This document shows, one piece after another, positions 1 through 43,623 of a stretch of 43,623 nucleotides of DNA; within the stretch, counting starts at the first letter, position 1, and each line of letters begins with the position of its first letter. The position numbers and the translations under genes were made by a program. The stretch comes from an uncultured Bacteroidota bacterium. GTDB lineage: Bacteria > Bacteroidota > Bacteroidia > Chitinophagales > LD1. The DNA lies in assembly GCA_903861145.1 (NCBI GenBank), contig CAIOTH010000021.1:1-43623 (forward strand). The letters run 5' to 3'. A model generated the notes under the pieces. That model did not search any database, was not told the origin of the DNA, and was given only the letters and a program-made list of their open reading frames with translations.

Positions 1-1943
1 ACAAACCGGCAATGTGGATGGGCGATTATGGCTTCGTAACCTTAAAACCCACTACCGGTGTTGTAACAGCAAAATCATTAAAGCAAAAAGCTTCGTTCAG
101 TCATTTTCACGAAATGTCAAAGCCTTATTACTACAAGGTGGGAATGACAGAACCCAACCTGCATAATATTAAGGTTGAAATGACAGCTACCGAAAGGTGT
201 GGTGTTTTGAAATTCAATTTTGCTAAGGGCGAAACACCCAATGTTTTAATAGAAGCTAGTCAGTTGCCCGACTTTAATGGCTGGATAAAAATAGATACCG
301 CCAGGCACCAGGTAATTGGCTGGAACAGCGACAGGCAGTCGTCGAGTCTCGGTCCACCCCTACCAAATTTTAAGGGATATTTTGTCATTCAATTTGACAA
401 GAAATTCGAAAGCTGGGGCACCTGGGAAAACGACGTTGTAAAAAAGGATAGCACGGCACAATTAGCCAATGCCTGCGGCGCCTGGGTAACTTTTAGCAAA
501 GGAACTTTGAGTGTTGAAGCGCACGTTGGGACTTCGTTTATTAGTCTTGAACAAGCGCAGGAGAACCTTAACAAAGAAATCGGGACTTCGAATTTTGAAC
601 AGGTAAAGGAAGAAACTCAAAAAAAATGGAACGAATATTTAAGCCGCATTGAAATTGAGGGCTCCAATAAAAATGCACGGCACATTTTTTACTCGGCCAT
701 GTATCATGCATTGCTTTTTCCGAGACAGTTTTCGGAGTATGGAAGATACTATAGTGCGTTTGATGATAAAATACATAATGGGATTAGTTACAACGATTAT
801 TCATTGTGGGATACTTACCGGGCCTTACACCCGCTTTTAATTTTTATTGCACCCGAGCATGTAGCCGGTATGGTAAACTCGTTAACGCAGATGTATGTTG
901 AAGGAGGTTACATGCCTAAATGGCCTAACCCAACATACACCAGTATTATGATTGCTACCCATGCCGATGCCGTGGTTGCCGATGCCATTATAAAAGGTGT
1001 AAAGGGAATTGATTTGCAAAGAGCGTACGATGCCTGCATGAAGGATGCCATGGTGCCACCGGTTGGCGATAGCCTTAAACGATGGGCAGACAGGGCACCC
1101 TGGAGTGGTTATGAGGCCCGTGCGGGCTTAAGCTGGTACAAAAAACTGGGCTATGTACCGGTTGATAAAACAAACGAATCGGTAGCCAATACGCTGGAAG
1201 GTGCTTTTGATGATTTTTGCGTGGCACAGGTAGCCAAAGCTGCAGGCAAGATGGATGATTACAATTTATTGATGAAAAGAAGTAACAACTACACCAACGT
1301 TTACAATAAAGCCACCGGTTTTATGGCGCCCAGAAACGCTGATGGTAGCTGGGGCAAAAACCCTGGTGACGGATTTACCGAGGGCAGCAAATGGACTTAC
1401 CTATTCGCGGTTCAACATGACGTGCAAGGGCTTATTAACTTAATGGGTAAAGATCTTTTCATAAAAAGGCTGAATCAGAATTTCAGGGGCGGACGATATA
1501 TACATGGGAATGAACCGGGCCATCATTATTGCTTTTTATACGATTATGCCGGCATGGCATGGAGAACACAATGGTTGGTGGCTTATTACCGCGCCATTAA
1601 ATACCGCAACAATCCCGACGGTATGGATGGCGATGATGATTGCGGGCAAATGTCGGCGTGGTATATTTTTAGTTGTTTAGGATTTTACCCGGTTACACCC
1701 GGTAGTGATGAGTATGCTATTGGCACACCTAAGTTTCCCAAAACAACACTTTATTTTGACCCTGAGCACCGGGAAAAGAAATTTGAGATTATTGCCCACA
1801 ACGTTTCTCCGCTTAACTTATACATTCAATCTGCTACTTTAAACGGAAAGAAATTAGTGAAACCGTTTTTAAATCATGCTGATATTATTGGTGGCGGACA
1901 GCTTGTATTTGAAATGGGGCCTAAACCAAAGAAAGATTGGTAG
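1..1943 (+). CDS. GH92 family alpha-mannosidase, C-terminal part (5' truncated)
   Basis: Exo-acting alpha-mannosidase of glycoside hydrolase family 92, which trims alpha-linked mannose from glycans and is calcium dependent. The frame is open from the first bases (first full codon at 3), so the gene begins before the window and the N-terminal signal and part of the first beta-sandwich are missing. Family signatures are present: a PAMWMGDYGF-like stretch at the start, GGYMPKWPNPTYTS near 901-955, GNEPGHH near 1507-1527 (its Glu is the family's general acid) and GMDGDDDCGQMSAWY near 1618-1662, whose Asp residues are the family's base region. About 645 residues remain of the usual roughly 750. 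No SusC/SusD pair is visible beside it. The gene ends 9 bases from the convergent membrane protein gene at 1952. The family call is secure; the exact linkage is not. Confidence 0.93.
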   Translation, partial: KPAMWMGDYGFVTLKPTTGVVTAKSLKQKASFSHFHEMSKPYYYKVGMTEPNLHNIKVEMTATERCGVLKFNFAKGETPNVLIEASQLPDFNGWIKIDTARHQVIGWNSDRQSSSLGPPLPNFKGYFVIQFDKKFESWGTWENDVVKKDSTAQLANACGAWVTFSKGTLSVEAHVGTSFISLEQAQENLNKEIGTSNFEQVKEETQKKWNEYLSRIEIEGSNKNARHIFYSAMYHALLFPRQFSEYGRYYSAFDDKIHNGISYNDYSLWDTYRALHPLLIFIAPEHVAGMVNSLTQMYVEGGYMPKWPNPTYTSIMIATHADAVVADAIIKGVKGIDLQRAYDACMKDAMVPPVGDSLKRWADRAPWSGYEARAGLSWYKKLGYVPVDKTNESVANTLEGAFDDFCVAQVAKAAGKMDDYNLLMKRSNNYTNVYNKATGFMAPRNADGSWGKNPGDGFTEGSKWTYLFAVQHDVQGLINLMGKDLFIKRLNQNFRGGRYIHGNEPGHHYCFLYDYAGMAWRTQWLVAYYRAIKYRNNPDGMDGDDDCGQMSAWYIFSCLGFYPVTPGSDEYAIGTPKFPKTTLYFDPEHREKKFEIIAHNVSPLNLYIQSATLNGKKLVKPFLNHADIIGGGQLVFEMGPKPKKDW

Positions 1944-1951
1944 CGCTCAAC

Positions 1952-2545
1952 TCATTTTTCAAATTGAGATGAAATGCTTTCTATCTGTTCAATAAGGTCG
2001 TTAATTTTTTTCTCTTGCTTTTTAATTGTTTTGGGCCTGATGTAGAACCAGGCAAAGGCAATCCATAACAGCGTCAACACATATGCTTTTAAACCGAACG
2101 AATGATTGCGTGCATAAAACTCGTACAGGTATAATATAAAGCCAAGCGTTAACGCCAGGAAATAAACCGCAATGCCTTTGGTTTGAAAAAACCTTTGTTT
2201 GTTGCGATAAGCAATAAGTTGGTTTAAATAATCCTGGTTACTTACCGAATTATCCGCTTTGTTCAAAATCAGCATAAGCATTTGCGAGTTGAGCACCATT
2301 GCACCAATAATGGAAATAATAATGCAAACAATACCAACCTTAGTGGTAACAAATTGAAAGTCCGCCACCAATCCGATATAGGCTATAAAAAGGACTGTTG
2401 CGCCCAGCGTAATCAGGGCCATTACGTTTTTCGTTATCATTTGTTTACGGTTTTTATTTGCGGCTTTAATAATGCTATCCACATCAGGCGTTTTAACATC
2501 AGGCTGATTTTGCCACAGGTTTTGAATGTCATTGAAGTTGCTCAT
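1952..2545 (-). CDS. Four-helix membrane protein, putative partner of the ECF sigma factor
   Basis: A 197-residue protein not recognised by family name. It has a soluble N-terminus of about 38 residues containing NLWQNQP, hydrophobic helices at about 39-61, 67-88, 122-143 and 150-170, and a charged C-terminal helix (172-195) that could form a coiled coil. Its first 17 bases overlap the end of the sigma factor gene, so the two are translationally coupled. Position directly after an ECF sigma gene suggests an anti-sigma or sensor role, but it does not look like the usual single-helix anti-sigma factor and no zinc-binding HxxxCxxC motif is seen. Function is inference from context only. Confidence 0.75.
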   Translation of the reverse strand: MSNFNDIQNLWQNQPDVKTPDVDSIIKAANKNRKQMITKNVMALITLGATVLFIAYIGLVADFQFVTTKVGIVCIIISIIGAMVLNSQMLMLILNKADNSVSNQDYLNQLIAYRNKQRFFQTKGIAVYFLALTLGFILYLYEFYARNHSFGLKAYVLTLLWIAFAWFYIRPKTIKKQEKKINDLIEQIESISSQFEK

Positions 2546-3005
2546 AACTCTTAAATTTTTCGGTTAGCTTTTCTTTAATACGATGAATTTTTACGCGCAC
2601 ATTGCCATCGCTCATACCCACGATGTCTGCAATTTCGGCTTGCGGAAGGTCTTCAAGTACCAGTGAAATAATAATACGTTCAGTTTCTTCCAATTCAGAA
2701 ATGCAGCGGTACAAAAAATCAATTCTGTCATCTCTTTTTATTTCTATTTTCTCTTCCACCTGAACCGGCATCACGGTTTTTTCAAAACGTTTTTCCCTTT
2801 CTAATTGGCGCAAGCAGTTGTTAGTGGCAATTCTGAAAATCCAGGTATTAATTGAAGACTCATTTCGGAATTTGGACAGGTTTTGCCAAACCGAGATAAA
2901 GGTTTCCTGCACCAGGTCTTTCGCCCAATCGCTGTTGTTTACGTAGCCCATGCAAAGTCTGTAAACCTTTGGGCTGAATGTTTGATATATTTCTTCAAAC
3001 TGCAT
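2529..3005 (-). CDS. ECF-family RNA polymerase sigma factor
   Basis: A 158-residue extracytoplasmic-function sigma-70 factor that would direct core RNA polymerase to a dedicated regulon. Region 2 lies at about residues 8-72 with the typical DLVQETFISVW and WIFRIATNNC segments; region 4 lies at about 95-150 with the helix-turn-helix PQAEIADIVGMSDGNVRVKI. Length is normal for ECF factors. It starts 6 bases after the stop of the alpha/beta hydrolase gene and its end overlaps the membrane protein gene by 17 bases, giving one operon of three genes. Which promoters it reads cannot be told from sequence. Confidence 0.93.
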   Translation of the reverse strand: MQFEEIYQTFSPKVYRLCMGYVNNSDWAKDLVQETFISVWQNLSKFRNESSINTWIFRIATNNCLRQLEREKRFEKTVMPVQVEEKIEIKRDDRIDFLYRCISELEETERIIISLVLEDLPQAEIADIVGMSDGNVRVKIHRIKEKLTEKFKSYEQLQ

Positions 3006-3011
3006 GAACGT

Positions 3012-3857
3012 CTATTGAATGAAGTTTTTAAGTTGCTCAAAATACCAGGCCTTATCGTCATACATAATAAAGTGCAGGCCCTTATCGGCATAGTGAAGTT
3101 GCGCACCTTTCAGGTTTTTATATTGGTCTTCAACCGAACTTTGCAAGGCTTTAAAACTTGGCTCCAACATAACAAGTGTAGGGCATTTTACCGATTTGAT
3201 TTTACTCCTTAAATCAGTATTAAGCAACTGGCAATATATTAGGGCCATTGTACTACGGTCAGAATGCATACTCCATTGTACCACCGATTCGAGTTTGCCG
3301 GTATCACTAAGCATAAATGCCATACCTACTTTTTGCATTTGATAAAACGATTTATCGTCCATGGCGGAAAAGCCACTTACAAATTGACCACAATCCGGGT
3401 TTTGCTTCGTTTCAAATGTTGGGTTTGCAATAGCAGGCAAGCAAGGTAAGGCATCAACAACAACAATTTTAGAAACCAATTGCGGGTAGTCAGCTGCCAG
3501 CCATTGCGCCATTACCCCACCTAAACTGTGACCGATAATGACCGGGCGATCTATTTTGTTTTCTCGAATAAACAGAGCAATTTGTTCAACCCAGTTTTTA
3601 ATATCCGGATTTCCTTTTGGGGCCACTCTTGCAAAACCCGCCATATTAAATACATAGCATTTATGGTTGGATTTCAGTTGGTCAACCGTTTCGTTCCATA
3701 CATCGCCAGAGCAGGCGAAGCCTGGAATTAGTATAACTGCATTAGTTCCAGAGCCGACTTCTTTAACTGAAAATGGAAAGTTGTTGAGAGCAGAAGCCGT
3801 ATTAAACAAGGCTATAAAGGCTATAAAGGCTATAAAAAGGAAGGCCATTTTTTTCAT
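3012..3857 (-). CDS. Exported alpha/beta hydrolase, first gene of the sigma operon
   Basis: A 281-residue alpha/beta-hydrolase-fold protein. The N-terminus is a signal peptide (about residues 1-23) with a repetitive FIAFIA core encoded by three tandem 9-bp repeats. The nucleophile elbow GHSLGG places Ser at residue 111, and the catalytic His is probably H262 in KGLHFIMYDD; the oxyanion region is IPGFACSG. The acidic member is not obvious, as the usual Asp strand reads MLEPSF. The enzyme should act in the periplasm or at the membrane; substrate unknown. It leads an operon with an ECF sigma factor (6-base gap) and a membrane protein. An 8-bp inverted repeat sits against the start codon (3857-3890). 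Confidence 0.88.
   Translation of the reverse strand: MKKMAFLFIAFIAFIALFNTASALNNFPFSVKEVGSGTNAVILIPGFACSGDVWNETVDQLKSNHKCYVFNMAGFARVAPKGNPDIKNWVEQIALFIRENKIDRPVIIGHSLGGVMAQWLAADYPQLVSKIVVVDALPCLPAIANPTFETKQNPDCGQFVSGFSAMDDKSFYQMQKVGMAFMLSDTGKLESVVQWSMHSDRSTMALIYCQLLNTDLRSKIKSVKCPTLVMLEPSFKALQSSVEDQYKNLKGAQLHYADKGLHFIMYDDKAWYFEQLKNFIQ
3810..3836 (-). repeat. Three perfect tandem 9-bp repeats within a signal peptide
   Basis: The unit ggctataaa occurs three times head to tail (3810-3818, 3819-3827, 3828-3836). On the coding strand it gives repeated Phe-Ile-Ala in the hydrophobic core of the hydrolase signal peptide. Gain or loss of a unit would keep the frame and change the core length by three residues. 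Confidence 0.9.
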
Positions 3858-3890
3858 GCTGTATGTTTTAGTTTTCTATTAGATACAGCA
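3857..3890. promoter_or_regulatory. Inverted repeat abutting the hydrolase start codon
   Basis: TGCTGTAT (3857-3864) and ATACAGCA (3883-3890) form a perfect 8-bp inverted repeat with an 18-base spacer, ending on the ATG of the hydrolase gene. In RNA this could fold and shield the start; in DNA it could be an operator for the hydrolase-sigma operon. No clear TAnnTTTG element was found nearby. Confidence 0.4.
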
Positions 3891-3964
3891 CATGAATAAA
3901 TGTTACAGTTTTAGAAAATTATTCTTGCAAACCACATTTTTCTCTCCGGCCCGGCCTAAAAACC

Positions 3965-4672
3965 TCATTGGCATGCGGCATATTTAACCAGTGCTTTTGC
4001 ATGTTCAACCTGTTCATCAGTTATATGCATTTCGTTCAGGGTTTTTCGCTTAACATCAAATTGTTCAATTTCCACGGGATGCATCCATTCGCTCACTTCT
4101 TTCTCGGTTTTCAATTCATCACCACACTCAGTTGATACTTTTCCAAAGTAAGTTCCATGGCGGAAATACCAATCGGTAAATTCATCGCAACTATATTTCT
4201 CGAAAATGGTTTTCATTTCTTTAAGGCTAAAGACTACCAAATTTCTGTAATCCTTTTCCGCAAGAATGAATAATAGTTTATGCTTTGGGGCAGCCCAAAA
4301 AGTTCCACCACCAATAACCTTAATATCACCCCGCTTACTAAGGATATATGTTTTACCCGCTTTGCTTTGATGTTTCGAAAAAATAAAATAGTCGGAGAAT
4401 GGTTGAGTTGGGGGAAATGAAAAGCCCTGGCACGTGGTTTTGTCCGTTGCAACGCTATCTATTAAAACCAGTTGGTTATCTTTATAAATATTGACGGATA
4501 CAAAACTTTTTCCGCCCACGGCTGCCGATTTGGGTCCGTAAGTAATATAAAACGAGCCGAATTTAACGGGAGGAAATAAATCATTGATTTGCGACTTGGC
4601 ACCCAAGGTAGAAAGAGCCAACATAAGGCTTACTACAAAATGCATAAGCAGTGGTTTGCCTGTATATTTCAT
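3965..4672 (-). CDS. Exported protein of unknown function
   Basis: A 235-residue protein I do not recognise. It has a signal peptide; either the ATG at 4672 or the one at 4645 (MHFVVSLMLAL) could be the start. The second choice gives a more compact signal peptide and leaves about 25 bases after a TAnnTTTG-like element at 4677-4684. The mature part is mixed alpha/beta in appearance, with three Cys residues in the middle and near the end (CDEFTDW, TECGDE, AACQ), and a C-terminal helix of about 25 residues. It stands alone, with its own upstream region, between the hydrolase-sigma operon and the 4752 gene, all on the minus strand. Confidence 0.7.
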   Translation of the reverse strand: MKYTGKPLLMHFVVSLMLALSTLGAKSQINDLFPPVKFGSFYITYGPKSAAVGGKSFVSVNIYKDNQLVLIDSVATDKTTCQGFSFPPTQPFSDYFIFSKHQSKAGKTYILSKRGDIKVIGGGTFWAAPKHKLLFILAEKDYRNLVVFSLKEMKTIFEKYSCDEFTDWYFRHGTYFGKVSTECGDELKTEKEVSEWMHPVEIEQFDVKRKTLNEMHITDEQVEHAKALVKYAACQ

Positions 4673-4676
4673 TCGG

Positions 4677-4684
4677 CAAACGTA
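4677..4684 (-). promoter_or_regulatory. Possible -7 element (TACGTTTG) of the 3965 gene
   Basis: On the minus strand the bases read TACGTTTG, matching the Bacteroidota -7 consensus TAnnTTTG. It lies 4 bases from the ATG at 4672, so a transcript would be nearly leaderless unless the ATG at 4645 is used. No matching TTTG -33 box is seen at the right distance. Confidence 0.35.
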
Positions 4685-4751
4685 AATAAAAAGTAAGCCT
4701 TGTCGTTAAATTTAAAGTGATGTCTTTGTCAAGAAAACAGAAGACCTAATA

Positions 4752-5288
4752 TTAAAGACTTTGTACCTCCTGGCGAATGTATTCATGGTAGTCGGTCAGT
4801 ATCTTTTTCCCCTCTTTTAATATTTTAATCGCAAAGCTGGTGTTTTCTTTACTGATATAGCGGCCGTAGGTCATTTGAGAAAATACTACAGGGGTGAGCG
4901 GCGTGCCTTTATGGGTAAAATCTTTTGCGTATTCAGCTTTACTCCATTCGTACCAGTTAGAATAAAGTTCAGCACTTAGTTGTTTGCGAACCGCGTAAAG
5001 TTTTCGGTTCAACTGAGATTTAAAATCCTTTTCATTTTGCTCAACTTCATTATCTACATGCTCCTTTCGGCTTTTTGAAGAACTCTTATAGCTATTCTCG
5101 TCAACATCATGCCAAAGCATTGATTGCTTTACTTTATAACCGTTCTCATTTAAAAATTCAACCATAAAATCGAACGAAAGTTTCTCGCGAATTGCACGGC
5201 TACGCCATGTGCGAATTGAAGATGCAGCGTATTTAATTTTTATTCGCTCGTGGTTCAGTGCACTTAAAAATGCTTCGGTGGTGGTCAT
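4752..5288 (-). CDS. Hypothetical protein, Lys-rich, probably cytoplasmic
   Basis: A 178-residue soluble protein with no signal peptide or membrane segment. I do not recognise the family. The N-terminal 60 residues (SSIRTWRSRAIREKLSFDFM and NENGYKVKQSMLW) look helical and basic, somewhat like a DNA-binding helix-turn-helix, followed by a charged linker rich in Lys, Ser and Glu (65-95) and a helical C-terminal half. Long Lys and Asn runs suggest a nucleic-acid-associated or structural role, but this is a guess. It stands alone, with about 390 bases upstream free of a confident gene. Confidence 0.7.
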   Translation of the reverse strand: MTTTEAFLSALNHERIKIKYAASSIRTWRSRAIREKLSFDFMVEFLNENGYKVKQSMLWHDVDENSYKSSSKSRKEHVDNEVEQNEKDFKSQLNRKLYAVRKQLSAELYSNWYEWSKAEYAKDFTHKGTPLTPVVFSQMTYGRYISKENTSFAIKILKEGKKILTDYHEYIRQEVQSL

Positions 5289-5365
5289 GGGGTGGATTAA
5301 CTTTTAATAAACAAAATACATGGGTGATTAACATACAGATAAACTCAAGTCCGGACTAGCAAAAC

Positions 5366-5461
5366 TTACTTTTTCTTTAAAGCTTGAATTAAAATATTCA
5401 TTAAACCATTATCCTCACGTTGGGGGAACCTTTCGTAGCTCTCATAGAGATTTGCTAACAC
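5366..5461 (-). CDS. Possible micro-ORF or gene remnant of 31 residues
   Basis: A short frame from GTG at 5461 (or TTG at 5467) to a stop at 5366-5368. The peptide contains LYESYERFPQRED and NILIQALKKK, a composition and Lys-rich end that look like a real protein C-terminus rather than random translation. A purine run AAAGAGG precedes the TTG. An in-frame stop lies just upstream, so it is either a small gene or the surviving tail of a decayed one. No homologue is recognised. Confidence 0.25.
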   Translation of the reverse strand: MLANLYESYERFPQREDNGLMNILIQALKKK

Positions 5462-5538
5462 AAACAAAGGGCCTCTTTAATTTATCATGCTAAGATAAGC
5501 GCTTTTTTTCTACAGCAACAACCTTTTATTGAATAATT

Positions 5539-5592
5539 TTTAATATTTAATTAAAAGTTGCCGCGAAAGGCAATTTTTAATTAAATATTAAA
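5539..5592. terminator. Long AT-rich hairpin downstream of the Rieske gene
   Basis: The arms 5539-5562 and 5569-5592 pair over 24 bp with a single G-T wobble, closed by CC/GG around the six-base loop gcgaaa. It lies 87 bases past the Rieske stop codon. The Rieske transcript would pass through it, so it may act as terminator or 3' stabiliser, though it lacks a long separate T-run. A small non-autonomous mobile palindrome is the other option. Confidence 0.6.
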
Positions 5593-5678
5593 CCAGCTTT
5601 TAGTCAAGTAGTGAGTTATGAACACGTACCATAAAATATCAACGTATGAAAGAGTAATGAATCATTAAAACAGTTGCA

Positions 5679-6857
5679 TTAAGATATACCAGCCGCCTCG
5701 GTTGCCCTCTCCGAATTTTGCTCAGCAGCCATACGTTTTGCATAGATGCTGTGTTCGCTATAAAACTGGCTATACCACGCGCGCATTTTCATAATGGGGC
5801 CATCGCCCTTAACAAGCATAGGTTTAATTGCAAATTTCTTCCGTTCCCAGATATTAACGTCGTCGTGAAACTGCGAAGATGCTTCGCCTAATAAATATTT
5901 AATAGCAAGTTTAAAAGTACCCCTGGGGGCATAAACGTAGTCTTCCATTTTTACTTTTAACTCGTCCATGGGCGTAAACGTTTTTATCAATAACATATTG
6001 CCCATTTTGGTAGTAAATCTAAATACCAAAAAGCCCGGGCCGTAAAAGGTAACAACCGCGTTTCCCCCCGCATGAGGTATTTCGTTGCCGCTGGATTTCC
6101 ATACCAAATCGGCCTGGTCGGTAAAAGCAGCCATGTGCTTTGTCTCTCCTTCACCAAACTCAATTTTTACTGTATGCTTTACATTAACAAAACGATTTGC
6201 GAATGGAATAGTGAGCAAATTATGCACGAAATTAAAATGCGCGAAATCGGCACCATTTTCGGCGAAATCCTGCAAATGTATACGCAACACTTCGCTGCTT
6301 TTCCCGTGATATTTATAGTCCTTTAGTTCAGTTAATTGATTTTCGGTAGTCCAATCCGGGGCTTGGTTTTCGCTATGGTGCCAAACAAGAATAAGTCCCC
6401 AGTTTTCTTTTACTACCCACTCTTCGGCAGTTTTATTTGTGGGCAATTTATCGCAATAAGGTATTTTGGTGCATTCACCTTTGGTATTAAATTCCCAACC
6501 ATGAAACGGGCAAATCAGCTGGTTATTCTTTACCCGGCCATAAGCCAGGTTAGCATTTAAATGGGGACAATATGCATCCATAACCCCTACCTCACCATTC
6601 TCACCCCTAAACACTGCCAGCTTCTGCCCAAAGGCATCAACCTCTATTACCTCCCCCTTTTTAACGCTGGCAGAGCTGCACAAGCTAAACCAACCGTTAG
6701 GATATGGCGGCGGATAATTTTTACCTCTTATTTTTTCGTAAGGAGGGTCGTACTCAATGGGTTTTCTTTTACGATTTCTGCCAAATACCATCAGGTAAAC
6801 AACCGTTAGCACTACTGCCACAAAAAGCAGCGTGAACATTAAAATGTAAAGAATCAT
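5679..6857 (-). CDS. Membrane-anchored Rieske oxygenase, cholesterol 7-desaturase (DAF-36/Neverland) type
   Basis: A 392-residue Rieske non-heme iron oxygenase. Residues 4-25 form one transmembrane anchor. The Rieske [2Fe-2S] ligands are C97 and H99 (CPH) and C116 and H119 (CPFH). The mononuclear iron site follows the family pattern with N201, D204, H207 and H212. Segments such as NGWFSLC, DAYCPHLNANLAYG, CPFHGWEF and, near the end, MRAWYSQFYS recall the eukaryotic cholesterol 7-desaturases DAF-36 and Neverland, and the length (about 400) and single N-terminal anchor match. Such enzymes need a separate reductase; none is nearby. In a bacterium the substrate could be a sterol taken from the environment or another polycyclic lipid. 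The Rieske oxygenase call is secure; the sterol link is inferred from motif resemblance. Confidence 0.92.
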   Translation of the reverse strand: MILYILMFTLLFVAVVLTVVYLMVFGRNRKRKPIEYDPPYEKIRGKNYPPPYPNGWFSLCSSASVKKGEVIEVDAFGQKLAVFRGENGEVGVMDAYCPHLNANLAYGRVKNNQLICPFHGWEFNTKGECTKIPYCDKLPTNKTAEEWVVKENWGLILVWHHSENQAPDWTTENQLTELKDYKYHGKSSEVLRIHLQDFAENGADFAHFNFVHNLLTIPFANRFVNVKHTVKIEFGEGETKHMAAFTDQADLVWKSSGNEIPHAGGNAVVTFYGPGFLVFRFTTKMGNMLLIKTFTPMDELKVKMEDYVYAPRGTFKLAIKYLLGEASSQFHDDVNIWERKKFAIKPMLVKGDGPIMKMRAWYSQFYSEHSIYAKRMAAEQNSERATEAAGIS

Positions 6858-6991
6858 AATACTACCCCGATTATCAATGAATAAAATGTTGCTGATTAAA
6901 AACCAGATAACAGGGAGTAAAATATCCGGTTGGAAAGCAGAAATGCATAACTACGTAAACAAAAGTAAATTTTATTTGGAGAAAACATGTG

Positions 6992-7045
6992 GCTGTTAAA
7001 ACAAAAACGCCACTCAATATTGAGTGGCGTTTTTGTTTTAACAGC
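6992..7045. terminator. Bidirectional terminator with 26-27-bp perfect arms
   Basis: The 54 bases are a perfect inverted repeat about the point 7018/7019, with a minimal loop at atat. Both strands give a GC-containing core (acgccactca) followed by T-rich runs. It sits 22 bases past the sodA stop codon, so it should end the sodA transcript; it also lies just upstream of the Rieske gene's leader. Arms this long are unusual for an intrinsic terminator. Confidence 0.85.
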
Positions 7046-7067
7046 TGCGTTAATTTCGCTAGATAAT

Positions 7068-7670
7068 TTATGCAGCGCTATATCTTTTATTTACTTCAGC
7101 CCAATTGATAAGATTGTAGAAAGAGCCAATATAATCGGGCCTGCGATTTTGATAATTCAAATAGTAGGCATGTTCCCAAACATCTAAACCTAAAACCGGG
7201 GTGCCTTTTACTTCGGCAATATCCATTAACGGATTATCCTGGTTTGGAGATGATGCTATAACCAATTTATCGCCGCTTTTAACTAGCCAGGCCCAACCTG
7301 AACCGAAACGGGTTGTTGCCGCTTTGGTAAATTCTTCTTTAAACTTATCAAACGAGCCGAATGACGCGTTGATGGCATCAGCAATTGCACCGGTTGGTGC
7401 ACCGCCTGCATTAGGCGCCATTATTTGCCAGAAAAAGGAATGGTTCCAATGGCCGCCGCCGTTATTGCGTACAGCAGGTGCGAGCTTTGAAATATTAGCC
7501 AGTATTTCTTCCAGCGATTTGTTTTCCCATTCGGTACCAGCCACAGCAGCATTAAGGTTAGTAACATAAGCATTGTGGTGCTTGCCATGGTGTATTTCCA
7601 TAGTACGTGCATCAATATGCGGCTCGAGCGCATTAAAAGCATAAGGTAAATTCGGTAATGTAAATGCCAT
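7068..7670 (-). CDS. sodA: Superoxide dismutase, Mn/Fe family
   Basis: Converts superoxide to oxygen and hydrogen peroxide. The 200-residue length and start ([10 protein letters not shown]) are typical of the cytoplasmic Fe/Mn family. Metal ligands are H27 (EIHHGKHH), H77 (WNHSFFW), D163 and H167 (DVWEHAYY). The GGG run before H77 and Gln at 144 (NQDNPL) are features of the manganese-type or cambialistic members rather than strict Fe enzymes. No signal peptide. The gene is single, ended by the long hairpin at 6992-7045. Confidence 0.97.
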
Positions 7671-7759
7671 GATGTTTAATTTTTAGACGTGAATAATAAT
7701 TGAGTAAGCGAAGTTATAAATTATGTGTTAACGTGTTAATACGCCAAAATGAATACGAT

Positions 7760-8209
7760 TTAAACACCGTTTTCGCGCTTTTGTTTAAAGAAAGAACTTA
7801 CCAAAACGCTGCACTCATTTTCCATAATGCCATGGGTAACTTCGGTTTTGGGGTGTAGCACAAGGCCTTGCATTAAACCATAGCCCGCTTTGGCATCGGA
7901 GGCACCAAACACTAACCTATCAATACGGGCCCATTTTAATGCTGCAGCGCACATAAGGCATGGCTCCAGGGTAACATATAAAGTGCATCCTTCTAAAAAC
8001 TTGCTGCCCAGGTAATTTGCGGCAGCGGTTATGGCCAGCATTTCAGCGTGAGCAGTAACATCTTTCAACCGCTCGGTTTGGTTATATCCCTTGCCAATAA
8101 TTTTGTTATTGCAAATTACCAATGCGCCTACCGGCACTTCATCTTCCTCAAAGGCATACTGCGCTTCTTTTAAAGCGAGTTTCATATAGTATTCGTCAGA
8201 AAAAAGCAT
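7760..8209 (-). CDS. tadA: tRNA-specific adenosine deaminase (TadA)
   Basis: Deaminates the wobble adenosine 34 to inosine in tRNA-Arg(ACG). The 149-residue protein has the deaminase zinc motifs HAE at 54-56 (His zinc ligand, Glu proton shuttle) and PCLMC at 83-87 (C84 and C87 zinc ligands), and the typical N-terminal helix DEYYMKLALKEA and VPVGALVI. Length is normal for bacterial TadA. No partner genes are linked. A broader nucleoside deaminase is the only alternative, and less likely with this pattern. Confidence 0.94.
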   Translation of the reverse strand: MLFSDEYYMKLALKEAQYAFEEDEVPVGALVICNNKIIGKGYNQTERLKDVTAHAEMLAITAAANYLGSKFLEGCTLYVTLEPCLMCAAALKWARIDRLVFGASDAKAGYGLMQGLVLHPKTEVTHGIMENECSVLVSSFFKQKRENGV

Positions 8210-8255
8210 GTATTATTTTATGACCCGAAGATAAGAAGGCTTTGCAGTTACCCTA

Positions 8256-10868
8256 CTAAAATCCCATATCGTCACCCGAGTTACCATTGTCTTTATCTTT
8301 CTTAGGTTTCTTGCGGAATACAGATGCATCCATTTTGCCAAATTTGAAACTTACTCCCAAACGGGCGTAACGCTGATCGCGGCGGCGCGTTTGGGTTTGT
8401 ATATAAGTTGGGGTATCGTAGTAGGTTCCGTAAACTCTGCTATTCAACACATCGCTTACCGATAGGTTAAGCGTTATCAAACCCAGGTCTTTACTAACTG
8501 AGCAGTCGAAATAATATACCGGTAAAGTATTGCCTTGGGCAATTATCCTGGGAGACTCGTACGAGCCGTTAACCTGGCCCGTAAAGCCCATAGGGAATTT
8601 ATAGCTAATGATTCCCTTTACAACATAACTTAACCCGTGATTATCGACTTCCTGTCCTGCAACGTTTGTTTGTATCAGAGTATAGAAAACGTTACCATCG
8701 GCAGTAATATCAAGCCCTTTAACCGGCGAAATTTTAAAAGTATTTTCCCACCCACCTCTAAAATTGCTTTTAGCATTTATAAAACTGCTGACGAGGGTTT
8801 GCCCGGTCGGGTCTGAAGGATCGACCTGAGTGTATTGAGTAATGTCGTCTTGATTATAGCTGCCATAAAGCGAGCTGAGCCAGGTAAGTTTAGGGATGGT
8901 TAAATCGTAGTTTATCTCTGCCTTGTTTTGCAATTCGGGCCGTAGGTCGGGGTTACCAATTTGGTAATCGTATTTATCGCTGGCAAAAACGAACGGGCTA
9001 ATTTGCCTGAAATTAGGGCGTTGAATTTTACGGGTAATATTAAATTGAATTTCGTGTTTATCACCAATTTTTTGCGACATCATAATGCTTGGAAAAAAGC
9101 AATCGAGGATACTGCTAATGGAAGAATGAACCGATGGATAAGCATATGAAAAACTACTGTCGTTTTTGGACAACAGCACACCGTTAAAATACGTTTGTTC
9201 GAATCGCAGGCCCAATTGATATGAAAAGCCTTTAATGGTATGGCTAAATGTTACGTACGCCGCGTTAACTATATTATCAGTACGATAGTTATTAGACAAA
9301 AACGAATTTACAACCGGTGCGTAACTACTATCAAAATCGGTAACGGCGAGATTGGAAAACTGGCGCTGGAAATTGCTCCTAAATCCAAACTCCAGTTTCA
9401 TGTTACTGTTAATGGGGTCTTCAAAATCCCATTGTGCAGTTATCATGTTTGAGTGCGAACCGCCGTTTTGAGTTTCGGATTGAAAATTGGAAATGTTATC
9501 GAATGGAATTGGAATTCCGTTTGGCTGAAAGGTGCTGAAATTATAGACGTTACTTGTACCGCCGTGGGCATGATTAAAATTAAAATCGAGGGTCCATTGC
9601 TTATCAGGCTTGGTATACGTATGAACAAAGCTTAGATCAGTAGTAAAATTGCGGAAGTTGACACTTTGGTCGCTTATGCGGTTGCCGTTTAATATGTGAT
9701 TTCTGACCGAGTCGCCGTTGTAATATGTTTGGTTATCATTGGTAGTGAAATTGCCGAAGGTTCCGCTTTGGGTAATTGACAGCGTGTTATGATTATTAAT
9801 GTAACCATCAAAACCGACACGGGCCGTTTGAAATATACGGCTGTTTACCAGCTGGTCGTCCTGATGGAAGTAACTCCTTGCGTGCTCGGCGTTACCTGGA
9901 ATACTATCTAAACTTTTGCGGTCGGTATAGCCACTAGTGCGATTGGTGGCACCGTTAACATTATAGTTAAGCATGAATCCGAATTTCTTTTCGCGCACAT
10001 TAAAAAGAGCCATGCCATTGTATTGGTCGTTAGTACCAACAGCCGCGCTAATCATACCGTTATAACCGGGTTGACGATTTTTTTTAAGGACTACATTAAT
10101 AATACCACCAGCAGCATCGGCTTCAAATTTAGCTGAGGGGTTGGTAATTACTTCTACCCTGTCAATCTGGTCGGCGGGTATTTGGTCCATGGTCAGTGTG
10201 GTTGGTTTACCATCCACATAAATAATGGGTGTGCTATTGCGCAGCGTTACATTTCCATCGGCATCGGTTGAAACACCGGGTATATTTTTCATTACATCAA
10301 TACCGGTACCACCACGTGCTGATAGGTCTTTTTCAACGTTAAAAACTTTACGGTCGGGTTTTAATTCTATAGTTGATTTTTCGGCTGTTACCGTTACCGT
10401 ATTTAGTGTTTTTTCATCCTGAGAAAGAGCAATATTACCAAGGTCCTGCTCAAGTGTTTTAGGCAAAATCATTACATCCTGCTGTAAGGTTGCATAACCC
10501 AAAAAACTGACCTTTAATTTGAATTTTCCGAAGGGAAGATTGTCTAATGAAAAATCGCCATTGCTTTCGGTTAATTGGCCTGTTATTAACGAATCATCTT
10601 TTGCCCGGAATAAAGCTACCGAAGCAAATTCAACTCCCTTTTTACTCTTGGCGTCAACTATTTTTCCAAACACGTGGCCAATACTGGGGCGCGGCTGCCC
10701 CTGGCTCATACCCTGAAAGGAACCTTTGCCGCCACTGTTACTTCCGCCAGAACCATAACCACCGTTGCCACCATTGCCAGAACCTGGGCCAAACTGCGCG
10801 TGCACGGGCAAAACCGCTAAAGCGATAAATAAAAACAAGGAAACAAAAACAGCAAGCACTTTTTTCAT
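8256..10868 (-). CDS. Outer membrane beta-barrel receptor with carboxypeptidase-regulatory-like and plug domains
   Basis: A TonB-receptor-like protein of the Bacteroidota outer-membrane-beta-barrel family. The frame can be read from 10907, but the ATG at 10868 (MKKVLAVFVSL) gives a clean signal peptide, so that start is chosen: 870 residues. Order: signal peptide (1-24), Gly/Ser-rich linker (25-60), carboxypeptidase-D regulatory-like beta-sandwich (about 65-140), plug-like domain (about 150-260; VDGKPTTL, IDRVEVITNPSAKFEADAAG), then a barrel up to LGVSFKFGK, and a charged tail ending GDDMGF. The tail follows the last strand, as often in this family. Substrate is unknown and no SusD or TonB gene is linked, so peptide, siderophore or glycan transport cannot be told apart. 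Confidence 0.9.
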   Translation of the reverse strand: MKKVLAVFVSLFLFIALAVLPVHAQFGPGSGNGGNGGYGSGGSNSGGKGSFQGMSQGQPRPSIGHVFGKIVDAKSKKGVEFASVALFRAKDDSLITGQLTESNGDFSLDNLPFGKFKLKVSFLGYATLQQDVMILPKTLEQDLGNIALSQDEKTLNTVTVTAEKSTIELKPDRKVFNVEKDLSARGGTGIDVMKNIPGVSTDADGNVTLRNSTPIIYVDGKPTTLTMDQIPADQIDRVEVITNPSAKFEADAAGGIINVVLKKNRQPGYNGMISAAVGTNDQYNGMALFNVREKKFGFMLNYNVNGATNRTSGYTDRKSLDSIPGNAEHARSYFHQDDQLVNSRIFQTARVGFDGYINNHNTLSITQSGTFGNFTTNDNQTYYNGDSVRNHILNGNRISDQSVNFRNFTTDLSFVHTYTKPDKQWTLDFNFNHAHGGTSNVYNFSTFQPNGIPIPFDNISNFQSETQNGGSHSNMITAQWDFEDPINSNMKLEFGFRSNFQRQFSNLAVTDFDSSYAPVVNSFLSNNYRTDNIVNAAYVTFSHTIKGFSYQLGLRFEQTYFNGVLLSKNDSSFSYAYPSVHSSISSILDCFFPSIMMSQKIGDKHEIQFNITRKIQRPNFRQISPFVFASDKYDYQIGNPDLRPELQNKAEINYDLTIPKLTWLSSLYGSYNQDDITQYTQVDPSDPTGQTLVSSFINAKSNFRGGWENTFKISPVKGLDITADGNVFYTLIQTNVAGQEVDNHGLSYVVKGIISYKFPMGFTGQVNGSYESPRIIAQGNTLPVYYFDCSVSKDLGLITLNLSVSDVLNSRVYGTYYDTPTYIQTQTRRRDQRYARLGVSFKFGKMDASVFRKKPKKDKDNGNSGDDMGF

Positions 10869-10936
10869 AAATAGAAATTTACATAATACCCCACAGGCTC
10901 GTACCACGTTTAAAGGCGGTTTTAATTTTGAACCTG

Positions 10937-10965
10937 CAAAAGTAGAATTCGGGGTTTAAACCAAA
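10937..10965 (-). promoter_or_regulatory. Promoter of the outer membrane receptor gene
   Basis: On the minus strand TACTTTTG (10937-10944) matches TAnnTTTG, with a TTTG -33 box at 10962-10965 and a 17-base spacer. The transcript would start near 10930, giving a leader of about 60 bases to the ATG at 10868; this also argues for that start. Confidence 0.55.
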
Positions 10966-10969
10966 ACTT

Positions 10970-10998
10970 AATTATCTTTTTTTACCAAAAAGATAATT
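10970..10998. terminator. AT-rich hairpin between pheS and the receptor gene
   Basis: aattatcttttt (10970-10981) pairs perfectly with 10987-10998 around a five-base loop. It lies after pheS and just upstream of the receptor promoter, so it may end the pheS transcript. The stem has only two G-C pairs, so this is tentative. Confidence 0.4.
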
Positions 10999-11138
10999 CA
11001 CCTAATTGCTTGTTATAAAGGCATTTAGATAAACAAAAAACGAATGGCCTTTAAAATTGTTGTATGCCATCGGCAGATAGCCTGTTTATGACGGGCAGTG
11101 CCCATAATGCCACGATGATTGAGATTAGCGGTTAACCC

Positions 11139-12170
11139 TTATTGAGCAGAAACGAATTGTTTGAGGAACCTTACATCGTTCTCTAAAAACAACCGCAGGT
11201 CGTTAACCTGGTATTTGAGCATGGTTATACGCTCAATACCCATACCAAAGGCAAAGCCTGAATATTTTTTAGGGTCGAGTTTGCAGTTTTCAAGAACGGC
11301 GGGATCAACCATACCGCAGCCACCAATTTCGACCCAACCACTGTATTTACACACAGGGCAGCCTTTTTGATTACATACGAAGCACGTTACATCTACCTCA
11401 GCACTTGGCTCGGTGAATGGGAAAAATGATGGCCGGAAACGGATTTCAACATTGCGGCCAAACATTTCCTGGGCGAAGTAAAGCATGGTTTGTTTAAGGT
11501 CGGCAAACGACACATTCTCGTCAATATACAAACCCTCAACCTGGTGAAAGGTGCAATGCGCACGCGCAGTAATAGTTTCATTACGATAAACACGGCCCGG
11601 AAACACATAACGCATAGGTGGTTTTTGCCCTTCCATAACCCGAATTTGTACACTTGAGGTATGGGTACGTAGCATCCAGTTTTTATCTTCCGATAAAAAG
11701 AAAGTATCCTGCATATCGCGCGCGGGGTGGTCTGCCGGTAAATTAAGGGCACTAAAGTTGTGCCAGTCATCTTCAATCTCCGGGCCTTCGGCTACTACAA
11801 AACCAATACGGCTGAAAATATCAATCATCTTGTTTTTGATGATTGAAAGCGGGTGACGGGTGCCCAGCGGCACATCAAAACCCGGTGCTGTTAAATCTGG
11901 AATCTCTTTATTGACGTTTTTAGATTGCCCCAATGATTGGGTAAGCTCATCGAACTTTGATTGAGCGGCATCCTTCAATGCATTCATCAACTGACCGTAT
12001 TCCTTCTTCTTTTCGTTGGGTAGTTTGCCCATGGCGCCAAACAAATCCTTTAGAATACTTTTAGTGCCTAAGTATTTAATACGGAATTGCTCTATCTCCT
12101 CGTTCGTTGTTGGAGCCGAGGCTTTAATCTCTTCTAAAACGGCATTGGCTTGTTCAAAAATTTCCTCCAT
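11139..12170 (-). CDS. pheS: Phenylalanine--tRNA ligase alpha subunit
   Basis: Catalytic subunit of the (alpha-beta)2 class II synthetase that charges tRNA-Phe. The 343-residue protein has an N-terminal coiled coil (1-90), class II motif 2 (RVYRNETITARAH, FHQVEGL) and motif 3 (GFAFGMGIERITMLKY), with FTEPSAEVDV in the core. A Cys-rich insertion follows (CFVC, then CPVC, about residues 271-285), a possible zinc knuckle absent from the E. coli protein but common in some phyla. pheT is not next to it, so the two subunits are encoded apart, as in other Bacteroidota. Confidence 0.97.
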   Translation of the reverse strand: MEEIFEQANAVLEEIKASAPTTNEEIEQFRIKYLGTKSILKDLFGAMGKLPNEKKKEYGQLMNALKDAAQSKFDELTQSLGQSKNVNKEIPDLTAPGFDVPLGTRHPLSIIKNKMIDIFSRIGFVVAEGPEIEDDWHNFSALNLPADHPARDMQDTFFLSEDKNWMLRTHTSSVQIRVMEGQKPPMRYVFPGRVYRNETITARAHCTFHQVEGLYIDENVSFADLKQTMLYFAQEMFGRNVEIRFRPSFFPFTEPSAEVDVTCFVCNQKGCPVCKYSGWVEIGGCGMVDPAVLENCKLDPKKYSGFAFGMGIERITMLKYQVNDLRLFLENDVRFLKQFVSAQ

Positions 12171-12249
12171 AGCACAAAAATAGAAATCTGCGGGTTAGTT
12201 GAAAGTGCTGTTTGCTAAAAGGCGGAGGCTGACCAGAATTCCAAACTCC

Positions 12250-13995
12250 TTAAACTTTCGAGGGACTGCGAATCGCCAATTGATGAAGAACAGCCTCCTT
12301 CAGGGTTTTATAATCACCAATGGGAACTATGGTTAGATTATTGCCGGGTACAAGTCCACAGGCTGTTGTAGTAATTACCGACAAACCTGCCGCTACTGCT
12401 TTTAGTAAGATCCTTGGTTGATGCTCAACGTACGTTGGGTAAACTACCAAGCCAATTTCCTCAAATGGATTGGCACCTGTCATTTCAATATTCACATCCT
12501 TCCAAAAATTGAGGTCTTCTTCCGCCTTGCCCAATACAACAATGGACAGGTTTAGTTCTTTGGCGAGCTTCTTTATTTCGTAGGCGCCTTTTCTTCCCAA
12601 TGCAGAGGCCGGGAAAAGTATTTTGTTTCCATGAGTTTCAGTCTTCGTTACTTCTGCCGGTAACTGCCAATTCAATCTGATGGATTTATTGTTGAAGATG
12701 TCTGCAATTTCGTGGTGCGGGGTTATAATGGAGCGCGATTTTGTAAGGGCGGTGTTTTCTAAATCAACCAAACTTTCAGGGGCACGGAAATCGTTGAGGG
12801 TTTTGCTTTCAGGGTGGTTGGCATGAGCAAGATCGAGGCGTTGATGGAGTTTTTCAATAGGCAAACGGTTCATTAAAACGTCAAAAGTTCTACCGCCTAA
12901 GGCGCCACTCGCCCAAATGAACGGCAGTAAGTTTTGCGAGACAACAACATGTGTGCTTTCGATTGGAATGTATTGTGCGGCAGCATCTGCCACGTTTTTA
13001 TCGAAGCCCAACATCAATGAAAAAATATTGCTTTTGGATTTTGAAAGCAAGCGGAGCCTTACGGCTCTTTGTAGACTTGCCAGAGTTAACGCCTTAATGT
13101 TTTCGGGATTGTCCAGATTCCAGTTGAAGCGGTTGGTTTTGAGAAAGCTTGTTTTGGTCATTGGAACAATGAAGAAATCTTTATCGGTTGCAACGGATTT
13201 TATGTAATCCTCATACTCAATCCATCTTTCATCCAGAATGAAAGTAGCAATGGCTTTTTCCTGCTTCGCGTTAGTTCTATCGGGGTGCTTAAAGCACGCA
13301 AAATTACCGCACGAATAGCAGTCGTTTAATTTTGAAGACTGAAGAAGAGTGTTGGAAGCATTAACCGGTAAAGTTGCTTTTTCGGCACTCTTAAATTTAA
13401 CGATTAGTTTATCGAAAGACAATTCTGCTTCGATGCGAAAAGCATGAGTGGATTTAAAACGTAAATCAACGTAGTTCCATTTTACAGTGGCGTCCCTGTC
13501 CTTTTCTGCCAATGAGCCCTTAATTACTTTGGTGTGCTTGTGCCTTTCAATAATTTCAAAGTTTGCCTTTAATGCAGCATCGTACAAGGCATTGGATAAT
13601 TGACATAGGCCACCTGCGACGGTGGGGATGATGCAGCCCTCCCTAATTTCCCTACCAACAACATAACCCTTGCCCAAATTGGGGTTGCCTACATGTTTCC
13701 AAAAGCTGAAAGTTTGGTTAGCAGGAACTTCAATTCCGTTTAGGCGTTTAACAGCAATGCGCAGGTTTTCGATTTTGCCTGCAGTTAAAATCCAGTTTTG
13801 AGCGTTGTCGTCTTTGTTCCATAAACCGCTTTCAGAAAAAGAAATAACCTGCTGGCCTTTAAGTTGACCTTTGTTGGAAAATTGAGAAATTCGGGAAACC
13901 GAGTTTTGAAGTTGGCGCTTAACAATGAGAATAAATGACTTTAAGTGAAATTTGGTTTCAGCTACTAAGTTATGTTTGTTAAGGAGGGTTTGCAT
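12250..13995 (-). CDS. VanW-domain protein fused to a glycosyltransferase-like domain
   Basis: A 581-residue protein with two parts. Residues about 75-205 are a VanW domain: NQTFSFWKHVGNP, the signature AGGLCQLSNALYDAAL (127-142) and HAFRIEA. VanW proteins occur in some vancomycin-resistance clusters and widely elsewhere, with no settled biochemical role. A Cys cluster follows (C226, C229, C234, then His 237). Residues about 300-575 look like a GT-B type glycosyltransferase: KILFPASALGRKGAYEIKKLAKEL, EEIGLVVYPTYVEHQPRILLKAVAAG, GLVPGNNLTIVP. No signal peptide or membrane helix is clear. It is divergent from a GT2-like gene (116 bases between starts), suggesting a joint role in envelope polysaccharide assembly. 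Domain calls are good; function is inference. Confidence 0.8.
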   Translation of the reverse strand: MQTLLNKHNLVAETKFHLKSFILIVKRQLQNSVSRISQFSNKGQLKGQQVISFSESGLWNKDDNAQNWILTAGKIENLRIAVKRLNGIEVPANQTFSFWKHVGNPNLGKGYVVGREIREGCIIPTVAGGLCQLSNALYDAALKANFEIIERHKHTKVIKGSLAEKDRDATVKWNYVDLRFKSTHAFRIEAELSFDKLIVKFKSAEKATLPVNASNTLLQSSKLNDCYSCGNFACFKHPDRTNAKQEKAIATFILDERWIEYEDYIKSVATDKDFFIVPMTKTSFLKTNRFNWNLDNPENIKALTLASLQRAVRLRLLSKSKSNIFSLMLGFDKNVADAAAQYIPIESTHVVVSQNLLPFIWASGALGGRTFDVLMNRLPIEKLHQRLDLAHANHPESKTLNDFRAPESLVDLENTALTKSRSIITPHHEIADIFNNKSIRLNWQLPAEVTKTETHGNKILFPASALGRKGAYEIKKLAKELNLSIVVLGKAEEDLNFWKDVNIEMTGANPFEEIGLVVYPTYVEHQPRILLKAVAAGLSVITTTACGLVPGNNLTIVPIGDYKTLKEAVLHQLAIRSPSKV

Positions 13996-14111
13996 ATTAC
14001 TGCCGCAGAAAGGTAACGTAAAAAAGCAATAATTATTTCTGCTTATTCAATTAATAATGGCTGAGGCACGGAACCCGAAAAATTACTTTCAATTAAGCTA
14101 ATATTGCTGCT

Positions 14112-15020
14112 ATGCTACTCTCAGCCTTTACCTTTGCCCGCAATACTGATAAGCTTTACTTTCCTATTAAAGAGGCCATTTGTTCGGTGCTTCCCATTGC
14201 GGATGAAGTAATTGTGGCTTTGGGGGAAGGCGATGCAGACGATAAAACCGAGGCGATTATTAATAGCATAGGCGACCCCAAAATCAAAGTATTTAAGCGC
14301 ACCTGGGACCCGGCTTTATTTGCAAATAGCGAGATTTTTGCGCACGAAACCACTTTTGCTTTAAACCAATGCAAAGCAACCTGGTGCATTTATTTGCAGG
14401 CCGATGAAGTGCTACACGAGGATGATTTGAATGCGATTGCTGAAGCCTGCAAAAAATATGAACATGATTTGGCGGTAGATGGTCTACTATTTAGCTACGT
14501 CCACTTTTGGGGCGATTATGAGCACCTGGTTGAAACACACGGGTTGCACAGAAATGAGATTAGAGTTGTTAGAAATGGAATAGGAGTTTACTCGTACAAA
14601 GATGCGCTATCATTTAGAAAGGGGAATAATGAAAAATTGAAGGTTGTTAAAATACCTGCTCGTATTTTTCATTACGGTTATATGCGGCCACCCGAGTTGA
14701 TGGGGGCCAAAAGCAAGGTTCATCACGCATTGCACCAAGGGAAAGACTTATCGGTTAATGAAATTGAAAAGCCAGGTTTTGATTGGGGGCCACTCGGTGG
14801 GCTTGAAAAATTTAAGGGTACCCACCCCAAAGTAATGGCCGATTGGATTAACAAGTTTAATTGGGCTACCAGTTTAAATTATAATAAACCGCGTTTGTAT
14901 GAACGAAGCCCGCACAGGCACCTGCAACCTAAATACAGGTTATTGACATGGTTAGAAAAGAACCTGAATAACAACCGAGAGATATTCGGATTTAAGAATT
15001 ACAAGTTGGTGAAACGCTGA
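14112..15020 (+). CDS. Glycosyltransferase family 2-like protein
   Basis: A 302-residue cytoplasmic glycosyltransferase of the GT-A fold. The start (MLLSAFTFARN), the SVLPIADEVIVALGEGDADD stretch and the acidic motif YLQADEVLHEDDL (a DxD-like metal-binding site around residues 95-105) fit the GT2 family; a W-rich C-terminal half follows. It probably transfers a sugar from a nucleotide donor to an envelope glycan. It diverges from the VanW-glycosyltransferase gene and converges on guaB with a 5-base gap, so it is transcribed alone. No sugar specificity can be read. Confidence 0.82.
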   Translation: MLLSAFTFARNTDKLYFPIKEAICSVLPIADEVIVALGEGDADDKTEAIINSIGDPKIKVFKRTWDPALFANSEIFAHETTFALNQCKATWCIYLQADEVLHEDDLNAIAEACKKYEHDLAVDGLLFSYVHFWGDYEHLVETHGLHRNEIRVVRNGIGVYSYKDALSFRKGNNEKLKVVKIPARIFHYGYMRPPELMGAKSKVHHALHQGKDLSVNEIEKPGFDWGPLGGLEKFKGTHPKVMADWINKFNWATSLNYNKPRLYERSPHRHLQPKYRLLTWLEKNLNNNREIFGFKNYKLVKR

Positions 15021-15025
15021 AATAT

Positions 15026-16522
<1,497 letters not shown>

Positions 16523-16631
16523 TTATCGGAAAATTAAAAGGGCAAAGTTTTATTATTTGAAAGTGGCTGCTGTTTATCATCTATAAAGGCGGTTGCTTTC
16601 CCTATATTCACCGCGCAAAAATTTGAATTTC

Positions 16632-17567
16632 ATGAAGACACTTGTTCGCTTTTTTATTGGCATTATTATAGTAGCTGCTATTATTCCCTTGTCCATTGTT
16701 TTTTTGAGGCCAAACCTGATTATTAGTAAAACAGAAGCTAAGAAGGAGCTGGCTTTGCCATCGTCGCATTTTGTTAACTGGCGGGGAGCGGAATTGCATT
16801 ATACCGATGAAGGAAGCGGTTACCCCGTGTTGATGATACATGGGTTTGGCGGCTCGGTGAGGAATTTTAGCAAAATGACCGACAACCTAAAGGGCCAGTT
16901 TAGGGTAATACGCATTGACCTTCCGGGATTTGGATTGAGTGACTTTCCTGATATGGGTGCTAAGCCGGATTATATACAAATGTATAGGGACTATTTGACG
17001 TTTATGTTTGATACCCTCCATCTGGATTCGGTATATGTAATGGGGAACAGTATGGGTGGTGGTATTGCCTGGATTGCAGCCGCAGACCACCCGAATAATG
17101 TAAAAAAGCTAGTGCTATTGAATAGCGCCGGTTATGATGTGCAGAATGTATCGGGGAAGTTGACAATGTTTAAATACAAGAGCGTTGGCCATGTATTTGA
17201 CCGGGGTATGCCAGAGTTTATGAGCAAGGGCGGACTTGAAAAGTGTTATGCAGATAAAAGTAAAGTAGACCAGAGCGTATGGCAAATGAATAATCATTTT
17301 ACCAACCGCGAAGGAAATATTCAAAATATGCTATCGCTGGCCAGGGCTCAGCAATTTCCGGATTCAAGCATTATTGCCAAAGTGCAATGCCCTACTTTAA
17401 TTGTTTGGGGTAAGGAAGATGCGATTATACCTGTAGCGCATGCCGAGAAATTTCACAGGGATATTAAAAACAGCCGCGTAATTATTTACGACCCCTGCGG
17501 ACATGTGCCTATGATGGAAAGGAGTGAGGATCTGACCCGGGATTTTCTTCAGTTTGTGAAGGAGTAA
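16632..17567 (+). CDS. Membrane-anchored alpha/beta hydrolase
   Basis: A 311-residue alpha/beta-hydrolase-fold protein. The frame opens at 16593 with a non-ATG codon; the ATG at 16632 (MKTLVRFFIG) is preferred because it starts a clean hydrophobic anchor or signal (residues 4-25). The triad is complete: Ser140 in GNSMGG, Asp263 in WGKEDAIIP, His291 in CGHVPMMERSED. HGFGGS forms the oxyanion region and RIDLPGFGLSD is typical of the esterase/epoxide-hydrolase-like group. Substrate unknown; a lipase, esterase or haloalkane-dehalogenase-like role are all possible. Its 3' end overlaps the convergent lspA gene by 59 bases. Confidence 0.9.
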   Translation: MKTLVRFFIGIIIVAAIIPLSIVFLRPNLIISKTEAKKELALPSSHFVNWRGAELHYTDEGSGYPVLMIHGFGGSVRNFSKMTDNLKGQFRVIRIDLPGFGLSDFPDMGAKPDYIQMYRDYLTFMFDTLHLDSVYVMGNSMGGGIAWIAAADHPNNVKKLVLLNSAGYDVQNVSGKLTMFKYKSVGHVFDRGMPEFMSKGGLEKCYADKSKVDQSVWQMNNHFTNREGNIQNMLSLARAQQFPDSSIIAKVQCPTLIVWGKEDAIIPVAHAEKFHRDIKNSRVIIYDPCGHVPMMERSEDLTRDFLQFVKE

Positions 17568-18189
17568 TTATCTCTTCCGTAGTTTCGACAGGTGGCTTTT
17601 TAAAGAATTGCTTCTGAAAAATAATTATCAGCATTACGCCAATAAATATTGCCGCATCGGAGATATTGAAGATGGCATTGAAAAATTCGAAATACTGGCC
17701 GCCCCAAACAGGAATCCAATTGGGCAAAATACCATGATATAAGGGGAACCTGAGCATATCAACTACATCGCCCTGCATAAAGGCAGCGTAACCACCGCCT
17801 TTAGGTAAAAACTCGGATACTCGCCCAAAGCTATCAGAAAACAAAAGGCCGTAAAATGCGCCATCAATCAAATTGCCAATAGCGCCTGCTAAAATAATGC
17901 AGCTGGCAGTAATAAAACCCCAATGCGCTTTTTTATCGAACAGGCCTTTGATGTATATTATACCAGCTATTACCGCAATTAATCTAAACAAGCGCAACAT
18001 AATTTTACCCCAGCGGCTGGGTAATTCCATACTAAATGCCATGCCACTATTTTCTACAAAGTGAATTTTAAACCAATGGGTTATTGCAATCTGATCTTCG
18101 AGCATCATGTGCGTTTTAACCCAGATTTTAAGGCCCTGGTCTAACAACAACACCCCTAATACTATTAATATAGCTTTATACGGCTTCAA
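17509..18189 (-). CDS. lspA: Lipoprotein signal peptidase (signal peptidase II)
   Basis: Inner-membrane aspartyl protease that removes the signal peptide of prolipoproteins after lipidation. The 226-residue protein has four transmembrane helices. The catalytic Asp pair is D144 (GDVVDM) and D178 (FNISDAAIF); GNLIDG is at 105-110. About 30 residues are inserted between GNLIDG and the first catalytic Asp compared with E. coli, and a soluble tail follows the last helix, as in other Bacteroidota. The start is a TTG at 18189: an in-frame stop lies 12 bases upstream and the first ATG codons (27-28) would remove the first helix. The end overlaps the opposite hydrolase gene by 59 bases. Confidence 0.94.
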   Translation of the reverse strand: MKPYKAILIVLGVLLLDQGLKIWVKTHMMLEDQIAITHWFKIHFVENSGMAFSMELPSRWGKIMLRLFRLIAVIAGIIYIKGLFDKKAHWGFITASCIILAGAIGNLIDGAFYGLLFSDSFGRVSEFLPKGGGYAAFMQGDVVDMLRFPLYHGILPNWIPVWGGQYFEFFNAIFNISDAAIFIGVMLIIIFQKQFFKKPPVETTEEIITPSQTEENPGSDPHSFPS

Positions 18190-18206
18190 GTATTTAATTT
18201 AGGGCG

Positions 18207-18214
18207 CAAACGTA
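18207..18214 (-). promoter_or_regulatory. Probable -7 element of lspA
   Basis: The minus strand reads TACGTTTG, a perfect TAnnTTTG, 17 bases before the TTG start of lspA, leaving a short leader of about a dozen bases. No clear -33 box was found. Confidence 0.4.
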
Positions 18215-18288
18215 ATAGAAAAGGGTTAGATTTTACAGGCAGATTTTAGAGCCAAGAATCAAGATGTAAGACAAGGCGGACGGTAATT

Positions 18289-19023
18289 TCAGATATTGGG
18301 GTCCATAGCTCCAGCAAAGATGTATGCCCTTTGGCTGTTATATTCAACAGCCACATCAGGCTCACGATATCGAACCTCAGTTACCTTAAAGCCGGATTGT
18401 GATAATGCCGCCGTTACTGTTTCGGGTTTGAAAAAATAGAAATTACATGGTTTGCCTGAATCCCAAAAGTCTTCAACGCGATTCAAAATATCATCGCCGA
18501 TATGAAAAGACAAAAGCAATTTGCCCGAAGGTTTTAATAAGCTTTTTAGTTTTTTAAATAGCGTAATAAGCTGCTGAGAGGGGAAATTAACGATAAAGTA
18601 GAGGCCGATTATACCATCGTAAGCTTTGGTTTCATCCAATTGAAGGACATCGGCGCATTGGAAGGAAATGGCGGGATTTATAGCTGAAGCGACTTCAATC
18701 ATTTTAGGAGACAAGTCAACACCCGTTGTATTGCGATGCAGGTTATTTTTAAGATATCGCGCCACCTGGCCGGGGCCGCAACCCATATCGCAGATAAGGC
18801 CACTTGAAGGAATGTTTTTTACAAAATCCTGAATGAAATTCTGCACCAAGGGCTTCATCAAAATTTCGTCCTGGTATTTTTCGGCATAGGTGTTGGAAAC
18901 TGCATCGTAGGCGGATGCTACTTCAGTTTTTGTGGCAATACAATCGGGGCAGATGGAATTATTACCAGAACTATCCTGTTCGTATGTGTGGCCGCATAAA
19001 GAGCATGATTTAAGATTGGGCAT
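18289..19023 (-). CDS. Class I SAM-dependent methyltransferase with N-terminal zinc ribbon
   Basis: A 244-residue cytoplasmic protein. Residues 7-28 hold a CSLC...CPDC pair of CxxC motifs, a small zinc ribbon. The rest is a Rossmann-fold methyltransferase: motif I is LICDMGCGPGQVARYL (about 75-92), the acidic end of strand 2 is GVDLSPKMIEVA, and FQCADVLQLD marks the adenine-binding loop. Target unknown; the ribbon could bind RNA or protein. Isolated minus-strand gene, divergent from the GH27 gene with 71 bases between starts. Confidence 0.85.
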   Translation of the reverse strand: MPNLKSCSLCGHTYEQDSSGNNSICPDCIATKTEVASAYDAVSNTYAEKYQDEILMKPLVQNFIQDFVKNIPSSGLICDMGCGPGQVARYLKNNLHRNTTGVDLSPKMIEVASAINPAISFQCADVLQLDETKAYDGIIGLYFIVNFPSQQLITLFKKLKSLLKPSGKLLLSFHIGDDILNRVEDFWDSGKPCNFYFFKPETVTAALSQSGFKVTEVRYREPDVAVEYNSQRAYIFAGAMDPNI

Positions 19024-19094
19024 ACTGGCTATTTATTAATTAATTTGACCTTTAAAATTGCGAGTACCTGCTTAGAACAAACTAAAACGAATTT

Positions 19095-20276
19095 ATGCGT
19101 AAAGAATTTAACCTGCTGTTTTTATTAGTTATTTCAACAATTATTTGCTCAGCGCAAAAATACACCAACCTGGCCCCTGCCCCACCGATGGGTTGGAATA
19201 GCTGGAACTTTTTTAATTGCAACATTAACGAGGAAAAAATAAAGCACATGGCCGATGCCATGGCCAGTAATGGCATGAAAGAAGCAGGCTATCAATATAT
19301 AGTGATTGACGATTGCTGGCAGGTATCGCGCGATAAAGATGGTTATGTGATTGCCGATCCCAATAAATTCCCTTCAGGCATAAAGGCGTTGGCCGATTAT
19401 ATTCATTCGAAAGGGTTGAAGTTTGGTATTTACTCGTGCGCTGGTAGGTTGACCTGCCAAAAACGACCAGGTGGTGCCGGTTATGAGGATAAAGACGCAC
19501 AACGCTATGCCGAGTGGGGCGTGGATTATTTGAAGTATGACTGGTGCAATAGCGAGGGAATGACTTCGACGGTGCAATATTCGAGAATGCGTGATGCACT
19601 TTATAAGGCCAAACGGCCAATTATATTTAGCCTGTGCGAGTGGGGAAGCACCAAACCCTGGTTATGGGCAGATACAGTAGGCCAACTTTGGAGAACAACC
19701 GGTGATATACAAGATAGATTTGCTACCGGGCACGGTGTTTTGAAAATTTTTGATGAGCAAAGCAAAATTCGCCAATACAACAAACCGAACGCATGGAATG
19801 ACCCCGATATGCTTGAGGTGGGAAACATGGGATTGAGTTATGTTGAATCAAGAACGCATTTTACGCTGTGGTGTATGATGGCGGCGCCGCTTATTGCGGG
19901 GAACAACCTTCATACCATGAAACCGGATATTCTGCAAATACTGACGAATAAAAATGCCATTGCAGTTGACCAGGATAAGCTGGGCATACCTTGCTTTTTA
20001 TGGACTAAGGCCAATGGTATTGAAGCATGGATGAAACCACTGGCCGATGGCAGTTATGCTGTATGTTTTTTGAACAGAGGTATGAGCGCAGCTTCGCTCG
20101 ATTTTGATTTGAAGCAAATTGCCAACGACCCTGATTTCAAAAAGTCATATTCGATTGATGGTGGTTACGCCGTATTTGATGTTTGGAATAACAAGGAGCT
20201 TGGTACTACTCAAAAAAACATAACTGCCAGCATTAAAGGACACGATGTTTTGTTCGTATTGCTTAAGAAGAAATAA
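19095..20276 (+). CDS. Exported GH27 alpha-galactosidase
   Basis: Glycoside hydrolase family 27 retaining enzyme that releases terminal alpha-galactose (some members alpha-N-acetylgalactosamine or beta-L-arabinopyranose). A signal peptide covers residues 1-20. Hallmarks: PPMGWNSWN at 30-38, IDDCWQ at 71-76, nucleophile D149 in YLKYDWC, acid/base D238 in WNDPDML. The C-terminal antiparallel beta domain ends at residue 393, typical length. There is no T9SS tail, so it is probably periplasmic. Terminated by the hairpin at 20281. The GH92 mannosidase at the window start is the only other glycosidase here, and no polysaccharide utilisation locus is formed. Confidence 0.95.
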   Translation: MRKEFNLLFLLVISTIICSAQKYTNLAPAPPMGWNSWNFFNCNINEEKIKHMADAMASNGMKEAGYQYIVIDDCWQVSRDKDGYVIADPNKFPSGIKALADYIHSKGLKFGIYSCAGRLTCQKRPGGAGYEDKDAQRYAEWGVDYLKYDWCNSEGMTSTVQYSRMRDALYKAKRPIIFSLCEWGSTKPWLWADTVGQLWRTTGDIQDRFATGHGVLKIFDEQSKIRQYNKPNAWNDPDMLEVGNMGLSYVESRTHFTLWCMMAAPLIAGNNLHTMKPDILQILTNKNAIAVDQDKLGIPCFLWTKANGIEAWMKPLADGSYAVCFLNRGMSAASLDFDLKQIANDPDFKKSYSIDGGYAVFDVWNNKELGTTQKNITASIKGHDVLFVLLKKK

Positions 20277-20280
20277 AAAA

Positions 20281-20307
20281 GGGGGCGCTTAGTAATTAAG
20301 CGCCCCC
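20281..20307. terminator. Bidirectional intrinsic terminator
   Basis: gggggcgctta (20281-20291) pairs perfectly with taagcgccccc (20297-20307) around a five-base loop, flanked by an A-run on the left and a T-run on the right. It serves both the GH27 gene and the convergent T9SS cargo gene. Confidence 0.93.
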
Positions 20308-20325
20308 TTTTTTTGCATTGTTCAA

Positions 20326-21171
20326 TTAGCGAACAAACACTTTGCTTACAGAACTTTGAGATTCGTTACTTACCCTTACAAAATAAATACCACTGCTAAA
20401 TGCTGAGGCATTGATTGATAAGGTTTGGCTGGTCATTACCGAACGGTTTATTATGTTACCGGTTACATCGTATACTTCAATATTTAGCTTTTCGCTTTGC
20501 GTGTTGCGGGATACGATATTGATAAGTGAAGAGTTGATACAATAAACATAGGCCAGCTCTTCATTTACCGAAACTATGCCTGTATTAGGCGTTCCTTCAA
20601 CAACAAAATCATCAATGCGGTATGTACCGCTGGGGGCAGTAATGATATGAGCGACCCAGGCAAATTGAACAGAGGCCTTGTTAGCTGCGCCTGCCGGAAG
20701 GGCGATGGCGACAGTATTATTATCAATTGACCATGTGCTATTATTAGGATTTTCGGCATAAGGTGCATTGTTCCAGGTGGTGCCACCATCGGCGCTCCAG
20801 TAAAAGCCTCGGATGCTACTTCCTGAATCGGAAAAGTGAGTAGTGTTACGTGCTGCCCATACTGCGGTAATGTTGGTATAACCGGTGGTTGAAATGGTGC
20901 GTGAATACAACGTATCGTAACCCGCAGGAGATGTTTGGTTAGCTATTCCTACATTATTTAATCCGCTGGCGCCCGTGTAACCTGTTGAACTATTGGTTGA
21001 ATCAATTGTCCATGAGCCGTTGCTGGTTGACCAGCCGGTTGGCAGCGCATAAGCGGCATCAAAATTTTGGTCGTTAATTAAGGTTTGGGCAGAAACAGAG
21101 CTGCTCAAAGCATTCAACAGTATAAAGCTTACAAGTGCTGCAAAAGCAAAAGATTGTATAGATTTTTTCAT
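20326..21171 (-). CDS. Secreted protein with a type IX secretion C-terminal sorting domain
   Basis: A 281-residue secreted protein. A signal peptide covers about residues 1-28 and a beta-rich jellyroll-like region (about 30-195) resembles the choice-of-anchor or adhesion modules of T9SS cargo (INDQNFDAAYALPTGW, DSTNSSTGYTGASG, YRIDDFVVEG). The last 75 residues form a T9SS type A sorting domain: IEVYDVTGNIINRS and SSGIYFVRVSNESQS, ending KVFVR. Such cargo crosses the outer membrane through T9SS and is released or anchored to surface polysaccharide. No enzyme motif is seen, so it may be an adhesin or structural protein. Confidence 0.9.
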   Translation of the reverse strand: MKKSIQSFAFAALVSFILLNALSSSVSAQTLINDQNFDAAYALPTGWSTSNGSWTIDSTNSSTGYTGASGLNNVGIANQTSPAGYDTLYSRTISTTGYTNITAVWAARNTTHFSDSGSSIRGFYWSADGGTTWNNAPYAENPNNSTWSIDNNTVAIALPAGAANKASVQFAWVAHIITAPSGTYRIDDFVVEGTPNTGIVSVNEELAYVYCINSSLINIVSRNTQSEKLNIEVYDVTGNIINRSVMTSQTLSINASAFSSGIYFVRVSNESQSSVSKVFVR

Positions 21172-21419
21172 GAAGTATATTTTGTGCGAGTTTAGGAGGA
21201 GAAAGCCGAAAGGATGTTATAGAAACATTAATTTAAAATTAAGTGATTGGGGTGCCCTCACTCCATCGCTTCGCCGGGCACCGTTTCCATAACAAGCGAA
21301 AGAGAGGGAAAGACAATTTTCAGCTTCTAATTACCGTTTATTACATCAAACCCGCCGTTTGTTACGTGTGGCTAGGGTTCGGGCTGTTACAACCGCACTT
21401 TTGTTTAAAATTAAAACAC
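21172..21419. other. Intergenic region with a GC-rich inverted repeat
   Basis: About 250 bases between the divergent T9SS cargo gene and the 21420 gene. It holds GGTGCCC (21251-21257) and its inverse GGGCACC (21276-21282) with an 18-base GC-rich loop that stands out from the AT-rich surroundings. A reading frame runs through it into the next gene but has no convincing start there. Confidence 0.45.
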
Positions 21420-21980
21420 ATGAAAGCCATAGCAGCCACCTTAGTAACCTTAATGATTGTAAATTTTGCCAGCGCTAAAACCTATATCCTTGAATCGGGT
21501 AAGTGGACAGATGCAAAAGTTTGGAATAATCAATACCCCGGTACTACAATACATGCGGATGATGTGGTTATCATCAGAGGCCAGGTGGTTTTAACTACCC
21601 CTATTGTTATTGAAGGAACACTGGAAGTTGAAAAAGGAGCCTATATGGTTGGTATGCAAACTTTATTGATTTCTAAATCGGGTATGTTTATTAATAACGG
21701 CAATACAGTAATGAAGGGAATTGTAAACGAAGGCACCATTAATAACAACCTTATTATGGAAGCAAAAGCCGATGCAGATAATTTGGGCATTATTGATAAT
21801 AACAACTTAATATCTGCCAGCCATAATTTTAATAACCTGCGTGGTACTGCAGGTGGCAAAGGTGGATTGTACATCGCTGATAACAAGATAAACGGTTCGC
21901 CGGAAGCAACGTTTGGCAACGAGGTTCGTTTTTTGGTGGGTAATGAGACCGAAATTGCGCTAAATACAGAAAAGCGCTAA
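21420..21980 (+). CDS. Exported beta-helix-like repeat protein of unknown function
   Basis: A 186-residue protein from the ATG at 21420; the same frame is open from 21243 but the upstream 59 residues look non-coding and the chosen start opens a clean signal peptide (MKAIAATLVTLMIVNFASA). The mature protein begins with a domain containing GKWTDAKVWNNQYPGT and DDVVIIRGQV, recalling the entry of G8-like or beta-helix modules, then short repeats rich in Asn and Gly (FINNGNTV, IVNEGTINNN, GIIDNNN), which suggest a small right-handed beta-helix. No catalytic motif. Followed by a strong hairpin terminator. Confidence 0.75.
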   Translation: MKAIAATLVTLMIVNFASAKTYILESGKWTDAKVWNNQYPGTTIHADDVVIIRGQVVLTTPIVIEGTLEVEKGAYMVGMQTLLISKSGMFINNGNTVMKGIVNEGTINNNLIMEAKADADNLGIIDNNNLISASHNFNNLRGTAGGKGGLYIADNKINGSPEATFGNEVRFLVGNETEIALNTEKR

Positions 21981-22020
21981 GATGAAGTAGGAGGCTTGAA
22001 TGCATTGTGCTATAGGATAT

Positions 22021-22060
22021 AATAAAAGAAGGGCCTTCAATCGAAGGCCCTTCTTTTATT
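22021..22060. terminator. Bidirectional intrinsic terminator with 18-bp stem
   Basis: Arms 22021-22038 and 22043-22060 pair perfectly around the four-base loop aatc; the core is agggccttc and the outer stem is A/T, giving U-runs on both strands. It lies between the convergent 21420 and 22082 genes. Confidence 0.93.
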
Positions 22061-22081
22061 GAGACTAGTTTGAAATTTAGA

Positions 22082-22870
22082 TTATCTGCGTCCACCACCA
22101 CCGTGGCCGCCACTGCTATGTCCGCCACCGCCGCCGCCATGAGGTGCGCTTACTGCATGGCCACCTGCGTTATAACGCTGACCACCGGGGGTACTCATAG
22201 AATGATAAGCAGGCCTTCCGTTGTTTGCATTATGAAACTGACCTCTGTCATTACCAGCAGCCTCATGGTGCGTAACCTGTTCTCTTGTACGGTCCGTATG
22301 ATTTTCATGTATGGTCGATATTTCATGTGCTTCCGGACGGTAATGAACGCCGTTTGGCCCGTTAAAGCTTGCGTGATTTCTTTCACCAAAGTGAGCGTCT
22401 TCCCTGTATACATTATGCATGCCTCCACCTACGTGCCATACAGCAGCATTGTAACGGAAATGACCGCCTTCCCAACGACCACCGTAAAAACCGTTACCGA
22501 AATAACCAAACCCATAATTAACACCACCGTAATAGCCAATGTGGTCTCCCCAGTAACCGTGGTGCCATCCGTAATAGCCACCGTAGAAACCCCAATAACC
22601 AGGTGTCCATAATAAACCTACAGCCGGTGGCATTACCCATACACCAGGAACCCAATAGTACTCCCCGGTTCCCCAAGCCCAATATCCGGGATTCCACAAA
22701 TAACCATCGCCAGGGCATGGTGGTTGAACATAATCGGGCAGTGCAGGAGGCGCGACATCGGCCTTTATAGTAACAGTGGCTTCATCACCATTGTAATATT
22801 GGTCGTCTTGGCTAAAGCCGGATGTAACGGCGAGCATGCAGACAGAAAATAACATCAGTAGTTTTTTCAT
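22082..22870 (-). CDS. YXWGXW-repeat secreted protein
   Basis: A 262-residue exported protein with a signal peptide (1-20). The middle (about 45-130) is built of aromatic Gly-Tyr-Trp repeats such as WNPGYWAWGTGEYYW, PGVWVMPP and TPGYWGFYGGYYGWHHGYWG, matching the YXWGXW-repeat lipoprotein-like family seen in many envelope proteins. The C-terminal half is rich in His, Gly and Asn and ends GGHSSGGHGGGGRR, low complexity and potentially metal-binding. Function of the family is unknown. The gene is alone and shares a terminator with the 21420 gene. Confidence 0.85.
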   Translation of the reverse strand: MKKLLMLFSVCMLAVTSGFSQDDQYYNGDEATVTIKADVAPPALPDYVQPPCPGDGYLWNPGYWAWGTGEYYWVPGVWVMPPAVGLLWTPGYWGFYGGYYGWHHGYWGDHIGYYGGVNYGFGYFGNGFYGGRWEGGHFRYNAAVWHVGGGMHNVYREDAHFGERNHASFNGPNGVHYRPEAHEISTIHENHTDRTREQVTHHEAAGNDRGQFHNANNGRPAYHSMSTPGGQRYNAGGHAVSAPHGGGGGGHSSGGHGGGGRR

Positions 22871-23066
22871 GATTTTTTGTTTTTGAGTGTGACTGGTTTG
22901 TTTTAGAGAAAGTTTAATACGTTAACGTCACAAGTTTTACAAAAGACGTGCCGAAAATGTTTAAAAGTTCACAACAAATAATGGCACCCCTTCTTGTAGG
23001 CTGATTATTAGGACAATACATATGTATGGCTTTTGTGGCTATATGTAAAGGTCATTACAATATTGC

Positions 23067-23360
23067 TTAAGCGACAAATTTTAATTTTTTGTGTAATTCG
23101 AATTGCTGCGCGCTATTATTATAAGCAGTGCGAAGGGTTTCGAACAACAAGTGCAGTGAACGGGCATCGTTTTTTATCGACTGATATATTTTAGTGTGGA
23201 ATTTATACCGATTGAGGCCGACACCTGCAAATTTCAATTCGGGGTCAATAATTACTTCGCCATCATAATCAATAACGATGTTATGGACGGCTAATGATTT
23301 TTTACCAGTATCAACTAATTGGCGAAGGCTGAGAAGCGAAGGATTATAAAAGAGGTTCAT
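23067..23360 (-). CDS. Small hypothetical protein
   Basis: A 97-residue soluble protein not recognised. It has VHNIVIDYDGEVIIDPELKF in the first half (a beta-hairpin-like stretch) and a helical second half with RSLHLLFETLRTAYNN. No signal peptide, membrane helix or metal motif. Composition looks coding. The upstream region is shared with the 23654 gene on the other strand. Confidence 0.65.
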   Translation of the reverse strand: MNLFYNPSLLSLRQLVDTGKKSLAVHNIVIDYDGEVIIDPELKFAGVGLNRYKFHTKIYQSIKNDARSLHLLFETLRTAYNNSAQQFELHKKLKFVA

Positions 23361-23653
23361 TGTTTTATGTTTTAGTATTAGTAATTCAATTTTTCCGACA
23401 GAACAAAAATGCGCAGACTGATGCCAGCATGCGTTACATAACTTTTGCTAAGAATTGCATAATTCACATATCCTTCGAAACTCTCAGTAGTATTCAAATT
23501 CACTTTATCGAACGGGATAATACCCGAGATAGCGGTCCGGGAGACAGGGAACTGTGAATAATGTAACTAATACATAAAGTTATACAACGCTAACGGGTTA
23601 ACTGCAAATTACTTTTGTAACGGGAAAATGAGTTCCCGATAAACAAGGTAAAC
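23361..23653. other. Intergenic region of about 290 bases
   Basis: Divergent spacer between the 23067 and 23654 genes. It contains a TAnnTTTG element (TACTTTTG at 23610-23617) and, just after it, CGGGAA (23621-23626) facing TTCCCG (23633-23638), a small hairpin in the predicted leader of the 23654 gene. A short plus-strand frame is present but looks random. No RNA gene recognised. Confidence 0.5.
23610..23617 (+). promoter_or_regulatory. Probable -7 element of the 23654 gene
   Basis: TACTTTTG matches the Bacteroidota TAnnTTTG consensus 36 bases before the ATG at 23654. The -33 box is not clear. Confidence 0.45.
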
Positions 23654-24400
23654 ATGGAAACCAAATTACTACATACTATAGCGGTAATAGCATTGCTATC
23701 TTTTCCTAAAATAAATTTCAGTCAGGCGCTTAATAACAACGTCTCAACAAGTTTTGCAATGCTTTCGTTGGACGAAAAAATTTGCGCCGCGGGAATTTCG
23801 CAACCCGATGATAACGGAACGACTAGTAGTTGCATCCGTGCCGATTTTGATAATCTGGCTCCCAAAAAGAACAACGATAAGACCACAACATTGGTTGAAT
23901 CGGACTATTGTTTTAAGGACGGACAATGTTATTCGGCATTTATTGATAACCAAAATTTTCCATTAAGAGGTTATAGGCCGGTTACGGCCACACTTATTGC
24001 TGAACCTGCCGATATGGATGGCAGCACACCCGCCCGCACCATGATAAGCATTAGTATTGGAGGAAGCAGCGAATCGGCAAATGGTGAAATACTTACCGGA
24101 GAGGCTATTGAATTGCAATTAGCTCTTATTGAACCCATTTCGCCCGAATCGGCTATTTGTCATATTACTTTGCATCACCTGACCAAAGCATATGCAATAT
24201 TGAAAGGCGACGCCAGTAATGTAGAAATTACCGATTTTATTTGGAGCATGGACCGCAAGAGCTTTACACTATCGCTTAACTTTAACTGCACCATGCGCAG
24301 TACCGGTTTTCCTAACGATGGCATGAAGGATGTAAATTTGAAAGGGAAATTGGTTAGAGTGCATGTAACCGACCCGAGGGTGGTTACGGCTAGTGAGTAG
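23654..24400 (+). CDS. Exported protein of unknown function with paired Cys
   Basis: A 248-residue protein, unrecognised. A signal peptide ends near residue 24 (KINFSQA). The mature part has six Cys (C44, then SSCIRADF, DYCFKDGQC, AICHITL, NFNCTM), likely periplasmic or extracellular disulfides. Much of it is predicted beta: TLIAEPADMDGSTPARTMISI, EAIELQLALIEP. No catalytic or lipobox motif. Monocistronic, with its own promoter element and a good terminator at 24440. Confidence 0.72.
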   Translation: METKLLHTIAVIALLSFPKINFSQALNNNVSTSFAMLSLDEKICAAGISQPDDNGTTSSCIRADFDNLAPKKNNDKTTTLVESDYCFKDGQCYSAFIDNQNFPLRGYRPVTATLIAEPADMDGSTPARTMISISIGGSSESANGEILTGEAIELQLALIEPISPESAICHITLHHLTKAYAILKGDASNVEITDFIWSMDRKSFTLSLNFNCTMRSTGFPNDGMKDVNLKGKLVRVHVTDPRVVTASE

Positions 24401-24439
24401 ATGAAATTTGTTCCCGGGTAATTTCCTCTCGAGAAGGAT

Positions 24440-24472
24440 AAAAGTGACAACTCTTAGAGAGTTGTCACTTTT
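24440..24472. terminator. Intrinsic terminator after the 23654 gene
   Basis: Perfect 15-bp stem (24440-24454 with 24458-24472), loop of three bases, core gtgacaactct, with the stem base giving AAAA/TTTT on either strand. Confidence 0.88.
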
Positions 24473-24558
24473 GGTTTAGGGGCAGGTAGCCCTTTTTTAT
24501 CAATTACCGATATAATACCTCAGGCAAATTGGCGTCATCAGCGCTCAGTAAATTTTGA

Positions 24559-25017
24559 ATGGAAATGAATTTATTCAGTATAAAGGGAGTAGCCTATATT
24601 ATAAGCGCTGTGTTTTTGGTGTCCGTAATTTCGTATTTGGAATACGATGACTTTAGAATGAGTGGTTTGATGTTTCCGGTTTTGTGGTTAGTGCTTGGAG
24701 GCGGTTTTGCATGGATAATATTAAAGCAGAACGTTATTATAGGCGCATTTATGGCGCTCGTTTTTTTATTTATTAGTGCAGTTGTACTGCTTGCAAATTT
24801 TATGTGCGCAAACTCTTTAGAGAGCTATGGATACACTAATGGGCAGGATAAATCTTTAAAAATTGAAATTTGGACGATGGATTGCGGCGCCTGGGATAGC
24901 AGCCCAAGCCATAACTATTACAAGGCACTTCAACTTACCGGGCATATTAAATGGGTTACCAAAATTGATAAAGCCGAGATTGATACCGCAAAGTGGGAGT
25001 TTGGTAACCTGCGCTAG
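24559..25017 (+). CDS. Small membrane protein of unknown function
   Basis: A 152-residue protein with three hydrophobic helices in the first 90 residues (about 11-27, 36-53 and 59-84), then a soluble C-terminal domain of about 65 residues with WTMDCGAWDSSPSHNYYKAL and HIKWVTKID. Family not recognised. The soluble part could face the periplasm. No operon partner; it lies between a terminator and the C10-containing spacer ahead of the ribosomal operon. Confidence 0.65.
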   Translation: MEMNLFSIKGVAYIISAVFLVSVISYLEYDDFRMSGLMFPVLWLVLGGGFAWIILKQNVIIGAFMALVFLFISAVVLLANFMCANSLESYGYTNGQDKSLKIEIWTMDCGAWDSSPSHNYYKALQLTGHIKWVTKIDKAEIDTAKWEFGNLR

Positions 25018-25120
25018 TATTGCTATATATACCAATATTCAGTTTAAGGGGGGTATCATTTGTAGGTAAAAAATAAACTATTTTGTTGATAATCAACTAT
25101 TTAATTTTTTTAAACTGCTA

Positions 25121-25130
25121 CCCCCCCCCC
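25121..25130. repeat. Homopolymer of ten C
   Basis: Ten C in a row in an otherwise AT-rich spacer, about 120 bases upstream of the rpsF promoter. Such runs slip during replication and are also prone to sequencing error. Confidence 0.9.
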
Positions 25131-25249
25131 TTGGATTTTGGGATTAGTTTGGAGGTAGGGATTTTTGAAAGGGGTTTACAAAAGTTTACGCTTTAGGAAA
25201 ATTTTCTCCGCTAACCCGTAACCCAGGCATTATACGCCTTTGCCACCCA

Positions 25250-25280
25250 TTTGGAAATTCCCTATATCGGGTTATCTTTG
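25250..25280 (+). promoter_or_regulatory. Promoter of the rpsF-rpsR-rplI operon
   Basis: TTTG at 25250-25253, a 19-base spacer, then TATCTTTG at 25273-25280: a perfect match to the Bacteroidota housekeeping consensus (TTTG, N19, TAnnTTTG). Transcription should start near 25286, giving a leader of about 58 bases before the rpsF ATG. Confidence 0.82.
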
Positions 25281-25343
25281 CCGTCCAAATTTTTTTAACC
25301 TGTTTGCCCCAATAAGGGCAGACCCTAAAACAAGCAGAGAAAC

Positions 25344-25733
25344 ATGCTTACACAGTACGAAACAGTATTTATTCTCACTCCTGTGTTATCGGAAGATGAC
25401 ACCAAAAAGTCGATCAGCAATTATGTTGAGCTACTTAAGTCCCAGGGAGCAGAGATTGTTCATCAGGAACATTGGGGGCTCAAAAATTTACGTTACCAAA
25501 TTGGCAAAAAAAACACCGGCATTTACCATGTGGTGGAGTATAAAGCCAATGGCAAAGCGGTTGATACATTGGAAGTTGCGTTTAGGCGTGATGAAGGTGT
25601 GTTGCGTTATTTAACAGTAAGGCTTGATAAGTATGCTGTAAAATATAACGACGACAAGCGCGCCGGTATAGTAGGAAGGAATAAAAAAGTTCAAACCACC
25701 GATAAAACCAAGGAGGTAGCAAATGGCAACTAA
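25344..25733 (+). CDS. rpsF: 30S ribosomal protein bS6
   Basis: Small-subunit protein bS6, which pairs with bS18 on the 30S platform. The 129-residue sequence has the family beta-alpha-beta pattern: [52 protein letters not shown], then a charged tail. First gene of the operon; its last 11 bases overlap rpsR, and its tail codons carry the Shine-Dalgarno of rpsR. Confidence 0.97.
25710..25717 (+). promoter_or_regulatory. Perfect Shine-Dalgarno ahead of rpsR
   Basis: AAGGAGGT ends 5 bases before the rpsR ATG at 25723, an optimal match and spacing to the 16S anti-SD. It lies within the 3' end of rpsF (codons Lys-Glu-Val). The other genes I checked in this window have no such element before their start, in keeping with the usual lack of SD use in Bacteroidota. 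Confidence 0.8.
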
Positions 25734-25992
25734 TAACGACCAGATAAAATATTTGACCGCAACCAAAATTGGTTTGATCAAAAAGAAATACTGCCGCTTT
25801 AAGAAAAACGGTATTAAGTATATTGACTACAAGGACCCTGACTATTTGTTGAAATTCATTAACGAGCAGGGAAAGATTCTTCCACGCCGTTTGTCAGGCA
25901 ACTCGTTGAAATATCAACGTAAAATTGGCCAGGCTATCAAGCGTGCGCGCCATATTGCAATTCTGCCTTACGTAGCAGATTTATTAAAATAA
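25723..25992 (+). CDS. rpsR: 30S ribosomal protein bS18
   Basis: Small-subunit protein bS18, binding 16S rRNA together with bS6. The 89 residues contain the family core: [57 protein letters not shown]. It overlaps rpsF by 11 bases and is preceded by a full Shine-Dalgarno. In Bacteroidia bS18 forms part of the pocket that sequesters the 16S 3' tail, which makes this SD noteworthy. Confidence 0.97.
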
Positions 25993-26019
25993 ATGGTTGA
26001 ATCCTTAAAAGTTTAAAAA

Positions 26020-26469
26020 ATGGAACTAATACTTATAAAAGATGTGGAAAAACTCGGCTTCGCTGACGACCTGGTAAATGTTCGTCCCGGATTCGGATTA
26101 AACTATCTGATACCACAAGGCTTTGCAGTTGTAAAAAGCGACGGCAACCTGGCACAACTTTCAGGCAGAGTAAAGGCCCGCGAAAAACGCGAAGCCAAAT
26201 TGCTTGAGCAGTTTAATGAAATATCTGCACGCTTAACCAGCGCTACCATTAAAATTGGTGCAAAGGTTGGTACTACCGGTAAAATTTTTGGTAGCGTTTC
26301 GGTTTACCACGTGGCCGAAGCTATTAAGAATCAATTACAAGTTGAAGTTGACCGCAGAAAAATAAAGATTACTGAAGGCGAAATTAAGCAACTAGGCACT
26401 TATACTGCCGAAGTTGGTTTAGGTTCAAGCCACAAGGTTACTGTTACTTTCGAAGTAGTAGCTGAGTAA
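26020..26469 (+). CDS. rplI: 50S ribosomal protein bL9
   Basis: Large-subunit protein bL9, bound near the L1 stalk base. The 149-residue protein has the N-terminal domain MELILIKDVEKLGFADDLVNVRPGFGLNYLIP, a long connecting helix, and a C-terminal domain with KIFGSVSVYHVAEAI and RRKIKI. It follows rpsR by 27 bases with no SD, and the operon ends at the hairpin 26510-26545. Confidence 0.97.
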   Translation: MELILIKDVEKLGFADDLVNVRPGFGLNYLIPQGFAVVKSDGNLAQLSGRVKAREKREAKLLEQFNEISARLTSATIKIGAKVGTTGKIFGSVSVYHVAEAIKNQLQVEVDRRKIKITEGEIKQLGTYTAEVGLGSSHKVTVTFEVVAE

Positions 26470-26509
26470 GCAATTTATTGAATGTGCGGGTAACCGCATA
26501 CTGAAATAC

Positions 26510-26545
26510 AGTCCTTGTCGTTTAATGCGGCAAGGACTTTTTTTT
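26510..26545 (+). terminator. Terminator of the ribosomal operon
   Basis: agtccttgtcg (26510-26520) pairs with cggcaaggact (26528-26538) over 11 bp with one G-T wobble and a seven-base loop, followed by a T-run to 26545. Confidence 0.9.
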
Positions 26546-26570
26546 AAAGCAAAAATTGACCCACTTTTTA

Positions 26571-27137
26571 ATGCCATCGAGCCATAACATAGTAAAGCTT
26601 ACCGTTGTGGCGGTGCTATGTACCGTGTGCTCATTGGTCTCAAATGCCCAGCTTAATTATGATTACACAGCGGGCCGTTTCCTGATTAAGGGGAAGGTAG
26701 TTGATATGAATAGCCATTCAGCTATACCGCTTGCTAACATCAGGATATTTGGCACTAACCGCGGCCTTACCTGCGATAATGAAGGCAACTTTAATATGTA
26801 TGTATCGAAAAGAGATACACTTGAGTTTTCATCCACCGGTTATATTGCCAAGGCTTACAGGGTTTCGTCATGGGATTCGTCGCAATATTATACGCTTCAA
26901 ATTGAGTTAATACATGATTTTATTAAGCTAAAGGAGGTAACTATTTATCCTTTTAAGGATGTGGATGAGTTTAAAAAGGCCTTTGTTGATACCAAGGATT
27001 TACGAAAGGACTTTTTGGGTATTGCGCCACCCAAGTATAGCAACATAACCCCTAAGGCCAAGTTCTCGAACCCCATATCCTTTCTATACGACCGGCTTAA
27101 AAAGCGCGGCGCAGCAAACCCGGATTTTAAGCCGTAA
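26571..27137 (+). CDS. Exported carboxypeptidase-regulatory-like domain protein
   Basis: A 188-residue protein from the ATG at 26571; the frame is also open from a TTG at 26556. A signal peptide ends around SNAQ (about residue 26). Residues about 38-112 are a carboxypeptidase-D regulatory-like beta-sandwich (IKGKVVDMNSHSAIPLANIRIFGT, CDNEGNFNMYV, STGYIAKAYRV), the same fold as the N-terminal module of the receptor at 8256 but without plug or barrel. A basic C-terminal tail follows (YDRLKKRGAANPDFKP). Such stand-alone proteins are common in Bacteroidota and of unknown function. Confidence 0.85.
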   Translation: MPSSHNIVKLTVVAVLCTVCSLVSNAQLNYDYTAGRFLIKGKVVDMNSHSAIPLANIRIFGTNRGLTCDNEGNFNMYVSKRDTLEFSSTGYIAKAYRVSSWDSSQYYTLQIELIHDFIKLKEVTIYPFKDVDEFKKAFVDTKDLRKDFLGIAPPKYSNITPKAKFSNPISFLYDRLKKRGAANPDFKP

Positions 27138-27194
27138 AATTCTGCCGGGACTTCTAATAACTAAGAGGATTACACAGGGTGATGATATGTATAG

Positions 27195-27239
27195 AACCCG
27201 GTTAGATTAAGTTTTAGTTATTTTACATAAAACCCGGTT
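27195..27239. repeat. Two direct copies of a 9-base dyad before the DinB-like gene
   Basis: AACCCGGTT occurs at 27195-27203 and 27231-27239, 36 bases apart. Each copy is itself a dyad (AACC, one base, GGTT). The second copy ends 1 base from the ATG at 27241. They may be operator half-sites or chance. Confidence 0.4.
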
Positions 27240-27240
27240 T

Positions 27241-27774
27241 ATGAACGCCAAACTGCAACAACAATTTAACGACCTTGAAGAAAGCCGTAAAGCATTGTTT
27301 TATGATTTGCGCGGCCAGGATGATACTATTATCAATAAAAAACCATCGGGCGAGGCATGGAGCATTGCGCAGGTTATGGAACACCTGATTATGTCGGAAG
27401 AGTTGTCGTTGAAGTATTTGCAGAAGAAGACACTCGATACTTCGAAGGCCCAGGTTGCAGGCATAGGCAGCCATTGGAGGTTTTTTCTTACCCGTACGGT
27501 TTTTGTGATGAACATAAAATATAAAGCCCCGAGCCTTATAAACCCACCTGCGAATTTTGTTTCCATAAAACAGTTGGAGGAAAGGTGGAAAGCGGTGCGC
27601 AGCGAGACCCTAAAGTTATTGAACCAGTTGCCTGAGGCAGATCTTAAAAAAGAGATTTGGAAACATGCCATTGCAGGCAAAATGAATATTGAGCAGATGC
27701 TGGCGTTTTTTGCCATTCACTTTAACCGGCATAGAAAACAGGTTTACCGCACCCTGGAAGAAGTAGTTTTGTAA
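27241..27774 (+). CDS. DinB-superfamily protein
   Basis: A 177-residue four-helix-bundle protein of the DinB/YfiT-like superfamily, many members of which are metal-dependent thiol transferases or stress proteins. The metal triad is visible: H48 in VMEHLIMSE, then H160 and H164 in AIHFNRHRKQV. N-terminal SGEAWSIAQVMEHL is typical. Cytoplasmic, no signal peptide. Transcribed alone, preceded by two AACCCGGTT dyads. Thiol cofactor and substrate unknown. Confidence 0.85.
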   Translation: MNAKLQQQFNDLEESRKALFYDLRGQDDTIINKKPSGEAWSIAQVMEHLIMSEELSLKYLQKKTLDTSKAQVAGIGSHWRFFLTRTVFVMNIKYKAPSLINPPANFVSIKQLEERWKAVRSETLKLLNQLPEADLKKEIWKHAIAGKMNIEQMLAFFAIHFNRHRKQVYRTLEEVVL

Positions 27775-27901
27775 GTTTTTTTTGCGGCGGGCCGATTACA
27801 ATTTTTCCGATTTAGAAACGACATCATAATGTAGCGAAAGAGATTGTATGAAGTGAAAAATTCGCTGTAAAAAGCTTAAAAATTATTTCAGGAAAAGATT
27901 G

Positions 27902-27930
27902 TTTGAATAAAACAAAGCAGAGTAGTTTTG
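27902..27930 (+). promoter_or_regulatory. Promoter of the acylase gene
   Basis: TTTG at 27902-27905, a 17-base spacer and TAGTTTTG at 27923-27930 fit the Bacteroidota consensus. The leader to the ATG at 27985 would be about 50 bases. Confidence 0.6.
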
Positions 27931-27984
27931 CGTTGTATTTCCGGCCAAAAATTTATTTACCTTCCCGCGTAACGTTTTTATTGT

Positions 27985-30144
27985 ATGATGAATAAGTATA
28001 CTTATAAGACCAGCTTCGGTCTTTTACCCCGGTTTAGTATATTACTGGTAACCCTTTTAGGATTATTTTATAGCTCGCAAGCACAGGCCCAGACTAATGT
28101 TTTGAACATAGATATTGTAAGAGACAAATGGGGCGTGCCACATATTTTTGGAAAGACCGATGCCGAAACGGCCTATGGACTGGCCTGGGCAACAAGCGAA
28201 GATGATTTTAGAACCGTGCAGCGTATGTTGCTGGCTGTAAAGGGTAAACTGGGAGAGGTTGACGGACAGGGTGGTGCAATACTTGATTTTTTGGCTTTTA
28301 TTGCCGGTGTAGAAAAAGTAGTTAATGAGTCCTACGACACTGCGTTTTCGGCTGCGTATAAAAAGACGATTGAAGGATATGCTGAGGGGTTAAATGCCTA
28401 TGCCTCGACACATCAGGGCGAAATATTGCGCAAGGGGGTTTTTCCGGTTACCTCGAAGGATATTATTAAGGAATACGTATTGACCAACGTGCTTCTTACC
28501 AGCGTTTACCTTGACATACAGAAAATTTTTACGGGGGACATAAGGTTGTATGAGGAGAACTATCCGCAGGGTTCGAATGCGCTGGCATTTAACCGCAACA
28601 GGACTACAGATGGTAAAACCTATTTAGCCGTTAATTCTCATCAACCTTTAGAGGGAATGTTTTCGTGGTACGAAGCCCACATTAACAGTGAGGAGGGATT
28701 GAATATGCTGGGAGGAACTTTTCCCGGTGGGTCGAGCATTTTTGTGGGGACTAATCCTAACCTGGGTTGGGCATGTACGCTTAATCACCCCGATATGGAT
28801 GATGTGTACAAATTGGATATGAACCCGCACAAAAGCCTGCAATACTGGTTTGACAACCACTGGGAAACGTTGGAGGTGCGCAAAAAAACGGTGAAGGTTA
28901 AGCTGGGCCCAATACGCTTACCAATTACAAAAACTTTTTACTGGAGCAAATACGGAACCACGCTTGAAAGCCACGGTAATTATTACGCCGTGCGCTTTGC
29001 CGCCAATATGGATATTAAAAGTGCCGAGCAGCTTTACCACATGAACAAGGCCAAAAGCTTTAGCGAGTGGCGCAACATTATGCGCATGAACCACATACCG
29101 GGCATGAACTTTATGTATGCCGACCGTGCTGATACCATATTTTATGTAAGCGCAGCGCAAATGCCTTACCGTAACCCGGCTTATAATTGGAAAAAGGTAT
29201 TACCCGGTAATACAGCACAGACCCTTTGGCCCAATCGTTTTCATTCTTTCGATTCTATACCACAAATGCTTAACCCGGGCTGTGGTTATATGGTAAGCAC
29301 TAATAACTCGTGCTTTGATGTGGCTAAACAGGGATACAATTTAAAGGCTGAAACATACGATCCCACTTTTGGCTATGGCACTGAAAAGAACAACCGTAGC
29401 ATTATGGCGCATTACATGATTGGTAAAATGGATAGGTTGAGTTACGAGGACTTTAAGCACGTAAAGTTTGACCGTACATTTAATGATAGCATGTACGATT
29501 ACAACCTTGACAATGTAATATGCATGATGAATTTAAGCCCTGTAAAATATCCGGAGCTGGCCGATGCTATTGAGGTAATAAGGAGCTGGAACCATAAAAG
29601 CGACCCGGATAACAAGGAATGCTCTTTAGTTTCGTTCGCGATGTATAATATTATTGATATTATAAGCGCCAAGGGCGATAACTACGAGAATAACCGGTTT
29701 AAAGAACGGCAATATGCGGAGGCATTACGAGAGGCAAAGCACCATATGATGCAATACTTTGGTGCGTTGAGAGTGCCGCTGGGCGAAGTACAAAAGCATG
29801 TGCGTGGTAATGTGGCATTACCGGTGGGTGGTGTGCCCGAAGTACTTGCCGCTTCTATAACACAGCCCTACAAAAACGGAATGCGTAGAACTTATGTAGG
29901 TGACTCGTATATTGAATTGGTGCGTTATTCAAAAGACTCTGTGCAGATAGAATCGGTGAATGCATTTGGTGCCTCGGCTAAACCCGATAGCCCGCATTAT
30001 ACTGACCAGATGCAAATGTTTGTTGACCAAAGGCTAAAGCCGATGACCCTGGATAAAGATGCAATTTACCGCGATGCGGAAAAGATTTATCATCCCGGTA
30101 AAGAAAAGGAAGAGAGGGACCGGAGATTGGTGATTAAGTTATAG
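27985..30144 (+). CDS. Penicillin acylase-family Ntn hydrolase, AHL-acylase-like
   Basis: A 719-residue S45-family hydrolase, made as a precursor that cleaves itself into two chains. Signal peptide about 1-36. The alpha part begins IDIVRDKWGVPHIFGKTDAE, the standard opening. The nucleophile is Ser197 in YPQGSNALAF, where Gly-Ser cleavage creates the beta chain; AVNSHQPLEG and TFPGGSSIFVGTNPNLGWACT line the active site. The overall pattern recalls PvdQ/QuiP acyl-homoserine-lactone acylases more than classical penicillin G acylase. Periplasmic; could remove acyl chains from signals or lipopeptides. Own promoter at 27902; converges on the 30154 gene with 9 bases between. Confidence 0.9.
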   Translation: MMNKYTYKTSFGLLPRFSILLVTLLGLFYSSQAQAQTNVLNIDIVRDKWGVPHIFGKTDAETAYGLAWATSEDDFRTVQRMLLAVKGKLGEVDGQGGAILDFLAFIAGVEKVVNESYDTAFSAAYKKTIEGYAEGLNAYASTHQGEILRKGVFPVTSKDIIKEYVLTNVLLTSVYLDIQKIFTGDIRLYEENYPQGSNALAFNRNRTTDGKTYLAVNSHQPLEGMFSWYEAHINSEEGLNMLGGTFPGGSSIFVGTNPNLGWACTLNHPDMDDVYKLDMNPHKSLQYWFDNHWETLEVRKKTVKVKLGPIRLPITKTFYWSKYGTTLESHGNYYAVRFAANMDIKSAEQLYHMNKAKSFSEWRNIMRMNHIPGMNFMYADRADTIFYVSAAQMPYRNPAYNWKKVLPGNTAQTLWPNRFHSFDSIPQMLNPGCGYMVSTNNSCFDVAKQGYNLKAETYDPTFGYGTEKNNRSIMAHYMIGKMDRLSYEDFKHVKFDRTFNDSMYDYNLDNVICMMNLSPVKYPELADAIEVIRSWNHKSDPDNKECSLVSFAMYNIIDIISAKGDNYENNRFKERQYAEALREAKHHMMQYFGALRVPLGEVQKHVRGNVALPVGGVPEVLAASITQPYKNGMRRTYVGDSYIELVRYSKDSVQIESVNAFGASAKPDSPHYTDQMQMFVDQRLKPMTLDKDAIYRDAEKIYHPGKEKEERDRRLVIKL

Positions 30145-30153
30145 CCACTAATT

Positions 30154-31659
30154 TTAGAACTGATACCTGAATCCGCCACTAAGGCCCAGATTGTATTTGT
30201 ATTTATCCTGCACACCTACTTTTTGCAAGGCCATGTAAAACAAAGACTCAGCAAAGAACACAAAATGCTTTTGCACTATAAACTCGGCACCCGCTGAGGT
30301 ATAGAAGGAAGCATAGTATCGTTTGGCATGGTTAAGTGAAACATCATAAGTACTGTAATAACTTGAATGCGATAATGAATTAGCAAAAGCCGCAGGGTCC
30401 TGGTTGCCGGTAAATTGTGTTTGCGAGGGGAGCAGTCCGCCGGTACCGGTAAAAATATTGAAGGCATTGTTGTACTGATAGTTAAAAGTCTCTTTTAGTT
30501 TGATGTGGTTGATAACACCTGCAGCCATGTAAAACCTGAATTTTGGTTTACTGATGGCATAAGCTTTTACACCAATCGGAATTGTTAGTTCGGTAATATT
30601 AGAAGAATAGCTGCTTAGCCCGGTGGGGTAAGTAGTTTTGGCATCAAGTACCTTAAAAGATGTTTGAGAGAAGAGGATGGAGTTGGTAATTGCTAAACGC
30701 TTAAAAAACATAAAGTCATGAGTTAACCCTACCATGTAGGATGGAGAATGGTCAAACACATCGGCTGCAGTGGCACCGGTTTGATAGCCGAGTGTTGTGC
30801 CGGTGATATTAGCTGCTGCACCCACAGAATAAACAAAGAACTTTTTCTTTAATTTCTTCAGGTTGACATCGTCATCATCTTTTTTCTTCATATTATCTTC
30901 ATCATTTGGGTTACCGGAAGGGAACTCAAAAGCAAGAATGGGGTCCATGGATATCGGGTCTAACAACTTTGCTCTCTCATTGGTGCCGGTGGATTGCGCC
31001 AATACTTCGTTTGTATTGGAACCGTTAAGGGTAGTTGAGGCGTTGGCAGTTAGTGCTTCGCTCTTAACATTACTGTCAGATTTTTTTGCTTTGTGATTAT
31101 GCTTCGTTCGGATACTTAATTCGTTACCCGATTTTGCAAGGACGGTTGTTGTTGGTTTGACCGTTTGCGCTCTCAATGATTTTGCTTTTGAGGCATTGAG
31201 GTTTTGGGCAGTTTTAGAAGAAAGCTTTTTATCCGTTGATGAACCACTCGCGGGTTTGGGACTTTGAACGGAATTACCATTACTAGATCCATCATTTTGG
31301 TTAGCGCTATTTGCAAGCGGAGTTACATTGTTGGTTGAATTAACATTAGTTGAGTTTATATTCTGAGTAGAAGTCCCGGTATTAAAACCGGTAGGTGTTT
31401 CAGTATTGCCGTTTGAAGTTTTGTTCAAAGCCAAAGGAGTGTTCGTGATGCTTTGGTGATTCCCAAATTGATAAAAGCCTAAAATACCGGTAGCCAATAA
31501 CAGGCACGCTGCTACACCACCAAACCACCACCAAAAGAGTGCCCGTGGTTTGCGGTCTTCATCCAGCATTGATTCCATTTGCTCCCAGGCTTTGGGATCA
31601 AAGGGAAACTCCGCACCCCGGAGTTTATCCCGCATCTCTTTATCTGAGTTATTTTCCAT
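30154..31659 (-). CDS. Putative anti-sigma factor with linker and C-terminal outer-membrane barrel
   Basis: A 501-residue protein in three parts. Residues 1-40 are cytoplasmic and acidic with FPFDPKAWEQMESML, a tip common in Bacteroidota sigma-linked genes. One transmembrane helix follows (about 41-63). Residues 66-272 are low complexity, rich in Asn, Ser and Thr, then Lys/Asp (KKKDDDDVNLKKLKKK). The last 230 residues look like an outer-membrane beta-barrel (GYQTGATAADVF, YMVGLTHDFMFFKRLAI) ending in Phe (GGFRYQF). Its start overlaps the ECF sigma gene by 11 bases. It could link outer and inner membranes; anti-sigma role is inferred from the gene pair. Confidence 0.78.
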   Translation of the reverse strand: MENNSDKEMRDKLRGAEFPFDPKAWEQMESMLDEDRKPRALFWWWFGGVAACLLLATGILGFYQFGNHQSITNTPLALNKTSNGNTETPTGFNTGTSTQNINSTNVNSTNNVTPLANSANQNDGSSNGNSVQSPKPASGSSTDKKLSSKTAQNLNASKAKSLRAQTVKPTTTVLAKSGNELSIRTKHNHKAKKSDSNVKSEALTANASTTLNGSNTNEVLAQSTGTNERAKLLDPISMDPILAFEFPSGNPNDEDNMKKKDDDDVNLKKLKKKFFVYSVGAAANITGTTLGYQTGATAADVFDHSPSYMVGLTHDFMFFKRLAITNSILFSQTSFKVLDAKTTYPTGLSSYSSNITELTIPIGVKAYAISKPKFRFYMAAGVINHIKLKETFNYQYNNAFNIFTGTGGLLPSQTQFTGNQDPAAFANSLSHSSYYSTYDVSLNHAKRYYASFYTSAGAEFIVQKHFVFFAESLFYMALQKVGVQDKYKYNLGLSGGFRYQF

Positions 31660-32218
31660 ATGCAGTTAGATTCACTTTGTTTTGTTCAATAATCATGGCC
31701 TGTAAATTTGCACGGGCCTTGGCCAAGTTTGATTTTGATGTTCCTTCATTAATTCCCAATAGTTCGGCTATCTCACCATGATTATAGCCTTCAACCACAT
31801 ACAAGTTAAATACCGCCCGATAAGCTGGGGTAAGCTTGTTTACCAATTCCATTATATCGGCGGCACTCATTTCGCTTACTACATCTGAAGTATCTTCAAC
31901 ATACACCGATTTCTCTATATCGCTGTGCGCGTGGCGCATCTCGCTTCGCAGGTAGTCGATGGCGGTGTTAACCATGATGCGATAAATCCAGGCCTCGAGG
32001 TTCCCCCCCCTTTTGCTAAACGATTCGATAGTTTTGAAGACTTTGAAAAACCCCAGGTTCATTATTTCGGTAGCCTGCTCGCGGTGCGATGAATAACGCA
32101 TGCAGACTCCCATCATCTTACCAAAATAGCGTTCATACAACCGCTTTTGGGCAAGACGCTCGTTTTTTATGCATCCCCTGATGAGTTCTTCTTCCACTTT
32201 GCTGAACGAGATATGCAT
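31649..32218 (-). CDS. ECF-family RNA polymerase sigma factor (second)
   Basis: A 189-residue ECF sigma factor. Region 2 covers about 20-90 (EQATEIMNLGFFKVFKTIESF, LEAWIYRIMVNTAIDYL); region 4 covers about 120-175 (LTPAYRAVFNLYVVEGYNHGEIAELLGINEGTSKSN). Its end overlaps the anti-sigma-like gene by 11 bases, so the pair is translationally coupled. Codons in region 2 include a run of eight G on the coding strand (positions 32003-32010), a possible slippage site that would silence the gene. Confidence 0.93.
   Translation of the reverse strand: MHISFSKVEEELIRGCIKNERLAQKRLYERYFGKMMGVCMRYSSHREQATEIMNLGFFKVFKTIESFSKRGGNLEAWIYRIMVNTAIDYLRSEMRHAHSDIEKSVYVEDTSDVVSEMSAADIMELVNKLTPAYRAVFNLYVVEGYNHGEIAELLGINEGTSKSNLAKARANLQAMIIEQNKVNLTAYGK
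32003..32010 (-). repeat. G8 run inside the sigma factor gene
   Basis: Eight C on the plus strand (eight G in the coding strand) encode the Arg-Gly-Gly of KRGGNLEAW in sigma region 2. A one-base slip would shift the frame and truncate the protein. Confidence 0.85.
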
Positions 32219-32275
32219 GAAATTAGAGTAAATTGACCAAAACCGGGTTATTAAATCCTTGTGCTATAACATTCA

Positions 32276-33580
32276 TTAATTTGCCGTTACCGGTATTGTG
32301 CTAAGCAGGGTTATGTTTTGCAAATTACTGTAATCATATTGGTAGATACCGCTAGTACTGGTCATCAATAAATGTTTGTTATAAGGTATAACATCAAACG
32401 AATTGATATTACTGAATTGAGCGATCATGTTTTTGCCTACATTATTGATGTCGCTGGTGTTATAGACTTTAAGCCCGTCCTTCGAATCGCAAATAAACAG
32501 GGTTTGAGCATCAACGCCAATTCCTTTGGGGTCGGTCATTGGTACTGTACTCACTAATTGAGGATTGCTAAGGTCGCTGATATCCACTATATCCAATTCG
32601 TTTACGTTCACATGGCAAGGAGCATCGCCGCTCAAAGTAAAATAAGCGTAGTGGTCATCAACTACAACCGGGTCGCAAGCCGTAACGTGGCTGTAAATGG
32701 AGATATAATTCGGGTTTTGCGGATTTGAGATATCGTAAATGTAAAACCCGGAATTGGAGCCGAGGAAAAGATGACCATTATAAGGGAATATGGTTTCAAT
32801 GCCTCCGTAAAGAGACCCGGGATTTCGATCGGCTACATGCGTAGGAGAAGTGCCATTGGTTATGTCGTAAACACGCAAGGTTACATTGTCAACTATATAC
32901 AAAGTATTGCTTACCACTGTAAAACGGGATGTTGAACCACCAATGCCGGGGGTGTTGCTATTAATGTTCGGAGTATTTGCCGAGGTGCCGGCACCTGTCA
33001 TTGGAGCAACACCGTTATTGAAGTTGTCGTACATTATCATCGGTCTGCCGTTGCTACAATCCTCACTAATCTTTTGAGTGATCATTTTCTTAGTCCAGCT
33101 TACAACCACGCCCTGGCTTGAATCGGCGTAATAACCATTGCTGCTACAATTGTAAGGCAGGGCCGACTGAGTTCTGTTAACGAGTGCGATGTTGGTGATG
33201 TTGGTGATGTTGAAGGCAAGTAAATCAACATAGCTATCCGCATACAACATATTGCCATTAGTAGCCAGGTCCAGGTTGCCCGGTATGGTTATAAATGCAA
33301 TGTTTTGAGGGGATGCAGGATTTGTATTATCAATTACGTGAATGCCCTGGTTAATTTCGTTGACTAAAAGATAGTTTCCTTTTATGTAAATCTTACCGGG
33401 ATTTTTAAGCGGCTGTGCAGGTCCGGTTTTAACTCCGCCGCGCATATCGGCGTAGCTCATATATACGGGCACGTATGTTGCATAGGTCATTGTTTGTGTG
33501 CATTTATCCTTTTTGCATGACGAAAAGTTAAAGGCAACGCCTATAAGTACTGCGGCTGCAATGGTTTGACGAAAGTTCAT
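32276..33580 (-). CDS. LVIVD-repeat lipoprotein
   Basis: A 434-residue surface or periplasmic lipoprotein. The signal sequence ends in a lipobox-like FSSC, so Cys22 should be lipidated by the Lgt-LspA route (lspA lies at 17509). The rest is made of repeated segments such as GIHVIDNTNPASPQNIAFI, LRVYDITNGTSPTHVADR, FYIYDISNPQNPNYISIY and LDIVDISDLSNPQLVS, the LVIVD repeat, expected to form a beta-propeller. FNITNITNIA is encoded by 9-bp tandem repeats near 33190. Function unknown. Separated from the sigma pair by 57 bases. Confidence 0.9.
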   Translation of the reverse strand: MNFRQTIAAAVLIGVAFNFSSCKKDKCTQTMTYATYVPVYMSYADMRGGVKTGPAQPLKNPGKIYIKGNYLLVNEINQGIHVIDNTNPASPQNIAFITIPGNLDLATNGNMLYADSYVDLLAFNITNITNIALVNRTQSALPYNCSSNGYYADSSQGVVVSWTKKMITQKISEDCSNGRPMIMYDNFNNGVAPMTGAGTSANTPNINSNTPGIGGSTSRFTVVSNTLYIVDNVTLRVYDITNGTSPTHVADRNPGSLYGGIETIFPYNGHLFLGSNSGFYIYDISNPQNPNYISIYSHVTACDPVVVDDHYAYFTLSGDAPCHVNVNELDIVDISDLSNPQLVSTVPMTDPKGIGVDAQTLFICDSKDGLKVYNTSDINNVGKNMIAQFSNINSFDVIPYNKHLLMTSTSGIYQYDYSNLQNITLLSTIPVTAN

Positions 33581-33774
33581 AGTGATATTTTTTGGGGTTG
33601 CGAAATTTTGCCTTGATTATGCCTCTGAAACGAGCCGAACACTAAAAGCGTTGCCTTGGGTTCAAAAAAATAATTGGATAAATTTTTTGAGCAGAGGCAA
33701 CCCCTTTCAACTCCGCCACGTTTTGATGTTAAAAAGGAGGGTAAGCTCCCTATTTTTCATTAAACAAATAACTC

Positions 33775-34566
33775 ATGATCAAGAAAATCCTTTTTGTGTA
33801 CTGCCTGTTAACAGCCACCAACTACATCTTCGCACAATCGAATATTGAAGACGTGATTTATTTAAAGAATGGCGGCGTAATAAGGGGCAAGGTTATTGAC
33901 CACGACCCCAGCGGCAAAGTAAAAGTTGAGTTACTGGGCGGTAGTGTATTTGTTTTCCAATCAACCGAAATTGACAGTCTTAAAAAGGAAAATGCCAATA
34001 AAAATAAGCTGCGCGAACTGGGCAAGAATCACTTCAGAAAAGACCGTGGCTACAGAAACATGACTGAACTGGCAATCATTTATGGCGTAAACTTTAAGAA
34101 CGCTCCTACTAATTACGACTACTATAATAGCAACCAGGATGACATTGGACTATCGCTTCAAACAATTAACGGTTACCAGTTTTGGCCCTATTTATTTGTT
34201 GGTGCTGGTGTTGGTATTGATCGCTTTATTACATACCAGCAAACCTTCTCTCCATTTTTTGTGCGGGTGTCGAGCGAATTTTTAAAACGTAAAGTTACGC
34301 CTTATGTTTATTTAGATGGTGGCTATTCAGTTATGTGGAGGACGCCTTCAACAGCGGATATTACATATAAAAACGAGGGCGGTGCCTATACAGCTATTGG
34401 CGGCGGTATTAGAATTTATACCCGTAGCAGAGCATCAGTCATATTAAGCGCCGGTTACAAAATGAATATGAGTACCAGCACATGGTCATATAATTATGAT
34501 AGTTACAGCTATACAACTCAAAGAACCTACCAGCGGTTTGTAATGAACTTTGGGGTTAGCTTTTAA
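33775..34566 (+). CDS. Small outer-membrane beta-barrel protein
   Basis: A 263-residue exported protein, signal peptide about 1-20 (IFAQS). The start of the mature part, IEDVIYLKNGGVIRGKVIDHDP, is a motif seen at the head of many Bacteroidota barrel proteins. A charged stretch (about 65-95) leads into a barrel of roughly eight strands (PYLFVGAGVGIDRF, TPYVYLDGGYSVMW, ILSAGYKMNM), ending in Phe (MNFGVSF), the usual BamA-recognised ending. Its last 11 bases overlap the convergent marR gene. Function unknown. Confidence 0.82.
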   Translation: MIKKILFVYCLLTATNYIFAQSNIEDVIYLKNGGVIRGKVIDHDPSGKVKVELLGGSVFVFQSTEIDSLKKENANKNKLRELGKNHFRKDRGYRNMTELAIIYGVNFKNAPTNYDYYNSNQDDIGLSLQTINGYQFWPYLFVGAGVGIDRFITYQQTFSPFFVRVSSEFLKRKVTPYVYLDGGYSVMWRTPSTADITYKNEGGAYTAIGGGIRIYTRSRASVILSAGYKMNMSTSTWSYNYDSYSYTTQRTYQRFVMNFGVSF

Positions 34567-35071
34567 GCTTTATACTTCTGGTAATTCCCTGCTTCTCTTC
34601 AATAGCCAGTATTCCCTCTGTAAGCTCAGAAAGAAGAGCATTGAGTTTTTTTGTTTTTTCGGTGCCCAAAATCTCTTCAAACTGCTTACTAATTACCTGG
34701 TTACATCCCTGAAAGTATTCCAAAAAATCGACGCCATTGTTTGACACAGATATAATCTTGGCCCTTGAGTCATTAGGGTCGGACTGCACATCAATAAACC
34801 CGTGCGATTCCAAATCAGTAACCATTTTACTCATAGCCTGTTTACTTACCCTGGCACGTTTGGCCAACTCATTATTATTCACCACATCAGTTCCTAAAAT
34901 GCTGATAAGGCGTAAATGCTCGGGCCTTATGTTTTTCCAGCCGTCCTCCTTCCATTTTTTCTGTGCCCATTCGTTAAAATAGCGGTATGTAATATATATG
35001 TGACGGCACATATTGGTCCTTTTGGCCAGCATATACTGCTCAAATTTCTCTTTCCTGCGCTTATCTAACAT
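34556..35071 (-). CDS. MarR-family transcriptional regulator of the efflux operon
   Basis: A winged-helix repressor of 171 residues from the ATG at 35071. The frame reads on to 35137 with a TTG, but a TATATTTG promoter element at 35107-35114 lies between, so the ATG is preferred. The winged helix contains NNELAKRARVSKQAMSKMVTDLESHGFIDVQSDPNDSRAKII, characteristic of MarR. It is divergent from emrA-emrB-tolC, and two dyads in the shared promoter region are probably its operators, so it should repress both itself and the pump and release on binding a small phenolic or drug-like ligand. Confidence 0.92.
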   Translation of the reverse strand: MLDKRRKEKFEQYMLAKRTNMCRHIYITYRYFNEWAQKKWKEDGWKNIRPEHLRLISILGTDVVNNNELAKRARVSKQAMSKMVTDLESHGFIDVQSDPNDSRAKIISVSNNGVDFLEYFQGCNQVISKQFEEILGTEKTKKLNALLSELTEGILAIEEKQGITRSIKLKS

Positions 35072-35106
35072 TTCGTTTAATTTTTTGTTTTTACCGTTTC
35101 GCAATG

Positions 35107-35138
35107 CAAATATAGCACTTAAATTTTTTTTCGTCAAC
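35107..35138 (-). promoter_or_regulatory. Promoter of the marR-type gene
   Basis: On the minus strand TATATTTG (35107-35114) matches TAnnTTTG; the bases about 20 upstream (GTTGA at 35134-35138) form a weak -33 box that overlaps the first operator. This implies autoregulation. Confidence 0.6.
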
Positions 35139-35147
35139 TTATTTGAC
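35133..35147. promoter_or_regulatory. Probable MarR operator 1
   Basis: GTCAA, five bases, TTGAC: a perfect 15-bp dyad. It covers the -33 box (TTTG at 35142-35145) of the emrA promoter and the -33 region of the regulator's own promoter. Confidence 0.68.
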
Positions 35148-35173
35148 TATTTCGTCAACTTGGTTTACGTTTG
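35142..35173 (+). promoter_or_regulatory. Promoter of the emrA-emrB-tolC operon
   Basis: TTTG at 35142-35145 and TACGTTTG at 35166-35173 with a 20-base spacer. Both boxes lie within the two operator dyads, so repressor binding would block polymerase. The start of transcription should be near 35180, 15 bases before the emrA ATG. Confidence 0.75.
35154..35168. promoter_or_regulatory. Probable MarR operator 2
   Basis: GTCAA, five bases, TTTAC: an imperfect copy of operator 1 exactly 21 bp away (two helical turns). The 11-base direct repeat ttcgtcaactt (35130-35140 and 35151-35161) spans the left half of both sites. It overlaps the emrA -7 box. Confidence 0.62.
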
Positions 35174-35194
35174 CATCATAAAACAACAAAAGTC

Positions 35195-36247
35195 ATGGCA
35201 GAAACTATTGAAGTAGAAAAGAAAAATGGAGCAAAAACGATTATTGTTAGGGTAATTATAGGCATTGTGTTAGCAGTGGTGCTTTACTTTGGCGGCAAAA
35301 AAGTATATTATGAATTGCACCATGAAAGTACCGACAATGCTCAAATTGAAGCTACGTTGGTTCCAATCCTTCCGCGTGTTTCGGGATATGTAAAGGCACT
35401 TTACCCGCAGGATTATTCTAGTGTTAAGAAAGATTCGTTGCTGGTTGAACTGGATGACGCCGACCTTCAGTTACAATTGGCCGAAATGAAAGCCGACCTT
35501 GCCCAAGCTCAAACCGATATTGGTAACGCAAATGCCTCCATTCGCAACGCCGGCGCATCTGTTACCGAAACTCAATCTAATTTAACCGTAGCCGAAACGC
35601 GGAAAGAAAAGGCGCATACCGATTATACCCGCGACCTGGCCCTTTATAAGGATGGCGCAATAACAAAAAAACAATTAGATGATTCAAAGGCGAATGTAGA
35701 TATAGCCGACAGACAATATGAGGCTACCAAAAATGACATTAATGTTGCCGAAACACGAACCGGTATAAGCCAGGCACAATTAAATAAAGCAGATGCTATA
35801 ATAAAATTTAAGCAAATCGCGATTGATCAACAATTGCTTAAAATAAGCTACACAAAAATTTACGCTACCAGCAACGGACAAATAGGTAGAAGAAATGTAG
35901 ACGTTGGCCAATATGTACAGGCCGGCACTCCGCTCTTTACAATTATTGATGACGAAGATTATTGGGTAGTAGCCAATTTTAAGGAAACTCAAATACACCA
36001 TATGAAACTGGGTGATGATGTAGAAATTAAGATTGACGCTTACCCGGATTTAGTATTGAAAGGAAAAATTATCTCTTTTTCTGACGCTACCGGTGCCAAG
36101 TTTTCGTTGTTACCTCCTGATAACGCAACCGGAAACTTTGTGAAAGTTACACAGCGCATACCGGTTAAAATTAAGATTGAAGATATAGCGAAGTATAAAG
36201 ATAAGCTACATGCAGGTATGAGTTTAGATGTATCGGTAGCTTATTAA
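35195..36247 (+). CDS. emrA: HlyD/EmrA-type periplasmic adaptor of an efflux pump
   Basis: The membrane-fusion subunit joining the inner-membrane pump to the outer-membrane channel. The ATG at 35195 is taken as start (350 residues) because the TTG at 35171 lies inside the -7 box. One membrane anchor at about 16-33, then the lipoyl-like half ESTDNAQIEATLVPILPRVSGYV, a long coiled-coil hairpin (about 90-200, Ala/Gln/Asp rich), the second lipoyl half, and a beta-barrel (YWVVANFKETQIHHMKLGDDVEI). First gene of the operon, 19 bases before emrB. The resemblance is to EmrA rather than AcrA, fitting the MFS partner. Confidence 0.94.
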   Translation: MAETIEVEKKNGAKTIIVRVIIGIVLAVVLYFGGKKVYYELHHESTDNAQIEATLVPILPRVSGYVKALYPQDYSSVKKDSLLVELDDADLQLQLAEMKADLAQAQTDIGNANASIRNAGASVTETQSNLTVAETRKEKAHTDYTRDLALYKDGAITKKQLDDSKANVDIADRQYEATKNDINVAETRTGISQAQLNKADAIIKFKQIAIDQQLLKISYTKIYATSNGQIGRRNVDVGQYVQAGTPLFTIIDDEDYWVVANFKETQIHHMKLGDDVEIKIDAYPDLVLKGKIISFSDATGAKFSLLPPDNATGNFVKVTQRIPVKIKIEDIAKYKDKLHAGMSLDVSVAY

Positions 36248-36266
36248 TCCTTTTAAAGGGAAACAC

Positions 36267-37826
36267 ATGAAGAGTTTTGTAAAAATAATAATAGTCTTTA
36301 CCACCATATCGGCGGCTATTATGGAGTTGATTGATACCTCCATAGTAAACGTTGCGCTGAATAATATGGCCGGTAACCTTGGTTGTACTATTGAGGATAT
36401 TAGTTGGGTGATAACCGCATATGCAATTGCCAACGTTATCATTATACCCATGACCAGTTTTTTGGCAGCTTATTTTGGAAGAAAGAATTATTACCTCTAT
36501 TCAATTATCATATTCACCATCGCCTCGTTTATGTGCGGTAACTCAACCACACTATGGGAAATAGTATTGTGGAGGTTTGTACAAGGAATTGGTGGAGGAG
36601 CGTTGCTTTCAACCAGCCAGGCTATTTTATTTGATACGTTTACCATTGAGCAGAGAGGAACGGCATCAGCCATATTTGGGATGGGAATAGTTGTAGGGCC
36701 AACCTTAGGCCCAACTGTTGGCGGATTGCTAATAGATAATTACAGCTGGCCCCTTATTTTCAACATTAATATTCCTTTCGGCATTCTGGCCGCTACGCTT
36801 ACTTATTTCTTTATTGAAGATTCTGTCCATCATACTGAAAAACCCAAGATTGATTGGGGAGGCATACTATTACTGGCCGTAGGTGTAGGTTCGCTGCAAT
36901 ACGTTTTAGAGAGAGGACAAACCAACGACTGGTTTGAGAATGAAGGCATCCGGATATTCGCTATAGCAGCCGCCATTGGTGTTATTGGTTTCATTATTTG
37001 GGAGCTGCGGCAAAAGCAACCGGTGGTTAATCTAAGGCTATTAAAAGATACTAACCTCACATTTACAACCATGCTTACGTTTATTTCGGGCGTGTCGTTG
37101 TATACTTCGGTATTCATTTATCCGCTTTTATTGCAGCGGGTGTTAGGGTACACTCCTACCATGGTAGGTATGTCGTTAATACCAGGTGCCGTAGGTTCGT
37201 TGCTGGTTATGCCCATAGTTGGCCGGCGACTTCAAAATGGCGACTCGCCCAAAATCTATATCTTTTTTGGCTTCTCAATTCTCATTCTGTATGGCGTACT
37301 GCTTTATAGGGCCAGCGATATTAATAGTACGCTGAGCGATTATACACTGCCCTTAATTGTGCGAAGTGTAGGTATATCGATGGCGATGGTAACCTTAACC
37401 AACCAAGCGGTAGCGGGACTTAAACCCAAAGATATTCCGCAGGGCATTGCGCTGAATAATATGATGAGACAATTGGGTGGGGCATTTGGTATTGCGTTTA
37501 TGAATATTTATGTCGATCAACGTTACGCGATACATAGAAATGAATTGATTTCGAATATTACAGCCGGCTCAGCAAATTTTATGGCGCGGAATAGCGCACT
37601 TGTAAATGGAGTTGGTTCAAAACTGGCAGTGGGCGCCAATGCGCAACAAACGGCATATAAGTTACTTGATTACAGTGTTGACAAGCAGGCGTATTTACTA
37701 ACGTACCTTGACGGATTCTTGTTTTCGGTGCTGTTCATTTTGGCAGTGTTTCCGCTAATTCCATTTTTGAAGAATAAGAAGTTAGATGCAGCTACGCAAA
37801 AGGCAGTGGCTGAATCATCGCATTAA
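36267..37826 (+). CDS. emrB: EmrB/QacA (DHA2) family MFS drug exporter
   Basis: Proton-driven inner-membrane exporter of 519 residues with about 14 transmembrane helices, as in the DHA2 family. Family motifs: ELIDTSIVNVALNNMAGN in helix 1, WVITAYAIANVIIIPMTSFLAAYFGRKNYY (motif A region), RFVQGIGGGALLSTSQAIL (motif B, Arg and Gly-rich) and GMGIVVGPTLGPTVGGLL (antiporter motif C). Middle gene of the operon; adaptor and outer channel flank it, so it probably exports toxic compounds straight out of the cell. Substrate range unknown. Confidence 0.95.
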   Translation: MKSFVKIIIVFTTISAAIMELIDTSIVNVALNNMAGNLGCTIEDISWVITAYAIANVIIIPMTSFLAAYFGRKNYYLYSIIIFTIASFMCGNSTTLWEIVLWRFVQGIGGGALLSTSQAILFDTFTIEQRGTASAIFGMGIVVGPTLGPTVGGLLIDNYSWPLIFNINIPFGILAATLTYFFIEDSVHHTEKPKIDWGGILLLAVGVGSLQYVLERGQTNDWFENEGIRIFAIAAAIGVIGFIIWELRQKQPVVNLRLLKDTNLTFTTMLTFISGVSLYTSVFIYPLLLQRVLGYTPTMVGMSLIPGAVGSLLVMPIVGRRLQNGDSPKIYIFFGFSILILYGVLLYRASDINSTLSDYTLPLIVRSVGISMAMVTLTNQAVAGLKPKDIPQGIALNNMMRQLGGAFGIAFMNIYVDQRYAIHRNELISNITAGSANFMARNSALVNGVGSKLAVGANAQQTAYKLLDYSVDKQAYLLTYLDGFLFSVLFILAVFPLIPFLKNKKLDAATQKAVAESSH

Positions 37827-37865
37827 AATAAACTGAATAAGAAAATAGAAATAAACCTTTTAAAG

Positions 37866-39161
37866 ATGAAGACCAGAAAATTTTTGTTGGCACTTGTTGT
37901 AGCCTTTTTAGCAACCGGAATGGTAAGCGCACAAGCAAGCACATATGATATACCTGAGCAACTGAGCAACCTTATTAAAAAGGCATTTGATAATTACCCT
38001 AAACTAAAAGAAGGCGATGCGCTTATTAGAATGAGCCAAAGCCAGCGCGACCTTGCTAAAGCCGGCTATATGCCTACACTGGATGGAGAAGCAAGCTACC
38101 GGTATGGAAAACCGACGCCGGAGTTGAGCATTCCGGGCATGGGTTCATTTGCTTTTTTTCCGGCCAATAATTATGATTTTCATTTAGGAGCTACTTTACC
38201 TATTTGGGATTTTGGCCGTACCCAGGCTAACGTTCAAAAAACGTTGGTACAAATTCAAACTTCAAAAGATAACCTGGAGAATAATAAGCAGACGCTTGCC
38301 TACCAGGTAGCCGAATTATACTGCGCCATTATTTTTTATAATAAGAGTGTTGCGGTTCAAAAAGAGCAGGTGCAGCTTTTAGAGGAGAATGAAAAGATAA
38401 TTAACGACCGGGTTAAAGATGGCGACGCTTTGAAATTTGATTTGCTATCGACACAAGTAAGAAAAAACGGCGCGCAAAATCAATTGATCGATTTACAGAA
38501 TAACCTCAAAAAGGATTACCAGTTTTTAGATATGCTTACCGCGCAACAAGGCGAAGGCTATATTACCCGAAGCGATATTACTTTCAATACTGCCGGGCAT
38601 GATGAAGTTTCGACTGACCATAATTACGACCTGGTAATTATGAATGACCAGCTTAAATCATCGCAACTTGACATTAAAGTGGCAAGAAATAACTGGATGC
38701 CGAGTTTGGTTGCCCAGGGAAAATTAGGTTATGCTGACGGGTATATTCCTGATGTAAACAAGCTATTGCTTTTTGGTTCTGTAGGCGTTGGGTTAAGTAT
38801 CCCAATTTATGGCGCCGACCGGCCGAACTATAGAATTAAGATTGCCAAAATAAATATTGAAGCAGCCAGGTATAATATTGAAGCTTCTAAAATGAATTTG
38901 GATAAAGACGTTGCGCAGGCCAAAAGCGATTTAGTAGCTACCGCTACTAAATTGAAAAATTACGACATACAAGTAGAGCAGGCTAAAGAAGCCTTAAATC
39001 TGGCCAACATACGGTATAAGGCCGGTGTTATTACCAACCTCGAAATGCTATCGGCACAAACAGATTTACAAAATGCTGAATTGGGGAAAATACAATTAGA
39101 GTTCCAGGTGCTGCTTTCAACATTAACAATCAATAAATTGGGTGGAACAAAATTCTGGTAA
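37866..39161 (+). CDS. tolC: TolC-family outer membrane efflux protein
   Basis: Outer-membrane channel for the EmrAB-type pump. Signal peptide about 1-22 (ATGMVSAQAS). The 431-residue sequence has two repeats of long helices with LAKAGYMPTLDGEASYRYG and ARNNWMPSLVAQGKLGYADG as the beta-strand entries, and the helical runs LEENEKIINDRVKDGDALKFDLLSTQVR and LANIRYKAGVITNLEMLSAQTDLQNAEL, typical of TolC. Third operon gene, 39 bases after emrB, ended by the hairpin near 39202. Confidence 0.94.
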   Translation: MKTRKFLLALVVAFLATGMVSAQASTYDIPEQLSNLIKKAFDNYPKLKEGDALIRMSQSQRDLAKAGYMPTLDGEASYRYGKPTPELSIPGMGSFAFFPANNYDFHLGATLPIWDFGRTQANVQKTLVQIQTSKDNLENNKQTLAYQVAELYCAIIFYNKSVAVQKEQVQLLEENEKIINDRVKDGDALKFDLLSTQVRKNGAQNQLIDLQNNLKKDYQFLDMLTAQQGEGYITRSDITFNTAGHDEVSTDHNYDLVIMNDQLKSSQLDIKVARNNWMPSLVAQGKLGYADGYIPDVNKLLLFGSVGVGLSIPIYGADRPNYRIKIAKINIEAARYNIEASKMNLDKDVAQAKSDLVATATKLKNYDIQVEQAKEALNLANIRYKAGVITNLEMLSAQTDLQNAELGKIQLEFQVLLSTLTINKLGGTKFW

Positions 39162-39201
39162 GATTTTATCGCCCGGGTTAAGTTCTTTTGGGTTGAGTTA
39201 C

Positions 39202-39235
39202 AGCGGAGTCATTATTAATGGCCCCGCTTTGTTTT
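39202..39235 (+). terminator. Probable terminator of the efflux operon
   Basis: agcggagtcatta (39202-39214) faces taatggccccgct (39216-39228): 13 positions with one mismatch and one G-T wobble, followed by ttgtttt. Confidence 0.6.
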
Positions 39236-39316
39236 AAGGGGTTTAACTTTATGGCGTAATATTTGTTATATTGGGTAACAGAAGTAAAGCACTTTCCAAA
39301 ATACAAATTCCCTCCT

Positions 39317-39625
39317 ATGAAAAGCTACGACACGTTATCTGAGGCCATTACTGATTTAAAGGCGAGAGGATTTGATATGGATTTCAACCTGCGCGAAACT
39401 CAAATAGAGTGCACAATTACCGGTAGAAAACTTTCGCCCAACGAGTTTGAAATAACAGAGGTATATCGATTTGAAGGTGACACTGATCCCGGTGACGAAA
39501 TGGTGCTCTACGCAATTGAGTCAAGGGATGGGTTAAAGGGCACATTAATGAATGCCTATGGTGCATATTCAAATACCATGTCAAACGAATTGATTGGAAA
39601 GTTGACGGTCCATCATTCTTCATAG
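39317..39625 (+). CDS. Small conserved Bacteroidota protein
   Basis: A 102-residue cytoplasmic protein from the ATG at 39317 (the frame opens at 39263 with TTG). It begins MKSYDTLSEAITDLKARGFDMDFNL and ends with GLKGTLMNAYGAYSNTMSNEL. I recall this type of protein being labelled phosphoribosylpyrophosphate synthetase in databases, but it is a third of that enzyme's length and lacks the PRPP-binding motif, so that name should not be trusted. True function unknown. It follows the efflux operon terminator and precedes the CPBP gene by 44 bases. Confidence 0.75.
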   Translation: MKSYDTLSEAITDLKARGFDMDFNLRETQIECTITGRKLSPNEFEITEVYRFEGDTDPGDEMVLYAIESRDGLKGTLMNAYGAYSNTMSNELIGKLTVHHSS

Positions 39626-39647
39626 GTCCATATTTTGCAAATAATAT

Positions 39648-39655
39648 TATGTTTG
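39648..39655 (+). promoter_or_regulatory. Possible -7 element of the CPBP-cdsA operon
   Basis: TATGTTTG matches TAnnTTTG and ends 14 bases before the ATG at 39670. No -33 box at a usual spacing. Confidence 0.35.
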
Positions 39656-39669
39656 GTGTCAATTAAGCA

Positions 39670-40611
39670 ATGATACCAGGATTTAGAAATTTACCACTTA
39701 GCGCCAGACTTTTATTGATGGGTGCTATGTTCTTATTCAACTATCTTCTTTTCCCAACAGTAGCCGCTTTATTTGTTCTCCCTTTTTACGGAATGGATAA
39801 ACTAACCGGCGTGTTAAATGGCAAGTTTGTAACCGAAACCGACAAGTATATCTTTTTATTTGTTCAGGGTGCCGCCTCGTTGGGGGCTTTTGGTTTTACC
39901 TCGCTTTTAATGAGCCAACTGGAAACCAGATTTGTTGTAAAAAGACTTGCATTAGGGATAAGGCCCGGACTTAAACTAATTTTGATTGCCGTTTTTAGCA
40001 TTATCGCTGCCCAGGCCTTTATTCAATTTTTGGTAGAAATAAATCAAAAGATTCCATTGCCTACGGCACTGAATTTTTTGGCTGAGCAAGGAAAGCATGA
40101 GGAGGAAATTATGCAGGCACTTATGAAAGGAAGTTCGTTCAAATTGTTCCTTTGTAATTCGGTGGTTCTCGCAATGGTTCCTGCAATTGGGGAAGAGCTT
40201 TTCTTCCGTGGGCTTATTTTAGGCGAGTTGCTTAAAGCCAGGATAAGCCCAATAGTTGCCATTCTGGTAACAGGCTTTCTGTTTTCAATTGCACATGCTG
40301 AGTACGACAACGTTTTGGCTATCTGGGTTTTGGGTTCGTTTTTGGGTTACCTATATTATGTTTCGGGTAGCTTATGGTTATCGGTTATTGCACACTTCAC
40401 CAATAATTTTTTATTGATACTTTTAAAGTATCTTTATAATATCGGTTTTATAAAGGCCGATATTGCTGAAGCTGATATGCCCTTGTATGCAACTCTCGTT
40501 TCAATCGTCCTGTTTTTACTTTGCCTTTTTGCGCTCAATAAGTGGCGCAGGCCAGTTGATTTTGAATTAGGTGATCCGGAATTAATTAACGAAGAAAACT
40601 ATTCAGAATGA
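39670..40611 (+). CDS. CPBP-family intramembrane glutamic protease
   Basis: A 313-residue integral membrane protease-like protein of the CPBP (CAAX protease and bacteriocin-processing) family, with about eight helices. The three motifs are intact: E175-E176 with R180 (GEELFFRG), F205 with H209 (FLFSIAH), and H242 with N246 (HFTNN). The family cleaves prenylated or other membrane peptides; bacterial substrates are mostly unknown. Its stop overlaps the cdsA start (ATGA, 4 bases), so it is cotranscribed and translationally coupled with phospholipid synthesis. Confidence 0.92.
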   Translation: MIPGFRNLPLSARLLLMGAMFLFNYLLFPTVAALFVLPFYGMDKLTGVLNGKFVTETDKYIFLFVQGAASLGAFGFTSLLMSQLETRFVVKRLALGIRPGLKLILIAVFSIIAAQAFIQFLVEINQKIPLPTALNFLAEQGKHEEEIMQALMKGSSFKLFLCNSVVLAMVPAIGEELFFRGLILGELLKARISPIVAILVTGFLFSIAHAEYDNVLAIWVLGSFLGYLYYVSGSLWLSVIAHFTNNFLLILLKYLYNIGFIKADIAEADMPLYATLVSIVLFLLCLFALNKWRRPVDFELGDPELINEENYSE

Positions 40612-41540
40612 AAACACTTTTAACACGCACGGCCTCGGGGATTGTTTTTGTAGTACTTATGGTTGGTGCCATTTTATGGTGTCCATATTCATTTGCGGCG
40701 CTATTCAGCATTATACTTGTTGGTACGCTGAACGAGTATTTTAATATAACCGCGGGCAAACGGGAAACGGGTAGTGCCAAAGTTTCGGCCAAATGGCTGG
40801 TAATTGTGTTGAGCCTTATAGTTTATCTGCGTTCATGGCTTTTATCCTCACCACCTGCTGCAGGCCTGCCAGATATGGACCATTTGGCAATTGCCTTTTT
40901 CCAGGTTTTAATGCGCCTGCGCGATACTAACCTCCCGATGAACGCGCTGGTGCCGGGGCTTGTTTTTGTAGTTTTTGCATACGAACTCTTTACTAAATCT
41001 GAAAATCCTTTTGCCAATATTGGATGGAATGTAACTGCGATATTTTGGATACTTGTGCCGCTTATATTGACTAACCAATTGTATTTTCAACACGGGGGTG
41101 CTTTTTTGATAGCCATGTTTGCCCTGATATGGATTTACGATTCTGCCAGTTATGCCTGCGGTTCGTTGCTTGGAAAGCATCCCATGTTTGCCAGAATTTC
41201 GCCCAAAAAGACGGTAGAAGGCCTTATAGGAGGTGTTATTTTTACCTGCCTTTTTGCTTACTTTTTTAACAGATGCCCTGAGCTTGGCATATATTCAAAC
41301 CTGGAGTGGATTGCCATTGCTTTGGTAGTTATTGTATCGGCCACTTTTGGTGATTTAGTGGAGAGTTTATTGAAAAGAAGCCTCGATATTAAGGATTCGG
41401 GTAGTATTATGCCCGGCCACGGGGGTTTTTTAGACCGTTTTGATGCCTATCTTTTTGCTGTTCCCTTCGTGTTTGCCACGCTTTGGATGATTGGCCAGGC
41501 ACGCAACATGATGCTTATTTTTGACTACTTAAACAAGTAA
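40608..41540 (+). CDS. cdsA: Phosphatidate cytidylyltransferase (CDP-diglyceride synthase)
   Basis: Makes CDP-diacylglycerol from phosphatidate and CTP in the inner membrane. The 310-residue protein has about eight helices and the family signature near the C-terminus: ESLLKRSLDIKDSGSIMPGHGGFLDRFDAYLF (SxxKR, KDSG, PGHGG, DRxD elements). ISPKKTVEGLIGGV is the other conserved stretch. A variable stretch near residue 60-100 is longer than in E. coli. Overlaps the CPBP gene by 4 bases. psd, another phospholipid gene, follows 97 bases later. Confidence 0.95.
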   Translation: MKTLLTRTASGIVFVVLMVGAILWCPYSFAALFSIILVGTLNEYFNITAGKRETGSAKVSAKWLVIVLSLIVYLRSWLLSSPPAAGLPDMDHLAIAFFQVLMRLRDTNLPMNALVPGLVFVVFAYELFTKSENPFANIGWNVTAIFWILVPLILTNQLYFQHGGAFLIAMFALIWIYDSASYACGSLLGKHPMFARISPKKTVEGLIGGVIFTCLFAYFFNRCPELGIYSNLEWIAIALVVIVSATFGDLVESLLKRSLDIKDSGSIMPGHGGFLDRFDAYLFAVPFVFATLWMIGQARNMMLIFDYLNK

Positions 41541-41637
41541 GTGTTGGTGACTAGATCACCTAAGAGTGCCCTGTATTAGCACTTTTGAGTAAATTTCGCT
41601 TAACTTAGCCCCCCTAAGTTAAAACCACCATTAACTA

Positions 41638-42321
41638 ATGAAGAGAAAAATTAAGATTCATAAAGAAGGCCACAAAATACTTTTGGTGTCCGGAATCGTT
41701 CTCCTTCTCATCAACTTAAGCCTTGCTTACTTCTTCCGTAGCCTGATGGTATATTACATAGCCGGGGGCGTTTCAATTTTTATTATCCTGGCCTTTGCCT
41801 CATTTTTTCGTATCCCTTATCGCAAGTTTAATACCAGTGATAATCAAATTATTGCACCAGCCGATGGAAGGGTGGTGGTAATTGAAGAGGTTCAGGAACA
41901 AGAGTATTTTGGCGATAAGCGAATTCAGGTTTCCATTTTTATGTCACCTGCTAACGTGCACGTTAACCGCAACCCTATTAGCGGAGTAGTAAAGTATCAA
42001 AAATACCACCCTGGCACTTACCTGGTAGCCTGGCACCCTAAGTCATCCGAAAAGAATGAACGTAACACGGTGGTTATTGAGCACGAGGATACCGGCATGG
42101 AAATCCTGATACGCCAGATAGCCGGTAAGTTAGCGCGCAAAATACGTTGGTATTTAAATGAAGGCGATGAGGTTACGCAGAACGCAGAAATGGGATTTAT
42201 CAAATTCGGTTCGCGGGTTGACTTATTCTTACCTGTAGGTACTAAAATTGAAGTAGGCCTTAAACAAAAAGTAAAAGGAGGCATGACGGTTATTGGCACT
42301 CTGCCTGATGGAGATGAGTAA
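41638..42321 (+). CDS. psd: Phosphatidylserine decarboxylase proenzyme
   Basis: Converts phosphatidylserine to phosphatidylethanolamine through a pyruvoyl group. The 227-residue form belongs to the short class: helices at about 11-33 and 37-57, PADGRVV at 74-80, ANVHVNRNP with His108, and the self-cleavage site G191-S192 (FGSRVD), which yields the pyruvoyl alpha chain. E. coli uses LGST instead. pssA is not in the window. Preceded 97 bases upstream by cdsA and ended by the hairpin at 42345. Confidence 0.96.
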   Translation: MKRKIKIHKEGHKILLVSGIVLLLINLSLAYFFRSLMVYYIAGGVSIFIILAFASFFRIPYRKFNTSDNQIIAPADGRVVVIEEVQEQEYFGDKRIQVSIFMSPANVHVNRNPISGVVKYQKYHPGTYLVAWHPKSSEKNERNTVVIEHEDTGMEILIRQIAGKLARKIRWYLNEGDEVTQNAEMGFIKFGSRVDLFLPVGTKIEVGLKQKVKGGMTVIGTLPDGDE

Positions 42322-42344
42322 CAAAATCAATACTATCATATTTT

Positions 42345-42371
42345 AAAACCCGGCAAAAGCCGGGTTTTTTA
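42345..42371 (+). terminator. Intrinsic terminator of psd
   Basis: aaaacccggc (42345-42354) pairs with gccgggtttt (42359-42368), loop aaaa, then more T. Confidence 0.92.
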
Positions 42372-42490
42372 TTTTCAGAATAACCATTATTCAGTTGCTT
42401 TCCTGCTCTCCAAAATTTGCTTACTTTTCATATTCAAACAGAGGGACATTGGCATTTTTAATTGCTTCAGTTCCTGCGAAATAAAATGCT

Positions 42491-43623
42491 ATGCAAAGAA
42501 CTATCTATCCCCTCGTTGTTTTATTCCTATTAGCATTTAATCTGAACGCCCAACAAGTAGAATATCATCATGACAGGTTACTGCCCGCTGAAAACCTGGT
42601 GCCATTTTTTCAACAGGCCAGTGAAGAGTTTCAGGTACCTGTTGAAATATTAATGGGAGTTGGATATGTTGAGTCGCACTGGAGACAACGCATACCGGAT
42701 GAGGGGGACCGTCACATGCCACCTTCGTTTGGTGTGATGGGTTTGCGCAACGATGCGCACTTTGGTTATAGTCTTGAAAAAGCCGCTCATCTAATTCACC
42801 AACCGGTTAGCACTTTAAAGGATAATACGTTTCAGAATATTCGGGGAGCTGCTGCTTATCTGAATTTGCTGGCCCATACTGTAGATGTTGCCGATCGCCC
42901 GAATGAAGACCTTGCCTCGTGGGACAAAGTGCTCGAAAAATATTCAGGCATTTCGCAGCCCGATATTTCACCCATTTACGGCGACCAGATTTTTGATATT
43001 TTAATAAAAGGTTGCCAATCGGTGCACATTCAAATCCCTGCTAAGCCAATCAATCGCCATAGTTCGAGTGGTGAGCAGCCATCTCCCGGCCATGGTAACT
43101 CTCAGCACCCTTCAACTCCCGATTACCCCTCTGCATTTTGGGTGCCGGCCAGTACCTCAAACTACACCTCCTCAAGTCGAACTACCAGTTATCCAATCAA
43201 CCTGATTGTGATGCATGATATGGAGGGCAGTTACGCCAGCTCGATTTCATGGTTTCAGGATCCTTCAGCTGCGGCCTGCGCACATTATTTAATTCGTAGC
43301 AGCGATGGGCAGGTAACGCAAATGGTGCAGGAAAAAGATGTGGCCTGGCACTGTGGTAACTGGGATTATAATACCCGTTCAATTGGCATTGAGCAGGAAG
43401 GATATTATAACGATCCTTCGTATTACACGTCAAACCTATATACTTCGGCCGCATCGCTGTGCGCTTATATCTGCAACAAGTATTCCATTCCTAAAACCCG
43501 CCAATACATTATTGGGCATGACCAGGTACCCGATCCGAACGACTCAACTTTGTGGGGCGGAGCCAATCAACACCAGGACCCCGGTGGCTTTTATAAATGG
43601 AGAACGCTGATCGAACTTACCAG
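42491..43623 (+). CDS. Exported N-acetylmuramoyl-L-alanine amidase (3' truncated)
   Basis: Peptidoglycan amidase cutting the MurNAc-L-alanine bond. The ATG at 42491 opens a signal peptide (about 1-20) and the frame stays open for 377 codons to the window edge, so the C-terminus is missing. The N-terminal region (about 35-175) contains VPVEILMGVGYVESHWR and SFGVMGL, resembling the lysozyme-like helical module found before some amidases. A Ser/Pro/His-rich linker follows. The Amidase_2 domain starts near 230: zinc ligands are probably H242 (VMHDMEG), H343 (IIGHDQVP) and D363 (HQDPGGFY), with EQEGYY around 301. Probably remodels or digests cell walls; may gain a sorting domain beyond the window. 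Confidence 0.92.
   Translation, partial: MQRTIYPLVVLFLLAFNLNAQQVEYHHDRLLPAENLVPFFQQASEEFQVPVEILMGVGYVESHWRQRIPDEGDRHMPPSFGVMGLRNDAHFGYSLEKAAHLIHQPVSTLKDNTFQNIRGAAAYLNLLAHTVDVADRPNEDLASWDKVLEKYSGISQPDISPIYGDQIFDILIKGCQSVHIQIPAKPINRHSSSGEQPSPGHGNSQHPSTPDYPSAFWVPASTSNYTSSSRTTSYPINLIVMHDMEGSYASSISWFQDPSAAACAHYLIRSSDGQVTQMVQEKDVAWHCGNWDYNTRSIGIEQEGYYNDPSYYTSNLYTSAASLCAYICNKYSIPKTRQYIIGHDQVPDPNDSTLWGGANQHQDPGGFYKWRTLIELT

Follow-up and report, generated by a model that had tools for sequence, protein, structure and literature searches.

The window (the whole stretch of DNA that was analysed, 43,623 nucleotides) carries on its forward strand the genes for the ribosomal proteins bS6 and bS18, followed by a third ORF which, by its operon position, is probably rplI (bL9), i.e., the row rpsF-rpsR-rplI (Table 1). 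The end of rpsF runs over the start of rpsR, and its last codons, AAG GAG GTA GCA AAT GGC AAC TAA, contain a Shine-Dalgarno (SD) element. The octamer AAGGAGGT, encoded by the codons AAG GAG GTA (K-E-V), occupies positions 25710-25717 and is separated by a 5-nt spacer from the rpsR ATG at 25723, just where the initial annotation had placed it. Scored against the genome's own 16S tail, the start of rpsF has no SD, and none is present at rplI, where the longest match to the tail complement is 5 nt. In the genomes G006 and G011 the junction reads GAG GTA GCA TAA TGG, and the window (25707-25733) has GAG GTA GCA AAT GGC AAC TAA; relative to G006 and G011, the window has a 1-base deletion that does away with the rpsF stop and makes the protein three residues longer, leaving the SD intact. 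Upstream of rpsF, TATCTTTG may be a promoter element of the Bacteroidota -7 type. A run of ten C is located at 25121-25130, in the 326-base stretch between an ORF ending at 25017 and rpsF. On the putative terminator downstream, a weak PyrR match (30.9 bits vs the 54 needed) was taken as chance.

Table 1. Genes and sequence elements around the rpsF-rpsR junction (positions in the window)
Feature	Position	Strand	Evidence or remark
Possible -7 promoter element TATCTTTG upstream of rpsF	25273..25280	+	
rpsF, bS6, 129 aa	25344..25733	+	PDB 7jil chain k, E 3e-30
Shine-Dalgarno AAGGAGGT plus A	25710..25718	+	9-nt complementarity to own 16S tail UACCUCCUU
rpsR, bS18, 89 aa	25723..25992	+	Pfam PF01084, E 9.0e-23; PDB 7jil chain w, E 1.9e-37
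Third ORF of the row, after rpsR	26020..26469	+	
Likely intrinsic terminator after rplI	26510..26545	+	AGTCCTTG...CAAGGACT then T run; read by eye

The 16S rRNA of the same genome (contig C79) ends in GGCTGGAATACCTCCTTTTT, indicating that the CCUCC anti-SD is intact and that the match extends over nine bases, all nine pairs being uninterrupted (AAGGAGGTA). For comparison with other starts, 524,109 of the 4.7 million bases of the genome (~11%) were sampled. A simple rule that takes the longest frame from an ATG gave 414 genes; 402 of them were scored, and the other 12 were left out because they lay too close to the end of a contig or stretch. Among these 402 starts rpsR has the strongest predicted SD pairing (-13.9 kcal/mol), the runner-up being rplW at -10.2 kcal/mol, and among the called starts inside the window it alone reaches -8.5 kcal/mol; the initial annotation had likewise seen no comparable SD at most of the other starts. 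At -7 kcal/mol or beyond, 13 mock windows and 12 starts qualify, which gives no sign of SD use across the genome (please note that weak or misplaced SDs may escape longest-ATG starts on ~11% of the genome). At -13 kcal/mol or beyond, the one start (rpsR) is accompanied by one mock window as strong, i.e., a match of this strength is expected by chance about once in 400 windows. General SD use, whether genome-wide or at abutting genes, was not seen among the sampled starts. The chance of the exact octamer in a given 10-nt slot is ~1.6e-4, and it occurs 17 times on both strands of the 524,109 sampled bases; the two further copies in the window, noted before as near 904 and 26932, are located at 901 and 26931, and the minus strand of the window has none.

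Elsewhere in the sample, in L247:1-5600, the S10 ribosomal operon looks split, which may be real or an assembly artefact: an apparent uL3 end at ~178 is followed by ~2.2 kb with two minus-strand ORFs and then by what look like rplD-rplW-rplB-rpsS-rplV, after which rpsC was not recognised within L247:1-5600; rplB is the sole gene of this stretch whose name was searched. The gene at L247:3082-3375 (contig C88), probably rplW (uL23), has TTAGGAGGACATAGCC before its ATG, the second strongest SD in the sample. PMC9976891 lists rplW among the other SD-bearing ribosomal genes.

A caveat raised with the element was that Lys-Glu-Val codons alone could give the octamer. For the window genome by itself this part of the caveat stands, as synonymous resampling gives p = 0.113, which is not significant, and 23 distinct family junctions combined give p 0.0066 (kinship is uncorrected in both values); the significance comes from the relatives. 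We considered all distinct abutting rpsF-rpsR junctions, with or without an SD, and assigned Glu codons to the SD position when they ended between 15 and 7 bases ahead of the ATG, and to the stretch just upstream when they ended between 30 and 16 bases ahead of it. Identical junctions were collapsed (from 180 to 167 for the counts by gap class, and likewise in this positional test), and L138-L141, which duplicate G-numbered genomes, were excluded from the named set. Across the 86 abutting junctions of the order, GAG makes up 83/106 of the Glu codons at the SD position, 0/55 just upstream and 295/804 in the rpsF body. The same shares are 25/29, 0/9 and 66/192 in the window's own family, 58/77, 0/46 and 229/612 in the rest of the order, and 31/35, 2/29 and 133/343 in named relatives from other orders, which are among the best 80 of 568 confirmed matches. 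Kinship was handled by thinning to one junction per genus alone (66 genera, 200 random draws), with a median p of 7.6e-6 and a maximum of 8.2e-5. Where rpsR starts at least 18 nt after rpsF, terminal Glu codons are GAG in 27/87 cases vs 211/578 in the body, i.e., at background. Val following GAG is encoded by GTA in 16/20 cases vs 203/663 in the body (p 1e-5), a choice which lengthens the pairing with the AAUACC tail of the order. Predicted SDs at -8.5 kcal/mol or beyond occur at 65 of the 97 abutting junctions vs 1 of 97 mock windows. An SD core lies between the genes, outside rpsF, at a gap of 13-20 in eight of the 79 named relatives that have rpsF (L157, L183, L186, L193, L199, L202, L208, and L217; best 80 of 568).

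The position-specific GAG, its background level when rpsR is far away and the intergenic SDs together indicate that the SD is under selection in the group, and from these codon counts we conclude that in the family and the order it is kept by selection rather than by the overlapping bS6 peptide. A peptide-only origin is ruled out at these two levels by the positional choice of GAG, and the conservation at synonymous sites beyond the needs of bS6, which the initial annotation had raised, is borne out by the same test in relatives and by the intergenic SDs. A split of Glu codons by SD presence is circular and was discarded as evidence. As a separate observation, GAG is nearly absent just upstream of the SD (0/55 in the order and 2/29 in the named relatives among the best 80 of 568), a pattern that would fit avoidance of decoy SDs, or of G residues, at 30 to 16 bases before rpsR.

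The distribution of the element was then read from a non-random choice of genomes, made by kinship, by recovery of the 16S and from lists of best matches, and the named set (79 of the best 80 with rpsF, L195 without) leans toward the query because it was drawn from the best matches; energies for genomes with no known 16S tail were computed with the tail typical of the order. The order sampled is most likely Chitinophagales, as it contains G048, in which 2669 bases of the rpsF-rpsR region give an 81% match to a named Thermoflavifilum. Beyond -8.5 kcal/mol, an rpsR SD is present in 63 of the 124 genomes measured in the order. In the window's family, to which "Bacteroidetes bacterium 37-13" belongs (L140, identical over 3153 bases to the G021 region), the rpsR SD is found in 20/28 genomes and an rpsU SD in 0/26, and the window's own genome has none at the sole rpsU found (contig C168). 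Both genes were measured in 101 genomes: 28 have both SDs, 29 only that of rpsR, 9 only that of rpsU, and 35 neither; exclusive use of one or the other was rejected. Family f20, which includes Thermoflavifilum, has both SDs in 19 of the 27 genomes with both genes measured; f17, which looks like Saprospiraceae, has the rpsR SD in 0/11 and the rpsU SD in 4/11.

Five genomes of the window's genus (G001, G010, G015, G016, and G017) have a weak rpsR SD or none (-3.1 to -7.4), G004 and G014 have GGGGG instead, and in G012, a near relative, the GGAGG lies far upstream, its end 13 nt from the ATG. None of these eight genomes has an SD at rpsU, and the first seven all keep bS21 Tyr54 despite the weak, absent or GGGGG element at rpsR. 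An SD that weakens, moves or disappears within one genus is not indispensable; its strength and spacing drift, and some members of the genus no longer have it.

The window genome's bS21 has Tyr54 (KAAYIQTLK, as in Flavobacterium johnsoniae), which, like the intact CCUCC tail, is a feature that the sequestration model calls for. 16S tails were recovered for 70 of 396 genomes of the order, and a renewed search of 48 genomes yielded one. In genus g3 of the window's own family (f1) the anti-SD (G019), bS21 Tyr54 (G019 and G022) and the rpsR SD (G019) have all been lost. G019 and G022 have Met at position 54 of bS21, whereas His takes its place in G043 and G081 (f15); G019 and G043, the two of these with a 16S tail, both have a changed anti-SD, and none of the four has an SD at rpsU or, where rpsR was found (it was not in G022), at rpsR. 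His54 is also present in G042 and G087, both of which retain a strong rpsR SD. Among the eight genomes with a variant anti-SD there is no positive case of SD/anti-SD covariation at rpsR: the SD is lost in G019, absent in G043, G331, G082, G183, and G225, and uncompensated in G021 and G098, the last with an assembly only 72% complete, so its 16S may be foreign. At rpsU, genus g44 (f17; G082, G183, and G225; loci L321, L319, and L316) combines the anti-SD CCUCU with AAAGAGGTA, its perfect complement, in all three genomes, a natural SD/anti-SD covariation outside the Chryseobacterium case described in PMC9976891. The uncompensated rpsR SD of G021 and G098 contrasts with the compensated rpsU of g44.

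We consider it reasonably probable that the element is a genuine, selected SD of rpsR which is read by ribosomes whose anti-SD is free for lack of bS21 or bS18. What the sequences show is that the element exists and is complementary to the genome's 16S tail, that it ranks first among the sampled starts and that relatives keep it under selection. The proposed mechanism is as follows. In Bacteroidia a pocket formed by bS21, bS18, and bS6 normally conceals the 16S tail, as it is held by these proteins in F. johnsoniae (PMC9976891). The tail is presumably sequestered in the window's species too, and an SD would then be of little use to complete ribosomes. If bS21 or bS18 is missing, the ribosome or late 30S precursor would have its tail free and should start translation at rpsR more frequently, and the supply of bS18 would rise up to the point where the platform is whole. 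With no SD at rpsU, the window's family would have rpsR as the main sensor of the pocket-deficient state. As to which absent protein matters when rpsR translation responds to such ribosomes, bS21 is among the last proteins to join and can dissociate (PMC9976891), which makes a shortage of bS21 the likelier trigger, whereas bS18 joins the assembling 30S subunit with bS6 as a secondary binder (PMC10931766), so that few active ribosomes may be missing bS18 alone. In F. johnsoniae, bS21 loss raises the translation of SD-bearing reporters, and tuf'-gfp given AGGAGGU yields >2-fold more GFP with bS21 deltaC and 70% more with Y54A (PMC9976891). The logic originally proposed for bS18 is therefore upheld in part: the SD is selected, CCUCC is intact and Tyr54 is present, and against it stands the weakening, shift and disappearance of the SD within the genus. 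The combined losses in genus g3 also speak for the regulatory reading, and the uncompensated SDs of G021 and G098 and the one equally strong mock window speak against it.

A more tentative idea, which we rate as possible and somewhat on the unlikely side, is that platform sensing can pass from rpsU to rpsR, after which the whole circuit can decay together. The family's rpsU would have lost its SD and rpsR alone would report free anti-SD tails, with the consequence that bS21-deficient ribosomes would raise bS18, not bS21; anti-SD, bS21 Tyr54, and SD would eventually decay together, as in genus g3.

A constitutive role of the SD is the strongest alternative, unlikely as we judge it to be: it would help ribosomes finishing rpsF restart at rpsR, giving equal bS6 and bS18 and no sensing of ribosome composition. 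Such coupling also predicts that abutment and SD go together, and SDs are most frequent at junctions in which the two genes abut or overlap (65/97 at a gap of at most 5, 2/19 at 6-17, and 6/51 at a gap of at least 18). In the window's genome, however, rpsR is the only one of 36 abutting sampled starts beyond -10 kcal/mol (the next are at -9.8 and -7.3), indicating that coupling here generally works without an SD. Likewise, L185, L189, L200, L209, L213, and L215 (four titled Flavobacteriaceae, the others Yeosuana and Aestuariivivens, among the best 80 of 568) abut at a gap of 2-3 without an SD, and the eight named relatives from the same best 80 keep an SD across an intergenic gap of 13-20. In wild-type F. 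johnsoniae, moreover, a strong SD lowered rather than raised output (PMC9976891). Regulation by pocket-deficient ribosomes, the preferred reading, has also to be set against the improbable case of a relic, i.e., a formerly regulatory SD now decaying in the family as that of rpsU already has; this accords with the absence of the rpsU SD in 26/26 family genomes and with an rpsR SD weaker than -8.5 kcal/mol in 8/28, but the window's own genome retains the full octamer and the 1-nt deletion of the rpsF stop (relative to G006 and G011) spared it. That a Lys/Glu-rich bS6 tail just happens to use AAGGAG is highly improbable. The peptide does contribute (hence the modest window and family p values), but the position-specific GAG choice within the same genes, its background level when rpsR is far and the intergenic SDs of relatives (best 80 of 568) refute coincidence for the family and the order as groups.

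Control of this operon by its own product is known from Escherichia coli and Bacillus subtilis, where bS6:bS18 autorepression acts via a structured RNA before rpsF (review PMC10931766). The operon is the same, and its product controls it there as proposed here; the leaders of the window's family, in contrast, are without a consensus structure. RNAalifold gave an empty consensus for 26 family rpsF leaders (G004 and G014 were dropped, having no leader or start), and single leaders, the window's included, hold hairpins at differing places. A structured bS6:bS18 operator conserved across these 26 leaders was thus rejected. The window has no Rfam match at the gathering score, although Rfam may hold no such operator family, and matches below that score were taken as chance.

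Neither the rpsR SD nor the idea of autoregulation is new, and both are in print (PMC9976891, PMC8710568). SDs of rpsR in Bacteroidales, Cytophagales, and Sphingobacteriales go back to Jha et al. 2021, cited by McNutt et al. 2023 (PMC9976891), where bS18 autoregulation is also raised; the available open-licence literature yielded no experimental test of the rpsR SD. What our comparison adds is a new lineage, apparently Chitinophagales, the state in which only rpsR has an SD, and a synonymous-site demonstration of selection, which the available literature passages do not contain. If the proposed regulation is true, specialised ribosomes that regulate ribosome assembly are not peculiar to bS21 in Flavobacteriales, and SD sensing would be a module that lineages shift from one pocket protein to another. 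The synonymous-codon signature offers an inexpensive way to tell from genomes which species depend on the rpsR SD.

The closest studied system is rpsU of F. johnsoniae (McNutt et al. 2023), likewise a pocket-protein gene with an SD in an SD-poor genome with an intact anti-SD and bS21 Tyr54. It is a different gene, its extended SD has 9 to 13 pairs, of which the 9 at rpsR are the bottom of the range, and the rpsR SD, unlike that of F. johnsoniae rpsU, is inside an operon and inside the upstream coding sequence. With the rpsR SDs known in Bacteroidia the present one shares the gene, the element and the proposed link to anti-SD occlusion by bS18. The predicted strengths overlap as well (-7 to -14 kcal/mol in PMC9976891 vs -13.9 kcal/mol here, by a different energy routine). 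The rpsR list in the available part of PMC9976891 is without Chitinophagales, whereas here the SD is found in what is most likely that order, in a family whose rpsU has no SD.
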